64,000 nt of DNA, taken from contig NZ_GL882539.1 in the NCBI RefSeq assembly GCF_000195595.1, positions 59,124-123,123 on the forward strand. Reading direction: 5' to 3'. The notes under the pieces are model-generated. The model saw nothing but the letters and a program-made list of their open reading frames with translations. It had not been told where the DNA came from and did not search any database. The position numbers and the translations under genes were made by a program. Below are positions 1-64,000 of the stretch, in pieces. Every line of letters begins with the position of its first letter. The first letter of the stretch is position 1. Source of the DNA: Actinomyces sp. oral taxon 170 str. F0386 (lineage in GTDB: Bacteria > Actinomycetota > Actinomycetes > Actinomycetales > Actinomycetaceae).

Positions 1-2437
1 CACCGGCGCCGCGAGCCTCAGGGGCGGCCGTGCCCGCCCTGCTCGTGGCAGCGGGCAGCCCACCAACGCCGACCGGCGCCGCGGAGCCGTCAGCGCTCCC
101 ACCTCCGGGTGAGGCCGTCGCCTTCCCGCCCGGGACCGCACCGGCACCGTCACTGGGCGCCGCCGAAGCCGACGGAGCCGCCTGTGCATCGGGCGTAGCC
201 GACGGCGTCACCGTGGCACTCGCCGACGGCCCGGCACTGGGCGTCGAGGACGCCGCCCCCGTCGAAGGCGGAGCCGACGGCGTACTGGGTGGAGCCGCCT
301 GCGCACCGGGCGCGGCCGACGGCGCCGCCGTGGGCGCCGCATCGGCGGGCACCTCGACGTAGAAGCTGTTGAGGACCTGACCGGCGGCGTTCACTGACTC
401 CAGAGTCACCCAGCGGCAGCTGTCCGCGGAGCCTGTGCGGCAGGCACCGGTGGGTGCGTCGGCCGGGACCGTGAGGTCGAAGCTCGCCTTACCGGTGGTG
501 GGGCCGGTACGGTCCACGGTCAGGTCGATGTTCTGACTGAAGAACTCCTTGTCCCCGGAGCGGGCACGGACCCGTTGCGCACCGAGGGTCTGTTCGGAGG
601 CGTTGGTGTAGGCCAGGGAGTCCATCGTCACTGTCACGAAGCCGGCCCGGCCCGGCTTCGGGACCGCGCTCATACCCACCTGACGCTTGGCGTAGGACGG
701 GCTCAGGGGCTTGTCGCCGAAGGACTGCAGGTAGGAGATGAAGACGGTGTGCTGGAGCGTGCCGACGTTGACGACGGCATCCTCGTCAGGACTGGGGAAG
801 TCGTTGTTGTCATGGAGCAGCTCGTAGGTGGAGGCCAGGACCACCGGGTCCGTGTCCCCCAGAACCTGCCCGTCGACCCGGATCTCACGCACTGTGGGAA
901 CCTTCCCGTTCTCCACCGTCGCGTCGGGATCCACGATGACGTCAACATTCGAGGACAGCCCCAGGTTGAGCACGGGGGGCTCGGCGTAGAACCTCCACTG
1001 GTGGGCGATGAGCTTCTTGAGCTTTGCACCATTGACGGTGACGTAGGCGAGCGGTTTGTTGTCGGATTGGACGCTGAGTGCCTCCCCGTAGGTCACCAGG
1101 CCGTCCTGGTCAGGGCGCAGGATGTCGTCATGGCGGCCGGACTCGAGGTAGGTGAGGTCGTTCTTCACGTCGCGGGTACTGACGATGCCGACATAGTGGC
1201 TGGAGCCGGGAGGTTTGATAGAGGTGATCCAGCTGTGATACGAGTCGGCGACCAGGTCGGCGGCTGAGGACTCCGTTGCCGTATTGGTGTTGGGGACACT
1301 TCCGTCAGACCCCCGCAGGAAGTCCGCCCCGATATGCGCCAGCGGCTGCTTCGAGACATCCCTGGCGGCACCTTCGTACTCCCAGGTCTTGTTCCAGACC
1401 TCAGGAGAGGATCCTCGGCATGCGTAATGTCCGATCCACATGTTCTCTGCGCTGGAGGAGACGATCTTCCGAGTCGTTCGGTCGTACTCCAGGAGAATGT
1501 CCCCGAAGCTCCGACCGTAGATCTGGGGCTGGACGACAGCGATCGAGTTTCCCTCGAATCCGGTGACGACCTGTCCGTACTCCCCTGCCCCACGGCCGGA
1601 GACGACGGCGTCGACATTCTTGGAGAAGCTTGTCGCCGTGGAGGCCATGTCCTCGTGGCTGAGCACGACGACGATGTCGGCCTCACCGTTGGCCGGGTTG
1701 CCGTCCTTGAGCTCGGCGGCGCGGGCGTTGGCCGTGGCCACCGCCGGGGAGACGCTCAGAACCTCTCTGTTCGCAGCGAGTGTTCGGATGGGAAGCTCGT
1801 CGGTCACCACACCGACGAAGCCGACGCGCACCCCGTCGACCTTCTTGACGAAGACCCCGCGACCGCTCCCCTCGGCACTGAGGGAAGCGGAGCCGGACAC
1901 GTTCGCCGCCAGGATGGGGAAGTCGGAGGCTGGCAGGATCCTGTCCTCGAGGTCCTTCACCCCTCCGTCGAGCGCGTGGACCCCCAGGGCTGAGGCATCC
2001 AGCTTCATCGTATTGAGGCCATAGATGATGGGCTGGTCCTGCACGAAGGAGGACGCGTGGGGCGAGGCGCCGATGTTGCCGCCGGAGGAGACGACAAGCG
2101 TGTTGGGGAAGTCCTCCCGGACCCCGCGGACAGCGCACTCGATTCCGATCAGGCCGTAGTCCCTGGAGGGGTCGTACTCCTCGGTCTCCGGGTTGTACCC
2201 GCTCGTCTCCAGGTAGTGACCGCGAAGGTTACCCAGGCCGATCAGCTTGATGCGCACCTTGTTGCCCGGATCGTCGGCCCCTTGGTTCCCGTCAGCGCCG
2301 TCGGGCGGCTTCTCCACAGCGGCGGCCGGCGGTATGAGGGATGCTGTCGGAGCCGCGACCATGGGACTCAGTGCAGCCACAACCAGAGCGCTCAACGCAG
2401 CGCAGACTCGTGCTCTCCGAGTTGGAAATATTCTCAT
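1..2437 (-). CDS. Secreted 5'-nucleotidase-like protein with degenerate active site (C-terminus beyond window)
   Basis: The frame is open from an ATG at 2437 to the left window edge, about 812 codons, so the C-terminus is missing. Residues 1-40 are a Sec signal peptide (RR, then an Ala/Val/Leu core). Residues 60-300 align by eye with the metallophosphatase domain and 370-560 with the 5_nucleotid_C domain of secreted 5'-nucleotidases. The metal-binding motifs are eroded: NDxHG is GNLRG (69-73), the SAGDNIGAS motif is SSGGNIGAS (from 117), GNHEFD is GVHALD (152-157) and GHTH is GRGA (281-284); only H154 and H261 remain. Substrate-site NPGGVR reads STRDVK. From about residue 700 the chain is Pro/Ala/Ser-rich, like a wall-spanning stalk before a sortase signal, but no LPXTG is visible here. 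Probably a binding or structural pseudoenzyme. Confidence 0.85.
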   Translation of the reverse strand, partial: MRIFPTRRARVCAALSALVVAALSPMVAAPTASLIPPAAAVEKPPDGADGNQGADDPGNKVRIKLIGLGNLRGHYLETSGYNPETEEYDPSRDYGLIGIECAVRGVREDFPNTLVVSSGGNIGASPHASSFVQDQPIIYGLNTMKLDASALGVHALDGGVKDLEDRILPASDFPILAANVSGSASLSAEGSGRGVFVKKVDGVRVGFVGVVTDELPIRTLAANREVLSVSPAVATANARAAELKDGNPANGEADIVVVLSHEDMASTATSFSKNVDAVVSGRGAGEYGQVVTGFEGNSIAVVQPQIYGRSFGDILLEYDRTTRKIVSSSAENMWIGHYACRGSSPEVWNKTWEYEGAARDVSKQPLAHIGADFLRGSDGSVPNTNTATESSAADLVADSYHSWITSIKPPGSSHYVGIVSTRDVKNDLTYLESGRHDDILRPDQDGLVTYGEALSVQSDNKPLAYVTVNGAKLKKLIAHQWRFYAEPPVLNLGLSSNVDVIVDPDATVENGKVPTVREIRVDGQVLGDTDPVVLASTYELLHDNNDFPSPDEDAVVNVGTLQHTVFISYLQSFGDKPLSPSYAKRQVGMSAVPKPGRAGFVTVTMDSLAYTNASEQTLGAQRVRARSGDKEFFSQNIDLTVDRTGPTTGKASFDLTVPADAPTGACRTGSADSCRWVTLESVNAAGQVLNSFYVEVPADAAPTAAPSAAPGAQAAPPSTPSAPPSTGAASSTPSAGPSASATVTPSATPDAQAAPSASAAPSDGAGAVPGGKATASPGGGSADGSAAPVGVGGLPAATSRAGTAAPEARGAG

Positions 2438-2616
2438 GTCAATCCTCGTGGGACGTAGGGATGGAGATCGGGATCACGTGAGGAAAGGAACATCATCAAG
2501 GTACGCCCCTCCCGGGACTTTTGCAGTGTTTTTTACGATCTCAGCCAGTCAGTAGGTGCCCGGTCGTGACTTCTCACCAAGGATCTGCGTCGATTTCGCC
2601 CGCCCTCACAGCACAA

Positions 2617-2660
2617 CGACGGCGTCCGTCACCTCGGAGGAGAGGTGACGGACGCCGTCG
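2617..2660 (-). terminator. Terminator hairpin of gdhA
   Basis: Perfect 19-bp inverted repeat (arms 2617-2635 and 2642-2660, 6-nt loop) directly after the gdhA stop codon. There is no T-tract on the minus strand beyond it. Confidence 0.75.
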
Positions 2661-2690
2661 CTATGGGCGCGGGCCCGGATCAGGCAGGTA

Positions 2691-4043
<1,353 letters not shown>

Positions 4044-4108
4044 CTAGCGGAATAAGCTCAGCACCTGGCTGGTCGCCGCGGCACCGCGAAAAGGCTTCCA
4101 CCGAGACG

Positions 4109-4124
4109 TTCACTGAGACGAAAC
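4109..4124 (-). promoter_or_regulatory. Possible GlnR-like site upstream of gdhA
   Basis: TTCAC, six bases, GAAAC on the plus strand. It matches the actinobacterial GlnR pattern GTnAC-N6-GAAAC except for the first base. A second GAAAC occurs at 4142-4146. No GlnR gene is in the window. Confidence 0.25.
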
Positions 4125-4214
4125 ATCTCGCTATCCGGAGGAAACATAGGCGCCGAAAAGGCCGCATTTCGGACGATAATGCAGCCGAGGTCACAGTTCT
4201 CGGATGATCCTGTT

Positions 4215-5057
4215 ATGAACGGTGAACAGTATTCGGACACCTCCGGCGGCTCAGCCAGAGCGGCCCGCTACACCCATGGCCACGGGGCGGCGGTCCTCAG
4301 CGCGCATTCACGTCGTGGCGCCGAGGACTCGGCCGCCTACCTCCTGGGCCGCCTGCGCGCCGGGATGGATCTGCTCGACGTCGGCTGCGGGCCTGCGACC
4401 ATCACCGCGGACCTGGCCGAGCACGTGGCACCCGGCCGGGTCGTGGGCCTGGACGCCGCTCCCGGCGCCCTGGAGGCGGCCCGCGCAACGCTGGCCGAGC
4501 GGGGCCTGTCCGGGCAGGTGGAGCTGACCACTGGAGACGTCATGGCCCTGCCCTTCGACGACGACTCCTTCGACGTCGTCCACGCCCACCAGGTCCTCCA
4601 GCACCTCAGCGACCCGGTGGGGGCCCTGACGGAGATGCGGCGCGTCGCCCGTCCGGGCGGGATCGTGGCGGTGCGCGACGCCGTCTACTCCGCCATGACC
4701 TGGTTCCCGGAGCCGGAGGGCATGAGCCTGTGGCGCTCGGTCTACATGGCCACGGCCCGGGGCAACGGGGGCGAGCCCGACGCCGGAAGCCGGCTGCTCG
4801 CCTGGGCCCACCGGGCGGGGTTCACTGAGGTGACGGCCTCGGCCTCCACCTGGTGCTACGCCACGCCCGCCGACCGCGCCTGGCAGTCGACGACCTGGGC
4901 GCAGCGGAGCCTGACCTCCTTCGGGCCGCAGGCGGTGGAGCTGGGGCTGGCCAGCAGCACCGACCTGGAGACGATGGCCCGGGCCTGGCGACAGTGGGGC
5001 GGCAGCGAGGACGCCTGGTTCGTCGTCGTGCACGGCGAGGTCATTGCCCGTGCCTGA
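4215..5057 (+). CDS. Class I SAM-dependent methyltransferase
   Basis: A 280-residue Methyltransf_11/UbiE-type protein. Motif I LLDVGCGPATIT (about 52-63) binds S-adenosylmethionine. The acidic end of beta2 is VVGLDAAPGA, motif II is DVMALPFDDDSFDVVH (about 113-128), and LRRVARPGG-like EMRRVARPGG follows. Substrate is unknown; close relatives are annotated only as methyltransferases. I chose the ATG at 4215 over an in-frame ATG at 4179 because a GATAAT -10 hexamer sits at 4175-4180 and would place the transcript start downstream of 4179. It is divergent from gdhA and appears to stand alone. No signal peptide or membrane segment is present. Confidence 0.85.
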   Translation: MNGEQYSDTSGGSARAARYTHGHGAAVLSAHSRRGAEDSAAYLLGRLRAGMDLLDVGCGPATITADLAEHVAPGRVVGLDAAPGALEAARATLAERGLSGQVELTTGDVMALPFDDDSFDVVHAHQVLQHLSDPVGALTEMRRVARPGGIVAVRDAVYSAMTWFPEPEGMSLWRSVYMATARGNGGEPDAGSRLLAWAHRAGFTEVTASASTWCYATPADRAWQSTTWAQRSLTSFGPQAVELGLASSTDLETMARAWRQWGGSEDAWFVVVHGEVIARA

Positions 5058-5137
5058 CGGCGGACGCACGAGATCGGCCGGCACCGTGAGTCTTCGTGCC
5101 GGCCGGAAGGAGGGCGGCTCCGGCACCGGGGCGGGAG

Positions 5138-6151
5138 TCAGGCGCCGAGTCCCCAGATCGAGGCCACGCCCGGCGCAGTGAAGCGGAATCCGGAGGCGAG
5201 CAGCGCCTGGGGAACCGCGCGCTGGGAGGCACCGAGCAGCTCGGCAAGCATGCTGCCGATGCTTCCGGTACCGCCGGCCACCCCGGTCCTCCCCGCCCGG
5301 TCCAGCAGGACCTGGGGCACCACCGCCATCGAGGGCGGGCCGCAGGCGCGGGACATTAGCCGGTGGAGGTCGCGGTTGCGCAGAGGCTCGGGCGCGGTCA
5401 GGTTGACCGGCCCTCGGATGTCGTCGTGCTCGATGGCCCATAGGAGGCCGGCCGCGGCATCCTCCAGTCCGATCCACGGCTGCCACTGGTCGCCACGGCC
5501 GAGCCGGGCCCCCGCCCCCACCCGGTAGGCGGCGCCGAGGAGCCTGCCCAGCCCGCCCGAGGAGCTGACCACCAGGCCCGTGCGGGACTGGACCGTGCGC
5601 AGCCCGGCCCGCGCCGCCGGGCCCGCAGCGGCCTCCCAACGCAGGCACAGCTCGGACAGGAACCCCTCACCCGGGCCGCACGCCTCGGTGAGGATCTCAT
5701 CGCCCCGATCCCCGTAGAAGCCGGTGGCCGACCCACTCAGCAGGACCCCGGGCCGCCCCGCCGGGGGCAGGCTCGCGGCGACCCGGGCGATGAGGGCGGT
5801 GGTGGACAGGCGCGAGGCCGCCAGCGCGCGACGGCGCGCCGGTGTCCAGGGGCGCGGCGCGATCGGGGCGCCTGACAGGCACACCACGGCTCTGGCCCCC
5901 TCCAGGGCGCCGGGCGCCAGGATGCGCTCGGCGGGGGCCCACCAGGCGTGCTCCCTGCCGGAGGCATCAATCTCGATGCCCTCCCGCGATGCCTTGTCCG
6001 GTCCGCTGCGGTGGAGGATCCGGATCCTCCAGCCACTGTCCCGGGCCATATCCGCCAGGCGGGATCCGATGAGGCCCGCGCCGGCCACGACGAGCAGCCC
6101 CGGGCCGCTGCGGCGGCCGGGCGGTGCTGAGGGGATCCCGTGAGTGCCCAT
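5138..6151 (-). CDS. TIGR01777 family epimerase/oxidoreductase (SDR39U1/YfcH type)
   Basis: A 337-residue atypical short-chain dehydrogenase. An N-terminal Rossmann motif GAGLIGSRLAD (about 24-34) binds NAD(P). The family marker VVCLSGAPI follows, then SGSATGFYGDRGDE, whose YG is characteristic of the TIGR01777 group. The C-terminal half carries the DUF1731-like ending with VPQALLASGFRF. Members are predicted nucleotide-sugar epimerases but have no firmly assigned substrate. The reading frame stays open upstream to 7171, but homology begins only here, and the ATG at 6151 sits 7 nt after a TAGGGT hexamer, fitting a leaderless start. It is divergent from the membrane protein at 6320. Confidence 0.88.
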   Translation of the reverse strand: MGTHGIPSAPPGRRSGPGLLVVAGAGLIGSRLADMARDSGWRIRILHRSGPDKASREGIEIDASGREHAWWAPAERILAPGALEGARAVVCLSGAPIAPRPWTPARRRALAASRLSTTALIARVAASLPPAGRPGVLLSGSATGFYGDRGDEILTEACGPGEGFLSELCLRWEAAAGPAARAGLRTVQSRTGLVVSSSGGLGRLLGAAYRVGAGARLGRGDQWQPWIGLEDAAAGLLWAIEHDDIRGPVNLTAPEPLRNRDLHRLMSRACGPPSMAVVPQVLLDRAGRTGVAGGTGSIGSMLAELLGASQRAVPQALLASGFRFTAPGVASIWGLGA

Positions 6152-6158
6152 TGACCCC

Positions 6159-6164
6159 ACCCTA
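6159..6164 (-). promoter_or_regulatory. -10 hexamer TAGGGT of leaderless promoter for the TIGR01777 gene
   Basis: TAGGGT on the minus strand, 7 nt before the ATG at 6151. No Shine-Dalgarno is possible in the gap. Confidence 0.55.
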
Positions 6165-6306
6165 GGCCCTCGGCCGCCCCTTGGGCCCGCCCGGCCTCGT
6201 CTGCGCCCCTGGCGCCAGCGCCGGGGGCAGGAGGAAGGACCCTCCTCCTGGGTAGGGAGTGAGCCGTACCGACTCACAGGATGCACACAACTGGCACCCA
6301 CTCCTC

Positions 6307-6312
6307 TAGGCT
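6307..6312 (+). promoter_or_regulatory. -10 hexamer TAGGCT of leaderless promoter for the gene at 6320
   Basis: TAGGCT lies 7 nt before the ATG at 6320. This argues against the in-frame ATG at 6281, which lies upstream of the hexamer. Confidence 0.5.
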
Positions 6313-6319
6313 CATCCCA

Positions 6320-7294
6320 ATGCCCGAGAACGCCCCCTCCCCTCGCTCTCCCGTGATGGACCTGATGGCCCTGCGCTCCGTCACGGAACTGCCCGTGACC
6401 CGTCGCCACGTCCTGGACCCCGAGATCCTGCGAACGGTGGCCGCCGTCGATCGAGTCGGCGACCTGACACGTTTCAACGTCGCAGAGGTCCCCGAACTCG
6501 CCCGCGTCTCCGAACTCGAGGAGCTCCTGACGCCCGATGAGCATGGATGGGCACTGGGGCACGCGCTGTCGCTGGCCGTTGAGCACGGGCAGCGCCTGTG
6601 GCTCAGCGAGGTGACCCCGGAGCAGCTGGAGCGGCTGCGAACGGTTCTGGGCGAGACGCTCGTCCACATCGCCTCCCTGGATGAGCCCGGCGACTCCGAC
6701 GGGGACGGCAGCGTCGTCGTCGCCGTGAGCCCGCGCCACCTCCTGGACAAGTGGGCCACCGGGAGTCCTGCGCAGATCGGCTACCTGCACACCGTCCTGG
6801 AGGGGACGGACCCGCTGCGGGTCTCTCGGCACACCTTGGCCGCCCTGCGCGAGGCGGAGGTGGACCTGGTACCGCGTGCAGGCATCGTCCGGCTGCTGCA
6901 CAACCCGCGCTTCCTCGCCTACGCAACCGTCTTCATCTACTCCTCGTTGCGGGCGCTGCCGGCCGTCTACGCCCCCGGCTTCCGCGGCAACCCTTGGGTG
7001 CTGTGGACCATCGACATCATCACCGCCGTCCCCTACACATGGGGCATCATCGCCATGGTGGCAGGTCGACGACGCCGTATCCGCTTCGCCGGGTTCCTCG
7101 TCACCCTCATCACCTTCGTTGCGCCCTACGTGTACTTCTTCCTGGCGGGTGATGACGGACACGGCAACCACTACCCCGGCTGGGTCGTCATGGTGGTCAT
7201 CGGCCTGGTGCTGGCGACCTTCCTGCTCGAGGGCGGGCGCTGGCTGCGGGACGTGGCCGTCGCCCGGGGCCTGCGCACGCCGCGGGGAGGCTAG
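6320..7294 (+). CDS. Membrane protein of unknown function
   Basis: I do not recognise the family. The protein has 324 residues. The N-terminal 190 residues are soluble, acidic and Leu-rich, predicted cytoplasmic. The C-terminal third has four hydrophobic segments, roughly residues 197-215, 222-245, 252-275 and 285-305, ending in a short basic tail (RGLRTPRGG). There is no signal peptide. The start at 6320 is supported by a TAGGCT hexamer 7 nt upstream. It converges with the phosphatidylcholine synthase gene (25 bp between stops) and is divergent from the TIGR01777 gene. Confidence 0.75.
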   Translation: MPENAPSPRSPVMDLMALRSVTELPVTRRHVLDPEILRTVAAVDRVGDLTRFNVAEVPELARVSELEELLTPDEHGWALGHALSLAVEHGQRLWLSEVTPEQLERLRTVLGETLVHIASLDEPGDSDGDGSVVVAVSPRHLLDKWATGSPAQIGYLHTVLEGTDPLRVSRHTLAALREAEVDLVPRAGIVRLLHNPRFLAYATVFIYSSLRALPAVYAPGFRGNPWVLWTIDIITAVPYTWGIIAMVAGRRRRIRFAGFLVTLITFVAPYVYFFLAGDDGHGNHYPGWVVMVVIGLVLATFLLEGGRWLRDVAVARGLRTPRGG

Positions 7295-7319
7295 GGAGTC
7301 GCCAGGCTCGGACTACCGG

Positions 7320-8087
7320 CTAAGCAGCCGCCCCTGTGACCGGCTCGGCCCCGCGGATCGAGCGCAGGACCCCGGCGAGCAGGAACCAGCCACCGGAGAC
7401 GACGATGACGGCGACCAGGCTGAGCGGCCGCTGGGGGTGGATCGCCACGAGCCAGCAGGTGGCCAGGAACCACACCGCCACCGCACCGATGTTGAGGGCA
7501 CGGAAGCGCTTGACGCGCGCCGGGTGCGCGTAGTGCGTGGGCACGAGCGTGAGCACCACGAAGATGAGGGTGACGACGATGTTGAAGACCGCCGGGGTCT
7601 GCAGCACGTAGAACATGAGGGCCACGATGTTCCAGGCCGCCGGGAATCCCACGAAGTAGTAGTCGGTGGACTTCCACTGCTTGTTGGCGTAGCAGAACAT
7701 GGACGAGCTCAGGATGAGGGCCATGAGCAGGCCGGCCACCGGCCTGGGCCCCATCGGCAGGGCCACGTACATGAAGACGGCCGGGATGAAGGTCCACGTG
7801 AGGTAGTCGACGACGATGTCCACGATGCCGCCGTCGAACCAGGGGATGATTTCGGAGACCCTGGCACGCCGGGCCAGGGTGCCGTCAACGCCGTCGACGA
7901 CAAGGGCGACGAGCAGCCAGAACCACATCCAGGCGAACTCCCGGCGGGGGTGAATGGTGGCGAGCATGGCCAGGCTGGCCCACACCAGCCCCGACATGGT
8001 CAGGATGTGCACTGCCCAGGCGGCGGCACGGGCCCGTGCCGGGTACTGCGCCGTCGACACGAACGGTCCCCTCTCGGTGGATGACAC
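7320..8087 (-). CDS. pcs: Phosphatidylcholine synthase (CDP-alcohol phosphatidyltransferase)
   Basis: Condenses CDP-diacylglycerol with free choline to give phosphatidylcholine and CMP in the inner membrane. The CDP-alcohol phosphotransferase signature DGxxARx8Gx3Dx3D is intact: DGTLARRARV, then DGGIVDIVVDYLTW (about residues 65-100). The Pcs-specific downstream block (WKSTDYYFVGFPAAWNIVAL, about 135-155) is also present, which separates it from phosphatidylglycerophosphate and phosphatidylinositol synthases. Length 255 and six to eight hydrophobic segments fit Pcs. Translation starts at GTG 8087; there is no strong Shine-Dalgarno. The direct choline pathway is uncommon in actinobacteria and implies use of host choline. 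Confidence 0.87.
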   Translation of the reverse strand: MSSTERGPFVSTAQYPARARAAAWAVHILTMSGLVWASLAMLATIHPRREFAWMWFWLLVALVVDGVDGTLARRARVSEIIPWFDGGIVDIVVDYLTWTFIPAVFMYVALPMGPRPVAGLLMALILSSSMFCYANKQWKSTDYYFVGFPAAWNIVALMFYVLQTPAVFNIVVTLIFVVLTLVPTHYAHPARVKRFRALNIGAVAVWFLATCWLVAIHPQRPLSLVAVIVVSGGWFLLAGVLRSIRGAEPVTGAAA

Positions 8088-8190
8088 TGATTCACGAGAA
8101 GTCTATGTGGTTCACAGCCGCAGCACATATCCGTCGGGCGCATGCCCCGGTGCGCACCGCCTCCCGCGCACGCGCCGATCCCGCCCCGGA

Positions 8191-8235
8191 ACCGTGTGTG
8201 TCCCCGTACCTGGTGGGTACGGGGACACACACGGT
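8191..8235 (-). terminator. Terminator hairpin downstream of the WD40 gene
   Basis: Perfect 20-bp inverted repeat (8191-8210 and 8216-8235) with a 5-nt loop, between the stop of the WD40 gene and the start of pcs. No T-tract. Confidence 0.7.
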
Positions 8236-8270
8236 CTGCCACGCGCCCGCGAGCGCGTGGAGGAGATGAC

Positions 8271-11200
8271 TCACATGCTCACGTCGCGGAAGTCGAAGGG
8301 GTAGATCCCCATGGGGTTCCAGTGGGCGAGGAGACGAGCGCCGGTGGCCGCGTCGTGGGCCCACAGCTCGCTGGTGATGACGACGCCGCCGCCCTCCAGC
8401 TCACTGAGGTCCAGGCGGTGATGGCCGTCGACGTAGTCGTCGGCCTGCTCCACCGGGTAGAGGGCCAGGTCGGCGGCGGGGACGGACAGGCCGGTGAGCT
8501 GCTCGTCGAGGCCGGCGAGGTCATTGCCGGAGATGCCGTAGCGGCTCGCCAGCTCGTTGACGTCGCGGCGCGCGATGGCGGCGACGAACTCCTGGACCTC
8601 GGTGTAGATCCGACGGCGCAGCTCCTCGTTCCCCCACGGGGCCGGGGCCGGCTCGGCGGGCTCCTCCTGGGCGGCCTCAGCGCCGTCGGCAGCCTCGGCG
8701 CCCTCCACGGGCGCCTCAGGTGTCTCGGCGTTCTCCTCGTTGCTCTTCCCGCGTTCCTCAGCGACCTGCTCGGTCGGGGCACTCTGGTCCACACGGTCCT
8801 CGGCGTCATCCTCAGGCGTCGAGGCGGTTGGCGCGGAGGCCGCTCGAGCCTCAGGCTCCGCCGCGTCGGCAGTGTCCGTGACGCTCGCTGTCTCCGTCGC
8901 GTCTGACGCGGGCGGCACCGCGCCCTCGACGGAGGCCGCGTACCAGGGGATCTCCGCCTGCTCGGACCGTCCCGACTCACCGGGCTCCTCGGACGGCTCC
9001 CGGGTCGCCTGCTCGCCCTCGCGGCCGGTGTCGACCGGGGTCCGTGCCGAGACCGCCACGTTCTCCCAGGCCTCACCGGAGGAGGCTGTCGGCTGCTGCT
9101 CGACGGCATCGGCCAGGGCCGACTCAGCCGGGTCGGGGGCGACGGTCTCACCGGTGGGCGCGGCGACGGGCTCGCCACCGGGGTGCTCGACGGAGGGGAC
9201 CGCCACCGGCTCGTAGGCGGACTCGGCCGTCCCGGAGGACGGCGCCGTCCGCGTCGGAGCGGCGACCTGCGAGGCTGTCTCGGGGACCGCATCGGCGGCG
9301 GCCTCAACCACCGCCTCCGAGGCCGGCTCAGCCGGGGTCTGGGCCGTGGCGGCGGCGTGCCTGACCCGACGCGTGTCGGCGTCGGAGCCGGTCTGAGGCG
9401 CCGGGGCGGCGGGTGTCTCGACGACAGCCTCGGACTGCTCCTGCGGGGCGCCCTCGGACGCGACGGGGACCGCCCCGGGAGCGGCGGGCATCTCCACCAT
9501 CGACGGCGTCGTCACGGCCGGCGCGGTCACCTCACCGTCCTTGACGCCCTGATCGACGGGGAAGGGCTGGACGAGGAGGGTCTCGCCCGTCGGCGCGGCG
9601 ACCGGCTCGGTCTCGACCGGTGCGGCCGGCTGCTCGGTGCCCTCAGCGGCGCCGGAGCCCTCGGCCGGCGTGTGGGCGGTCGCGGCCATGTGCCGGGCCT
9701 GGCGGGCGACGGCCGCGTCCTCCGCCTCGGGGGCGGAGACCGGAGTGAGGATCTCGGCCTCGGCAGAAGCGGACTCACCCGCCTCCGCCTGCTCGGTCAC
9801 GGCCCCCACCATCGCCTCGGGCGTCGGCTTGGAGGCCGGTACGGGCTCGGCGGCCGCCTCAGGAGCGTTCTCAACGGGCTCGGAGACGGGAGCAGACGGC
9901 GCCTCAGCCTCAGCCGGCACGTTCGCACCGGTGGCGATGGCGGCCTGGGCAGTGGCACCGGCGTCGACCGACGCATGCTCACCCACCGGCCCCTCCGACG
10001 CGGCAGTACTCTGTTCGGCCGCCTCCTCCACGGACTGGTCGGCCTCAGCCGCCTCACCCCTCTCGGCGGTCTCAGAGGTCAGGGGCGCCTCCGTGGACTC
10101 CTCGGGACCCTCCGCGGCCGGTTCCTCGTCCACCGGGACGACCGGAGCGGACTCCGCAACGACCTCGGGCAGCGGGGCGGTGATGTACTGACGCCGCTCC
10201 ACGCCCACGCGAGTGAGCTGGCCGGCGAGGATCTCGGGGCGGCCGAGGTAGTCCCAGACCTCGCCGGGACCCGAGCGCAGGCTCAGGGAGGGGGCGTCGA
10301 GGATGGCGACTCCGCCGTCGGGCAGGAAGCACAGGAACAGCCCGGTCATCTCGCCGGTGGCGGCGTCCCACAGGCGCACGGTGCCGTCCTCGGAGCCGGT
10401 GAGGACCCGGGTGCCGTCGGGACTCCACTGGGCGTCGGTGACGCCGAAGCGGTGGCCGGCCAGGGACAGGACGACCTTGCCGGAGACCTCGTCCCACACG
10501 CGCACGACGCCGTCGTCGAAGCCGGCCAGGACCCGGGTGCCGTCGGGGTTCCACGCGTAGGAGCGGACCATGGCGGCATCGTCGCGCAGCGTTACGAGCT
10601 CGCCGGAGGTGATGACGTCCCAGACGTGGGCGGCGCCGTCGGCACTGCCGGTGACGACGCGGGGACCTCCTTGCGTCCACACGACGTCGCGCACCCAGTT
10701 GCCGGTGTAGGTGTGGATGACCTCGCCGGTGGTGGCGTCCCAGATGCGGGCGGTGCCGTCCTGGGATCCGGTCAGGACGCGCTGGCCGTTGGGGCTCCAG
10801 GCGACCGAGGTGATCATGTCGCGGTGGCCCTCGAGGGTGAGGAGGCGCTCGCCGGTGGTGGCGTCCCAGATCGCGGCGCGGTTGTCCCCCAGGCCGGAGA
10901 GGATGCGCTCGCTGTCAGGGCTCCAGGCGACGTCGTTGACGTCGTCCTCGCCAGCAGTCAGAGCCTGGACGACGTCGCCGGTGGCGGCGTCCAGGATGAG
11001 GACGCGTGGTGAGAGGTAGGAGGAGGTGGCCAGGCGGGTGCCGTCCGGGCTCCAGACGACCTCGCTCAGCTCGCGGGCGCCGTTGTCCACGGTCAGCCGC
11101 GGCTCGCCGGTGGCGGCGTCCCAGACGCGGTTGCCACCGATCTTGGCGCCGATGGTGAGCTTCGTGCCGTCGGGGCTCCAGGAGACGGTCTCGACGGAGT

Positions 11201-12218
11201 TGCCGGCCCCCAGGACCAGCTGGGTCTGGCCGGTGGCGGCGTCCCAGACGCGCACGGTGTCGTCGTGCGAGCCGGTGGCCACACGGCGCGAGTCCGGGCT
11301 CCAGGCCAGGGAGCAGGCCCACTGGGTGTGACCGCGCAGGCTGAAGAGCTCCTCGCCGGTGGCGGCGTCCCAGACGTGGGCGGTGGTGCCGGAGATGTCG
11401 TCGGTGACGATGCGGCTGCCGTCGGGGCTCCAGGAGACGACGCTCACCCAGCGGCGCTCGCGGCCGTGGAGGCTGAGGACCTCCTCGCCGGTGGCGGCGT
11501 CCCAGACCCGGGGCTCGGCGGAGTCGAAGGCGGTGATGATGCGACGCGAGTCCGGGCTCCAGGAGAGCCCGGTCATCGGCTCGATCGGGCCGATGTGAGT
11601 CGGCTTGCCGTCGGGCCCCACGGTGCCGCCGCGCCCCACGAAGGCCATGGGGCCCACACGCAGCAGCTCGGTGCCGGTGGTGACGTCCCAGACACGGGCG
11701 GTGCCGTCGTCGGAGGCCGTGGCCACGCGGGTCCCGTCCGGGCTCCATGACACGGCGGTGAGGTGCTCCGTGTGGCCGGACAGGGTGCGCACCACCTGGC
11801 CGCTGGAGGCGTCCCAGATGCGGGCCGATGCGTCGTCGAATCCGGTGAGGATGCGGGTGGAGTCGGGGCTCCAGGCCACTGCCCCGCCGACGCCGGAGCC
11901 GCCGACGCCCAGGGTCAGAAGGTCGGCACCGGTGGTCGCGTCCCAGACGCGCACGCTGTGGTCCTCCGCCGCGGTGAGGAGGCGCGTACCGTCGGGGCTC
12001 CAGGCCACTGCGCTGATGGACAGGCTGGGGCCTGCGAGTGCGAACAGCTCGGTACCGCGGTTCGCGTCCCAGACACGGGCCGTGCCGTCGTGAGATCCGG
12101 AGAGGAGCCGCGTGCCGTCCGGGCTCCAGGCCACACCCCACAGCGCGTCGAAGTGGCCGGCATACAGTGACACCTCGCGAGGGTCGATCATCCCCGAGGT
12201 CTCTGAAGGCACAGTCAT
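8271..12218 (-). CDS. Giant WD40-repeat protein with acidic linker and C-terminal domain
   Basis: A 1315-residue cytoplasmic protein: no signal peptide, no membrane segment. Residues about 15-640 contain 14 WD40 repeats, each with a WSPDG-type turn and an xVWDAATG ending, enough for two seven-bladed propellers. One repeat (blade 12) has WTQGG instead. Residues about 690-1195 are a low-complexity Ala/Glu/Pro/Val linker of about 500 residues with recurring phrases such as PVAAPTGET and ADTRRVRHAAATAQTPAE. The last 110 residues form a compact domain (begins near EELRRRIYTEVQEFVAAI) that I cannot name; it may be NTF2-like or DUF7668-like. Function unknown; a protein-interaction scaffold is the simplest reading. 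The ATG at 12218 follows TAGACT by 6 nt (leaderless). Confidence 0.9.
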   Translation of the reverse strand: MTVPSETSGMIDPREVSLYAGHFDALWGVAWSPDGTRLLSGSHDGTARVWDANRGTELFALAGPSLSISAVAWSPDGTRLLTAAEDHSVRVWDATTGADLLTLGVGGSGVGGAVAWSPDSTRILTGFDDASARIWDASSGQVVRTLSGHTEHLTAVSWSPDGTRVATASDDGTARVWDVTTGTELLRVGPMAFVGRGGTVGPDGKPTHIGPIEPMTGLSWSPDSRRIITAFDSAEPRVWDAATGEEVLSLHGRERRWVSVVSWSPDGSRIVTDDISGTTAHVWDAATGEELFSLRGHTQWACSLAWSPDSRRVATGSHDDTVRVWDAATGQTQLVLGAGNSVETVSWSPDGTKLTIGAKIGGNRVWDAATGEPRLTVDNGARELSEVVWSPDGTRLATSSYLSPRVLILDAATGDVVQALTAGEDDVNDVAWSPDSERILSGLGDNRAAIWDATTGERLLTLEGHRDMITSVAWSPNGQRVLTGSQDGTARIWDATTGEVIHTYTGNWVRDVVWTQGGPRVVTGSADGAAHVWDVITSGELVTLRDDAAMVRSYAWNPDGTRVLAGFDDGVVRVWDEVSGKVVLSLAGHRFGVTDAQWSPDGTRVLTGSEDGTVRLWDAATGEMTGLFLCFLPDGGVAILDAPSLSLRSGPGEVWDYLGRPEILAGQLTRVGVERRQYITAPLPEVVAESAPVVPVDEEPAAEGPEESTEAPLTSETAERGEAAEADQSVEEAAEQSTAASEGPVGEHASVDAGATAQAAIATGANVPAEAEAPSAPVSEPVENAPEAAAEPVPASKPTPEAMVGAVTEQAEAGESASAEAEILTPVSAPEAEDAAVARQARHMAATAHTPAEGSGAAEGTEQPAAPVETEPVAAPTGETLLVQPFPVDQGVKDGEVTAPAVTTPSMVEMPAAPGAVPVASEGAPQEQSEAVVETPAAPAPQTGSDADTRRVRHAAATAQTPAEPASEAVVEAAADAVPETASQVAAPTRTAPSSGTAESAYEPVAVPSVEHPGGEPVAAPTGETVAPDPAESALADAVEQQPTASSGEAWENVAVSARTPVDTGREGEQATREPSEEPGESGRSEQAEIPWYAASVEGAVPPASDATETASVTDTADAAEPEARAASAPTASTPEDDAEDRVDQSAPTEQVAEERGKSNEENAETPEAPVEGAEAADGAEAAQEEPAEPAPAPWGNEELRRRIYTEVQEFVAAIARRDVNELASRYGISGNDLAGLDEQLTGLSVPAADLALYPVEQADDYVDGHHRLDLSELEGGGVVITSELWAHDAATGARLLAHWNPMGIYPFDFRDVSM

Positions 12219-12224
12219 GGTTGA

Positions 12225-12230
12225 AGTCTA
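12225..12230 (-). promoter_or_regulatory. -10 hexamer TAGACT of leaderless promoter for the WD40 gene
   Basis: TAGACT on the minus strand, 6 nt before the ATG at 12218. Confidence 0.6.
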
Positions 12231-12540
12231 GAGATCTCTGCGAGGTATCTGCGGCATCTTGAGCCGATTGCGAGCAGTTACCTGAGTGATATCTGGCAAA
12301 TCCGCGGCTGAGAGGGCGCCACGCCGGGCGCGCGACACGCGGTGACGCCGCCTTCCGCGCTACCAAGCCCCGTCCGGGCGGGGTCGGAGGGGCGTCGCGC
12401 AGCCGGCAGCGAATGACTCGCCGCCCGCCTCGATATCTTCCCGAGACACCCGGAGAATTATTGGCCACTCAGGAGGGCCTCCGAGAGCGCCGTCGACATG
12501 GGTGCAGAGCGGCGCGGGTGGCTTACCCACCGCCTCAAAC
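12231..12540. other. Intergenic stretch without a supported gene
   Basis: Upstream region of the WD40 gene. Short open frames exist on both strands but show no start signals, no family resemblance and no consistent codon use. Confidence 0.5.
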
Positions 12541-12607
12541 GGACGGGGGACATCCCACACGTACGAGGACAGGATTTCCGTCCCAGTAGGCGTGACACGT
12601 CCCCGTG
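12541..12607. repeat. Hairpin-forming repeat, copy A
   Basis: About 67 bp that align with copy B at 13038-13102. Shared blocks are GGGGACATCC at the start and GTAGGCGTGA, then CGTCC, near the end. It folds as an imperfect hairpin: GGGGAC/GTCCCC outside, CAC/GTG in the middle and GGAC/GTCC around the loop. The inner stem sequence differs from copy B yet still pairs. Confidence 0.6.
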
Positions 12608-12793
12608 CCTGCAGAAGGTCCCCGCCGACGGCGGCGGAGCATGAGGACCGGCCGGAGCCGCCCCCGACAGGCACGCCCTCCGACCTGGGTAGGAAGCACA
12701 CCGAGATCCACCATCCTTTGGACGGATACGAGCCGACGGGGAATCATTCGGCAGCTCGATGCGCCATGGACCACCATCACACAGGATGGGGTC

Positions 12794-12982
12794 ATGACCG
12801 CCATCACGACCTCTCGCCCCATGAGCCACGAATTCGCCCCCGTCGGCGAGAGCCTCGGACATCGTTGGCTCAAGAACATCCTGACCGCCGCCCTTGCCGG
12901 CATTCTCTGCCTGGTGCTCATCGGTGTCACGCGCACCGCGTCCGCGCTGATCGCCGGCGGGAGCACGACGGCTGAAGAGTAA
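12794..12982 (+). CDS. Small single-span membrane protein
   Basis: Predicted 62 residues from ATG 12794. A polar N-terminus of about 28 residues leads into one hydrophobic helix (LTAALAGILCLVLIGV, about 33-49), followed by a short tail ending STTAEE. The frame can be extended upstream to 12605, but the added residues are Arg/Pro/Thr-rich and look non-coding. No clear Shine-Dalgarno is visible. It lies between the two copies of the hairpin repeat, which is its most notable feature. Function unknown, and expression is not certain. Confidence 0.5.
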   Translation: MTAITTSRPMSHEFAPVGESLGHRWLKNILTAALAGILCLVLIGVTRTASALIAGGSTTAEE

Positions 12983-13037
12983 GCACGCCTTCCTACCCGT
13001 CTCACAAGACCCTGTCCCGGCCTCCACGACAGGCGGT

Positions 13038-13102
13038 GGACGGGGACATCCACGCGTACGGGTGCAGAGTTTCTGCCCCCGTAGGCGTGAGACGTCCTCG
13101 TG
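13038..13102. repeat. Hairpin-forming repeat, copy B
   Basis: About 65 bp, partner of copy A at 12541-12607. The hairpin is more complete: CACGCGTACGG pairs with CCGTAGGCGTG with one mismatch, and GCAGA pairs with TCTGC around a GTT loop. It lies between the small membrane gene and the VOC gene, near the 3' ends of both. Confidence 0.6.
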
Positions 13103-13144
13103 GACGGACGGAGGTCGACGGCGGGAGCGAGACCGCGGACAGGC

Positions 13145-13537
13145 TCAGTCGCCGGCGCCGTGGAAGACGGCCTCGAGGTTGTTGCCGTCGGGGTCGAGGA
13201 CGAAGGCCCCGTAGTAGCCGGGGTGGTAGTGCGGGCGCTCGCCGGGCGCGCCGTTGTCGGCGCCTCCCGCCGCCAGGGCAGCCTCATGGAAGGCATCCAC
13301 CTGCGCCGTCGACGACGCCGTCACAGCGACATGGCAGGGCGTCGGACTCTCCGCCGGGGCCAGCCACAGGTCCGCGTGCACCGGGGCGCCCTCCGGCGCA
13401 CCGGGCACCGGCCCGCCCAAGCCGGTAACGGGCCCGAACTCCATGACGACGCGGTATCCGAGCGGCGCGAGCGCCGCCTCGTAGAAGGCCTTGGAGGCCA
13501 CCGGATCACTGACACTCACCGAGGCGTGATCAATCAT
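13145..13537 (-). CDS. VOC (glyoxalase/dioxygenase superfamily) protein
   Basis: A 130-residue single VOC module of the type often annotated as glyoxalase-like. It opens with MIDHASVSVSD, whose His is the usual first metal ligand. It continues with SKAFYEAALAPLGY and ends GAFVLDPDGNNLEAVFH, the usual last strand with metal-binding Glu. Substrate unknown. The ATG at 13537 follows TACCCT by 6 nt, although the spacer GGAGAC could also act as a weak Shine-Dalgarno. It lies downstream of the purL terminator and is a separate transcription unit. Confidence 0.85.
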   Translation of the reverse strand: MIDHASVSVSDPVASKAFYEAALAPLGYRVVMEFGPVTGLGGPVPGAPEGAPVHADLWLAPAESPTPCHVAVTASSTAQVDAFHEAALAAGGADNGAPGERPHYHPGYYGAFVLDPDGNNLEAVFHGAGD

Positions 13538-13543
13538 GTCTCC

Positions 13544-13549
13544 AGGGTA
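13544..13549 (-). promoter_or_regulatory. -10 hexamer TACCCT of probable leaderless promoter for the VOC gene
   Basis: TACCCT on the minus strand, 6 nt before the ATG at 13537. Confidence 0.45.
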
Positions 13550-13561
13550 GCCATTTCAGAC

Positions 13562-13632
13562 GCCGAGCCGGGCGTTTCTCGCGTAGCCCGACGGAAATAC
13601 CGTAGGACTACGCGAGAAACGCCCGGCTCGGC
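13562..13632 (-). terminator. Terminator hairpin of purL
   Basis: Perfect 25-bp inverted repeat (13562-13586 and 13608-13632). The loop contains a smaller hairpin (ACGG/CCGT). It begins 24 bp after the purL stop codon. Confidence 0.78.
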
Positions 13633-13655
13633 GGCAGGAGGTTGGAGGGGAGGGG

Positions 13656-16016
13656 TCAGAACAGGGCCGGCAGAACGGCCTCGACGTCGGCCCCGAGCTC
13701 GGCCAGGTCCAGGACGAGGGGACGCCCGGCCCCACCGTCGGAGAGCAGGTCGCTGCCGGCCACGACGAGCAGGTCGCCGCCGGTGGTACCCAGGCGGGCC
13801 ACGGCGACGTCCTCGGCCTCGGCGGCCGCGGTCACGGCGGGCACGAGCTCCTCGCGCACGGCAACGATCGCGCGGGCACCGGACTCGGAGAACAGGGCGG
13901 TGAAGTCGTCCACGCCCTCCTCCTGGATGGCGGTCAGGTCCACGCTGGCGCCGACGCCGCAGCGCAGGCAGGAGTCCACGAGGGTCTGGATGAGCCCGCC
14001 GGCGGAGCAGTCATGGGCCGCGCGCACGAGCGGCTCGCCGCCGGGCCCCTCCGCCTCGCTGAGGGCCAGCAGGACCCGCCCGAGGGCCATCTCCGCCTCG
14101 AGGTCGACGCGCGGGGGCAGCCCGCCGAGGTGATCGTGGACCACGCGGGACCAGGCCGAGCCGTCGAGCTCGTCGGCGGTGACGCCCAGCGCCATGATGG
14201 CCAGACCCTCCTCGTGCCAGCCCGAGGGGTTGGCCCGGCGCACATCGTCCATGACGCCCAGGACGCCGACGACGGGGGTGGGGTTGATCGAGGAGTCGAT
14301 CCGCCCCTTGACCTTGCCGTGGGAGTTGTAGAGGGAGACGTTACCGCCGGTGACCGGCACCCCCATGACGGCGCAGGCGTCGGCCAGGCCGGTGATGGCC
14401 TCGACGAGCTGCCACATGGCGTCGGGGTCCTCCGGCGATCCGAAGTTGAGGCAGTCGGTGACGGCCAGGGGCCGGGCGCCCACGGTGCACACGTTGCGGT
14501 AGGACTCGGCCAGGGCCTGGGCGGCGCCGGTGGCGGGGTCGAGCTTGGTGAAGCGGCCGTTGGCGTCGGTGGAGATGGCGACGCCGCGGCCGGTGGCCTC
14601 GTCGACACGGATGACGCCGGCGTCGTCTGGCTGGCACAGGGCAGTGTCGCCGCGCACGAACCGGTCGTACTGGTCGGTCACCCAGGCGGTGGAGACCTGG
14701 TTGGGACTGGTGACGACGGCGCGCACCTGCTGGTCGAGCTCGGCGGCGCTTTCGGGGCGGGCCAGAGCCTCAGTGGTGTCCGCGTTGAGCTCGTCCTGCC
14801 AGGCGGGGCGGGCGTAGGGGCGATCGTAGGTGGGGCCCTCGTGGGCCACGGTGCGCGGGTCGACGTCGACGATCCGCTCCCCGAAGTGGTCGATGGTCAG
14901 GCGGCCCGATCCGTTGACCTCGCCGATGACGGCGGCCTCGACGTCCCACTTGTCGATGACGGCCATGAACGCCTCGAGCTTGTCGGGGGCGACGACGGCC
15001 ATCATGCGCTCCTGGGACTCACTCATGAGGATCTCGCCGGCGGTCAGGGTGGGGTCGCGCAGCAGCACCTCCTCCAGGTCCACGTGCATGCCGCCGTCAC
15101 CGTTGGAGGCCAGCTCGGAGGTGGCGCAGGAGATGCCGGCGGCGCCCAGGTCCTGGATGCCGAGCACGAGCCCGGCGCCGAACAGGTCGAGGCAGCACTC
15201 GATGAGGACCTTCTCCATGAAGGGGTCACCCACCTGGACGCTGGGGCGCTTGGCGGGCATGCCGTCCTCGAAGGACTCCGACGCCAGGATGGAGGCACCG
15301 CCGATCCCGTCTCCACCAGTGCGCGCCCCGAAGAGAACCACCTTGTTGCCGGCGCCCGTGGCGTTGGCCAGGTGGATGTCCTCGTGGCGCAGCACGCCCA
15401 CGCACAGGGCGTTGACCAGCGGGTTCTCCTGGTAGGAGGAGTCGAACTCGGTCTCGCCGCCGATGTTGGGCAGGCCCAGGGAGTTGCCGTAGGTGCCCAC
15501 GCCGGCCACGACGCCGTGGACGACGCGCGCGGTGTCGGGGTGGTCGACGGCGCCGAAGCGCAGCTGGTCCATGACGGCCACGGGCCGCGCCCCCATGGAG
15601 ATGATGTCGCGCACGATGCCGCCCACGCCGGTGGCGGCCCCCTGGTAGGGCTCGACGTAGCTGGGGTGGTTGTGGGACTCGACCTTGTAGGTCACGGCCC
15701 AGCCGTCGCCGATGTCGACGACGCCGGCGTTCTCCCCCATGCCGACCAGCAGGTGCTCGCGCATCTCGGGGGTGGTCTTGGCGCCGAACTGGCGCAGGTG
15801 GACCTTGGAGGACTTGTAGGAGCAGTGCTCGGACCACATGACCGAGTACATGGCCAGCTCGGCGTTCGTGGGACGCCGTCCCAGCAGCTCGCGGATGGAC
15901 TCGTACTCATCGGCCTTGAGCCCCAGCTCCTTCCAGGGCATCTCCCGCTCGGGGGTCGCGGCGGCGTCGGCGACGGTGTCGGGGTGGGCGGCTGGGATCG
16001 CGGGCTCGGGCGCCAT
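13656..16016 (-). CDS. purL: Phosphoribosylformylglycinamidine synthase subunit PurL
   Basis: Fourth step of de novo purine synthesis: converts FGAR with ATP and ammonia from PurQ to FGAM, as a PurL-PurQ-PurS complex. The 786 residues are the small PurL type. Signatures are [12 protein letters not shown] (about 60-71), [35 protein letters not shown], and the second-half repeat [13 protein letters not shown] with ATP-site glycines. Start ATG 16016 has AGGAG upstream; the first 25 residues are an Ala/Pro-rich extension. purQ and purS lie about 4 kb away on the same strand, separated by plus-strand genes, so the complex is not encoded in one operon. Confidence 0.97.
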
Positions 16017-16232
16017 GGGTGCTCCTGGTCGATGAGGGAGTGCGGCCGGGCCAAGCCTACCCGCGCCCCATGGCGCCTCACATCAGCACCCGGCCGAGAC
16101 CGCGCCACGCCCGTACCAGACTCGGCCCCCCCCCCGCGGAATCCGGCCGAAAAACATCGAGAAATGGCAACGAGGCGCCACGCCCACCCTCAAAGTGCTG
16201 CGCCTCACACGATTTCGAGGGAAGATCATGGC

Positions 16233-17645
16233 ATGAGAGACATCGACGTCGCCCCACTGCCCTTGTCGCACCTGGAGAGCCACCTGGACGAGGTGGCCGT
16301 CAGACGGCTGCACACGAGCCTGGCGGGTGCCGAGGCCCTGCTGGAGGGACGCACCGTGTGGACGGTGACGCCGTCGGCTGCCGCCGGTTCGGGACCGGCG
16401 GAGACGGTCGCACCCCTTGTGGGATACGCCCTGGGTACCGGCCTCGACGTGCGCTGGCTGAGCCTGGACGCCCCTGCGGAGTTCACCCGGATCGCGGCCC
16501 GCCTGCACGCCGGCATCCACGGCGACCGCGGCGACGGCGGCAAGCTCGGGGACAAGCAGCGCGACATCTACGAGCACGTCCTGTCCTCCAACGCGGAGAA
16601 CATCGTCGACGAGGTCCGCCCCGACGACGTCGTCATCCTCCACGACCCGCCCACGGCGGGCCTGGCCAAGGCCCTCAAGGCCGTGGGCGCCACGGTCATC
16701 TGGCGCTGCCACGCCGGGGCCGAGGGAGCGGGCGAGGCCGCCGACTACGCCTGGGCCTTCCTGGACCGCTACCTGGAGGACGTGGACCTCGTCGTCGTCT
16801 CCCGCCCCGAGTACCGCCCGCCCTACATCGAGGCCGAGCACTGCGCGGTCCTGGCCCCCTCCATCGATGCCGACTCCCCCAAGAACCGGGTCCTGGACCT
16901 GGACGAGGCCTGGTCGGTGGCACGCCTGTCCGGGATCTTCGCCGGCGAGCCCCCCTTCGAGGCCGTTCCCTTCCTGCGCCACGACGGGCGCGCCGACGCC
17001 TTCCGCGGCCTGGCCGATGACCCGGTCCTGACCGGTGGCCCGGTGCCGCTGGGCGCCCGGGTCATCACCCAGGTCAACCGCTGGGACCGCCTCAAGGGCG
17101 GTCTGGAGCTGGTGGAGGCCTTCGCCGAGCACATCGCCCTGCTGCCCGAGGACGCCCACCTGCTGCTGGTCGGCCCCACCCCGGACGGATCCGAGTCGCA
17201 GGCCGCCCTCGCCCAGATCGTGGAGCGCTGCTCGGTGCTGCCCGACTCGATCGCCTCCCGGATCCACGTGGCCGCGGTGAGCATGGAGGACCGGGAGGTC
17301 AACGCCACCGTCGTCAACGCCGTCCAGCGGGTCAGCTCGGTGGTGACCCAGCGCTCTCTTGTCGAGGCCTTCGGGCTGACCGTGGCCGAGGCGATGTGGA
17401 AGAAGGCCCCGGTGGTCGCCTCCGCGGTGGGCGGCATCCGCGACCAGATCGACGACGGCGTCGACGGCGTCCTGGTCGACCCGGCCGACGGCGCGGCCTG
17501 GGCCGAGGCCGTGCGCGACCTGCTGCTCTTCCCCGAGCGGGCCCGGGAGATGGGGCTGGCCGCGCACGAGTCCGTGCGCCGGGAGTTCCTGTCCAACCGA
17601 CACCTGCAGGACCTCCTGGACATCGTGGCCGACCTGGTGGGCTAG
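16233..17645 (+). CDS. GT4-family glycosyltransferase, trehalose synthase (TreT)-like
   Basis: A 470-residue retaining glycosyltransferase. The N-terminal half resembles TreT proteins: GYALGTGLDVRWLSLDAP, LHAGIHG, and VVILHDPPTAGLAKAL (about 130-145). The C-terminal GT4 donor-binding half has ITQVNRWDRLKGG (about 280-292), LLLVGPTPD and the E-x7-E region EAFGLTVAEAMWKKAPVVAS. TreT joins glucose from an NDP-glucose to glucose to give trehalose; the exact acceptor here is inference. Start ATG 16233 has GAGGGA 10 nt upstream. It is divergent from purL and ends at a strong hairpin. Confidence 0.83.
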   Translation: MRDIDVAPLPLSHLESHLDEVAVRRLHTSLAGAEALLEGRTVWTVTPSAAAGSGPAETVAPLVGYALGTGLDVRWLSLDAPAEFTRIAARLHAGIHGDRGDGGKLGDKQRDIYEHVLSSNAENIVDEVRPDDVVILHDPPTAGLAKALKAVGATVIWRCHAGAEGAGEAADYAWAFLDRYLEDVDLVVVSRPEYRPPYIEAEHCAVLAPSIDADSPKNRVLDLDEAWSVARLSGIFAGEPPFEAVPFLRHDGRADAFRGLADDPVLTGGPVPLGARVITQVNRWDRLKGGLELVEAFAEHIALLPEDAHLLLVGPTPDGSESQAALAQIVERCSVLPDSIASRIHVAAVSMEDREVNATVVNAVQRVSSVVTQRSLVEAFGLTVAEAMWKKAPVVASAVGGIRDQIDDGVDGVLVDPADGAAWAEAVRDLLLFPERAREMGLAAHESVRREFLSNRHLQDLLDIVADLVG

Positions 17646-17680
17646 GGCCTGTTGCGAGAGCAGGATGGAGCACCTTGTGT

Positions 17681-17740
17681 TCGTACCTTATGTCGCGCGT
17701 TCGTACCCTCTACCCCTCGAACACGCGACATAAGGTACGA
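17681..17740 (+). terminator. Terminator hairpin of the TreT-like gene
   Basis: Inverted repeat with 23-nt arms (17681-17703 and 17718-17740), one mismatch, 14-nt loop. The outer 17 bp are perfect. Confidence 0.72.
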
Positions 17741-17801
17741 CCGCGACGTCGACGACTGGTCGACACCAGCACCACACACAGGTACACAAATCATCATGAG
17801 T

Positions 17802-17817
17802 ACAAATCATTATTTGT
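17802..17817 (+). promoter_or_regulatory. Probable ArsR-family operator
   Basis: AT-rich dyad with arms ACAAAT and ATTTGT and a 4-nt centre, in an otherwise GC-rich region, 35 bp before the arsR start. ArsR-family repressors typically bind such AT-rich dyads over their own promoter. A second ACAAAT occurs just upstream at 17786-17791. Confidence 0.5.
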
Positions 17818-17851
17818 GCTAGGGTGGGGCTGTCGACCTGAGGAGGAGCGT

Positions 17852-18187
17852 GTGGGAGCAACAGAGGCGATCGATGTCGATACTGCGCTGCGGGCGCTGG
17901 CCGACGGGAACCGTCGGGCGATCCTGCGAGTCATCCGCTCGGGGCCGCAGCCCGTCGGTGTCGTTGCACAAGCGGTTGGGATGTCGCAGCAGACCGCCTC
18001 GCATCATCTCCGGACTCTTCAGAGAGCGGGACTGGCAACCGTCACCACCGATCACACGCGCCGCCTGTACGCACTCAACACGGACGGACTCGCGGCAGTG
18101 CGCTCCTACCTCGACGACTTCTGGCCCGAGAGGCTGGCGGCCCTCAAGTCCGCCGTCGAGCAGCGAGAGGAGAAGCGGCATGGCTGA
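17852..18187 (+). CDS. ArsR-family transcriptional regulator
   Basis: A 111-residue winged-helix regulator. ALRALADGNRRAILRVI (about 10-26) is the first helical pair, and the recognition region is VGMSQQTASHHLRTLQRAGL (about 42-61). The wing is VTTDHTRRLYALN. There is no CxC metal-binding motif, so it belongs to the metal-independent class often paired with an AHSA1/SRPBCC gene. GTG 17852 is chosen because AGGAGG lies 5 nt upstream. It heads a four-gene operon and overlaps the next gene by 8 bp. The dyad at 17802-17817 suggests autoregulation. Confidence 0.92.
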   Translation: MGATEAIDVDTALRALADGNRRAILRVIRSGPQPVGVVAQAVGMSQQTASHHLRTLQRAGLATVTTDHTRRLYALNTDGLAAVRSYLDDFWPERLAALKSAVEQREEKRHG

Positions 18188-18614
18188 GTTCCGGGACTTC
18201 ATCGAGATCGAGGCGCCCCCGCAGGTGGTGTTCGAGTACCTCACCACCAACGAGGGCATGACGGCGTGGATGGGGCAGTACGCAGATCTCGACCCGACGC
18301 CGGGTGGCCGGTTCGCGGTCGATATCGCCGGCTATCCCGTGCGGGGTGAGTACCTCATGGTCGAGCCCTTCAAGCGCGTGGTGGTCTCGTGGGGGTTCGC
18401 CGGCAATGACGAGCTGCCCGCCGGCGCGTCCAGGGTCGAGTTCATCCTGACTCCGATCACAGGCGGCACGCGTGTGGACCTGCGCCACATCGACCTGCCG
18501 GAGCCCGAGGTCCGTGGGCACGCGCACGGCTGGGCCCACTTCATGCCCCGCCTCGCGGTTGTCGGTGCAGGCGGGGACGCCGGACCGGACCACTGGCAGC
18601 CCTTGACCGACTGA
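18180..18614 (+). CDS. SRPBCC (AHSA1-like) domain protein
   Basis: A 144-residue START/Bet v1-like fold protein. The typical pattern EIEAPPQVVFEYLTTNEGMTAW is near the start (residues 8-29), then PTPGGRFAVDI, and the C-terminal helix HAHGWAHFMPRLA. Such proteins bind small hydrophobic ligands and are frequently encoded next to ArsR regulators. It overlaps arsR by 8 bp, indicating translational coupling. The ligand is unknown. Confidence 0.88.
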   Translation: MAEFRDFIEIEAPPQVVFEYLTTNEGMTAWMGQYADLDPTPGGRFAVDIAGYPVRGEYLMVEPFKRVVVSWGFAGNDELPAGASRVEFILTPITGGTRVDLRHIDLPEPEVRGHAHGWAHFMPRLAVVGAGGDAGPDHWQPLTD

Positions 18615-18635
18615 TCGCCGATAGGAGATGAAACC

Positions 18636-19007
18636 ATGGCAGCAATGGCGCCCGAGCAGCGCATCCTCGTGCGGCGCGTCCTCGAGCACGTGGATGATGA
18701 ACCAGACGTGCGAGAGGTCTCCATGTTCGGAGGCCGCGCGATCATGGTCAACAACAAGATGATCGTCAGCGTCGGAAGGAACGGCGACCTCCTGGTACGT
18801 GTCGCCGCCGACCGCCATGAAACGCTCCTGAGTGAGCCGGGTGCCGAGCAGGCCCAGATGGGAGCCGGACGAGACATGGGGCTCGGCTGGATCACTGTCG
18901 CCCCCGAGGTCATCGCCGACGACGGCCGCCTCGCCTTCTGGGTTGACATGGCCATGAGGCACAACCGCGCCATCACCAGAGGGGAATCGAGGAGCCAGGG
19001 ATCATGA
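18636..19007 (+). CDS. TfoX N-terminal domain protein
   Basis: A 123-residue protein consisting of a single TfoX_N domain: VSMFGGRAIMVNNKMIVSVG (about 28-47) is its core, followed by LLVRVAADRHETLL. The C-terminal domain of full-length TfoX/Sxy is absent, as is usual in actinobacteria, so a competence role is not implied. In this gene context it most likely acts with the SRPBCC protein in a small stress or resistance operon; this is inference. Its stop overlaps the next start in ATGA. Confidence 0.88.
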   Translation: MAAMAPEQRILVRRVLEHVDDEPDVREVSMFGGRAIMVNNKMIVSVGRNGDLLVRVAADRHETLLSEPGAEQAQMGAGRDMGLGWITVAPEVIADDGRLAFWVDMAMRHNRAITRGESRSQGS

Positions 19008-19663
19008 GCGCCTTCCAAGGACTGCCGGTGGGCCTGTTCGAGTTCTTCGCCGAACTGGAGCAGGACAACTCGAAGGACTTCTGGAACGCCAACAGGCAGC
19101 GATGGCAGCAAGACGTGAAAGCACCCATGAGTGCACTGGTTGACGAGCTCTCCACCGAGTTCGGCCCGTTGCGTATGTTCCGCCCCAACCGCGACCTACG
19201 CTTCGCCCGAGACAAGTCCCCTTACAAGCTCTGGACAGGCGCCACCAGCACTCCTGACGCCACCGGCGGCATCGGCTACTACCTCAGCGTGTCGACCACC
19301 GGTATCACCACCGGTTACGGAGCCATGCGGATGACCGCCGACCAGCTCCGCCGCTTCCGGGACGCCATCGACGCCGACGTCACCGGACCCCGGTTCGAGG
19401 AGATCACCCAACAGCTCTCCGCACAGGGGCTGCCCGTCACTCCCGGAGCCGATCAGCCACTGAAGAACGCGCCGCGTGGCTGGCCGATAGACCATCCCCG
19501 CATCCACTTCCTCAGGTGGAAAGGAGCGGCAGTCGTTCAAGAGTGGACCACCGGCACCTGGATGCACACCCCTCAGGCACGCGAGAGAATCCGAGACGTC
19601 TGGGCCGCCGCCGAGCCTCTCAAAGCCTGGCTCGACGTGCACGTCTCCCAGCACAACCACTGA
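19004..19663 (+). CDS. DUF2461 family protein
   Basis: A 219-residue member of the DUF2461/TIGR02453 family. Family hallmarks are FEFFAELEQDNSKDFWNANR (about 11-30), RPNRDLRFARDKSPYKLW (about 61-78) and GGIGYYLSVS. The biochemical function of the family is unknown. It is the last gene of the arsR operon, with a 4-bp overlap with the TfoX gene. No signal peptide. Confidence 0.9.
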   Translation: MSAFQGLPVGLFEFFAELEQDNSKDFWNANRQRWQQDVKAPMSALVDELSTEFGPLRMFRPNRDLRFARDKSPYKLWTGATSTPDATGGIGYYLSVSTTGITTGYGAMRMTADQLRRFRDAIDADVTGPRFEEITQQLSAQGLPVTPGADQPLKNAPRGWPIDHPRIHFLRWKGAAVVQEWTTGTWMHTPQARERIRDVWAAAEPLKAWLDVHVSQHNH

Positions 19664-19731
19664 CCAGTGAGCGGCCAGCAGTCGTGTGTCGGAGAGTCGG
19701 TTCAGGGGACTTCGTCACATCGTGAGCGGAG

Positions 19732-19740
19732 TTATCCACA
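19732..19740 (+). promoter_or_regulatory. Perfect DnaA box TTATCCACA
   Basis: Exact match to the consensus TTATNCACA in intergenic DNA. Confidence 0.55.
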
Positions 19741-20095
19741 AGCCGTGTCCACAGGCTTGTGCAGGGGTGTGTGGGTTCTTGGGATGTCGCCACTCCCCCT
19801 GTGCACAGGACCCGTTCGAGACCTCCAACCCGGGTGAGCGATCACGCTGGAGGCTTCCCACAAACGCCGCCACGGACCTTGAGCCATCATCGCTATAGAC
19901 AGAGTTTTGGCTGAAAAGACAGGGAAACCATCCGATCAGTCGGGCCTTGTCCGCGGGATTCCAAGGGCCACGACCCCGGCGGCAGTGACTGCACATTCTT
20001 CATCGTCGTGCAACTCGAACGTAACCGCTCCGGAGAGGTCCGGGCAAGGAGTCACCCCGCCCTCTCCACAGTTCTACACAGGCCCGACGCGGATC

Positions 20096-20104
20096 TGTGG
20101 ATAA
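20096..20104 (-). promoter_or_regulatory. Perfect DnaA box TTATCCACA, opposite strand
   Basis: Reads TGTGGATAA on the plus strand. It lies 364 bp from the first box, in inverted orientation. Confidence 0.55.
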
Positions 20105-20181
20105 CTCGGAGGGACGGGGTGTCCTGGTTCTCCCCCTTGATGGCCGTCAGGGACGGCGCGGCCGAGGCGGGCCCAGCGGCG

Positions 20182-20904
20182 TCAGACAGCCAGCAGCGAG
20201 TCGATGGCGGAATGGAAGATCCCCAGCCCGTCGGTCCCGGTGCGCGGGCCGGCCTGCGAGCCGGGACCGAAGCCGGGCTCGACGGCGTGCTCGGGGTGAG
20301 GCATGAGGCCGACGACGTTGCCTCGCTCATTGCGCACGCCGGCGATGTCACGGGCCGAGCCGTTGGGGTTGTCCACGTAGCGGAAGACGACGAGTCCCTC
20401 GCCCTCAAGACGGTCGAGATCCTCGGGTGAGGCGATGAAGTTGCCCTCCCCGTTCTTCATGGGGACGATGATCTCCTCCCTGTCCGTGAACCGGTTGGTC
20501 CAGGCGGTCTGCGCGTTCTCGATGCGCAGGCGCTGCTCGACGCAGATGAAGCGCTGGTTCGCGTTGCGCAGGAGGGCGCCGGGCAGGAGGTGGGCCTCGG
20601 CGAGGATCTGGAAGCCGTTGCAGATGCCGAGCACCGGCATGCCGCGCTCGGCGGCAGCCACGACCTCCTCCATGACGGGGGCGAAGCGGGCGATGGCACC
20701 GCAACGCAGGTAGTCGCCGTAGGAGAAGCCTCCGGGGACGACGACGGCATCCACCCCGCGTAAGTCGGCATCCTTGTGCCACAGGCTCACCGGCTCGGCA
20801 CCCGCCAGGCGCACGGCGCGGGCGGCGTCGACGTCGTCGAGGGTTCCGGGGAAGGTGATAACGCCGATCCGGGCAGCGGGAGAGGTACTGAGAGAGTCGC
20901 TCAC
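20182..20904 (-). CDS. purQ: Phosphoribosylformylglycinamidine synthase subunit PurQ
   Basis: Glutaminase subunit of FGAM synthase; releases ammonia from glutamine for PurL. Class I amidotransferase fold, 240 residues: [17 protein letters not shown] near the start, [17 protein letters not shown] (about 55-71), nucleophile Cys in [11 protein letters not shown], and catalytic His-Glu in [10 protein letters not shown] near the end. Begins at GTG 20904, 3 nt after the purS stop, with GAGG inside the end of purS, so the two are co-translated. No strong terminator is seen after it. Confidence 0.96.
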
Positions 20905-20907
20905 GGC

Positions 20908-21162
20908 TCAGGCCTCCTCATCGGCGGCCACGGAGACAACGTCCTCGATGATCGGGTTGGACAGGAGGGTGTCGGCGGCCTCGCGGGCGGCGACCAGGTG
21001 CTCCTCGGTGACGGGTCCCTCCACGCTCAGCTCGAAGCGGCGGCCCTGGCGCACGCCGGTGAACTGGTCGAACCCGAGGCGGGGAAGGCTCCCGACGACG
21101 GCCTTGCCCTGGGGGTCAAGGATCTCGGGCTTGGGCATGACCTCGACGACGATGCGTCCCAT
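20908..21162 (-). CDS. purS: Phosphoribosylformylglycinamidine synthase subunit PurS
   Basis: An 84-residue adaptor that bridges PurL and PurQ in the FGAM synthase complex. It matches the family's length and pattern: MGRIVVEVMPKPEILDPQGK at the start, then GRRFELSVEG, and the LLSNPIIEDV motif near the end. The ATG at 21162 has GAGGAG upstream. First gene of the purS-purQ unit. Confidence 0.95.
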   Translation of the reverse strand: MGRIVVEVMPKPEILDPQGKAVVGSLPRLGFDQFTGVRQGRRFELSVEGPVTEEHLVAAREAADTLLSNPIIEDVVSVAADEEA

Positions 21163-21250
21163 GGGTGCTCCTCAGATAAGGCGGGATGAGTGCGCAGCCA
21201 AGACTACCCGGACTTGGCCAGGGGCATTCGTCCGGCCGGCTCGCGCCGGC

Positions 21251-23230
21251 TCAGACCTGTCCGAGCCACTCACCGGCCAGGCGGATCGCGACGATTCCGC
21301 CCAGCGTCAGGGCGGCGGTGGCGATGAGCCAGCTCGGTCCCAGGATGAGAGCGACGACGGCACAGACCACCGCGCTGGCGAGCATAAAGCCGCCCACCGC
21401 CCCGGCCACGCCAGCAGGGGCGTGGGTCGACTGGTCGACGGTGGAGGTTCCCATGATCGGCTTGGGGGCGGAGTCCACGGTGGGGGCCGTCTCGTCGCCG
21501 CGCTCGGAGGTGCCGAGCAGGAACGGGCCGCGAGCACGTGCCACCAGCCGGTCGGGGTCGTTGACCTTGACGGTCCCGGTGGTCAGGCCCGCGGCGGCGT
21601 CGAGCACGCCGGGCTTCCAGCGCTCGGCCTCGCGGCGCACCGGGGTGCCTCCCGCCCAGGCCAGGTAGCCGGCCGCAGCCACCAGCCCGGCCCCACCGAG
21701 AACCGCGACGAGCCACGGCGGGATCCACAGGTGGCCGGCCTCAGCGTTGCGGGCCAGGTTCATGGCGGAGACGGTGGCCAGGACCAGGCCCAGCAGGGCG
21801 AAGGCGACTCCGGCCAGGCGCTGCTTGCGCAACGCCGCGGGCCAGGGGGACCGGGTGCGGCTGCTGGAGCTCTTGGCGGGTCCACGGCCCACTCCCCAGT
21901 CGGTGCCGGAGGAGGAACGGCGGGGGCCACGCCCTTTGGCGGGTCCGCGGCCCACCCCCCAATCGGTGCCGCCCTGCGCCTTGATCTCCTCGGCGTCCAG
22001 GGCGTTGGTGGCCGCCTCCCAGGCGCTGGACTCGGCCAGGATGCCGGCGTCCTCCTCGGGTTCGGGGGCGGCAGCCGGGCCGGCGGGCATGGTGCCGGCA
22101 GTGCCGGCAGCGACATTGGCAGTGGCCTGGGGCGCCGCGGCGGGGGCGGCACCGGAGGAGGCCGTGGGCCGAGCCTGGTACCCGTAGCCGCTGGGAGATG
22201 GCGCTCCGGCGCCGGGGGTCTCAGCGGGGGCCGCGGGAGCGGACGGTGGTGGCGCATCGGCACCGGAGGCGCTGCCGGCGCTGGAGGAGGTGGTGGGCAC
22301 AGCCGTGGGGCGGCCCTGGGAGATGGTGAAGACGCGGGTGGTGGTGGCTCCGGATCGGGGCGCGTCGTTCGGTCCGTCGACGGCGGTGGGGCGCACGACG
22401 GGTCGCGGGGAGCGGCCGTCGTTGACGACGCCGGCAGCGGGCCTTCCCTGCTGGGTGCTAGCAGTGGCCACGGAGCTGGTGGCTGCGGACGTGGCACTCT
22501 CGGGAGCGGGCTCAACGGGCTCGCCTCGGTCCTCGGAGGCATCGTCGAGGCCGTTGTCGTCACCGTCCGACACCGGCCTCTCGCCCAGGGCGTCGCCTGC
22601 TGCCTCGGTCGCGGTGTCATCCGCCGCACCGGCCTCGGCGTCGTCGACGGCGTCAGCGGCCGCAGTGCGAGTCACGGCGTCATCCGCTGCGCCGCCGTCC
22701 GCAGCGGTGCGCTGATCGGGCCCTGAGGACTCTTCAAGAGCGCTCTCCGGAGCGCTTGCCGTCGCGCTGGGCCCGCGTCCGTAACCTCGGCCGTCGCGCA
22801 CGGAGACCGGGGAGGCGGGAGAGCCGGCGGACAGGGCGGAGCCGGCCCAGCCGGAGTCGTCCCCGGCGGCGTCGGCCAGGTCGATGGCGATGGCGGCGTC
22901 GACGGCGTCGGCGGTTCCCGAGGCGATGGCCTGGGCGGCCGCCGAGCGCATGTCCTCCTCCGTCATGACCGCGGCGCTGCTTGCGCTGCCGGCCTCGCCG
23001 ACTCTTCTGGCGCCGTCGGCCGAGCCGGCAGCGGATGTGGCGGAGACGCCGGAGGCGGCCGAGGCGACTGAGCCGGTGGAGGCGGGGTTGTTGCTGGGGC
23101 GGACGACCTCAAGCCGCCCGCTGCCGCCCGGCCGAGTGGCGGCGTTCTTCGGACGCGGGGCCTTCTTGGGCATGATGCCCCAGTTGACGGGGCCCTGCTC
23201 GTTGTCGGGACGTCGGTCACGGGGAGTCAT
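21251..23230 (-). CDS. Large low-complexity membrane protein with GTDWGVGRGPAK repeats
   Basis: A 659-residue protein I do not recognise. Residues 1-400 are low-complexity Ala/Ser/Asp/Gly/Pro and probably disordered. A 12-residue motif, GTDWGVGRGPAK, occurs twice (about 425-460), and a related NWGIMPKK sits near the N-terminus. Two hydrophobic pairs follow, about 480-535 and 595-650. With no signal peptide, the long N-terminal tail should be cytoplasmic. It is coupled by an ATGA overlap to the upstream membrane gene, which is itself coupled to purC. It looks like the membrane partner of that protein, but no function can be assigned. Confidence 0.75.
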   Translation of the reverse strand: MTPRDRRPDNEQGPVNWGIMPKKAPRPKNAATRPGGSGRLEVVRPSNNPASTGSVASAASGVSATSAAGSADGARRVGEAGSASSAAVMTEEDMRSAAAQAIASGTADAVDAAIAIDLADAAGDDSGWAGSALSAGSPASPVSVRDGRGYGRGPSATASAPESALEESSGPDQRTAADGGAADDAVTRTAAADAVDDAEAGAADDTATEAAGDALGERPVSDGDDNGLDDASEDRGEPVEPAPESATSAATSSVATASTQQGRPAAGVVNDGRSPRPVVRPTAVDGPNDAPRSGATTTRVFTISQGRPTAVPTTSSSAGSASGADAPPPSAPAAPAETPGAGAPSPSGYGYQARPTASSGAAPAAAPQATANVAAGTAGTMPAGPAAAPEPEEDAGILAESSAWEAATNALDAEEIKAQGGTDWGVGRGPAKGRGPRRSSSGTDWGVGRGPAKSSSSRTRSPWPAALRKQRLAGVAFALLGLVLATVSAMNLARNAEAGHLWIPPWLVAVLGGAGLVAAAGYLAWAGGTPVRREAERWKPGVLDAAAGLTTGTVKVNDPDRLVARARGPFLLGTSERGDETAPTVDSAPKPIMGTSTVDQSTHAPAGVAGAVGGFMLASAVVCAVVALILGPSWLIATAALTLGGIVAIRLAGEWLGQV

Positions 23231-23931
23231 GAGATCACCTGTCCCAGGATGGAGGCGAGCCCCAGGGCCACGAGCACGAAGCCGGTGGCGCCGAGCAGGA
23301 GCTGGCCGACACGGATGAGGGTCTCGCCGGTGGAGGTCCCGGCCAGGCGCTCGTCGGCCGCGCGCCCGAAGGATGTCGCGGCCAGCGCGGTGGTGACCGG
23401 GCCGGAGACCACGTCGAGCGTGGTCAGCTCGCGTCGGCCGGTCGACTCGGGGACCAGCACCTTGGTCCCCGGCACGGTAAGCGTGGCCAGATCGGTTCCG
23501 GGCTGAGCCACGCCGGCGTCGTCGGATCCGGAGCCGCGCTGCGAGGACTGGGAGCCTCTGCTCGCCTTGCCCTTGGGACTCCTGCCGCTCGTCGCGCTCG
23601 CGGCCTTCTTGGGGGACTCGGCCTGCTGACGGGCCTGAGCCGCGCGGACCCGGTTACGCTCCAGCCGCAGGCGGGGGGCATTAACCACCAGAGAGCGGGC
23701 GGAGAGCCTCAGGGAGGCGAGCATGCCGAGCCCTACGAGGATGAGAGCGGTTCCACCCAGGACGCGGGAGGTCCCGGTGACCCCGAGGGCGGAGGTGATG
23801 GCGGCCGACAGCGCCAGGACGATGGTCAGGACAGTGAGGCCGACGAGAGCGTAGAAGCCCGGCCCCGGTTTGAAGGCGCGGGTGGTGGCACTCATATCAG
23901 GGACGTCTGAGGTGGAAGAGGTCGTGGTCAT
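23227..23931 (-). CDS. Membrane protein of unknown function, coupled to purC
   Basis: 234 residues. Two hydrophobic segments near the N-terminus (about 26-48 and 57-75), then a positively charged Ala/Lys/Ser-rich stretch (about 90-140), a globular portion with [15 protein letters not shown], and a C-terminal hydrophobic segment (about 208-230). Not recognised. It overlaps purC by 4 bp on its 5' side and the large membrane gene by 4 bp on its 3' side, so purC and both membrane genes form one coupled operon. Its overall plan (paired helices around a charged linker) resembles its downstream neighbour. Confidence 0.75.
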
Positions 23932-24878
23932 GACAGCTCCAGGGGGCGGCCGGTCAGTCGCTCGTAGGCCTCGAGGTAGCGGGCCCGGGTCCGCTCGACG
24001 ACGACATCGGGCAGGGCCGGAGGCTCCTGACCGCTGCCGCGGTCCCAGCCGGAGGCCGACGAGGTGAGCCAGTCGCGCACGTACTGCTTGTCGAAGGAGG
24101 GGGTGACCCGGCCGGGTTCCCAGGCGTCGGCGGGCCAGAAGCGGGAGGAGTCGGGGGTGAGGACCTCATCGCCCAGGACCAGGGAGCCGCTGGCATCGGT
24201 GCCGAGCTCGAACTTGGTGTCGGCCAGGATGATGCCGCGCTCGCCGGCGACCTGGGCGGCCCGGGTGTAGAGGGCCAGGGTCGTCCCGCGCAGGGCGGTG
24301 GCGGCCGTCTCTCCCACCATGTGGGTGACGCGTTCGAAGGTGACGTTCTCGTCGTGCTCGCCGAGCTCGGCCTTGGCGGCCGGGGTGAAGATCGGCTCGG
24401 GCAGGCGGGAGGCCTCAGTCAGGCCCTCGGGCAGGGGCACGCCGCACACGGACCGGTTCTCCTGGTACTCGGCCAGGCCCGAGCCGGTGAGGTAGCCGCG
24501 GGCCACGCACTCCACGGGGTACATGTCCAGCCGCCGGCAGATCATGGCGCGCCCGGCGACCTGATCGGGAACGTCGAGGGAGACGAGGTGGTTCGGGACG
24601 ACGTCGGCGAGCTGCTCGAACCACCAGGCGCTCAGGGCGGTGAGGACTCTGCCCTTGTCCGGGATCGGGGTGGACAGGATGTGGTCGTAGGCGCTGATGC
24701 GGTCCGAGGCGACCACGAGGAGCACGTCCTGACCGGCCCAGGGCCCCTCGGCGGTGGGCACGTAGACGTCCCGGACCTTGCCGCTGGAGCGGTGCTCCCA
24801 GCCTGGGACGGCGGGGGCCTGAGAGGCGGGTGCTGGGGCTCCGGGGTTGACGGAGGCGGAGCTCGCGGGCTGAGTCAT
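23928..24878 (-). CDS. purC: Phosphoribosylaminoimidazole-succinocarboxamide synthase
   Basis: SAICAR synthetase: ATP-dependent ligation of CAIR with aspartate, eighth step of de novo purine synthesis. The 316 residues match the monofunctional actinobacterial/yeast-like class. Motifs are [10 protein letters not shown] (about 31-40), [20 protein letters not shown] and [10 protein letters not shown] (about 205-214). First gene of an operon with two downstream membrane proteins. A purine-rich GGATGGGGG stretch precedes the ATG. Confidence 0.96.
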
Positions 24879-25210
24879 ACCCCCATCCTGCCATCGGCGG
24901 GCGCCCTGTGTCCGATTCCGACCGGCGGCGTCGGCTGTGCGAGTACACGGGACGAACGCTCCATCACACCGCGGAATGGCACCGCAAAGTCCGAGCTAAA
25001 CCGACCGCCGTCGCGATCGCCCACCGGAGCAAATCCGACCGGAGGGCGGGCGGTGGCATCAGGCAGGTCACGTTCTGATCACGGGGTGGCACAACGCTGA
25101 TGTGGGTCAACATCGAGCCCCGCACGCGCTGAGGCACGCGCGGCGGGATCCGGCGGTGGGCCTCAGAAATTGTCGCGGCCTGTGGAGTTGCTCTCGGAAG
25201 AAGTGGGGAT
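24879..25210. other. Intergenic stretch between purC and purD
   Basis: About 330 bp. No gene, hairpin or riboswitch-like structure is evident. It should hold the purC promoter and the 3' end of the purD transcript. Confidence 0.5.
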
Positions 25211-26482
25211 CTACTCGCTGGTACCGGCGCCGGCGGCGCGGGCGATGTCGGTGCGGTACTGGGCGCCCTCGAGGTCGATGCGCTCCACGGCCTCGTAGGC
25301 GCGCGTCCGCGCCTCCTCCACACTGCCGCCCAGGGCGACCACGGACAGGACGCGCCCGCCGGTGGCCACCAGCTCGCCGCGCTCGGTGGTGCCGGTGCCG
25401 GCGTGCAGAACATGGACGTCGTCGAGCTCCTCGGCGGCCTCGACCCCCGTGATGGCGCCGCCGGTCGTCACGGTCCCGGGGTAGCCGGGGGCGGCGATGA
25501 CGACATCGACGGCGCTCTGCTCGGACCAGGTGGGCTCGGGTGCCTCGGCCAGGGCGCCGGTGGCGGCGGCGTGGAGCAGCTCGGGCAGCGAGGAGGTCAG
25601 GCGGGCCAGGACGGCCTGGGTCTCGGGGTCGCCGAAGCGCACGTTGAACTCGACGACGCGCAAGCCACGACTGGTCAGGGCCAGGCCGCAGTAGAGCAGG
25701 CCGATGAAGCTGGTGCCGCGGCGGGCCATCTCGTCGACGACGGGCTGGGCGACCTCGCGCACCACCTGCTCGGCAAGGTCGGCCGGCGCCCAGGGCAGGG
25801 GCGAGTAGGCGCCCATGCCGCCGGTGTTGGGGCCGGCATCGGCGTCGAGGAGACGCTTGAAGTCCTGGGCGGGGGCCAGAGGGCGGACGGTGGCGCCGTC
25901 GCACACGCAGAACAGGGAGGCCTCGGGCCCGTCGAGGTAGTCCTCGACGACGACGCGGCCGCCGCCCCGGGTCAGGCAGGCACGGCCATGGGCCATGGCG
26001 ACGGGGCGCTCATCGGTGACGACGACGCCCTTGCCGGCGGCCAGACCGTCCTCCTTGACGACGTAGGGGGCCCCGAAGCGGTCCAGGGCGGAGGTCAGCT
26101 CGGCCTCGGTGGCGCACACGGCGGCCTCGGCGGTGGGTACGCCGGCGGCGGCCATGACCTCCTTGGCGAAGGCCTTCGAGCCCTCCAGGCGGGCGGCCTC
26201 AGCGCTGGGACCGAAGCAGGGGATCCCCGCATCACGCACGGCGTCGGCGACACCGGCCACCAGGGGCGCCTCGGGACCGACGACGACGAGGTCCGCCCCC
26301 ATCTGGGTGGCCAGGGCCACGACCTCCTCGGGGATGCAGGGGTCGATGTTGAGGTTCGTGGCGATGGCCGCGGTCCCGGGGTTGCCGGGGGCGACGACGA
26401 GCTCGGTGGTCTGCGGGTCACGGGCGAGGGCACGGGCCAAGGCGTGCTCGCGCGCGCCGGAGCCGAGGAGCAGGATCTTCAC
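25211..26482 (-). CDS. purD: Phosphoribosylamine-glycine ligase
   Basis: GAR synthetase: ATP, glycine and phosphoribosylamine give GAR, the second step of purine synthesis. The 423 residues are the standard length. Features: MKILLLGSGAREHALA at the N-terminus, VVGPEAPLVAG, ATP-grasp core with YVVKEDGLAAGKGVVV (about 134-149), and the metal-site segment VVEFNVRFGDPETQ (about 275-288), the GARS signature. Translation starts at GTG 26482, 6 nt after TAGGCT, so the transcript is probably leaderless. It stands alone, about 330 bp upstream of purC. Confidence 0.97.
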   Translation of the reverse strand: MKILLLGSGAREHALARALARDPQTTELVVAPGNPGTAAIATNLNIDPCIPEEVVALATQMGADLVVVGPEAPLVAGVADAVRDAGIPCFGPSAEAARLEGSKAFAKEVMAAAGVPTAEAAVCATEAELTSALDRFGAPYVVKEDGLAAGKGVVVTDERPVAMAHGRACLTRGGGRVVVEDYLDGPEASLFCVCDGATVRPLAPAQDFKRLLDADAGPNTGGMGAYSPLPWAPADLAEQVVREVAQPVVDEMARRGTSFIGLLYCGLALTSRGLRVVEFNVRFGDPETQAVLARLTSSLPELLHAAATGALAEAPEPTWSEQSAVDVVIAAPGYPGTVTTGGAITGVEAAEELDDVHVLHAGTGTTERGELVATGGRVLSVVALGGSVEEARTRAYEAVERIDLEGAQYRTDIARAAGAGTSE

Positions 26483-26488
26483 GGCGTC

Positions 26489-26494
26489 AGCCTA
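26489..26494 (-). promoter_or_regulatory. -10 hexamer TAGGCT of leaderless promoter for purD
   Basis: TAGGCT on the minus strand, 6 nt before GTG 26482. Confidence 0.6.
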
Positions 26495-26697
26495 GATGAT
26501 GGAGGCCGCATCATGCCCGGAATCGCGGGCACCGGACGTCTTGGCACCGATCCAGTCCAACCAGTTTCTCGGGAGAACCATCCTCACCGCCCTCAACACC
26601 AGGTCCGCTCAGGCGGGTTCCGGGCCGGCGTGGCGCCGGGCGGCAATCTGAGACGGATCGCGGCGGCCGTGCCCCTCAGAAGGCGTAATACAGAGAA

Positions 26698-27480
26698 TCA
26701 AAAAGTGGTGAGCAGGAAGCGTGCGCCATGCGGGTCAGCGACCTCCACCATGCGCCCGAACGTGAAGTCGATGGGCTCAACGACGACGCTCCCGCCGAGC
26801 TCGCGCACCCGCTGGGTGGCGGCGTCGGCGTCCTCGACCCCGAAGTAGATGCGCCAGCGTGAGGGGACCTCCTCGTCCCCGAAGTAGCCGGCCCGTCCGA
26901 CGCCGCTGACGGACCTGCCCCCGACGACGCTCGTGTAGAAGGGCTGCTCCTGGTCGGCGATGGTCAGCCGACGGGTGGACCACCCGGCGGCCTCCCGGTA
27001 GAAGCGCTCGGCCAGCTCCAGGTCGCTGGACAGGACGTCGAACCACACCGGCATCCCGGCCTGGTAGGGGTAGGGACCCTCGCAGTCCGCATCTTCCAGG
27101 AGCCCGACGATGTTGCCGTCGGGGTCGGAGGCGAGGGCGTAGGCCATGGTCTCGGTGACATGAGTGGGCTCCACAACAACACTCCCTCCGGTCCTCTCAG
27201 CGGCGCCGGCTGCGGTGCGGACGTCGTCGACCACGAAGCTCACCCGCCAGCCGGGGTCCCCGTGCACCTCCTCGGCGGGCTCGAAGGAGCCGATGAGCCG
27301 ACCGTCCTGATGCACCTCAGTGGTCAGTGGCTCACCCGGTTCGGCACGGGTGATCTCCCAGCCGAGAAGGTCCCGGTAGAAGGCCGCCGAGGCGTCGATG
27401 TCCGGTGTGTACAGCTCGATCCAGCAGGGAAAGCCGGCAAGGCGCTCAGCGGGCAGGGCATTGGCGGTGGTGTCGGTCAT
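26698..27480 (-). CDS. Double-domain VOC (glyoxalase-like) protein
   Basis: 260 residues with two VOC modules. The first spans about 10-125 (CWIELYTPDIDASAAFYRDL, ending ALASDPDGNIVGLLED). The second spans about 140-258 (VWFDVLSSDLELAERFYREA, ending EVADPHGARFLLTTF). This is the arrangement of the hydroxylase/27-kDa antigen Cfp30B-like group in actinobacteria. Substrate unknown. ATG 27480 is chosen because AAGGAG lies upstream; the frame is open further but without signals. It follows the AraC regulator on the same strand with a gap of about 140 bp and may be its target. Confidence 0.88.
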   Translation of the reverse strand: MTDTTANALPAERLAGFPCWIELYTPDIDASAAFYRDLLGWEITRAEPGEPLTTEVHQDGRLIGSFEPAEEVHGDPGWRVSFVVDDVRTAAGAAERTGGSVVVEPTHVTETMAYALASDPDGNIVGLLEDADCEGPYPYQAGMPVWFDVLSSDLELAERFYREAAGWSTRRLTIADQEQPFYTSVVGGRSVSGVGRAGYFGDEEVPSRWRIYFGVEDADAATQRVRELGGSVVVEPIDFTFGRMVEVADPHGARFLLTTF

Positions 27481-27618
27481 CAGTGGCTCCTTACGTATCC
27501 AGCTGCGTGTCGGGGGACGTTGTGACGCTCCACGACGGTAGGCCGGCCGGCACTCCAAAGACGACTCCGATCCTGCTCTCTTGAGAGGCGCCCCGTTTCG
27601 GACCACCTCAGACGACCG

Positions 27619-28446
27619 TCAGACGACCATCGCCGCCAGGGCCACGAGGACCGCGGGATCCCAGGGGAGGGCGGCGCGCACCGGAAGAGTGACGGCGCCG
27701 ATGACGGGTGCCGACGGGACACGGAGCCTCGCGACGAGAGGGCTTGTGGGGGCCAGGTGTTCGTGGACGCTGGCGCCGTCGGGAAGGATGGTGGCGAGGA
27801 TCCAGGGGGTGCCCGGAACCACGGGCAGCTCCACCTCGTCAATACCGCGACGCAGCGTCCCGGTGGCCGGCAGCCCGCTGGGGACGGGGCGGTGAAAGGT
27901 ACCGACCCACTGATAGGGGGCGGGTCCGAGCGCGCGGCGCATCTCCTCAGGGACTTCCGGGCGGACACGGATCCTCCCCGCAGCCGGCACCAGGAGGCTC
28001 ACGGCCGGCAGGGTTCGCTCGGCGATCCGGTCGGCGATGCGACGCAGGGCGCCGGGCGGGATTCCGACGTCGCGCAGGAAGCGCCGGCTGAAGGTACCCA
28101 CCGAGGTGTAGCCGACTTCGTGACAGGTCTCGGCCACGCCCATCCGGTGGGCGACGAGGAGGTGCTTGGCCTCGTGCAGTCGCCAGGCAGCCAGGTAGTC
28201 CATGGGCGAGGTTCCGACGGCGGCCGTGAAGACCCGGGTGAGGTGGGAGGGGCTGTAGGCGAGGTGCGCCGAGAGATCCCCAATGGTGACCCGATCGCGG
28301 AAATGGTTGCGCAGGTACCGGGTGGCTCGCAGCGCCAGATCGGCGGCGGTCTCGTCGAGCAGCCGACCCATCTGTGCGCCGTCGGCGGCTGGAGCCTCAT
28401 GGGAGGAGCCTGGCGTCATGAGCCCGTCAGGTGAGTACTCGCGCAT
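27619..28446 (-). CDS. AraC-family transcriptional regulator
   Basis: 275 residues with the DNA-binding domain at the N-terminal side (about 35-140), unlike classic AraC. The first HTH is VTIGDLSAHLAYSPSHLTRVF (about 53-73, abbreviated here by its limits). The second includes VAETCHEVGYTSVGTFSRRF (about 104-123), with the family signature. The C-terminal half (about 150-275) is a Val/Pro/Leu-rich possible ligand domain that I cannot assign. The ATG at 28446 follows TAACGT by 6 nt (leaderless). Likely controls the downstream VOC gene and itself; this is inference. Confidence 0.9.
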   Translation of the reverse strand: MREYSPDGLMTPGSSHEAPAADGAQMGRLLDETAADLALRATRYLRNHFRDRVTIGDLSAHLAYSPSHLTRVFTAAVGTSPMDYLAAWRLHEAKHLLVAHRMGVAETCHEVGYTSVGTFSRRFLRDVGIPPGALRRIADRIAERTLPAVSLLVPAAGRIRVRPEVPEEMRRALGPAPYQWVGTFHRPVPSGLPATGTLRRGIDEVELPVVPGTPWILATILPDGASVHEHLAPTSPLVARLRVPSAPVIGAVTLPVRAALPWDPAVLVALAAMVV

Positions 28447-28452
28447 GACGTC

Positions 28453-28458
28453 ACGTTA
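28453..28458 (-). promoter_or_regulatory. -10 hexamer TAACGT of leaderless promoter for the araC-type gene
   Basis: TAACGT on the minus strand, 6 nt before the ATG at 28446. Confidence 0.5.
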
Positions 28459-28760
28459 CACAGCGGTGACCTCCGGGAGGAGGAGTGGCGCCCCAGCCAC
28501 CAGGGACGGCTGGAGGGAAGGCCCGCCCAGCGCGGCGCAGCCGGGCCACGGTCGGACACCCGGCTCACGCTCGCATCCGTCGTCTTGAGTCTGGCTATCA
28601 CATCTTGAGCGAGATAGGTTCCCACCCGCTCGTGGCGAGGGATCTGGAGTCTCCTATGTCGAGGGCTCCACCGGCCGATACGCCGAAATAGGTCGCCCCG
28701 TCAGAAAACCTGACTTGCTATGCTAGGACGACAACTGAAGCACGCCCAGAAAACAGATCG
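28459..28760. other. Intergenic stretch between divergent genes
   Basis: About 300 bp with no supported gene. A TATGCT hexamer at 28719-28724 is a plausible -10 for the plus-strand gene at 28761. Nothing else is seen. Confidence 0.4.
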
Positions 28761-29345
28761 ATGTCGACTCCCCAGAATCAACCCTCGTACCGGCCTCCCT
28801 ATCAGGCTGTGCCCCCGTACGGACAGCAGCGCCCCCGCCCGACTCACGTGGGGAAGCTGATCACGGCGATCATCCTGCTCGTCGCTGGCCCATTTCTGGG
28901 ACTGCTCATCGCGGGCATCGGTTCCGCCATCGTCGCCGCCACTACCGCCGCCAGCGGCGACGTCGTCACAAACGGACAGCAGGTCGCCCTGAGCAACAAC
29001 GACGAACGCACCCTGTACGTATCAGACGACGCCTTCGCCCGCACCTGCACCGTCACCGCCCCTGACGGCAAAGAGGTCCCCACCTCCCGCAGCACCGGGA
29101 CGCATATCTCCAACAACAACGGCGAGTTTGACTCCGCTCTGACATTCACAGCCGACAAGGCGGGAGACTACCGCGTCTCATGCGAGGGCCTGAGTGACAC
29201 CGATAGGATCTATGTGGGCCCCACATTCACGTTCAGCAGGTTCACGGGGCTCTTCGTCGCAGCTCTGGTGTCCGGCGCGATTTGCTGGATCATCGCTGCC
29301 TTCCTTCTCGTCCGGCGCCACCGGGCCCTGGCCGCGCAGAATTAA
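28761..29345 (+). CDS. Membrane protein with extracytoplasmic beta domain
   Basis: 194 residues. A Pro/Gln/Tyr-rich cytoplasmic N-tail (1-30) is followed by a helix (about 33-58). The middle (about 65-150) is predicted beta-rich and exported, with ALTFTADKAGDYRVSCEG typical of Ig-like or pre-peptidase beta folds and two cysteines. A second helix follows (about 160-183), then a basic tail. Not recognised. It ends 4 bp into the convergent paralogous membrane gene, in lower-GC DNA. Confidence 0.75.
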   Translation: MSTPQNQPSYRPPYQAVPPYGQQRPRPTHVGKLITAIILLVAGPFLGLLIAGIGSAIVAATTAASGDVVTNGQQVALSNNDERTLYVSDDAFARTCTVTAPDGKEVPTSRSTGTHISNNNGEFDSALTFTADKAGDYRVSCEGLSDTDRIYVGPTFTFSRFTGLFVAALVSGAICWIIAAFLLVRRHRALAAQN

Positions 29346-30604
29346 GCGGACTGATCTCGCCGCGGTATCATCAAACCGATGCTCTTTTCGAGTATCTCGC
29401 GTTCTTGTTGCATGCCCTCATCCTGCACGGCGATATACCGGCCGCTCTCTCGGGTGACTCCATGGGCGACACCCCAGAGCCAGATGGCTTCACAGCGGGT
29501 GACTAACTGCTCCTGCCTCCGGCGAAAGTTCCCCCACGTGACACCGGCACCGTCCAGTGCGATCTGCCTCCCGTTGGCGTACACGACAAAGATCCTGTCC
29601 CCGACGACGAACAGGCCGGAGCGGGACTCCGGCCAGGCGCAGGTCCTCCTCCCCGCACGAATTCCTCGGTCATCCACGACGACTCGCTGGAAGCATCCAT
29701 AGATCTTGTATAAGGGGTAGGCCATTAATACGGGAGCAAGGACAAGTAACAGCGCCGCGTAGAGCCGATCCGAGTCACTCACCGAGGCTGTTTCATAGAA
29801 TAGCTGCTGAACGCTAACGAGGATGAACAGTACCCCCATTCCGATAAGGAAGAGTCCACCGTTGCAGAGATGTTCTTTGATTCTGCGCCAGACCGGGGTG
29901 CAGAACATAAGACGACTCTTTCTCATCATCTTGTCGGCCCCATGATTCTGACGAGCCTTCACCAGCCGAGGATCCTCGTGAACCGACTCAGCGTCAGAGA
30001 CGATCCAGCCGTGTCTGCGAACATAATTCAACATGGCCCGGAGAGCAGCAGATCCCCTGTTGCTGGAATCATCCAGCGTCATGCCGAGAACACAACCTGG
30101 AAGCCTGATGAGATCGTCACGATCACCATTCACGAGTACGATCCGAGTTCGATCGATTCCTCCTTCGTATCCAGGCGCAGTCATATCAAGCGTCGAAAGC
30201 GTGAACCTTGAGAGCACTGACCTCCAAGGACGTCGCTCAGTGAACAGAAGACGCCGCATCTCAACACCGGACTCGCTCAGAACAGATCTACGTCGCGTAA
30301 CATTTATCCCCCAGATCGTCGGAATGCTGAGCATCATAAGAACATACATGTCATCGGAGCGATAGAAGCCGCTCATCAGCGAGCCCAGCAATTGCGCCCC
30401 CGTTGACGCCATCCAGGCGACTCCCACGACGGCCGCCGCCATCGCGACGTACCGAACGAGCACTGAGCGCCTCAGTATCAGGCGTCCATCTGAGGTCTCA
30501 GTCGTCCACCCCCGCAGCGACTTGTTCCTGACTGGGCGCCTGCTTCCGGAACCTCCAGAGGTGTTCCCGGCGCCACCAGAACGGCTCGTAAAAGATATCA
30601 TCAC
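29342..30604 (-). CDS. Four-helix membrane protein with PH-like domains, paralogue 1
   Basis: 420 residues, not a family I can name. Two helices (about 50-72 and 82-98) are followed by a PH-like stretch (SGVEMRRLLFTERRPW to DDLIRLPGC). Two more helices (about 235-255 and 270-290) precede a second PH-like stretch (GIRAGRRTCAWPESRSGLFVVG), so the plan is two helix-pair plus PH-like modules. The C-terminus has EAIWLWGVAHGV. Clear paralogue of the upstream gene at 30631-31887 (shared RLILRRS, LVNG.DDLIRLPG, PWPESRS or AWPESRS, IWLWGV.HGV). Starts at GTG 30604 with GGGAGAGGG upstream. GC is visibly lower than in the neighbours. Confidence 0.78.
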   Translation of the reverse strand: MMISFTSRSGGAGNTSGGSGSRRPVRNKSLRGWTTETSDGRLILRRSVLVRYVAMAAAVVGVAWMASTGAQLLGSLMSGFYRSDDMYVLMMLSIPTIWGINVTRRRSVLSESGVEMRRLLFTERRPWRSVLSRFTLSTLDMTAPGYEGGIDRTRIVLVNGDRDDLIRLPGCVLGMTLDDSSNRGSAALRAMLNYVRRHGWIVSDAESVHEDPRLVKARQNHGADKMMRKSRLMFCTPVWRRIKEHLCNGGLFLIGMGVLFILVSVQQLFYETASVSDSDRLYAALLLVLAPVLMAYPLYKIYGCFQRVVVDDRGIRAGRRTCAWPESRSGLFVVGDRIFVVYANGRQIALDGAGVTWGNFRRRQEQLVTRCEAIWLWGVAHGVTRESGRYIAVQDEGMQQEREILEKSIGLMIPRRDQSA

Positions 30605-30630
30605 ACGTCACCCTCTCCCAGGAAATGCAA

Positions 30631-31887
30631 TCAACCATTGAATGCAGCCGATGATTTCAATCCTGCACGTATCTCAAACACTTCTCTGTCTCGTTGCATG
30701 TTTTCGTCCCGAAGACGGATATATCGGTCATGCTCTTCTGCGACACCATGAGTCACTCCCCAGAGCCATATGGATTCACACTGAGCTATCGCCCTCTCCT
30801 GCCGTTTTTTAAAACCACCGGCCCCCAGCCCCGTCGCAGGCAGGGGAACGGGCGAACCATCGCGCCCCGCTAAGAAGACTCGATCACCTGCGACATACAA
30901 GTCAGAGCGGGACTCCGGCCACGGAATAACCCGCCCCTTGACTTGAATCCCCGCCCGACGGACCAACGTCCTCCGAAAGCAGGATACTATTCCCACCAAT
31001 AGAATCACCGCGGGAATAGCACCAAGGATGAGTAGAGTCACTCCGAGCATTACAAGCCAAACATCGCGAGCGTCATCCCTGAGCACGTCCTGCGCTCCCG
31101 CGAGGGGGAGTGCAGCCATGAAGAACATGATCACGCCCCAACTACACATCATTTCCTTCAGCTTCCGCACAGCGGGAGCACAGTAGGTCAACTCCTTTCG
31201 ATTCGCGATCGCCGTCCTATCTATCTCTCCGCGAGCCCGTACCATCTCAGGATCCGCCTGAAGATTACCGAGATCGGAGACCACCCAGCCCCTCTCCTCG
31301 GCGAATGACCAAATCCGCTCAATCATGTATTCGCCTTCCACGCAGGATACGCTTCCCGGTAGTCTGATAAGGTCGTCCAGCGCCCCATTGACCAACATCA
31401 ATCGATTTCGGTAGATGAACGGTCCATACGGAGAGTGCGTACCAATTTCGATAGCGGAGAAGGTTATTTTCGATCGAGTTACGGGCCAGGGACGCAACTC
31501 CGCGAAGAACAGCCCCTGCATCTCAATACCCGATTCACTAAAAACAGTTCGGCGCCGCAATGTGTTCACCGCCCACGCGAGCGCCCCTACAGTAAGGCAG
31601 AGAAGAAGGTGAGTATCTTCCGGCGAAAGAGAATCACTCAGGCACATATTAAGAAGGAACAGCCACGCAATAGAGATGATTATCACTGCCGCTGCAGCCA
31701 GTCTCACTAACAGCGACCTACGCAGGATCAGCCTGCAGTCGCCCTCATGAATACACTTGAGAGCAGCCCAACCTCTAAAGGGGTTCTTGAGGCGCACAAA
31801 GGAACCGTCTGGGGTATAGCGACCAATACCACCTTCGCCTAGAATGCCGCGGACATTACTTACGTAGAAGTTTTCTCGACGTTCCAC
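30631..31887 (-). CDS. Four-helix membrane protein with PH-like domains, paralogue 2
   Basis: 418 residues with the same layout as the downstream paralogue: helix pair (about 60-108), PH-like region (GIEMQGLFFAELRPW to DDLIRLPGS), helix pair (about 230-285), second PH-like region (GIQVKGRVIPWPESRSDLY), and the C-terminal block ESIWLWGVTHGV. I chose GTG 31887 because GGAGG lies 8 nt upstream; the frame is open to an ATG at 31965. The two genes are 26 bp apart and probably co-transcribed. Bacterial PH domains in membrane proteins usually act in envelope stress or lipid sensing, but no function is assigned. Lower GC suggests transfer. Confidence 0.77.
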   Translation of the reverse strand: MERRENFYVSNVRGILGEGGIGRYTPDGSFVRLKNPFRGWAALKCIHEGDCRLILRRSLLVRLAAAAVIIISIAWLFLLNMCLSDSLSPEDTHLLLCLTVGALAWAVNTLRRRTVFSESGIEMQGLFFAELRPWPVTRSKITFSAIEIGTHSPYGPFIYRNRLMLVNGALDDLIRLPGSVSCVEGEYMIERIWSFAEERGWVVSDLGNLQADPEMVRARGEIDRTAIANRKELTYCAPAVRKLKEMMCSWGVIMFFMAALPLAGAQDVLRDDARDVWLVMLGVTLLILGAIPAVILLVGIVSCFRRTLVRRAGIQVKGRVIPWPESRSDLYVAGDRVFLAGRDGSPVPLPATGLGAGGFKKRQERAIAQCESIWLWGVTHGVAEEHDRYIRLRDENMQRDREVFEIRAGLKSSAAFNG

Positions 31888-32035
31888 TCTCACCACCTCC
31901 GCATGGCGCACCGCGGTTCGATGCAGCACCATAGATGCCCCACCCGTCCGCCGTATTACTTCCACTATATTCCTTTACGTCACAGGAATCTGCCCGTCAC
32001 GATGGGCACCACTCACCACCTCGGTGCGACAGAGA

Positions 32036-32075
32036 GACGGGGGTTCCCACCGGCGAACCGGTGGGAACCCCCGTC
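32036..32075 (-). terminator. Terminator hairpin of pckG
   Basis: Perfect 18-bp inverted repeat (32036-32053 and 32058-32075) with a CGAA tetraloop, 33 bp after the pckG stop. Confidence 0.78.
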
Positions 32076-32108
32076 AGAGTCCTTCGCGGGGAAGGACCTC
32101 AGCCGCGG

Positions 32109-33956
<1,848 letters not shown>

Positions 33957-34189
33957 GCGAGTCCCTTCCTTGGGTATGTGTTGATCCGGTGAGCGCGCCG
34001 TTGCCGACTCGCTCGGTCGAGGGCAATACTCCCCCACCAGGCGCCTGAGGTCACATCGCCGAAGGTCCCAACTGGGTCGCTCTTCCTGGTCACACCAGCA
34101 TGCGATCGGCCACATTCAGGAGGATGACGGCTTTTACACCCTTTGAAACGGCGTCGTTCCGCCCTCAGTGAAGGTCCAGTGCGAGCGTG

Positions 34190-34195
34190 TAGCGT
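34190..34195 (+). promoter_or_regulatory. -10 hexamer TAGCGT of leaderless promoter for LppM-like gene 1
   Basis: TAGCGT, 7 nt before the ATG at 34203. Confidence 0.5.
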
Positions 34196-34202
34196 GCCCG
34201 GC

Positions 34203-35030
34203 ATGTCCGTCGCGCCGTCTTCCGCGTCCCTTCCCACGCGCTCCTCCGTGTGTCCTCGGCCCCGTCCGCTGATGCGCCCGGTTCTGGTGGCCGCCTCCTG
34301 CCTGACGCTGAGCGCCTGCACCGCCCACATGGATATGACCATCAGCTCCCAGGGCAGCTACGACGTCGCCATGGAGATGCGGGACACGACCGGAACCGTC
34401 TTCCCCAAGGACAAGACCCCCGACTGCTCGGCCTACTCCGACCCGACCGCTCTGGGCGTGCCCGCCGGCACCACGGTCAAGGCCGAGCCGATCACCGGCG
34501 ACGACGGCCTCGGCTGCTCGGTGAGCATCAAGGGGGTCAAGGTCCCCCAGGCCTCGGCGGCCGAGCCGAACACCATCGTCGTACGCGACGGCGACGTCTA
34601 CAAGGTGACGATCCAGCCGCTCTCACCCGATCCGTCGCAGGACTCCGGCGGGGCCGACGGCGCAGCAGGTGCGGCCCCGCAGGCCTCTGCCCCACCGTCG
34701 GGCGGCCAGGACGGGCCTCAGCCGGAGAGCACCTCCTTCAAGGGCGTGGTCGACACCAAGGTCGCAGTCACCTTTCCCGGCGCGGTGACGCAGTCCGGCG
34801 GGGGGAAGGTCTCAGGCACCACGGTCACTTGGGACGATCCCGACACCGTGGCCAAGGGCGTCAGCGCCTCGGGCTATGCCCAGGACTCCCGGGGCATGTC
34901 CTGGTGGAGCCGCTCCCGCATCTGGCTGATCGCCGGCCTGGCAGCGCTCGGCGGAGTCCTGACGGTGGCCGTCCTGCGACGGCGCGCAAGAGGGCCCTCC
35001 ACATCGAAAGGACACGCGAGCGAGGAGTAG
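34203..35030 (+). CDS. LppM-domain lipoprotein, array member 1
   Basis: 275 residues. Lipoprotein signal with lipobox LSAC (lipid Cys about 39). An LppM/DUF3153-like domain follows (about 43-235): MDMTISSQGSYDVAMEM, a cysteine pair (about C75 and C105) and the signature VAVTFPGAVTQSGGGKV. A Pro/Ser/Ala-rich insert lies near 150-180. One C-terminal helix (about 240-260) and a basic tail follow. LppM of M. tuberculosis is a surface lipoprotein implicated in phagosome manipulation and binding of phosphoinositol mannosides; the role here is open. Start 34203 follows TAGCGT by 7 nt; ATG 34272 (shorter signal) is the alternative. Confidence 0.83.
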   Translation: MSVAPSSASLPTRSSVCPRPRPLMRPVLVAASCLTLSACTAHMDMTISSQGSYDVAMEMRDTTGTVFPKDKTPDCSAYSDPTALGVPAGTTVKAEPITGDDGLGCSVSIKGVKVPQASAAEPNTIVVRDGDVYKVTIQPLSPDPSQDSGGADGAAGAAPQASAPPSGGQDGPQPESTSFKGVVDTKVAVTFPGAVTQSGGGKVSGTTVTWDDPDTVAKGVSASGYAQDSRGMSWWSRSRIWLIAGLAALGGVLTVAVLRRRARGPSTSKGHASEE

Positions 35031-35176
35031 GAATAGAGGGACGGCCACCGGCCGACCATCAGGGCGGCACTGCGCGATCATCCGCATCCGGCCTCACCAT
35101 TCCGCGCACGGACGCAGGCAGGCTGACGGAACCGGGTCAATCCGACAGACATTCACAAGCAGCAACGACACCGACT

Positions 35177-35182
35177 TAGACT
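35177..35182 (+). promoter_or_regulatory. -10 hexamer TAGACT of leaderless promoter for LppM-like gene 2
   Basis: TAGACT, 6 nt before the ATG at 35189. Confidence 0.6.
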
Positions 35183-35188
35183 CGACGC

Positions 35189-36277
35189 ATGAATGAAGCC
35201 TCCCGCAACGTCCCACGGCCTGTGGTCGCGGCGGTACTGGCCGCCCTCACGCTGATCCTGGCCGGCTGCGGAGTCCGCTACGACTTCGTCATCCACGACA
35301 ACGAGACCGCCGACATGACCTACATCATGTGGGACTCATCCAACCTGCGGCTCATCAGCAAGGAGAACTGCACCGAGAAGGAGCTGGGGAAGTCGACCCC
35401 GCTCCCCGAGGGCGTCGAGGCGAACTACACCTACACGTCCCACAACGGCAATCCGGCATGCCAGGTCACCGCCAAGGCGGTCCCGCTCAACAAGCTTCAG
35501 ACCGACACGTGGACGATCAAGCACAAGGACGGGCAGTACATCTTCGACCTGTCCCCCGGTTCACTGAACAAGCTCAGCGCGAAGAACCCCCAGCTCTCCT
35601 CGCAGAACGTCGGAGGCAACACCAAGGTCTCAGTGTCCGTCACCTTCCCCGGCGAGGTGACCAAGTCCAACGGTAGAAGCAACGGCAACAAGGTCACCTG
35701 GGACGATGCCCTGGAGAGCTCCGACGGCCTTCACGCCGAAGGGGAGGACGGGAAGTTCCACCTGCAGTGGTGGATGGTGGCCATCGCCAGCGGCATCGTC
35801 CTCCTCATCGTCGCCGGCGTCGTGCTCTACCTTCTGAGAGTCCAGCGCGCCCAGCGGATGAGTCCAGTGTCCCCATACGGCGAGGTTCCTCAGGATCCCG
35901 GGATGGCCGGCACGCACCCATCGGACGTCTACATCAGCGGCCCGTACCAGTCGCCCCTTCCCGGCGCCCAGCAGCCGACGCCGGGGCCGACCCAGACCTA
36001 TCCCGTCGCCAATCTCCAGGACGGCTACTCCCCGTATGTCGATCCGGGTGCGGGTGCCGGCGCCTTCCCACCCCAGGACGCCGGGTACGCGGGACAGTCA
36101 GCCGGCCCCGGCATCTACGGAGCCCAGGACGGCAACGGGACCTACGCCCCCGGCCCCGGGTACACGCAGATGCCCTACCAGCAGGGGCACAGTCAGGCCG
36201 ACTTCCAGCCGCCGCAGGAGCGCACCGGCGGCGGAGGTCAGAACGGGCAGTACTACCCGCCGTATCAGGGTGGGTAG
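35189..36277 (+). CDS. LppM-domain lipoprotein, array member 2
   Basis: 362 residues. Signal peptide with lipobox LAGC (Cys 27), then the LppM-like domain (about 30-180) with the cysteine pair C61/C91 and the signature VSVTFPGEVTKSNG. A single membrane helix (about 193-213) is followed by a 140-residue Pro/Gly/Tyr/Gln-rich tail (repeats such as GYSPYVDPG, PGPGYTQMPYQQG) that should be cytoplasmic. With a lipid anchor and a helix, the domain would be tethered at both ends. Own leaderless promoter (TAGACT, 6 nt). Second of five tandem paralogues. Confidence 0.85.
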   Translation: MNEASRNVPRPVVAAVLAALTLILAGCGVRYDFVIHDNETADMTYIMWDSSNLRLISKENCTEKELGKSTPLPEGVEANYTYTSHNGNPACQVTAKAVPLNKLQTDTWTIKHKDGQYIFDLSPGSLNKLSAKNPQLSSQNVGGNTKVSVSVTFPGEVTKSNGRSNGNKVTWDDALESSDGLHAEGEDGKFHLQWWMVAIASGIVLLIVAGVVLYLLRVQRAQRMSPVSPYGEVPQDPGMAGTHPSDVYISGPYQSPLPGAQQPTPGPTQTYPVANLQDGYSPYVDPGAGAGAFPPQDAGYAGQSAGPGIYGAQDGNGTYAPGPGYTQMPYQQGHSQADFQPPQERTGGGGQNGQYYPPYQGG

Positions 36278-36288
36278 TACTGCCGTTC

Positions 36289-36318
36289 GAACAGCCGCCG
36301 GGGAACCGAGGCAACGAC
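36289..36318 (+). other. Short spacer upstream of LppM-like gene 3
   Basis: No terminator is seen between members 2 and 3; read-through from member 2 is possible in addition to the local promoter. Confidence 0.3.
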
Positions 36319-36324
36319 TAGGGT
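36319..36324 (+). promoter_or_regulatory. -10 hexamer TAGGGT of leaderless promoter for LppM-like gene 3
   Basis: TAGGGT, 6 nt before the ATG at 36331. Confidence 0.6.
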
Positions 36325-36330
36325 GACGCC

Positions 36331-37284
36331 ATGAGCCGCGCCGTTGCTATCAGGAGAGTCCACGCCGTACTGGCTGCGTTGGCCGTTCTCGCCTTCATCG
36401 CCGCTATGGCCGTGGCCTCCCCTCCTGGTCACGCGGTGCCGCTCGCTGGAGAGGACAATGAGCTCAACGTCACCATCGACATGAAAGTCACCGTCAAGAG
36501 CGATGACACCTTTGAGGCGTCCTTCGTTATCACCGATCAGACGAACTACAGCCTGGCTCCTCCCATCACCAAGGACAGCTGCACGCTGAACTACTTCCTC
36601 GTGGAACCGAACATCTTCGCCAGCGCTGAGACGAAATTCGATGACGGGAAGGACAAACGAGTCTGCACCATCACGAGGAAGGGGAAGATCTCTGAGACCA
36701 ACGGCACGATCAGGCACGAGAACGACGAGTACGCCATCGACACCAGCAGCATGGACGGACGCAAGACGCCGTCCCCGAAGTTGCAGCTGTTCTATGCCGC
36801 CACGTTCCCCGGAGAGGTGACCCAGAGCCAAGGCGGAAAGGTCGAGGGGGACGAGAAGAGCACCGTCTCCTTCACGGACTTCAAGGGCCGGGTCGTCAAG
36901 GGCAAGGACCGTCCCGCCTCGGAGACGACGACCAGCAAGGTGCTGCCGTGGATCATCGGAGGCGTCGGCTCGCTCGTGGTCATCGGGCTCATCGCGATGG
37001 CGGTCGTTGTGCGACGTCGTCAGCGAAGCGGGCAGGGCGCTCCGGGTGCCGCCGTGCAGGCCGTCCCCGTCCCGGGTCCTGAACCGCAGTCATCCCACCT
37101 CGGTCAGCCGGTTCCTCAGCAGTACCCCGGGCAACCGGTTGCACCTCAACCGAACCAGCAGCACTCGGGACAGCCGTCACCGCTCTACTCCCCCTCCAGC
37201 ACCGCCAACGGCTCCTACCCGCCCTCCCCCACGCAGGCGCCCCAGCAGCACGGCACCTGGCCGCCGCCGCAGCAGTTCCAGTAA
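36331..37284 (+). CDS. LppM-like exported membrane protein, array member 3
   Basis: 317 residues. Has an ordinary Sec signal (about 1-36, ending PGHA) in place of a lipobox. The LppM-like domain (about 40-195) keeps the cysteine pair C84/C112 and the signature YAATFPGEVTQSQGGKVEG. Helix at about 207-228, basic stop-transfer RRRQR, then a Pro/Gln-rich cytoplasmic tail with QPVPQQYPGQPVAPQP. Probably a type I membrane protein. Own TAGGGT-N6-ATG start. The gap to the previous gene is 53 bp. Confidence 0.83.
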   Translation: MSRAVAIRRVHAVLAALAVLAFIAAMAVASPPGHAVPLAGEDNELNVTIDMKVTVKSDDTFEASFVITDQTNYSLAPPITKDSCTLNYFLVEPNIFASAETKFDDGKDKRVCTITRKGKISETNGTIRHENDEYAIDTSSMDGRKTPSPKLQLFYAATFPGEVTQSQGGKVEGDEKSTVSFTDFKGRVVKGKDRPASETTTSKVLPWIIGGVGSLVVIGLIAMAVVVRRRQRSGQGAPGAAVQAVPVPGPEPQSSHLGQPVPQQYPGQPVAPQPNQQHSGQPSPLYSPSSTANGSYPPSPTQAPQQHGTWPPPQQFQ

Positions 37285-37343
37285 CAGGCCCGCCGGGGAA
37301 CGGTCCCCATGAAGGTCCAGTTACACCCCAGCATCGGAACCGT

Positions 37344-37349
37344 TACTGT
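37344..37349 (+). promoter_or_regulatory. -10 hexamer TACTGT of leaderless promoter for LppM-like gene 4
   Basis: TACTGT, 6 nt before the ATG at 37356. Confidence 0.55.
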
Positions 37350-37355
37350 GGGGCC

Positions 37356-38201
37356 ATGACACCTGCAACCGCTCGCCGGATCCCCGCGCCCTTCTCCGTG
37401 CTGACAGCTCTTGCCGCACTCGCCCTGTCCGCTCCTCTCGCCCTGGTCGGCGCTCCCGGGCACGCCGCACCGCTGGCTGATGACTCCGACACCCAGTTCA
37501 AGATCACTGCCGACATCGTCATCAACAAGGACGACACCTACTCGGCGAAGATGGTCATCGTTGACAACACGGATATCGGCTTCATGTCTGAGGACAACTG
37601 CTCCGACGATATGTTCGCGGGTCAGGACCTCGGTAAGAACGCCAAGGCCACCTTCAAGGACAACGGCGACTCCCGCACCTGCACCATTGAAGGCTCACAG
37701 AGCATCAAGGACAGCAAGGGCCAGGTGAAGCACGAGGGAAATGAGTACATTGTCAAGACTGGAAGCGAAAGCACCTCCGCCGCGATGAGCGAGGTGGACG
37801 TCACCCAGACCATTACCTTCCCCGGCAAGGTCACTGAGGCCGACGGCGGCAAGGTGGAGGGCAACAAGGTCACCTTCACCGACATCGACGCCCACACTGT
37901 GAAGGGCGGGGACGGCTCCATCCCCATGTGGGTCTGGATCGTCATCGGCGTGGTCGCTCTGGCAGTGATCGGTGGAGGCGCCGCCTTCTTCATCATCCGC
38001 AGCAAGAAGAACCAGCCGCAGCCTGCCTACGGCGCTCCCGTTCAGGGCTACGACCCGAACCAGGCCTTCCCGGCCCAGCCGGGCCAGCAGGCTTATGGCG
38101 CTCCTCAGGCACAGCCCGGTCTTCCTCCTCAGGGTCAGCAGCCCACTCAGCCCCCTTACGGCGGTGGCCAGCCCGGCCAGCCCGGACCGAGCGCCTACTG
38201 A
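37356..38201 (+). CDS. LppM-like exported membrane protein, array member 4
   Basis: 281 residues. Sec signal ending PGHAAP (about 1-38), LppM-like domain (about 42-180) with cysteines C82/C109 and QTITFPGKVTEADGGKVEG, helix (about 192-213), basic RSKKN, and a Pro/Gln/Gly-rich tail. It is closest to member 3 (shared PGHA signal end, GGKVEG and VTFTD or VSFTD). Own TACTGT-N6-ATG start, and a 12-bp hairpin terminator after its stop. Confidence 0.83.
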   Translation: MTPATARRIPAPFSVLTALAALALSAPLALVGAPGHAAPLADDSDTQFKITADIVINKDDTYSAKMVIVDNTDIGFMSEDNCSDDMFAGQDLGKNAKATFKDNGDSRTCTIEGSQSIKDSKGQVKHEGNEYIVKTGSESTSAAMSEVDVTQTITFPGKVTEADGGKVEGNKVTFTDIDAHTVKGGDGSIPMWVWIVIGVVALAVIGGGAAFFIIRSKKNQPQPAYGAPVQGYDPNQAFPAQPGQQAYGAPQAQPGLPPQGQQPTQPPYGGGQPGQPGPSAY

Positions 38202-38229
38202 TTCGTCATCTTCCTCCTCTTCAGACGAT

Positions 38230-38260
38230 GTGGCCCCGGATTCGCAGGATCCGGGGCCAC
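38230..38260 (+). terminator. Terminator hairpin of LppM-like gene 4
   Basis: Perfect 12-bp inverted repeat (38230-38241 and 38249-38260) with a 7-nt loop, between array members 4 and 5. Confidence 0.6.
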
Positions 38261-38278
38261 GGCGTAACAAGGCAGCAT

Positions 38279-39265
38279 ATGCACTACCTCTCCTCCAGGA
38301 ACAGACGAGCAGTCGGCCTGACCGGCATCCTCAGTCTCACGATCTCCCTGCTCCCGACAGTGGCGTCACCCGCGAGCGCCGCCACTGACGGATCCGGCAC
38401 GGAGGATGTCAGTATCGAGATCGTCATCAAGTCGGACGATGAAGTGACCATGACCTTCCTGGCCACGACGCCGTCCGACGACGAGCAGTCCCTCAAGGAC
38501 TTCTGCGTCGATGAGAACTTCTCAGACGACTCAGTGAAACCCGAGGTCACGTTCTCGTCCGATCACGGAACTCCAACCTGCAAGGCAGTAGTCACCACAC
38601 CGGTGTCAGGTAACGAGTACGTGAGTCATGACGGAGACGAGTACGTCGTCGACACCCATGTGGACTCCGCGTCCGAGGAGGACAAGAACAGCTCACTGAA
38701 GCTGTCGGTCGTCTTCCCCGGGAAGGTCACGGATTCCGGAGGAGGGAGAATCGAGGGGGACAAGCAGAACAAGGTCTCGTTCACTGATTTTTATGACAAC
38801 AAGACCCGGGGCAAGGACAGCGCTGAAGTCACCTCCGAGTCTCAGTCCGACTCCCGATCAGACACAAGAACCGGATTCCTGATCGCTGTCGTTCTGATCG
38901 TTTTCATCACCGTCGTCGGCGGGATGATCGCCTTCTTCAGCAACTCCAACAAGAAACGTCGGGAGCAAAGGTACCTGGCTGCGTTGAAGCAGCAGTCTCT
39001 CAATGCAGCGGCGGCCGCACCGCCATACCAGGCCTTCCCCTACACCTCACCGGGCTCAGGCGCGCCGGGTGCTGCGACGCATCCGCAGGCCTACTACCCA
39101 CCAGGTCCTCAACAGGGCAGCTACCCTCCGCCGCAGGCACCACCGGTCAACCAGGCCGGATACTGGGGTGGCCCCGCCCCGTACCAGCAGCCACCTGGCG
39201 CCGTTCCACCTGGCGCCGGCGGCCCCTATCCTCCTCCGGGCCAGGGTGGCTACGGCGGCTACTGA
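38279..39265 (+). CDS. LppM-like exported membrane protein, array member 5
   Basis: 328 residues. Sec signal (about 1-34, ending ASAA), LppM-like domain (about 40-190) with cysteines C76/C101 and LSVVFPGKVTDSGGGRIEG. A Ser-rich spacer (SESQSDSRSDTR) leads to a helix (about 203-223), basic NKKRREQR, and a Pro/Gly/Tyr tail ending GQGGYGGY. Start ATG 38279 has AAGG upstream; the frame is open further 5' but overlaps member 4. Last of the array. Confidence 0.83.
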   Translation: MHYLSSRNRRAVGLTGILSLTISLLPTVASPASAATDGSGTEDVSIEIVIKSDDEVTMTFLATTPSDDEQSLKDFCVDENFSDDSVKPEVTFSSDHGTPTCKAVVTTPVSGNEYVSHDGDEYVVDTHVDSASEEDKNSSLKLSVVFPGKVTDSGGGRIEGDKQNKVSFTDFYDNKTRGKDSAEVTSESQSDSRSDTRTGFLIAVVLIVFITVVGGMIAFFSNSNKKRREQRYLAALKQQSLNAAAAAPPYQAFPYTSPGSGAPGAATHPQAYYPPGPQQGSYPPPQAPPVNQAGYWGGPAPYQQPPGAVPPGAGGPYPPPGQGGYGGY

Positions 39266-39286
39266 CACCAACGCCCCGCAAAGGGC

Positions 39287-39351
39287 ATGAGGCCTGCGGA
39301 CGATCGGCACATCTCACCCTGAGCCCGCAGGCCGCCTCCGGCAGGCCTCAT
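39287..39351. terminator. Bidirectional terminator region between the LppM array and purA
   Basis: Arms ATGAGGCCTGC (39287-39297) and GCAGGCCTCAT (39341-39351) pair perfectly. A competing inner pairing uses CCTGCGG and CCGCAGG. It sits between convergent stop codons. Confidence 0.6.
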
Positions 39352-39391
39352 CGGGTGAGGGGCGCGGCCAGCCGTCCGGTGCCCGTCGCCG

Positions 39392-40693
<1,302 letters not shown>

Positions 40694-40796
40694 TCAGTGA
40701 CGGCGTGCCGGTGGACACACCGTTCTCTAGCCTACCGGAGCCGGACCCGCCGCTTCACGCCGTGACCGCCACCTGGCCGCACGGGGGTGGCTCGGG

Positions 40797-41477
40797 TCAG
40801 GAGGGGGCCGGAGCGGCGGCAGTGAGACCGGCGACGGTGGAGCGCTGGAGCAGGGCGATGAGATAGGTCTGGAAGGCCGGCCCGATGAGAACCAGGAACC
40901 AGAGGGCGGCCGTCCTCATGGCGGGCACCGTCCAGAGGACCGCCACCGGTGCCGTCGCGATCACCAGTGCGAGCGCCGTGATCCCCAAGCGCCCCACGGC
41001 GAGCCGGGCCGCGTTGGACAGGTGACGTGTGAGCGGCGCATCGAAGAAGGCCGCCAGCGGGAGCAGCCAGATGAGGGTCGAGACCAGGAGCACTCCTCCG
41101 GCCAGCACCAGCCCGGACACCGCGCCACTCATCCTGCCACCGCCACCGTGCTGACCACCGGTCTGGTGCCCCATGGCGGCGCCGTCGGCCAGGAGCAGGT
41201 ACTCCCATACCCCCAGGGCCAGCAGCACAAGTACCGGCAGCCACCAGGCCAGCGACTGACGCAGGTTGAGGCGGAAGGAGCGCCACCAGGTGGCGGCGAC
41301 TGCCGGGTCGTCGTCGGCCGCCATCTCGCCGGCCACGCGGGCGCAGGCCGTCAGGGAGGCGCCGGCCGTCACCACCGGCAGGCAGCCGGCCAGGGTGAGG
41401 GCGTTGAGGATGACGACGTCGGCCGCTGCGGACCAGGCCCGGTAGGCCGGGCTGTCGGGGCCGGGGAACAGCGCCAC
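40797..41477 (-). CDS. DUF624 (YesL-like) membrane protein
   Basis: 226 residues with five to six hydrophobic segments. The DUF624 pattern is visible near the start: AADVVILNALTLAGCLPVVTAGAS (about 15-38, abbreviated by limits), then the ATWWRSFRLNLRQSLAWW region. YesL proteins are found next to carbohydrate ABC importers and are of unknown mechanism. Start GTG 41477 is chosen for its AAGGAG; the frame is open upstream without signals. It follows the permease genes but is separated by a 14-bp hairpin, so its expression is probably lower than theirs. Confidence 0.85.
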   Translation of the reverse strand: MALFPGPDSPAYRAWSAAADVVILNALTLAGCLPVVTAGASLTACARVAGEMAADDDPAVAATWWRSFRLNLRQSLAWWLPVLVLLALGVWEYLLLADGAAMGHQTGGQHGGGGRMSGAVSGLVLAGGVLLVSTLIWLLPLAAFFDAPLTRHLSNAARLAVGRLGITALALVIATAPVAVLWTVPAMRTAALWFLVLIGPAFQTYLIALLQRSTVAGLTAAAPAPS

Positions 41478-41524
41478 GGGATCTCCTTCATGCGGGACTC
41501 GGGCAGTGACAGGTGGGAATGATA

Positions 41525-41568
41525 CGGGCGGTTCCCGACACCCGCCGTGGGGCATCGGGAACCGCCCG
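41525..41568 (-). terminator. Hairpin between the importer genes and the DUF624 gene
   Basis: Perfect 14-bp inverted repeat (41525-41538 and 41555-41568). It may be a terminator or attenuator. Confidence 0.6.
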
Positions 41569-41590
41569 GTTCAGGAGTCATGCGCGGGCA

Positions 41591-42496
41591 TCAGCCCTTG
41601 ACCGCGCCCGCGGCCACGCCCTCGATGATGTGCTTCTGACCGAAGAGGTAGAAGGCCACGATCGGGACGATGGCGAAGACGAGCATGGCCATCTGGGCAC
41701 CCAGGTCGCGGTTTCCGTTGGACCCGACGAGCGACTGGATGACGATCGGGATGGTCTTGTAGCGCTCGTCCTGGCCGATGACGAGGTTGGGCAGGAGGAA
41801 GTCGTTCCACACCCACATGGCGTTGAGGATCGCCACCGTGACCGCCGTCGGCTTGAGCAGCGGCATGACCACCTTGAAGTAGGTCCGCAGCGGGGAGCAC
41901 CCGTCCATGTAGGCGGCCTCCTCGATCTCCATGGGGATCGACTTGATGAAGCCGGCGAACAGGAACACCGACAGACCGCCGCCGAATCCGAGGTAGAGGA
42001 CGATCATGCCCCAGGGCGTGGCCAGGCCGAGGAGGTCGGCCACCTTGACGGTGGGGAACATGACCATCTGGAAGGGAGCGATCATGGAGAAGGCGAAGGC
42101 GTAGTAGATCGCCGAGGTCCACCACGTCTTGATGCGGGTGATGTAGTAGGCGGTCATCGCCGTGAGGAACACGATGACGACGACGGAGCCCACCGTGATG
42201 AACAGCGACCACCCCATGGCGCTGGCGAAGCCGGACAGGGCCAGGCCGGTGGCGTAGTTGTCCAGGCCGGCGAAGGTCTTGGCGGTCGGCAGGGCGAAGG
42301 GGCTGTCGGAGATGTAGAACTTGCCCTTGAAGGAGTTGGTGAGGATGAAGGCCAGGGGGATGACCCACACGAGGGCCAGGACGGTCAGCACCCCCACGAG
42401 CGCCTTCTGGCCGGGCGTGTGCCGAGGCGCCTTCCCACCCGCCTTCCGGGCTGGGGCGGCGGTTCCGGGGACATGGGTCTGGACGGCGGTGCTCAC
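41591..42496 (-). CDS. Carbohydrate ABC transporter permease, MalG type
   Basis: 301 residues, six predicted helices, CUT1 family. The EAA loop that docks to the ATPase is EEAAYMDGCSPLRTYFKVVM (about 195-214). Partner of the upstream permease, with which it overlaps by 4 bp. The N-terminal 25 residues are a cytoplasmic Ala/Lys/Pro tail. No ATPase gene is nearby; in actinobacteria a shared MsiK-type ATPase usually serves such systems. The substrate cannot be read from sequence. Confidence 0.93.
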   Translation of the reverse strand: MSTAVQTHVPGTAAPARKAGGKAPRHTPGQKALVGVLTVLALVWVIPLAFILTNSFKGKFYISDSPFALPTAKTFAGLDNYATGLALSGFASAMGWSLFITVGSVVVIVFLTAMTAYYITRIKTWWTSAIYYAFAFSMIAPFQMVMFPTVKVADLLGLATPWGMIVLYLGFGGGLSVFLFAGFIKSIPMEIEEAAYMDGCSPLRTYFKVVMPLLKPTAVTVAILNAMWVWNDFLLPNLVIGQDERYKTIPIVIQSLVGSNGNRDLGAQMAMLVFAIVPIVAFYLFGQKHIIEGVAAGAVKG

Positions 42497-43338
42497 GCGT
42501 CAACCTCCTTGGAACGAGTGGCGCGCAGCTGGATGAGCGCGATGGCGGCGACGATGAGGAAGAAGACGACGGCCTCGGCCTGGGCGACGCCCTCCTGACC
42601 GACCTTCTTGTACATCGTGTTGACGATGCTGAGCGCGGCCATCTGGGTCTGCTTGGCCGGGGCCCCGTTGGTCAGGGCGAGGTTCTGGTCATACATCTTG
42701 AAGGTGTTGGCCAGGGTGAGGAACAGGCAGATGGTGATCGAGGGCATGATCATCGGCAGCGTCACGTTGCGCAGCGTCTGCCAGCGGCCGGCGCCGTCGA
42801 TCTGGGAGGCCTCGATGAGCTCGGGCGGCACGTTCTGCAGGCCGGCGATGTAGATGACCATCATGTAGCCCATGAGCTGCCAGTTGACGAGCATGACCAG
42901 GCCGGCCAGACCCAGGCGCCAGTCGTTGACGATGGTCTGGCCCCAGCGCTGCAGGATCGCGTTGAGCATGACCTGCCAGGTGTAGCCCAGGACGATGCCG
43001 CCGATGAGGTTGGGCATGAAGAAGACGGCGCGGAAGAAGTTGGTGCCGCGCAGCTTGCGGGTCAGGAAGTAGGCCAGGGCGAAGGCGCCCAGGTTGACCG
43101 TGATGATGGAGATGACGGAGACGACGGCGGTGAAGAGGAGAGCCTGCGGGAAGTCGCTGCGCTCCCCCAGTGCCCTGGCGTAGTTGTCGGTGCCCACGAA
43201 CCGCGCGTTGGTCAGGCTGTTGAACTTGGTGAAGGAGAGATAGAGCCCCATGAAGAAGGGGACGATGAAAGCGATCATGAAGGCCAACAGGGTCGGCCCC
43301 GCGAATACTGGGAAGAACTTTTTCAGTGCCTTGGTCAT
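42493..43338 (-). CDS. Carbohydrate ABC transporter permease, MalF type
   Basis: 281 residues, six helices, CUT1 family. FVPFFMGLYLSFTKF-like first helix region, and EAA loop IEASQIDGAGRWQTLRNVTL (about 185-204). It forms the heterodimeric channel with the downstream MalG-type protein. It follows the binding-protein gene after about 190 bp containing a stem-loop, so the three genes are one operon with a step-down after the binding protein. Confidence 0.93.
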   Translation of the reverse strand: MTKALKKFFPVFAGPTLLAFMIAFIVPFFMGLYLSFTKFNSLTNARFVGTDNYARALGERSDFPQALLFTAVVSVISIITVNLGAFALAYFLTRKLRGTNFFRAVFFMPNLIGGIVLGYTWQVMLNAILQRWGQTIVNDWRLGLAGLVMLVNWQLMGYMMVIYIAGLQNVPPELIEASQIDGAGRWQTLRNVTLPMIMPSITICLFLTLANTFKMYDQNLALTNGAPAKQTQMAALSIVNTMYKKVGQEGVAQAEAVVFFLIVAAIALIQLRATRSKEVDA

Positions 43339-43400
43339 ATCTACCTCGAGGTGCGACCGTTACCCGCCGAAGCGGCCGGGTAGCGGAGGGCTCCTACCGG

Positions 43401-43440
43401 GGCGGCGGCGCGGGAGCCGATCGGCTCCGGACACGCCGCC
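43401..43440 (-). promoter_or_regulatory. Intra-operon stem-loop between binding protein and permease genes
   Basis: Contains the perfect 16-bp palindrome 43413-43428 inside a larger stem (GGCGGCG at 43401-43407, CGCCGCC at 43434-43440). In binding-protein operons such stems raise binding-protein expression relative to the permeases, by mRNA protection or partial termination. Confidence 0.5.
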
Positions 43441-43531
43441 CCGGGTGGAGAGGGGATGGGGAGATGAGTCGCCGTCGCGCCGTTGCCGGAGGACCAGGAG
43501 GGACTGAGCGGGCTCGGGCGACTCGACGGCG

Positions 43532-44875
43532 TCAGCCCTCCTTGGCCGACTTCTTCTCGGAGGCCCAGGTGGTCACAAAGAACTCCTTGACCTTCGCCCA
43601 GTCCGAGCTGCCGGAGGCGTACTGAGCCAGGTGCTGGCCGAGCTGGTCCTTGAAGTCCTGGCTCGGGAAGGTCGGGAAGACCCACTTGACGGGAGCGAGG
43701 TCCTTGTTGGTGATGGCCGCGGCGACCTCCTTGCCCAGCGGGTCGGAGGGGGCCAGGTCGGCGTAGGCCTTGTACGGCGCGATGATGCTGAGCTTCTCGG
43801 CGGCGAGCTTGGTGCCCTCGGCGTCGGTGAACAGCCAGGTGAGGAACTCCTTGGTGGCCTTCTGAGCGTCGTCGGAGGCCTGGGAGTTGATCGTCAGGTA
43901 GTTCTCGGTGCCGATGGCGATGTTGCTCTTGTCCTCGCCGGACACGCCGACATAGATCGGCAGGAAGTGGACGTCCTCAGCCTTGACCGTGTTGCCGGAG
44001 ACCTCGGAGATCTGCGACCAGCCCCAGTTGCCGTTCTGAACCATGGCGGCCTTGCCCAGGGCGAAGTCGGCCATGGAGTCGGTGACCGTCTTGGCGCTGG
44101 CCTCGGTGGGGGCGATCGTGGAGTTGTTGAGGTAGAGGTCGAAGATCTGCTTGTAGTTGTCCGAGTAGGTCAGCTTGAGCTCATCGAGGTCGTCGACCTT
44201 GGCGTCGCGGTACTCGTAGTAGACGGGGTAGTTGGCCAGGTGGGTCTGCCAGCGCCAGTCCTCGCCGGGAGACAGGGAGGTGGCGGCGAAGACGCCCTCG
44301 ATACCGAGCTCGGCCTTCTTGGCCTGCATGTCCTCGACGACCTCCTTGAGCTTGTCGAAGCCCTTGATCTGGTCGACGGCGGTGGCCTTGGCGCCCTCCA
44401 TGGCGAAGTACTTGTTGAGGATGGCGGCGTTGTAGATGATGCCGTAGCCCTCGATGGCCAGCGGCACACCCACGACCTTGCCCTCGTCGCCCTTGAGGGC
44501 CAGCGACTCATCCGTCATCTGCTTGGTGAAGTCGGCGTCGGTCAGGTCGGAGGCGTACTCCTTCCAGTTCCCGTAGCCCACGGGTCCGTTGAGGTTGAAC
44601 AGGGTGGGCGGGTTGGACTTGGCGACCTCGGACTTCAGGGTCTGCTCGTAGGTGCCGGAGGCGGCGGTGACGACCTTGACGGCCACGCCGGTCTTCTTGG
44701 TGTAGGCGGCCGCGATGTCCTTGAAGGCCTGCTCCGACTCGGGCTTGAAGTTGAGGAAGTAGACGCCTCCGTCGCCATCGGAACCGGACGAGCCCTTCGA
44801 GCAGGCCGCCAGGGTCGCGGCGACGGCGATCGCAGCGGTTCCACCCAGCATGGAGCGGCGGGAGATGAGTCGCAT
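43532..44875 (-). CDS. Carbohydrate ABC transporter substrate-binding lipoprotein
   Basis: 447 residues, extracytoplasmic solute-binding protein family 1 (CUT1). The signal has a twin-arginine-like SRRSMLGG followed by a lipobox LAAC (Cys about 25). The mature protein has FKPESEQAFKDIAAAYTKKT, a typical early strand-helix, and NGNWGWSQI in the second lobe. ATG 44875 is chosen for AAAGGAGG upstream; the open frame continues to 45040. First gene of the importer operon. A dyad at 45003-45022 is a candidate operator. Confidence 0.93.
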   Translation of the reverse strand: MRLISRRSMLGGTAAIAVAATLAACSKGSSGSDGDGGVYFLNFKPESEQAFKDIAAAYTKKTGVAVKVVTAASGTYEQTLKSEVAKSNPPTLFNLNGPVGYGNWKEYASDLTDADFTKQMTDESLALKGDEGKVVGVPLAIEGYGIIYNAAILNKYFAMEGAKATAVDQIKGFDKLKEVVEDMQAKKAELGIEGVFAATSLSPGEDWRWQTHLANYPVYYEYRDAKVDDLDELKLTYSDNYKQIFDLYLNNSTIAPTEASAKTVTDSMADFALGKAAMVQNGNWGWSQISEVSGNTVKAEDVHFLPIYVGVSGEDKSNIAIGTENYLTINSQASDDAQKATKEFLTWLFTDAEGTKLAAEKLSIIAPYKAYADLAPSDPLGKEVAAAITNKDLAPVKWVFPTFPSQDFKDQLGQHLAQYASGSSDWAKVKEFFVTTWASEKKSAKEG

Positions 44876-45195
44876 TGGGGTCCTCCTTTGGACGCATGGG
44901 ACAGGAGCGGACAGGGGCGTCCGCGAGGAGCGACTGCCGCGTGGCCGGCGGCTGATCCGTCGGTTCAACGGCGACGACCAATCATGGCATATTTCGGCCC
45001 ATATTGCTGCAAGATTTGCAATAAGTGATCTGCGACTCACGTCGATGATGTTGATTCACCCTTATTTCCCGCAATCTCCCGCGATTTCACAACCTCCTCT
45101 CACGGAGCGACGTCACACCGAGCTGTCCTGCAAGAATGTAACCACTCGGTCGGACAGTGGGCGGCCCCTCTCGAACGACTCATGACGCAGACACG
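44876..45195. other. Upstream region of the importer operon
   Basis: No gene is supported. The central part (about 44990-45120) is AT-rich for this genome and contains the candidate operator at 45003-45022. It should hold the promoter of the minus-strand importer operon. Confidence 0.5.
45003..45022 (-). promoter_or_regulatory. Candidate operator of the importer operon
   Basis: Two interlocked dyads: TTGCTGCAA (45004-45012) and ATTGC...GCAAT spanning the whole element. LacI-family sugar regulators bind short dyads of this size, but no regulator gene is in the window. Confidence 0.35.
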
Positions 45196-45230
45196 ACGTG
45201 ACCCCGGCACCGGTGGTGCCGGGGTCACGT
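45196..45230 (-). terminator. Terminator hairpin of fba
   Basis: Perfect 16-bp inverted repeat (45196-45211 and 45215-45230) with a GGT loop, 47 bp after the fba stop. Confidence 0.78.
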
Positions 45231-45277
45231 CCAGCGACGGCCTGTGCTCGCCGCTCACCCCTGTGCGGGGCGGGGGC

Positions 45278-46327
45278 TCACTTGCGGGCGGAGCCGACGG
45301 AGCCGAGGCGCTCGCAGGCCTCGACGACGCGAGCGGCCATGCCCTCCTCGGCGGCCTTGCCCCAGGCGCGCGGGTCGTACTGCTTCTTGTTGCCGACCTC
45401 GCCGTCGACCTTGAGGACGCCATCGTAGTTAGTGTACATCCAGCCGGCGACCGGGCGGGTGTAGGCGTACTGGGTGTCGGTGTCGACGTTCATCTTGATG
45501 ACGCCGTTGCGCACCGCGGTGGCGATCTCCTCGTCGGTGGAGCCGGAGCCGCCGTGCATGACCAGGTCGAAGGGCGAGCTCTTGTCGCCGACCTTGGAGG
45601 ACAGGCGGTCACCGAGACGCTTGGCCACATCGTCCTGGATCTCGCCGAGGATCTCCGGGCGGAGCTTGACGTGACCGGGCTTGTAGGAGCCGTGCACGTT
45701 GCCGAAGGTCAGGGCCGTGATGTAGCGGCCGTTCTCACCCAGGCCGAGGGCCTCGACGGCCTTCCAGGCGTCGTCGGCGGTGGTGTAGAGGTTGGCGTTC
45801 TCCTCGCCCTTGATACCGTCCTCCTCGCCGCCCACGGCGCCGATCTCGATCTCGAGGACGACGTTGGCGGCCTTGGCGCGCTTGAGCATGTCGACGGCGA
45901 TCTCGATGTTGTCGTCGAGGGCCTCGGCGGAGCCGTCCCACATGTGGGAGTTGAACATCGGCAGCTCACCGTTCTTGACCTGCTCGGCCTCGATCTCCAT
46001 GAGCGGGTGGATCCAGTCGGCCAGGAGCTTCTTGGGGCAGTGGTCGGTGTGCAGACCGATGGTGACGGGGTAGAGGTCGCCCACGGCGCGGGCGTAGGCG
46101 GTGAAGGCGATCGAGCCCTTGACGCGGTCGAGGCGCGAGGACCCGGACCAGTAGGCGGCACCACCGTTGGAGATCTGGACGATGCCGTCGGACTCGGCGT
46201 CGGCGAAGCCCTTGAGGGCGGCGGACAGAGTCTGGGACGAGGTGACGTTGATCGCGGGGATGGCGTACTTGCCGGCCTTCGCGCGGTCAAGCATGTCGGC
46301 GTAGGACTCCGGGGTTGCAATGGCCAC
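45278..46327 (-). CDS. fba: Class II fructose-bisphosphate aldolase
   Basis: Zinc-dependent cleavage of fructose 1,6-bisphosphate to the two triose phosphates. 349 residues, long class IIA type. Zinc-site HTDHCPKKLL (about 106-115), EIEIGAVGGEEDG (about 170-182) and the phosphate loop MHGGSGSTDEE (about 268-278) are intact. GTG 46327 is chosen because AGGAGG lies 6 nt upstream. Monocistronic between its own terminator and the methyltransferase gene. Confidence 0.96.
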   Translation of the reverse strand: MAIATPESYADMLDRAKAGKYAIPAINVTSSQTLSAALKGFADAESDGIVQISNGGAAYWSGSSRLDRVKGSIAFTAYARAVGDLYPVTIGLHTDHCPKKLLADWIHPLMEIEAEQVKNGELPMFNSHMWDGSAEALDDNIEIAVDMLKRAKAANVVLEIEIGAVGGEEDGIKGEENANLYTTADDAWKAVEALGLGENGRYITALTFGNVHGSYKPGHVKLRPEILGEIQDDVAKRLGDRLSSKVGDKSSPFDLVMHGGSGSTDEEIATAVRNGVIKMNVDTDTQYAYTRPVAGWMYTNYDGVLKVDGEVGNKKQYDPRAWGKAAEEGMAARVVEACERLGSVGSARK

Positions 46328-46532
46328 TGGGTGCCTCCTGATTTCTGTATGAGTCAGTGGTGCGGGGCCGATTGTTCCACGAATCCCGACCCAGGTGAAC
46401 CGGATCATGGTCCCGGATGGGCCGCGCGGGCCGGCAGCATGGGCTGTTCAGGGCCGGTTTGGTGCTGACGCCTATGAGGCGGGGCAATACGGGGCAATAC
46501 AGCGCAATACAACGGGCCGGCAGCGCCCGAGG

Positions 46533-47327
46533 TCAGTCTGGGGCCGGCCCGGCGTGCTGGAGGATCCAGGTGTGCATGGCCACGGCCGCCGCCGCGGCCA
46601 CGTTGATGGAGCGGGTGGAGCCGTACTGGCCGATGCGCAGCAGGCTGGCGCAGCCGGCGCTCAGCTCGGCACTGATGCCCTCACCCTCGGAACCGAAGAC
46701 CATGAGGCAGCGCTCGGGCAGCGCGGCGGCCTCCAGGGGCCGGGCTCCGGGGCCGTTGTCGATGCCGATGACCTCGTAGCCGCTTGCCGCCGCCCAGTCG
46801 AGCAGCTCGCCGGGCTCGGGGTGGTGGCGCACGTCCAGGTAGCGGTTGGTGACCATGGCGCCGCGCTTGTTCCAGCGGCGTCGGCCGATGATGTGGACAC
46901 CGGCGACGTTGAAGGCGTTGGCGCTGCGCACGATGGAGCCGATGTTGAGGTCCTGGCTGACGTTCTCGATGGCGATGTGCAGCCGGTGGGCGCGGGCGGC
47001 CAGATCGGCGCGGATCGCCGCGATGGTCCAGTAGCGGTAGCGGTCGACGACGTTGCGCCGGTCGCCGTCCGCCAGCAGCTCGCGGTCGTAGCGGGGGTCG
47101 GCGGGCCAGGCCTCGGGGCCTCCGGGCCAGGGGCCGACGCCGACTTGGCGGACATCGGCGGGCCGGTCCTCCTCCGGGGTCATGGCCGAGAACCTGGTGG
47201 AGGACGTCGCGGCCTCTGCGGGCACAGCGGGCCGGTGCTCCCCCTCGGGCAGGTCGACGGGCTGATCCATGCGATCAGCGTCCTCGCCTCGGCGAGCAGA
47301 TGCCGGCGGACGCCGTCGGGGATTCAC
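46533..47327 (-). CDS. SpoU/TrmH-family RNA 2'-O-ribose methyltransferase
   Basis: 264 residues. The SPOUT knot motifs are visible: NIGSIVRSANAFNVAGVH (about 120-137), MVFGSEGEGIS (about 210-220) and SINVAAAAAVAMH (about 241-253). A 70-residue N-terminal extension is polar. It methylates the ribose of an rRNA or tRNA nucleotide; the exact target is not predictable. GTG 47327 overlaps the pyrE stop by 4 bp, so it is translationally coupled. Possible alternative start: ATG 47270. Confidence 0.9.
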   Translation of the reverse strand: MNPRRRPPASARRGEDADRMDQPVDLPEGEHRPAVPAEAATSSTRFSAMTPEEDRPADVRQVGVGPWPGGPEAWPADPRYDRELLADGDRRNVVDRYRYWTIAAIRADLAARAHRLHIAIENVSQDLNIGSIVRSANAFNVAGVHIIGRRRWNKRGAMVTNRYLDVRHHPEPGELLDWAAASGYEVIGIDNGPGARPLEAAALPERCLMVFGSEGEGISAELSAGCASLLRIGQYGSTRSINVAAAAAVAMHTWILQHAGPAPD

Positions 47328-47893
47328 TCCAGGCCGAGGTCGGCCAGGCCGAGCGCCGCGTAGTAGGACAGGCCGGCGGCCTCGATGCGCTCACGCGCGC
47401 CGGTGGCCCGGTCGACGATGACGGCGACGGCCCGCACGTCGGCACCCGCCTCGCGCAGGGCCTCGACGGCCTCCAGCGGGGAGCCGCCGGTGGTGGAGGT
47501 GTCCTCCAGGACCACCACGGAGCGCCCGGCGACGTCGGGGCCCTCGATGCGCCGGCGCATGCCGTGGTCCTTGGCGGCCTTGCGTACGACGAAGGCGTCC
47601 AGGTCCAGACCGCGCGAGGCGGCGGCGTGCAGCATGGCGGCGGCCACGGGGTCGGCCCCCATGGTCAGGCCGCCGACGGCGTCGATCTCGTCAGTGCCCA
47701 GCCCCGCCTCCTCCAGCATGTCGAGCATGACGTGGCCGATGAGGGGGGCGGCCTCGTGGTGGAGGGTGGCGCGGCGCATGTCCACGTAGAAATCGGACTC
47801 GAGGCCGGAGGCGAGGGTGACCTTGCCGCGGACGACGGACAGCTCATTGACGAGCTCGGCCAGGCGGGCGATATGGGAATCGTTGGTGCTCAC
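47324..47893 (-). CDS. pyrE: Orotate phosphoribosyltransferase
   Basis: Converts orotate and PRPP to OMP, fifth step of pyrimidine synthesis. 189 residues. The PRPP-binding loop is SVVVLEDTSTTGGSPLEAVE (about 126-145). LASGLESDFYVDMRRATLH (about 28-46) is the orotate-binding N-terminal part, with the usual Lys-for-Leu substitution region. GTG 47893 lies 7 nt after TACCAT, although GGAG in the spacer could serve as a ribosome site. Coupled to the downstream RNA methyltransferase. Confidence 0.95.
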   Translation of the reverse strand: MSTNDSHIARLAELVNELSVVRGKVTLASGLESDFYVDMRRATLHHEAAPLIGHVMLDMLEEAGLGTDEIDAVGGLTMGADPVAAAMLHAAASRGLDLDAFVVRKAAKDHGMRRRIEGPDVAGRSVVVLEDTSTTGGSPLEAVEALREAGADVRAVAVIVDRATGARERIEAAGLSYYAALGLADLGLE

Positions 47894-47900
47894 GGCTCCG

Positions 47901-47906
47901 ATGGTA
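47901..47906 (-). promoter_or_regulatory. -10 hexamer TACCAT of possible leaderless promoter for pyrE
   Basis: TACCAT on the minus strand, 7 nt before GTG 47893. The spacer contains GGAG, so this case is ambiguous. Confidence 0.35.
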
Positions 47907-47950
47907 GTGGCCGTGGGCGCTTGCGTGCCGGGTAGACACCCACTGCGACC

Positions 47951-47991
47951 AGAGCCCGCCCTCTTCCGCGTGATGCGGAGGGGCGGGCTCT
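47951..47991 (-). terminator. Terminator hairpin of tpx
   Basis: Arms AGAGCCCGCCC (47951-47961) and GGGCGGGCTCT (47981-47991), 11 bp perfect, with an inner CCGC/GCGG pairing. It lies just after the tpx stop. Confidence 0.72.
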
Positions 47992-48013
47992 GGGAGAGTC
48001 TCGGTAGGGGAGG

Positions 48014-48511
48014 TCAGGACAGGGCGGCCACGGCGGCGTCGTAGTCGGGCTCCTGACCGACCTCGGGGACCTGCTCGGTGTAGACGACCTTGCCGTTCTC
48101 GTCGAGAACGACAACGGCGCGCGACAGCAGGCCGGCCAGTGGGCCGTCGGCCAGGGTGACGCCGTAGTCGGCGCCGAAGGTGGAGCGGAAGGTCGAGCCG
48201 GTCACCACGTTGCTCAGGCCCTCGGCGCCGCAGAAGCGGGAGCCGGCGAAGGGCAGGTCGGCGGAGACGCAGACCACGGTCGTGTTGTCCAGCTCGGAGG
48301 CAAGCTTGTTGAACTGACGCACAGAGGCGGCGCACACCCCGGTGTCCACCGAGGGGAAGATGTTGAGGACTACGCGGTGGCCGGCCAGGGACTGGCTGGT
48401 GACCGGGGCGAGGTCGGCGCCCACGAGGTCGAAGGCGGGGGCGGTCGAGCCCACAGCGGGCAGCTGGCCGACGGTGCTGACGGGGTCTCCGTGGAAGGTA
48501 ATGGAAGCCAT
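48014..48511 (-). CDS. tpx: Thiol peroxidase
   Basis: Atypical 2-Cys peroxiredoxin that reduces peroxides using thioredoxin. 165 residues. The peroxidatic Cys 60 is in [14 protein letters not shown] and the resolving Cys 94 in [10 protein letters not shown], with the 34-residue spacing typical of Tpx. TPAFDLV-type start ([14 protein letters not shown]). ATG 48511 is the first Met of the family pattern. Monocistronic, with its own hairpin. Confidence 0.95.
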
Positions 48512-48772
48512 GGTGCGATCGTTGCAGGTCACCGGTCTTCTGGCCACGCCCTCAGCCCTGGGCGATTCTCGGCCCGCCCGACAAGGCTAAGAACCCCGGC
48601 GAGCGGATGAGTCTGTCACAACGAGAGACTCTTAGATGGCCGCATCGCCCGGCCATGACACATCTGCGCAGGTCAGCGCCGTTGGGGAAGTCAACGGTGG
48701 CGGCAGCACGCAGGAATGCGGGTGAAAAGCCTCCATCTGTGACACTTTTCGCCGCGATGAGCTCCTGCGGCC

Positions 48773-49546
48773 TCACTCGGGGTCTCGGCCGGAGCGCTCG
48801 GGCCCGACCATCCGGCGCACGAACCAGCGGGGAGCCAGTCGCAGAGCGGCGTTGGCGCTGCGGTAGCGCAGGCTCGGGGTGCAGATGACCTGGCCGCGTC
48901 GCACTGCGGCGAGGCCGTCGATGGCGACTCGCTCAGCGTCCAGCCACAGCGGGTCCTTCCACTGGGTCTCGTCGATACCGGCCGCCGCGTGGAAACCGGT
49001 GTGGACCAGCCCGGGGCACAGCGCCGTGGCGGTCACGCCGGTGCCGGCGAGCTCGGCGGCCAGCCCCTCGGTGAACCGGAGCACCCAGGCCTTGTGCGCC
49101 GCGTAGGTACCCATGGCGGTGTGCGCAGTCATGGAGGAGACGTTGAGGATCGCACCGCGCCCGCGCTCCACCATGGCACCGGCCGCTGCGTGCGAGGCCA
49201 CCATGACCGCGCGGACCATGACGTCGAGGGCCCGCTCCTCACGGGCCAGGTCTCCCCCGATGAAGGGCTGCCCCAGCCCGAAGCCGGCGTTGTTGACCAG
49301 GAGCCCCACGGGCTTGCCCGGCTCACGCAGGCGCTCGGCGATAACCTCGAGCTCATCGCGCTGAGACAGGTCGGCCCGCAGGACCTCCACCTGGACACCG
49401 GCGAACTGACGCATCTCCTCGGCCACCTCCCGCAGACGCTCGGGGGTGCGCGCGACGAGGATGAGGTTGTGCCGGGCCTGGGCGAGCTGCCAGGCGATCT
49501 CCAGGCCGAGGCCGCTGGTGGCCCCGGTGACAAGTGCTGTTCCCAT
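48773..49546 (-). CDS. Short-chain dehydrogenase/reductase
   Basis: 257-residue classical SDR. NADP-site TGATSGLGLEIA (about 6-17), NNAG at about 90, active-site Ser in NVSSMTAHTAMGTYAAHK with Tyr-x3-Lys (about 150-156), then the PG motif LCPGLVHTGF. Substrate unknown; relatives are annotated as acyl or ketone reductases (DltE/YqjQ group). The ATG at 49546 lies 6 nt after TAGCCT. Divergent from xth, with a 64-bp shared promoter region. Confidence 0.92.
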   Translation of the reverse strand: MGTALVTGATSGLGLEIAWQLAQARHNLILVARTPERLREVAEEMRQFAGVQVEVLRADLSQRDELEVIAERLREPGKPVGLLVNNAGFGLGQPFIGGDLAREERALDVMVRAVMVASHAAAGAMVERGRGAILNVSSMTAHTAMGTYAAHKAWVLRFTEGLAAELAGTGVTATALCPGLVHTGFHAAAGIDETQWKDPLWLDAERVAIDGLAAVRRGQVICTPSLRYRSANAALRLAPRWFVRRMVGPERSGRDPE

Positions 49547-49552
49547 GGCGGC

Positions 49553-49558
49553 AGGCTA
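49553..49558 (-). promoter_or_regulatory. -10 hexamer TAGCCT of leaderless promoter for the SDR gene
   Basis: TAGCCT on the minus strand, 6 nt before the ATG at 49546. Confidence 0.6.
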
Positions 49559-49576
49559 CGGCCGCTTGTTGAGTGC

Positions 49577-49604
49577 TTGATGGGAACCGGGCACCGGCTA
49601 CGCT
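49577..49604 (+). promoter_or_regulatory. Leaderless promoter of xth (TTGATG, 16 bp, TACGCT)
   Basis: -35 TTGATG at 49577-49582 and -10 TACGCT at 49599-49604. The ATG at 49611 follows 6 nt later. This is the most complete example of the leaderless pattern in the window. Confidence 0.65.
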
Positions 49605-49610
49605 GCTGCC

Positions 49611-50420
49611 ATGCGCCTGGCCACCTGGAACGTCAACTCCATCCGCACCCGCGTCGACCGCGTCCTGGCATTCCTGGAGCGCGAGGACGTGGACGCCCTG
49701 GCGATGCAGGAGATCAAGTGCCGCCCCGACCAGTTCCCGGTCGAGCCCTTCGAGGCGGCCGGCTACCGGCTGGCAATCCACGGGCTCAACCAGTGGAACG
49801 GGGTGGCGATCGCCTCGCGCGTAGGACTCGACGACGTCGCCACCTCCTTCCCGGGCCAGCCCGGCTGGGCGGCCAAGTCCGAGGCCGAGCCAGTCGTTGA
49901 GGCGCGGGCGCTCGGGGCGACGGTGGGCGCAGCGTCGGAGGCGAGGCCGGTGCGCCTGTGGAGCCTGTACGTGCCCAACGGCCGCGAGCTCACCCACCCG
50001 CACTACACCTACAAGCTCGACTGGCTGCGGGCGCTGCGCGACGACGTCGCCACCTGGCTGAGGGCCGAGCCGGATCTGCCGCTGGCGCTGGTAGGTGACT
50101 GGAACGTGGCACCGAAGGACGAGGACGTGTGGGACATGAGCGTCTTCGAGGGCGCCACCCACGTCTCAGCACCGGAGCGCGAGGCCTTCGCCGCCTTCGC
50201 CGAAACGGGCATGCACGAGGTCACGCGCGAGCGGGTCACCAACTACACGTACTGGGACTACCAGAAGCTGCGCTTCCCGAGGAACGAGGGCATGCGCATC
50301 GACTTCGTCTACGCCTCGCAGGCCCTGGCCGACCGCGTCACCGGCGCCGCCATCGACCGCAACGAGCGCAAGGGCAAGGGCGCCTCCGACCATGTCCCCG
50401 TCATCGTCGAGGTCGACTGA
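49611..50420 (+). CDS. xth: Exodeoxyribonuclease III
   Basis: AP endonuclease and 3'-5' exonuclease of base-excision repair. 269 residues. MRLATWNVNSIRTRVDRVL at the N-terminus holds the Asn ligand, MQEIKC (about 36-41) the metal-binding Glu, GDWNVAP (about 162-168) the catalytic Asp-Asn, and GASDHVPVIVEVD at the end the catalytic Asp-His. Leaderless start. Divergent from the SDR gene. Confidence 0.96.
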   Translation: MRLATWNVNSIRTRVDRVLAFLEREDVDALAMQEIKCRPDQFPVEPFEAAGYRLAIHGLNQWNGVAIASRVGLDDVATSFPGQPGWAAKSEAEPVVEARALGATVGAASEARPVRLWSLYVPNGRELTHPHYTYKLDWLRALRDDVATWLRAEPDLPLALVGDWNVAPKDEDVWDMSVFEGATHVSAPEREAFAAFAETGMHEVTRERVTNYTYWDYQKLRFPRNEGMRIDFVYASQALADRVTGAAIDRNERKGKGASDHVPVIVEVD

Positions 50421-50598
50421 GGCCAGGAACCGCAGCCGGGCGAACGTGGCTTGACAGCCGCCGTATCGCTGCCCCCTGTTGCACGAGGACATGCCACCAG
50501 CAGTAGCGCCGCACAACCGACGAATCAGTCAGAATATTTCGTGAATATTTGTGTAAAAATATGACGTTAACTGCTTTATTCTGCCGAATTTAGAGCCA

Positions 50599-50604
50599 TA
50601 TCAT
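50599..50604 (+). promoter_or_regulatory. -10 hexamer TATCAT of leaderless promoter for the gene at 50611
   Basis: TATCAT, 6 nt before ATG 50611, in an AT-rich stretch (about 50525-50605) that is exceptional for this genome. Confidence 0.6.
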
Positions 50605-50610
50605 CACCGT

Positions 50611-51336
50611 ATGAATATGCCGAAGCAGCCTGTCACCCGGCGCAACGCCATCATTCTCTCCTCCCTCCCGATCCTCGCACTGACCGCCTGCTCGGGACAG
50701 CACGCCACCTCCGAACCCACCCCGCAGCCAACGACGGCCCCACCCAGCCAGGCACCCAGCACCCCTCCCTCCACACCTCCCACCCCGACTCCGACGCAGG
50801 CCCCCACCCCTTCCTCAACGACCAGTACCGCAGCAGTCGGCCCGTCAATGACGTCGACGAGTGCCACTGACGGCAGCACACCCCCGGGGCCCGCATCCGC
50901 AACAGGGGTACCCATGAACACTCAGGGACGAGACCTGACCCTCGGAGACTTTTTCAATCCCTCGGAGTCTCTCAAGGAAGACCTCTACAACGTTGCCACA
51001 ACCAGCAAGACAAAAGGAATCGGGGCATATCTGAGAGATAGCGACGGGGTGCAAGCAGAGCTTCGCCTGGAGAACCGATTCACCAAGCTCACCTTCAAAG
51101 CCGGCCAGGCAAACGACTCAAAGTCCTCAGACCTCATTCTGCGGGTAGCCACCTACAAGGACGGCAAAAACGACCAGCTCATCGACGTCCTCTTCAACGA
51201 AATCAAACCAGTCGAGATTGACGTATCGAATGTCAACGCACTGAAGATCGACCTCATACCACTCGACCAGAACGGGAAAAAATTCTTCGGATCGAACTCC
51301 TTGACCGGCGTTATGTTCGACATGCGCCTAGAGTAA
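50611..51336 (+). CDS. Lipoprotein with NPCBM-like C-terminal domain
   Basis: 241 residues. Signal with twin-arginine-like VTRRNAIIL and lipobox LTAC (Cys about 27). A Thr/Pro/Ser-rich linker (about 35-105) is followed by a beta-sandwich-like domain (about 110-241). Its pattern AYLRDSDGVQAELRLENRFT, then FKAGQAND, then LILRVATYKDGK and VEIDVSNVNALKIDL resembles NPCBM/NEW2 carbohydrate-binding modules. So a surface, wall- or glycan-binding role is suggested, not shown. Followed 13 bp later by another exported protein, with which it probably forms an operon. Leaderless start. Confidence 0.8.
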   Translation: MNMPKQPVTRRNAIILSSLPILALTACSGQHATSEPTPQPTTAPPSQAPSTPPSTPPTPTPTQAPTPSSTTSTAAVGPSMTSTSATDGSTPPGPASATGVPMNTQGRDLTLGDFFNPSESLKEDLYNVATTSKTKGIGAYLRDSDGVQAELRLENRFTKLTFKAGQANDSKSSDLILRVATYKDGKNDQLIDVLFNEIKPVEIDVSNVNALKIDLIPLDQNGKKFFGSNSLTGVMFDMRLE

Positions 51337-51349
51337 GCGTGGATACCCC

Positions 51350-52183
51350 ATGAACCTCCTTACGCTCCTTCACAAAACCACGCATGCAGACACCTCTAAG
51401 AAAGAGCGAACCCCCCTTTCCAGGTCCGACAAGATTGGCTTAGCAACTGCAGTAATCGCACTGCCAGGCATGCTCGCAGCATCCCTGGCAGTCGCAAACC
51501 ACTTCGGATTCCCTCCTTTTCCAAGTCCCGAAAATCAAACACAGCACATCGGCTCTACGACTATCGGCAGCAGAAATCCACAATCGCCTACCTCCTCATC
51601 GGACGCCGAAACTTCACCCACGAAGGAGCTTTCAGGCTGCTACGACGGTGATACTCCGACACCGTGCGGCTCGCCGCACTCGCGGGAGGTGTTCTCCAAA
51701 CCTGCTGGCGTCTCTTGCGATGAGACCTCACTCATTTTGTACATGGGCGGAGTCGCCGGCGTCGATCTCCTCGGCTCCGGCATCGACGTCACATTCTTCA
51801 AGAACGCGGACGACCTGTGCGTCGTCGAGAGGACATCGGGAATGCCGAACGTGTCTCTCAAAGACATCTGGACGGTCGACAACGACCACAACGGCTACAA
51901 GGACGGCGGCAACTTCCGTCGGTGCTTCAACCGCCAGGGTCAGCCAACCTCCTGCGATACCGACCACGCCTCAGAGGAGTTCTTCGACGCACCGACCGAC
52001 GTCGACTGCGGCAAGAAGTATGAGGAGTTCTCCGGGCGGCCGGTCGACCGCAGCATCCGGGTGAGCCAGTCGTCCAGCAGAGGCAATATCGTCTGCCGCG
52101 CGGAGGTGCAGGTGAGCACCGACAGGCTGACCGCATCGGTCCGCGACCTCGAGAACGCCTCCCTCCCCATCAAGCAGGGCTAG
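51350..52183 (+). CDS. Membrane-anchored protein with duplicated four-Cys (Septum_form-like) domain
   Basis: 277 residues. Cytoplasmic basic N-tail, one helix (about 30-50), Ser/Thr/Pro linker (about 55-92), then two tandem extracytoplasmic units. Unit 1 has C97, C106, H110, C123, C157; unit 2 has C192, C202, H206, C220, C249. The shared pattern is C(Y/F)...PxxCxxxHxxE(V/E)F, like the Septum_form domain, so two disulfide-stabilised repeats are likely. Function unknown. No Shine-Dalgarno; it begins 13 nt after the NPCBM-like gene. Its 3' end overlaps the convergent serine hydrolase gene by 14 bp. Confidence 0.78.
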   Translation: MNLLTLLHKTTHADTSKKERTPLSRSDKIGLATAVIALPGMLAASLAVANHFGFPPFPSPENQTQHIGSTTIGSRNPQSPTSSSDAETSPTKELSGCYDGDTPTPCGSPHSREVFSKPAGVSCDETSLILYMGGVAGVDLLGSGIDVTFFKNADDLCVVERTSGMPNVSLKDIWTVDNDHNGYKDGGNFRRCFNRQGQPTSCDTDHASEEFFDAPTDVDCGKKYEEFSGRPVDRSIRVSQSSSRGNIVCRAEVQVSTDRLTASVRDLENASLPIKQG

Positions 52184-53051
52184 GCGTCTGCAGAGCCAGG
52201 ATCTGGTCGCCCAGCGCGGGCCACGTCCTGCGGTGGACCGGCCCGAAGGGCTCGGCCCCCAGGAAGGCGGCCTGGCGCCCGGCGACCGGATCCACCCAGA
52301 TGAAGGAGCCGGACTGACCGAAGTGCCCGAAGGTCCTCGGACTGTTGCCCTTCCCGGTCCAGTGCGGGGACTTGTTGCCACGCACCTCCACCCCCAGGCC
52401 GAAGGGGTTGGGGGCCTGGCGTCCATAACCGGGTAGGACGCCGTCGAGGCCGGGCAGGACCGGCGTGCGGGCCCGCTCCGCGAGCGCCGACGAGACGAGC
52501 CTCGGGGCTGCCAGCTCGCGGGCGAACAGGGACAGGTCACGGGCGCTGCCCTCTCCGGAGTGGGCGGGCGAGCCGGGGATGAGGACGCTGGCCATTCCCA
52601 GGGGCTCGAGCACCGTGGTCTCCACCCAGGTCTCCAGGGGTGTGCCGGTGGCCTCCTCAAGCCGCTCCCCCAGGATCTCGATGCCGCGATTGGAATAGAT
52701 GCGGCGCGTGCCCGGAGCGGCCAGCCGCTCGTCGGAGTCGACCGCGATCCCAGAGGAGTGGGACAACAGGTGGGCGATGGTCGCACCGTCGGGAGCGGGC
52801 GGGCCCGCGGGGGCCTCCAGGTCCAGCAGCCCCCGGTCGACGGCGACCAGGGCGGACCAGGCGACGATCGGCTTGGTGACCGAGGCGAGGGGGAAGATCT
52901 CGTCGACGTCGCCGGCCTCGTGGAGCACGCCGATATCGGTCACCGGCGAGCCGGTGACCGTCCCGGTGACCACGAGCGCGGTTGGGAAGGGGAAGTCGGC
53001 CAGCGCTGGCAGGACAGAGGCATCCGTCTGAGAGGTGTCCGGGGTCGTCAT
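52170..53051 (-). CDS. Serine hydrolase, beta-lactamase/penicillin-binding-protein fold
   Basis: 293 residues, class C beta-lactamase/esterase family. The SxxK nucleophile motif is ASVTKP (about 54-59), the YxN motif is YSN (about 117-119), and HFGQSG near the C-terminus matches the KTG/HxG-type third motif. There is no signal peptide, so it is probably cytoplasmic: an esterase or peptidase rather than an antibiotic-resistance enzyme. ATG 53051 is chosen for AGGAGG upstream. Convergent overlap with the four-Cys gene. Confidence 0.86.
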   Translation of the reverse strand: MTTPDTSQTDASVLPALADFPFPTALVVTGTVTGSPVTDIGVLHEAGDVDEIFPLASVTKPIVAWSALVAVDRGLLDLEAPAGPPAPDGATIAHLLSHSSGIAVDSDERLAAPGTRRIYSNRGIEILGERLEEATGTPLETWVETTVLEPLGMASVLIPGSPAHSGEGSARDLSLFARELAAPRLVSSALAERARTPVLPGLDGVLPGYGRQAPNPFGLGVEVRGNKSPHWTGKGNSPRTFGHFGQSGSFIWVDPVAGRQAAFLGAEPFGPVHRRTWPALGDQILALQTPSPA

Positions 53052-53256
53052 CGCTCCTCCTGGCCAGGATCGTGTCTCGACGCGGGAGGCCGTGCTCCCT
53101 CGGGACCGTACCTTACGCCGGGGCCGGGCCATCGGGGCCGGCCGTCAGGCGTCAGGCACGGTCGCGGGCGCAGACCGCCCAGGATCGGGCCGGCCCGACG
53201 GCGCACGGTGCGTCATGATCCTGCGATTCACCTCCGCTCGCGAGAGGATCGGGGCG

Positions 53257-54045
53257 ATGCCCTTCTACCACCGCCCGCCCGCCGACCGCGGCCCGCTGCG
53301 CCCCCGCTCCCCCATGGTTCCCAGCCAGGCGACGGCGCCGCCCACACCCGCCGAGATGGCCGAGGCCGTCGGTGTCGGCTACGCCGTCGTCGACCTGGAG
53401 ACCACGGGCCTGTCCCCCACGACGGACTCGATCCTGGAGGTCGCGCTCGTGCTCACCGACGCCGCCGGGCGGGTCGAGCGCAGCTGGTCCACACTCATCG
53501 ATCCCGGCGCGGGCGTGGACGTCGGCCCCACCCGCATTCACGGACTCGTCGCCGAGGAGCTCAGCGGGGCGCCCGGGCTCGACGACGTCGCCGACCTGCT
53601 GGTGGCCGACCTGGCCGGGCGGGCGGTGGTGGCCCACAACGCCCGCTTCGACGTCGGCTTCCTGACCCAGGCACTGGGGGCACGGGGGCTGCTGGACCGC
53701 GGCGCGCGAGTGCCGCGGGTGTGCACGATGGAGTGGGCGCGCCACTTCATGACGACGCCGTCACGCCGGCTGACCACGTGCTGCGAGGTGGCCGGGGTGG
53801 AGATCGGCCGCCACCACAACGCGCTCGACGACGCCCTGGCCGCCGCAGGCCTGCTGCGCCACTACCTGGAGGTGGGGAGGCAGCGCGGCGAGGAACCGGT
53901 GGCCTGGGCCGGAGCGCTGCTCGATGCCCACCGCTTCAGCGGCTGGCACTGGGACGCGGCGAGGGCGCAGGCCGGCGTCGAGCTCCTCACGGCGCGCACC
54001 ACGCCCGGTGCCGAGCGGGCCCGCCCCGGGTCTCAGGCCTCCTGA
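53257..54045 (+). CDS. DEDDh 3'-5' exonuclease (DnaQ-like)
   Basis: 262 residues. The exonuclease motifs are VVDLETTGLSP (ExoI, about 43-53), HNARFDVGFL (ExoII, about 129-138) and HHNALDDALAA (ExoIII with His, about 188-198). Comparable to the epsilon proofreading subunit, but single-domain with a C-terminal helical tail; likely a repair or maturation exonuclease. ATG 53257 is preferred over 53215 because AGAGGA lies upstream and the extra residues show no similarity. Its stop overlaps the convergent gene by 13 bp. Confidence 0.88.
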   Translation: MPFYHRPPADRGPLRPRSPMVPSQATAPPTPAEMAEAVGVGYAVVDLETTGLSPTTDSILEVALVLTDAAGRVERSWSTLIDPGAGVDVGPTRIHGLVAEELSGAPGLDDVADLLVADLAGRAVVAHNARFDVGFLTQALGARGLLDRGARVPRVCTMEWARHFMTTPSRRLTTCCEVAGVEIGRHHNALDDALAAAGLLRHYLEVGRQRGEEPVAWAGALLDAHRFSGWHWDAARAQAGVELLTARTTPGAERARPGSQAS

Positions 54046-55160
54046 GCATCCTCACCCAGGGAGACGAGGAAGCCGTCGTCGTCCACGGCCACCCCGGAGA
54101 CAGCGGTGACCAGGACGGTGGCGAGCTCCTCGACCAGGTCCCGGGCCGTCTGACGCTCGCGGCGCCGGGATCGGGAGACCACCTCGGCGTAGGCGTCGGC
54201 CTGGTCCTGGGGGATCCAACGCAGGTCGTATGACAGGACCGCCCCGCGCGCCCACGGCTCGCCGCGCACGGCCAGCGGCAGCCCGTCCGTGGCGCCGGCG
54301 CGCACCTCGATACGGCCCCAGCCCTCGTGCTCGGGGTCGACCGGTGACACCACCGCGTAGCCGTCGCGCAGCTCCTCGATGACGTTGCCGGTGGCGGCGG
54401 CGACGATCTCCTGACGCATCGTGTCCTGGCGGATCTTCTCCGAGCCGCGCCAGGCCTTCTCGAAGACCTCCGGACCGATGCGCTCCACAAGGCTCTCCAG
54501 CTGCTCGGGGTCGATGGCATCCAGTCCGACGGCGCCCCGGGGCTGAACGGCCTCCAGCGCCGCGGTCGCCTCAGGGGCCACGGGCCGCAGGACGGCCACC
54601 AGGTCCTCCGGACCGAGCCACACCGGGGCGTAGACCGTCAGGGAGGCGGAGACCTCGGGGCTGGGCTCGACCAGGACCGGGTCCTCCTTGTCCCCGCCGG
54701 GGATGAGGCGCAGAGCGCCGGCCAGACGCCGGGCGATGGCGCGCAGGCGGGTGAGGGCCACCAGCTCGGCTCCCGTGGGCTGAGCCTTGGGGAAGGCGTC
54801 GGAGAGCGGATCCAGGCCGGCGAGCTCGGCCGGCAAGGCACCGGCTCGAATGCGGGGACAGTCCAGGATCATCAGCTGCGTGGTCCACTCCGGCGCACCC
54901 AGGAGGCGGCGCATCTCGGCATCGACCTTCCAGGGCCCCAGCAGGGAGACCCCAGGGAAGAGCTGGAGGCTGGAGACGCCCACCCAGCCGGCCTGGATGT
55001 CCTGGGACAGGGCGAGGGCCTCGACCTCGTCGGGGGCGACGTCGTCGGCCAGGAGCAGGACGTGGTTGGTGTCCAGCAGCCCGACCGGCAGCATCGAGGA
55101 GGCCGTGAAGGTGCCGGTGTCGGTGGGCAGGGAGACGGCGAAGTCGGTCGAGTCGCTCAT
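54033..55160 (-). CDS. Conserved-looking protein of unknown function coupled to dcd
   Basis: 375 residues, no signal peptide, no membrane segment. I do not recognise it. It is acidic, with a mixed alpha/beta look; distinctive strings are [29 protein letters not shown] and [18 protein letters not shown]. Its ATG overlaps the dcd stop in ATGA, so it is translated with dCTP deaminase. AGGAG precedes the start. It ends by convergent overlap with the exonuclease gene. Coupling points to nucleotide metabolism, but nothing else supports that. Confidence 0.8.
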
Positions 55161-55792
55161 GCGTGCTTCTCCTGGAAGACGGGACCGGCGCCGTCGGCGG
55201 GGGCCGCCGGGGCGTCGGGGATACGGGTGCGGTGGAAGGACTGGTGGGAGCGGGAGGCGGTCGGTCCGCGCTGTCCCTGGTAGCGCGAGCCGGTGGCGCC
55301 CGAGCCGTAGGGCGCCTGGGCGGGGCTGGACAGGCGGAAGAAGCACAGCTGCCCCACCTTCATCCCCGGCCAGAGCTTGATGGGCATGGTGGCCGTGTTG
55401 GACAGCTCCAGGGTGACGTGCCCGGTGAAGCCGGGGTCGATGAAGCCGGCGGTGGAGTGGGTGAGCAGGCCCAGACGCCCCAGGCTGGACTTGCCCTCCA
55501 GACGGGCGGCGACGTCGTCGGGCAGGGTGATGCGCTCGTAGGTGGCGCCCAGGACGAATTCGCCGGGGTGCAGGACGAAGGGCTCGTCGCCGCCGACGTC
55601 GACCAGGTGGGTCAGCCCCTCCTGGTCGGCGGCCGGGTCGATGACCGGGTAGCGGTGGTTGTCGAAGAGACGGAACCAGCGGTCCAGGCGCACGTCGATG
55701 GAGGCCGGCTGGATCATCTCGGGGTCGTAGGGGTCGAGGACGACCCGTCCGGCGTCGAGCTCGGTGCGGATATCGCGGTCTGAGAGCAGCAC
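55157..55792 (-). CDS. dcd: dCTP deaminase, probably the bifunctional dUTP-forming/dUMP-forming type
   Basis: 211 residues. Makes the dUMP precursor for thymidylate by deaminating dCTP; in Mycobacterium-type enzymes the same site also hydrolyses dUTP. N-terminal [17 protein letters not shown], the core [17 protein letters not shown] (about 111-127) with the catalytic Glu and Arg, then [16 protein letters not shown]. The last 20 residues, rich in Ser, Arg and Pro, extend past the usual end. First gene of a coupled pair with the unknown gene at 54033. Confidence 0.95.
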
Positions 55793-55915
55793 GGGCTCGA
55801 TTGTGCCAGGTCCGCACAGCGATTGGACATCGGCGGAGAGTCACACGACCCGGGACGCCGAGGTCCTCAACAGCGGCGCGGCCCGAGGCCGGTCCGGCGA
55901 CCTCTCCGACGGTGA

Positions 55916-56410
55916 TCAGTTACTCAGCGGCATGCCGTCTGCGTCGATGCCCCATGGCGGCTCGCCCGGATGAGCCGTCAGAAGGAGAATTCCCTCGATG
56001 ATGCTCCAGATGGCGATCGGGATGATGAGGAAACCGCAGCTGAATAACGTGCCCAGGAGCTGGAAGAGGCCCTTGCCCGTGTAACCGAGGTAGAAGTTGT
56101 GGATCCCTAGGGTTCCGAGGAACAGAGCCAGGATGCCGGCAGCCACCTTCGACTTGCCCCGGTACGCCGGCGGGCCGTAACCGGGGTAGGGCCCGTATCC
56201 GGGCGGCGCGCCGTATCCGGGACCGTACCCCGGTGGTGGAGCGTAGCCGCCCTGCGGGCCATACCCCGGCTGCGGGCCGAAACCGGGCTGCCCGGCGTTG
56301 GGCGGGCACTCACCGCCGGGGTACTCCCCCGCGGAGGAGCCCGAGGGCAGCACCGGCACATCCGAATGGAGACCCGTGGCGGGATCGTAGGGATTGGTCG
56401 GATAGGTCAT
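55916..56410 (-). CDS. TM2-domain protein with Gly/Tyr/Pro repeat tail
   Basis: 164 residues. The N-terminal half is a GYGP-type repeat region (about 40-85). The TM2 domain follows (about 86-145): KSKVAAGILALFLGTLGIH, NFYLGYTGKG, and LIIPIAIWSIIEGILLL, two helices joined by the NFYLG turn. TM2 proteins are small inner-membrane proteins of unknown role. Start ATG 56410, with a weak GGTGAG upstream. Confidence 0.88.
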   Translation of the reverse strand: MTYPTNPYDPATGLHSDVPVLPSGSSAGEYPGGECPPNAGQPGFGPQPGYGPQGGYAPPPGYGPGYGAPPGYGPYPGYGPPAYRGKSKVAAGILALFLGTLGIHNFYLGYTGKGLFQLLGTLFSCGFLIIPIAIWSIIEGILLLTAHPGEPPWGIDADGMPLSN

Positions 56411-56612
56411 GTACTCACCACATGCGTCGAAGTGTCCGAACGATCTCTGCGAGTGTAACGGGAGGAGGGCACCGCCGACACGGCCTGTACGTCGGGACCC
56501 GGTACGGAACCAGAACCGGGACGGCGAGCGGGTCTGAGCCCGATTTGCGCAGACGGCCGGAGTCTGGGTTAGACTTCCGCACGCACCTGGGACGCACGTC
56601 CACCGGTGCCAC

Positions 56613-56686
56613 GCGGGTGTAGTTCAATGGTAGAACTTCAGCTTCCCAAGCTGACAGCGCGGGTTCGATTCCCGTCACCCGCTCCA
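56613..56686 (+). tRNA. glyU: tRNA-Gly (anticodon CCC)
   Basis: Acceptor stem GCGGGTG pairs with CACCCGC; the anticodon stem TCAGC/GCTGA encloses the loop TTCCCAA, so the anticodon is CCC, reading GGG. The T arm GCGGG-TTCGATT-CCCGT is intact and CCA is encoded. It closely resembles the bacterial glyU tRNA. Confidence 0.95.
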
Positions 56687-56940
56687 TCTGCACGTCACTC
56701 TGGACACAAAGACTCCTGGCCTGGCCGGGAGGTGTCCGGGGTGGCGTTCTTGCTGTTCCAGGGCGGTCGTGGTGGAGATGACATCCGTGCGGGCTCCTCG
56801 GGACGAGGGATTGATTGAGCACCGCTCATCGTCATGACGGGGCCCGCCCCCATCCCAGCGACACGCCATCCCTGTCAAACCGGCCCAGGCACCCTCACCC
56901 ACCAATTCGCCGATCCCTGGACGGCTTAGCGACCCATCTC

Positions 56941-56946
56941 TATACT
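56941..56946 (+). promoter_or_regulatory. -10 hexamer TATACT of leaderless promoter for the osmC-type gene
   Basis: TATACT, 6 nt before GTG 56953. A CTGGAC at 56917-56922 could be the -35 (18-bp spacer). Confidence 0.65.
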
Positions 56947-56952
56947 TTTTGT

Positions 56953-57429
56953 GTGGCAGATCACGAATATTCCGTATGTGTGGAGTGGACAGGCAACCTG
57001 GGTACGGGTACGTCCGGATACCGCACCTACTCGCGCAACCATGATGTCCGGGGAACCACCGCCGACCTGTCGGTGATCCACGGATCGGCAGATCCTGCGT
57101 TCCGAGGGGACGCTGACAGGTGGAACCCGGAACAGCTTCTGCTCGCCTCACTCTCGCAGTGCCACATGCTGTGGTACCTCCACCTCGCAGCAGACGCGGG
57201 CGTCACCGTCACCGCCTACTCAGACACCCCTACCGGCATCATGGTCGAGCATCCAGGCGGAACTGGGGAATTCACTTCAGCAACCCTTCGCCCCACAGTG
57301 ACCATTGCTCCCGGCAATGATCCTGAGCGTGCAGCCGCACTGCACGACCGAGCCGCCGAGCACTGCTTCATTGCCCGATCAGTGAACTTCCCAGTCCACC
57401 ACGAAGCCGTCATCACGACTGAGCAATAG
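56953..57429 (+). CDS. OsmC-family peroxidase-like protein
   Basis: 158 residues. The two redox cysteines of the OsmC/Ohr fold are in LASLSQCHMLWYL (about Cys 69) and AAEHCFIARSVNFPV (about Cys 132). Probably reduces organic hydroperoxides. GTG 56953 is chosen because TATACT sits 6 nt upstream (leaderless); the frame is open to 56815 without signals. Stands alone just downstream of tRNA-Gly. Confidence 0.9.
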   Translation: MADHEYSVCVEWTGNLGTGTSGYRTYSRNHDVRGTTADLSVIHGSADPAFRGDADRWNPEQLLLASLSQCHMLWYLHLAADAGVTVTAYSDTPTGIMVEHPGGTGEFTSATLRPTVTIAPGNDPERAAALHDRAAEHCFIARSVNFPVHHEAVITTEQ

Positions 57430-57556
57430 GAGGCGAGAAGGCACGGACGGTGGCATGAAGGATGTCTCGGTGAGGTCCCTCGCTCCTCCGCCCTTTACCT
57501 GTCCCCTCAGGGCGGCCCCGACGTTATCCGCCGGCGCCGCCCCGCGGCATCAGGAC

Positions 57557-58774
57557 TCAGGACAGGATGGCCTGCAGGTTCACCTGGGCGCTGCCCAGGA
57601 TGCCGGCGGGGTCGCCCCCGGCCAGCCCCGGCAGCTCGTTGTCGAAGGTGGCGATGACGTCGGACACCCCGGCCGCTGAGGGAACCGCCTGGGAGTACTC
57701 GACCCCGGCCAGGAAGGCCGCCTGGTCGGCGTGCTTGCCCTTCCAGGTCTCACCGGCCGGCTTACCGGCGGGGACCGTGCTCGCCGCGGTGGCCAGGGCC
57801 ACCTGCCGCTCGGCGGCGGTGAGGTACTCCACGAGCTTGATGGCGTCATCCTTGTGCTTGGAGGCCTCGACCACGCCATAGAAGGTGGGGAACTGCAGGG
57901 TCCCCTTGCCTCCGCTGCCGGCCGGCAGCTCGACCACCGTGTAGGAGACGCCCGAGTAGACATCCGCCAGGGTCTTCACGAGGGCCTCGGACTCCACCAC
58001 CATGGCGGCCTGTCCCTCGCCGAAGGCGTCCGCGGCCGACCCGGCAGACAGGTCCGCGCCCCAGCCGGCCGAGCCGGCGGACAGGAGGTTCTTGACCTGG
58101 GTCAGTCCCGCCACCGATCCCTCGGAGGAGGCCGTCGCCTGCGTGCCGTCGGCGCTGGTCAGCCCCCCACCGCCTTGAATCATGAAGGCGCCTGCGCGCG
58201 CGTAGGAGGCGTCCAGGGCCAGGCCGACGACGCCGTCGGACGTGAGCGTGGCGGCCACCTGCCCGAGCTGTTCCCAGGTGGTCGGGTAGTCGGACTCGCT
58301 CAGGCCCGCCGCCTGCCACAACGAGGTGTTGATGAACAGGGCGAGGGTGGAGACGTCCTTGGGCGCCGCGCTGATCCTCCCCTGCCGAGTGGCGCTCGTC
58401 AGCAGGGCGGGGTGGGCGTCCTTGACGGCGGGCGAGCCCTTGTCCCAGACGTGCAGGGAGCCGGCGTAGCTGGACAGCTGTGCCGGGTTCAGGACGACGA
58501 CGTCGACACTCGGGCTGGCCGTGATCCCACGGGCCAGCTCCTGGGAGACGTCGGAGACGGTCTTGACGTCCACCTCCACCTTGGTCTCCTTGGTGAAGGC
58601 CTCCACCGCCTTGGTCAGCTCCTCCGAGGCGGCCTCACCCGCGTCGGAGACGATGAGCGCCATCTTGCCCTCCTCGGTGGCCCCGTCCTGGGACGTCGAC
58701 GAGCAGGCGGCGAGTGTGGCCGAGACGGCCAGTCCCAGAGTGGTCAGGCCGAAGGCCCGGCGGGTCAGCATCAT
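57557..58774 (-). CDS. Orphan carbohydrate ABC substrate-binding lipoprotein
   Basis: 405 residues, solute-binding protein family 1. Twin-arginine-like signal TRRAFGL with lipobox LAAC (Cys about 25). VDVVVLNPAQLSSYAG and GEGQAAMVVESEALV are typical maltose-binding-like elements. No permease or ATPase is next to it, so it must use another system's channel or act in sensing. ATG 58774 follows AAGGAG; an adjacent second ATG at 58771 is equally possible. Confidence 0.88.
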   Translation of the reverse strand: MMLTRRAFGLTTLGLAVSATLAACSSTSQDGATEEGKMALIVSDAGEAASEELTKAVEAFTKETKVEVDVKTVSDVSQELARGITASPSVDVVVLNPAQLSSYAGSLHVWDKGSPAVKDAHPALLTSATRQGRISAAPKDVSTLALFINTSLWQAAGLSESDYPTTWEQLGQVAATLTSDGVVGLALDASYARAGAFMIQGGGGLTSADGTQATASSEGSVAGLTQVKNLLSAGSAGWGADLSAGSAADAFGEGQAAMVVESEALVKTLADVYSGVSYTVVELPAGSGGKGTLQFPTFYGVVEASKHKDDAIKLVEYLTAAERQVALATAASTVPAGKPAGETWKGKHADQAAFLAGVEYSQAVPSAAGVSDVIATFDNELPGLAGGDPAGILGSAQVNLQAILS

Positions 58775-58963
58775 GTGTTCTCCTTGAGGGAATCCCGGGG
58801 CGTCCGGGAGCGGGATGAGCCCCGACGACCGGCTGCGCACACGGGCGCGCAGTGACCGGCGTCGGGCGGGGACGGCGGGCGGGCCTGCGAGGCTCGACGT
58901 CGCCAGGACGAAGAGTAGGCCATCTTGGCCGCCGAGGCCGACCGCGGGGGACCGCCCCAGGCC

Positions 58964-59671
58964 TCACAGGAGGTCGCGCAGGGTCATCACGACGACGCCG
59001 GTGGCCGCCGCGTCCACGAGGAACCAGCTGGCCAGCCACACGCCAGCGGGCACCCGGGTCAGCTGCGCCAGCGTGCGGTGGTCCTGCTGCGGGTCACGTG
59101 AGACGGCGACGTCGCGCAGGGAGTCCCAGGCCCCGACGATGAGGGCCAGCCCGATTCCGGCGACGACGCCGTCGCGCCACTGTCCGCCCCACCACCACAG
59201 GGCCCCGGTCAGGACGGCCACGAGCAGCACGAGGAGAACCGTGCGCACCGAGCGGGACATGACCAGCAGAACCGCCAGGAGGACCAGCCCAAGCAGGAGG
59301 ACCGCGCTCGCCCAGCCGTTGAGCGCCAGGAGAACGACGACGGCGCCCAGGACCGCGGGAGCCGGGTAGCCGGCCCAGGAGGTGGCCACGCGGCCGGGGC
59401 CGGTGGGCTTGCCTGCGGTGACGGCGTGCCCGGACAGGTCCCGGCTGACGACGAAGCCGAGGAAGCGCCGGCCCACCATGAGGCCGACGGCGGCATGCCC
59501 GGCCTCGTGGACGATCGTCACCAGGGTGCGGCCCCAGCGACGGGCGGGGCCCCAGGCCAGGACGATGATGAGGATCACCAGCGCCGGCCACAGCACGCCG
59601 GGGTCCAGGCCGACGACGCCGGAGGCGCGCGCCAGCAGGTCGTTCCAGGTCTCAGTCCAGCTCAGGTTCAC
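58964..59671 (-). CDS. M50B-like membrane protease family protein
   Basis: 235 residues with five to six hydrophobic segments. The metalloprotease motif HEAGH is present (about 55-59) in the first membrane segment, as in peptidase M50B-like proteins. The second metal ligand (NPDG or LDG of S2P) is not visible; the C-terminal half has only GAWDSLRDVAVSRD. Such DUF members are related to the site-2 proteases, but activity is unproven. Starts at GTG 59671. Sits between the orphan binding protein and the TetR gene on the same strand. Confidence 0.82.
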   Translation of the reverse strand: MNLSWTETWNDLLARASGVVGLDPGVLWPALVILIIVLAWGPARRWGRTLVTIVHEAGHAAVGLMVGRRFLGFVVSRDLSGHAVTAGKPTGPGRVATSWAGYPAPAVLGAVVVLLALNGWASAVLLLGLVLLAVLLVMSRSVRTVLLVLLVAVLTGALWWWGGQWRDGVVAGIGLALIVGAWDSLRDVAVSRDPQQDHRTLAQLTRVPAGVWLASWFLVDAAATGVVVMTLRDLL

Positions 59672-59725
59672 GGACGGAAGTCTGCCAGGCCCACCTGTGC
59701 GCGCGGCAGCCCTCGGCGCACGCTG

Positions 59726-60418
59726 TCAGCCGACCGCGCTGTGACGAAGCGAACCGGAGCCGTCGGGTCCCTCGACCGGCTCGGTGGCATGGGGGCGCGC
59801 AATGGTCGGGACGGCGTGAGCCGGCTGGCGGGCCCCCACCGCCCGCAGGACGAAGGCGTCCAGGGAGTCCAGGTAGGCCCGGCGCCGCTCCGGGTCGGTG
59901 GGCGTGGGGCGCCCGCCCATGACGGTGGCGTGAATGAGGGGAATGACCTGCTCGGGATCCTGAGCGGGGATGAGCCCCCGGTCCATGGCGTCGGTGAGGA
60001 TCGTGGAGAGCATCTGGGCCAGGAGCGCGCCGTGGGCCCGCAGGCGGCCGGCGGTCCCCTGTGAGACGGAGCTGGCCAGAGGTTCCGAGGTCGGGAAGTG
60101 GAAGTGGCGGGCGATGAGGGCCTGCTGACGCACATAGATGCGCAGGCGGTCGATCGGGTCCTGGGTCCCGGCCAGCGCCCGGGAGAGCTCCTCGGCGTAG
60201 CGGCCGGCCTCGTGCTCCATGAAGGCCAGGAGGAGGTCCTCCTTGTCAGTGAAGTGGTTGTAGACGGCCGTGCGCCCCACACCTGCGTGGTTGGCGACGT
60301 CGGACAGGGTGATCTTGTCGAAGCTGCGCCGGCTCATGAGCTCTGAGAGCGCTTCGAACAGGGCCGTGCGCGTGCGCTCGCGGTGCTCGGCCAGTGAGGA
60401 ACCCAGGATCTTCGGCAT
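59726..60418 (-). CDS. TetR-family transcriptional regulator
   Basis: 230 residues. The HTH KITLSDVANHAGVGRTAVYN (about 36-55) followed by HFTDKEDLLLAFMEHEAGR is typical. The ligand-binding half (about 75-200) is helical; the last 25 residues are a Pro/Arg tail. Start ATG 60418 lies 6 nt after TAGGGT (leaderless). Its targets are not evident; the downstream M50B-like gene on the same strand is one candidate. Confidence 0.92.
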   Translation of the reverse strand: MPKILGSSLAEHRERTRTALFEALSELMSRRSFDKITLSDVANHAGVGRTAVYNHFTDKEDLLLAFMEHEAGRYAEELSRALAGTQDPIDRLRIYVRQQALIARHFHFPTSEPLASSVSQGTAGRLRAHGALLAQMLSTILTDAMDRGLIPAQDPEQVIPLIHATVMGGRPTPTDPERRRAYLDSLDAFVLRAVGARQPAHAVPTIARPHATEPVEGPDGSGSLRHSAVG

Positions 60419-60424
60419 GAGGCA

Positions 60425-60430
60425 ACCCTA
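60425..60430 (-). promoter_or_regulatory. -10 hexamer TAGGGT of leaderless promoter for the tetR-type gene
   Basis: TAGGGT on the minus strand, 6 nt before the ATG at 60418. Confidence 0.6.
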
Positions 60431-60541
60431 ACTTACGAGATGACGCGAATGATAGAAGTGTCAGGAAACCAGTTGGGAGATCACGAGCAGCCCGCGGACG
60501 CCGGTCGAGCGCTCGGCAGCATCGGTGCCCATCAGACCCCG

Positions 60542-61039
60542 TCAGCGTCCCAGTGCGGCCACGAGCGCGTCGATGATCGGCAGGTCGGCCGGCAGCCACG
60601 GCAGCCGGCGCAGCTGATCGGGCGGGTCGAGACTCACCCACTCCAGTCTCTGGTGGTCGGAGCCGGCTCTCCCCCGGTCCCCGGGCCGGGCCGGCTCGGC
60701 CAGCCACACCCGCATCCTGTAGCCGTGTATGACCGGCCAGGCCGGGGCGTCGTCGCCGGGGCCACCGCCCAGTGGGGCGGGAACCGCCAGACCGGCCGGA
60801 GGGAGGAGCTCGGACCCCAGTCGTGCTCTCAGGCCGATCTCCTCGTCCAGCTCGCGGGCCAGGGCCTGCACGGGCCGCTCCGCTGGCTCGACCTTGCCGC
60901 CGGGCAGCTCGAACTGTCCCGCGTGCTCGGGCGGGTAGGAGCGGGCCGCGCACAGCAGCGTCGTCGGACGCTCCAGGCGGTCCAGGACCGCGGCCGCCAC
61001 CACGAGCCGGGAGGGGCGCTGAGCGCTGGGACCGCTCAC
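60542..61039 (-). CDS. NUDIX hydrolase (MutT-like)
   Basis: 165 residues. The Nudix box GGKVEPAERPVQALARELDE plus EIGL (about 46-69) fits GX5EX7REUXEEXGU. The preceding CAARSYPPEHAGQFELPGGK fits the MutT/8-oxo-dGTPase subgroup. Starts at GTG 61039, overlapping the TPR gene's stop by 4 bp. Last gene of the Bat-type operon. Substrate not determined. Confidence 0.92.
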   Translation of the reverse strand: MSGPSAQRPSRLVVAAAVLDRLERPTTLLCAARSYPPEHAGQFELPGGKVEPAERPVQALARELDEEIGLRARLGSELLPPAGLAVPAPLGGGPGDDAPAWPVIHGYRMRVWLAEPARPGDRGRAGSDHQRLEWVSLDPPDQLRRLPWLPADLPIIDALVAALGR

Positions 61040-62019
61040 CAGGGCCTTCCCCCACCGCCGCTGCCGCCGGGCTTCTCGCTGGACTCCTCGCCGCCGTTGT
61101 TGCGATCACGCAGGCGCTTGGCCCGGTCGTCGGCCGGGGTGGGGCTCGGCTTGGTGCTCGGTGAGCTGGAGGCGGTCTCGCCCGGGGAGCTTGAGGCCGA
61201 CGACGAGGGATCCGAGCTAGGGGTTGCGCTGGGGTCCGAGCTCGGCGTGGCCGACGGGTCGGAGCTGGGAGTCGAGCTCGGGTCGCCGCTGGGGCTGGAC
61301 GACGTCTCCGAGCTGGGCGTTGAGCTGGGGTCCGAGCTCGGCGTGGCCGAGGGGGGCGGGCTCGTCGGGGGGTCCTGCTCGGGTGGCGGCGGCACCGCGC
61401 AGGTGTCAGCGGCCTTCTTGGCGGCCTCGATGTGCTCGGCCACCGACGTCGAGTTACCGCCCTGATCAGCCTGGGAGGCCAGCATGAGGTGGGCGACGTA
61501 CAGGTTGGTGCGCACCTTGCACTCCGGGGAGTCGGCCTGCTTCGCCTTGGTCTGGGGATCGGTCTTGGCCTTCGGAACCCTGGTGAGCGCCGTGTTGAGG
61601 GTGGTGACCGCGGAGGTCGGATCCTTCGCGGCGAGCTGACCGGTGCCCAGGTTGAAGTAGACGCGCCACTGCTCCAGCCAGGGATTGATCCTGGCCACCA
61701 TGCGGTAGCGGGACAACGCCGTGTCGTAGTGGCCGGCGGCCGCCGCACGGTTGCCGGCCAGGGAGATGAGGAAGATCGACCCGAGCCACAGGGAGATGAT
61801 CGCGGCCAGCGCAGCGGGTACCCCGCCGATCCTGAGGAGCCGACGGCGTCGGCTCAGACGTGCCTCGCGCCGTCGGGGGTCCTCCGGCCCGGAGCCGTCC
61901 TGGGTCGCGCTCGTGTCCGGTTCCTGCAGGTAGTCGAAGGCCTGGGTATCCGAGGTCTCGGCCGCCTCGCCGCCGCCGAGGGGGAAGCCCTCTGAAGGGG
62001 TGTGTCCTGTCGTCATCAT
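61036..62019 (-). CDS. Membrane protein with TPR-like region and Ser/Pro tail
   Basis: 327 residues. Acidic N-terminal 50 residues and a basic RRREARLSRRRRLLR patch precede a membrane helix (about 72-92). Then comes a helical TPR-like segment with AGHYDTALSRYRMVARINP (about 97-115). From about 210 a Pro/Ser/Asp repeat (SSDPSATPSSDP-type) runs to the C-terminus, probably spanning the wall. Position after two VWA genes matches the BatC-like gene of Bat operons. ATG 62019 overlaps the VWA stop in ATGA. Confidence 0.84.
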   Translation of the reverse strand: MMTTGHTPSEGFPLGGGEAAETSDTQAFDYLQEPDTSATQDGSGPEDPRRREARLSRRRRLLRIGGVPAALAAIISLWLGSIFLISLAGNRAAAAGHYDTALSRYRMVARINPWLEQWRVYFNLGTGQLAAKDPTSAVTTLNTALTRVPKAKTDPQTKAKQADSPECKVRTNLYVAHLMLASQADQGGNSTSVAEHIEAAKKAADTCAVPPPPEQDPPTSPPPSATPSSDPSSTPSSETSSSPSGDPSSTPSSDPSATPSSDPSATPSSDPSSSASSSPGETASSSPSTKPSPTPADDRAKRLRDRNNGGEESSEKPGGSGGGGRPW

Positions 62020-63119
62020 CGTCCCCTTCCCATGAGAAGACGGAGGCGACGGTCGGTCCGCATGAGGTCGATGATCTCCCACAGCAGCAGGCCGAAGGCG
62101 ATGATCCCCAGCGGCCAGGTCAGGTAGACCCGGGCGTTGGTCTTGGTCCGTCCGTCGGAGGTGACGGCCTCGATGTCCAGGTTGGTGAACTTGCTCGTCG
62201 GGTCGTCGCCCGATCCGCCGGTGCGGTGGTAGTAGGGCAGCCCCATGGCCGTGGCCACGTTCTGGAGCTCATCGGCGTCGATCTTGGACACACCGGGCTG
62301 CCCGCCCTGCCCGTCGGCGATGTAGTCGGACTGGGTGTGCTCGCCGGTGGCGTTCGAGCCGTCGTAGCTGCGCATCTTTCCGCCCTCTTCGGTTCCGTAG
62401 CCCAGCACGGCGCCCCCATCGACCAGCCCGGCCAGCGACTGCCAGGAGATGCCGGCGTTGTCCGCGGCCTGAGCGCCACGGCCGTCATCGGTGGCCTCGC
62501 CGTCGGAGAAGATGTAGACGAGGCGGATGTCCTTGGGCTCGGACTGCCGGGACTGCGCCAGGGTCTGGCCCAGAAGTGGCAGCGCCACCTCCAGCGAGGA
62601 GCCGGTGGCATGGGCCGATACCTCCTGCTTGAGCGAGCCGATCCAGGAGTCGACGGCATTGGTGTCGTGGGTCAGCGGCAGCTCGGTGGCCGCGGCGCTG
62701 TCCAGGGCGATGATGGAGAACCGGGAGTCCGGGAAGGCCTCGCGGACGGCCCGCATGTCGGCGCGCACACCGTCGAGCCTGGTGGAGGCCGGCTGGTCGA
62801 CGCCTTCGGGCCCCTGGCCCTGGTAGTCCTCCGCGGCCATGGAACCGGTGCGGTCCACCACCATGTAGATCTCTACGTTGGAGACGCTGATGGCCTCGCT
62901 GCCGCGGATCGCCGGCCCCGCCATCGCCAGCACGACGACGACGACAATGGCCAGACGCCGCCACCAGGCCCGGCGGGCGTCCGGTTCAGCGGCGTCCTTG
63001 TCCAGGCGACGGCGGGAGACGACGAGCAGGGCCACCAGCGCGGCCGCCACCAGGAGGACGAGGATCCACCAGGTGACCGGGATGAGCGCGAGGTCTCCGA
63101 TGATGGGAACTGGTCTCAT
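62016..63119 (-). CDS. VWA-domain membrane protein (BatB-like)
   Basis: 367 residues. N-terminal helix (about 15-35), a second helix (about 52-68), then a VWA domain (about 80-310) beginning EIYMVVDRTGSMAAEDY. The MIDAS DxSxS is DRTGS, a tolerated Thr variant. C-terminal helix (about 335-352). In Bat/MoxR operons such proteins form periplasmic or surface complexes linked to stress tolerance. Its ATG overlaps the upstream gene's stop by 4 bp. Confidence 0.88.
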   Translation of the reverse strand: MRPVPIIGDLALIPVTWWILVLLVAAALVALLVVSRRRLDKDAAEPDARRAWWRRLAIVVVVVLAMAGPAIRGSEAISVSNVEIYMVVDRTGSMAAEDYQGQGPEGVDQPASTRLDGVRADMRAVREAFPDSRFSIIALDSAAATELPLTHDTNAVDSWIGSLKQEVSAHATGSSLEVALPLLGQTLAQSRQSEPKDIRLVYIFSDGEATDDGRGAQAADNAGISWQSLAGLVDGGAVLGYGTEEGGKMRSYDGSNATGEHTQSDYIADGQGGQPGVSKIDADELQNVATAMGLPYYHRTGGSGDDPTSKFTNLDIEAVTSDGRTKTNARVYLTWPLGIIAFGLLLWEIIDLMRTDRRLRLLMGRGR

Positions 63120-64000
63120 GCTCGCCTCCAGGTGGTCAGTCCCAGATAGCCCAGAAGCACGAGCGAGAGGGTGATGACGAGCGTCTGGGGGACGTCGGAG
63201 CGACGGGTCTGCTTGCGGCCTCCGAGCGTGTTGACCTCAGTCTTCTCCAACTCCTTGACGATATTGCCGCCGGTGCCCGAGTCCTCGACGTCGTAGAAGC
63301 GGCCCTTGCCCTTCCCTTCGGTGACGGTCTTGAGCTCCTCGCGGGAGTCCTCGGGGCTCTGGTCGAGCTCGTACTTGGAGGACTGATCGTCGTCGGCACC
63401 GTAGATAGAGAACAGGCGGATCTTGCGCTCTGCCAGGAGGTCGACGGCGTCGGGGAGGGTGTAGATCTGCTCCTTCTTCGGGTCGATGACCTGATTGTCG
63501 GTGGCGAGGATGATGGAGCGGGAGCGCTCCAGCCCCTGGTTGTCGAAGGCCTGGGCGCAGGAGGCGAGCCCGTCGCCCGCCAGGGAGGAGCCGTCGAGAC
63601 TCGTGTTCTGGGTCCCGCTGAAGGCCTCGAGGTACCGGAGCTGCTGCTTGTAGGTCGGGTTCTGCGGGTCGATGTCCAGGACGTCGCCGAGATCGTCCAT
63701 CTGCTGGCGCAGCAGGTCGTAGTCGTCCGTGAGCGGGACGATGGTCTGGGCCGCGGAGTTCCAGGCCACCAGTCCCACGCGCTCGCCGTCGAAGTCCTCC
63801 AGGATGTCGGCGAAGGTGGTCAGGACGGAGGAGTCGATCTTCACCATCGACGTCGACACGTCCAGGCACAGGACGATATCCCGGTTGGCCAGGGCGTCGG
63901 AGCGCTCGGTGACGCGCACGGGGCGGCCGGCGATGGCGGAGGCGCTGAGCAGGCACACGGCCAGCAGCACTGCCAGGAGCGCGTGCAGCCGGCGCTGAGC
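63116..64000 (-). CDS. VWA-domain membrane protein (BatA-like), N-terminus beyond window
   Basis: At least 294 codons, open to the right window edge, so the start lies beyond 64000. The visible part starts within a hydrophobic segment (LLAVLLAVCLLSASAIA), followed by a VWA domain with the intact MIDAS DVSTS (in CLDVSTSMVKID) and a final helix (VITLSLVLLGYLGL). An internal GTG at 63970 is an unlikely true start. The upstream genes of this type of operon, MoxR ATPase and DUF58, would be expected just outside the window. Confidence 0.85.
   Translation of the reverse strand, partial: AQRRLHALLAVLLAVCLLSASAIAGRPVRVTERSDALANRDIVLCLDVSTSMVKIDSSVLTTFADILEDFDGERVGLVAWNSAAQTIVPLTDDYDLLRQQMDDLGDVLDIDPQNPTYKQQLRYLEAFSGTQNTSLDGSSLAGDGLASCAQAFDNQGLERSRSIILATDNQVIDPKKEQIYTLPDAVDLLAERKIRLFSIYGADDDQSSKYELDQSPEDSREELKTVTEGKGKGRFYDVEDSGTGGNIVKELEKTEVNTLGGRKQTRRSDVPQTLVITLSLVLLGYLGLTTWRRA

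What the first reader, a model, noticed from the sequence alone, without database searches (positions are those of the whole stretch)
1..2437. Secreted 5'-nucleotidase with nearly all metal ligands replaced
Domain order and scaffold are those of a surface 5'-nucleotidase, yet the Asp-x-His (GNLRG), Asp (SSGGNIG), Asn (GVHALD) and GHTH (GRGA) ligand motifs are all substituted, as is the substrate loop (STRDVK in place of NPGGVR). Fold-defining residues around them are kept, so this is selective loss and not random decay; the frame is open throughout. It looks like a pseudoenzyme kept as a surface adhesin, decoy or ligand-binding protein.
Basis: partly seen in the sequence, partly recalled or inferred. 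Interest (0 to 1): 0.72.

Follow-up and report, generated by a model that had tools for sequence, protein, structure and literature searches.

The report
Dead surface nucleotidase kept in Actinomyces
An oral Actinomyces carries three side-by-side genes for wall-attached nucleotide-cutting enzymes; one looks intact, while the other two, including the gene in this finding, have lost metal-holding residues yet have been kept in related species, probably for a non-enzymatic job at the cell surface.

Summary
The window gene (here C) encodes a secreted 5'-nucleotidase-fold protein in which 6 of 7 metal ligands and the substrate clamp are replaced; the ligand H217 and the catalytic pair H117/D120 remain. 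The frame runs off the window into a 40-N assembly gap. It is no isolated oddity. C is the outermost gene of a tandem triplet C-B-A between glutamate dehydrogenase and a sugar-PTS cluster. A keeps every ligand, B has lost two plus the nucleobase clamp, C has lost six. B and C form one clade with A as sister, so inactivation preceded their duplication. C orthologues occur in 8 of 49 same-genus genomes; all 8 lack ligands, have open frames and give dN/dS of 0.13-0.51. Six substituted active-site residues (V, R, K, D, K, E) are fixed in all 15 B/C sequences, and ligand loss goes on stepwise within C. Across the genus, ligand state changed at least four or five times in this family. Best reading: a sortase-anchored pseudo-5'-nucleotidase, catalytically dead and kept as a non-enzymatic surface binding protein. 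Loss of catalysis is inferred; ligand and role are untested. It is a new variant of a known kind.

The parts
1..2437 (-). gene C, wall-anchored pseudo-5'-nucleotidase (812 codons in window; the 3' end lies outside, across a 40-N assembly gap)
2318..2437 (-). signal peptide region, residues 1-40 (basic start, hydrophobic core)
   Evidence: own reading of the translation; no signal-peptide predictor was available
1418..2260 (-). N-terminal metallophosphoesterase-fold domain, residues 60-340, without a PF00149 match
   Evidence: AlphaFold2 model and Foldseek to CD73/UshA; Pfam scan
2228..2230 (-). N70, position of UshA metal ligand D41
2222..2224 (-). R72, position of H43
2078..2080 (-). G120, position of bridging ligand D84
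1979..1981 (-). V153, position of N116 (V in all 15 B/C sequences)
1967..1978 (-). H154 to D157, positions of the catalytic pair H117/D120, retained
1655..1657 (-). H261, position of ligand H217, retained
1586..1594 (-). R282 and A284, positions of H252 and Q254 (His in relatives)
698..1345 (-). C-terminal substrate domain (PF02872, 5_nucleotid_C), residues about 365-580
   Evidence: (E 1.3e-7, residues 384-540)
1163..1165 (-). K425, position of phosphate-binding R410
1055..1063 (-). D459 and K461, positions of clamp F429 and of N431
821..823 (-). E539, position of clamp F498
359..691 (-). extra beta-rich domain (Ig-like is an own label), residues 583-693; 86% DNA identity to paralogue B against 63-65% in the two head domains
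2..358 (-). Ala/Pro/Ser-rich stalk, residues 694-812; the sorting signal LARTG + hydrophobic stretch + RRRR lies beyond the assembly gap

Best explanation
C is a cell-wall-anchored pseudo-5'-nucleotidase. An ancestral active surface nucleotidase (A) next to gdh duplicated; the copy lost metal site 2 (N116V, H252R) and the nucleobase/phosphate pocket (F429D, F498E, N431K, R410K). That dead copy duplicated again into B (which still holds the ligands of metal site 1) and C, where D84 and H254 were lost and then D41 and H43 stepwise. Shown: graded ligand loss, shared ancestry of B and C, conservation across species, open frames, dN/dS below 1, fixed new pocket residues, a wall-sorting signal in orthologues. 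Inferred: no hydrolysis; the protein works by binding, its remodelled charged cleft and two-domain head held out on a stalk to salivary, host or bacterial partners (adhesin or receptor), the fold serving as a scaffold. Which ligand is unknown.
For: Ligand table. Triplet and synteny methyltransferase-gdh-[C-B-A]-DeoR-PfkB-PTS (domain names). Tree with ligand columns removed: B+C, B and C each 100/100. C orthologues in 8 of 49 genus genomes, B in 7 of 49. Nei-Gojobori dN/dS median 0.425 over 28 of 28 C pairs (0.125-0.513), 0.233 over 21 of 21 B pairs, 0.234 over 21 of 21 pairs of 7 A sequences. Null simulation: an unselected frame stays open in 21, 1 and 0 of 1000 runs at 0.1, 0.25 and 0.45 substitutions per site. 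6 of 14 active-site columns among 19 fixed A-versus-B/C differences, P 2.5e-5. LAxTG, hydrophobic stretch and basic tail in 7 of 7 B and 7 of 8 C directly, and in this C in one of three frames after the gap. Fold kept: pLDDT 76.2, best PDB match CD73, E 1.9e-31. B and C persist in G022, which has no third PF02872 gene at E 0.001, so they do not merely assist A. Precedent: S. suis SntA, a wall-anchored relative, binds C1q and heme (PMC5964162, abstract).
Against: No activity, binding or expression data. dN/dS of C is nearly twice that of A or B, as relaxed constraint would also give. Among the close relatives G001, G018, G020 and G021 carry A alone and G039 lacks B, so neither B nor C is essential. 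The retained H117, D120 and H217 leave a small chance of residual or altered chemistry. The model was built with active relatives in its alignment, and whole-chain TM-scores to the best PDB matches are moderate (0.47-0.60 by query length).
Confidence: 0.72

Rival explanations
1. C is a gene in slow decay: it lost function after duplication and its frame is open only because the inactivation is recent or constraint is weak.
For: C has higher dN/dS than A and B (median 0.425 against 0.23), loses further ligands within its clade, and is absent from several close relatives.
Against: The B/C duplication predates the split of the 8 carrier genomes; 8 of 8 C frames are open; dN/dS is at most 0.513 in 28 of 28 pairs; six new active-site residues are fixed in 15 of 15 B/C sequences, and unselected frames would be expected to break.
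Confidence: 0.12
2. C is an enzyme with changed chemistry: the cleft keeps H154, D157 and H261 and gains Lys, Arg, Asp and Glu, giving a metal-free or one-metal enzyme on another substrate.
For: The H117 and H217 positions are kept in 8 of 8 C and D120 in 6 of 8 (Glu in two), and the substituted cleft residues are fixed; B keeps D41, H43, D84 and H254.
Against: The two-metal centre defines the superfamily's chemistry (PMC7922932 passages). C lost 6 of 7 ligands, and D41/H43 vary among D, N, S, G and H, R within C, which a working metal site would hardly tolerate.
Confidence: 0.08
3. C is a partner subunit that joins or regulates active A.
For: Tandem linkage with A and retention of the fold. 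That CD73 is a dimer is recalled; a passage of PMC8677862 says the bacterial homologue, in contrast to CD73, is monomeric, which speaks against.
Against: G022 keeps B and C but has no A and no other PF02872 gene; four close genomes keep A without B or C.
Confidence: 0.08

Closest known systems
Surface/periplasmic 5'-nucleotidases (UshA, CD73/NT5E, LPXTG-anchored Nt5e)
   Same: Domain order, fold, C-terminal domain family PF02872, secretion; 51% identity with the intact neighbour A over the first 646 residues
   Different: 6 of 7 metal ligands and the Phe-Phe nucleobase clamp are gone; no PF00149 match; NCBIfam nucleotidase models match far below their cut-offs
SntA/CdnP, wall-anchored CpdB-like proteins of streptococci
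   Same: Wall-anchored relatives of the same superfamily; SntA has reported binding roles (C1q, heme) (PMC5964162, abstract)
   Different: SntA is an active phosphodiesterase (PMC8981391, search listing only); C lacks the metal ligands
Pseudoenzymes in general
   Same: Paralogue of an apparently active enzyme with catalytic residues lost, and fold and open frame kept
   Different: No bacterial pseudo-5'-nucleotidase stood in the listings of the searches made

Membership tests
5'-nucleotidase family (PF00149 + PF02872) | 5_nucleotid_C domain | tested here: met
   PF02872 32.3 bits against cut-off 23.6
5'-nucleotidase family (PF00149 + PF02872) | Metallophos domain PF00149 | tested here: not met
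   no match at E<=1; A scores 26.0 against cut-off 21.5, B and the G035 C have no match
5'-nucleotidase family (PF00149 + PF02872) | two-metal centre ligands D41, H43, D84, N116, H217, H252, Q/H254 (list recalled) | tested here: not met
   1 of 7 kept in C
5'-nucleotidase family (PF00149 + PF02872) | nucleobase clamp of two aromatic residues and a phosphate-binding Arg | tested here: not met
   F429D, F498E, R410K; clamp role from PMC7922932, clamp and Arg roles in CD73 from PMC8677862 (passages); R410 as the CD73 Arg395 position is recalled
5'-nucleotidase family (PF00149 + PF02872) | two-domain fold | tested here: met
   AlphaFold2 + Foldseek, CD73 and UshA on top
5'-nucleotidase family (PF00149 + PF02872) | hydrolysis of nucleotides | not testable with these tools
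   needs an assay
Sortase-anchored surface protein | signal peptide, LPXTG-like motif, hydrophobic stretch, basic tail | tested here: inconclusive
   tail present in the 7 other C orthologues; in this genome it lies beyond a 40-N gap, readable in one of three frames after it; three sortase genes in this genome
Pseudoenzyme | homologue of an active enzyme lacking catalytic residues, conserved by selection | tested here: met
   by sequence only; activity of A and inactivity of C are not assayed

The most novel reading that the evidence does not exclude
The gdh-linked, wall-anchored nucleotidase locus of Actinomyces is a recurrent source of non-catalytic surface receptors: active sites have been discarded four or five times in the genus, and in the oris/johnsonii group two dead heads carry a new, fixed Arg/Lys/Asp/Lys/Glu cleft for a non-nucleotide ligand, while gene conversion keeps the stalk-side and anchor modules alike and the heads stay apart.
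Probability: 0.3. Interest if true: 0.7.

Novelty: new variant of a known kind. Interest (0 to 1): 0.52.

Why it matters
An active, a half-dead and a dead paralogue stand side by side in one locus, with intermediates in living species, so the order of active-site loss can be read directly and the change from enzyme to surface binder can be tested. These are plaque bacteria, whose surface proteins govern adhesion and host contact (established knowledge), and any annotation that calls every member of this array a nucleotidase would probably be wrong for B and C.

Tried and rejected
Shifted ligands: rejected, because A, B and C align without gaps inside the motifs. A single recent mutant: rejected by 8 orthologues. 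Pseudogene: see rivals. Anti-phage defence role: no PADLOC match at E<=1. RNA element in L004: none at gathering score. Promoter and terminator scan of the triplet: 1 promoter-like site (0.7 expected) and 4 terminator-like sites (2.2 expected), near chance. Model coordinates were not among the files in the Python box, so pocket geometry was not measured. A first segment-identity script failed and was replaced; its ungapped tail comparison was repeated with gaps, which raised some A-tail values (for example 55 to 65%) and showed that B-C tails within a genome are no more alike than B tails between genomes.

Rows dropped: of 37 genomes with a match (own included) were fetched for the tree; G002, G013 and G017 were not, nor were the second matches of G047 and G043. 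One 231-aa fragment of G029 was filtered out, and G029_L061_2514, whose first motifs are missing from its frame, was left out of the ligand-state count (54 of 55 rows). The dN/dS set for A used 7 of the 11 sequences of the A clade. The family-wide search (159 of 213 genomes with a match) was used for spread only; ligands were not read outside the genus.

Full report
What is there. The window gene C (minus strand, 2437 to 2) encodes 812 residues before the window ends. In the genome the window starts directly after a 40-N assembly gap (L004 11085-11124); after the gap one of three frames reads LARTG, a hydrophobic stretch and RRRR. Related contigs are named Actinomyces johnsonii CCUG 34287 (95% protein identity over 646 residues), A. 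oris S64C (89%) and A. oris P6N (79%), so the genome is an Actinomyces close to these; its own name was not given.

Active site. UshA of E. coli K-12 was fetched and aligned with 55 Actinomyces sequences, C among them. Roles: H117 and the Phe429/Phe498 clamp from PMC7922932 (passages); the CD73 clamp Phe417/Phe500, Asn390, Asp506 and Arg354/Arg395 from PMC8677862 (passages); the list of ligands and contacts D41, H43, D84, N116, H217, H252, Q254, D120, R410, N431 and D504 in UshA is recalled. In C, 6 of 7 metal ligands are replaced, and so are the clamp (D459, E539), R410 (K425), N431 (K461) and D504 (N545); H117, D120 and H217 are kept. In C PF02872 matches and PF00149 does not; in A both match. 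D84 needed care: MAFFT set UshA one residue off there, whereas BLASTP of A and profile alignment of C agree on SAGD and G120.

A linked triplet. PF02872 occurs three times in this genome, all side by side. A (L004 5652-8189) keeps all ligands. B (8325-10892) has lost N116 and H252 plus the clamp, R410, N431 and D504, but keeps D41, H43, D84 and H254, the would-be metal site 1. C has lost nearly everything. The order is methyltransferase, glutamate dehydrogenase, C, B, A, DeoR regulator, PfkB kinase, PTS permease (domains by Pfam; 'fructose-type' in my script labels is own reading). C-B-A is present in 6 genomes, C-B in G022, C-A in G039, and A alone in G001, G018, G020 and G021 and in more distant genomes. 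On a tree of three flanking genes of 14 genomes the presence of C changes at least 4 times, of B 5, of A 1 (5 of its 11 inner branches have support under 80). G022 has no other PF02872 gene.

History. In a 56-row tree without the ligand columns B+C, B and C are each 100/100, and A is their sister (26-row clade, 95/98). Shared states place N116V, H252R, R410K, F429D, N431K and F498E in the B/C ancestor (inference). D84G and loss of H254 are common to all 8 C. D41 and H43 are still Asp and His in G035 and G045, Ser or Gly and His in G040, G023 and G039, Asn and Arg in G000, G014 and G022: the remaining ligands went one after another once the site was dead.

Selection. Nei-Gojobori dN/dS medians: A 0.234 and B 0.233 (21 of 21 pairs each), C 0.425 (28 of 28 pairs, 0.125-0.513); the method ignores codon bias, and third positions are 77-92% G+C. 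An unselected C frame soon breaks in a simple simulation (open in 21, 1 and 0 of 1000 runs at 0.1, 0.25 and 0.45 substitutions per site). Of 351 columns invariant in 14 A sequences, 19 are fixed for another residue in all 15 B/C; 6 of these are among the 14 active-site columns (P 2.5e-5). Columns invariant in A whose residue is absent from all C: 11 of 17 in or beside the site against 91 of 334 elsewhere (Fisher P 0.0019). So the site is a focus of change, and several new residues are themselves held. Against this, C is less constrained than A and B.

Fold. AlphaFold2 on C with 32 relatives: pLDDT 76.2, pTM 0.70, most of the N-domain at 80 or more; Foldseek finds CD73 and UshA (E 1.9e-31 and 1.2e-29; TM by query length 0.47-0.60 in the rows shown). 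A as control: pLDDT 84.6, pTM 0.76, E 5.2e-36 to a Thermus 5'-nucleotidase. The relatives in the alignment include sequences with intact sites.

Recurrent loss. Of 54 scorable sequences of the genus 25 lack at least one of nine ligand or catalytic-pair residues; the tree needs at least 5 changes of that state, or 4 without G043 and G046, whose His-to-Asp changes may still bind metal (such counts do not tell loss from gain, but intact sites are ancestral to the superfamily). Besides the 15 B/C these are the gdh-side copies of six genomes (DxH to DxG; a second, intact copy lies beyond the PTS genes), G019, G009, G043 and G046. Single substitutions such as DxG need not abolish activity.

Concerted ends. 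Within genomes B and C share 61-71% DNA identity in the head domains but 76-86% in the extra domain, as much as orthologues do there (78-89% for B, 82-92% for C, in the pairs compared). In G040, G023 and G039 the last 120 bases of A are 82-94% like those of B or C, although A tails of G000 and G040 are only 65% alike (gapped). B-C tails within a genome (82-93%) are not clearly more alike than B tails between genomes (82-88%). Gene conversion of the extra domain and of some A tails is the simplest reading (inference).

Function. The sorting tail, stalk and kept fold say surface display. A nucleotide-binding decoy is unlikely because both stacking rings became acidic. A helper of A is unlikely because of G022. 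A binding role is the best inference; SntA of S. suis, a wall-anchored relative, binds C1q and heme (PMC5964162, abstract). Nothing here identifies the ligand.

Literature. The listings (titles and starts of abstracts) of six searches of the open library show no bacterial pseudo-5'-nucleotidase and no study of these Actinomyces proteins; the papers listed were mostly not opened. One search on A. oris wall-anchored proteins listed 10 papers, none opened. In a survey of ushA-like genes the word Actinomyces does not occur, and a table lists Actinomycetaceae as without ushA-like and with cpdB-like genes (PMC10454023, passages); a cpdB survey does not mention the genus either (PMC9958556, term search). 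Subscription papers are not held.

Noticed in passing
L004:5652-13561 and the equivalents in 7 other genomes: The extra domain of B and C is as alike within a genome as between orthologues (76-86%), and the A tail of G040, G023 and G039 resembles the neighbours' tails (82-94%), while heads stay 61-71% alike: signs of gene conversion.
   Followed up: partly
L055-L061 (gdh-side copies): Another lineage has a gdh-side nucleotidase with DxH changed to DxG in six genomes and an unusual C-terminus, plus an intact copy beyond the PTS genes; in G029 the gdh-side copy appears split between two frames.
   Followed up: partly
L065:2558-4906 and L066:2425-4983: Two divergent homologues carry Asp in place of His at both H217 and H252 with the other ligands intact; possibly an altered metal centre.
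   Followed up: no
L004:8252-8296: A perfect 13-base inverted repeat (arms 19 bases apart) lies between genes B and A, without a T-run that the terminator scan would accept.
   Followed up: no
window 8271-12218 (-): A 1315-residue protein with an N-terminal array of WD40 repeats (10 stretches, PF00400), then a long Glu/Ala/Pro-rich region and a further C-terminal part (own reading).
   Followed up: no
just before window base 1 (L004 11085-11124): A 40-N assembly gap interrupts gene C near its 3' end, so annotation of this genome may show a truncated or frameshifted protein.
   Followed up: yes
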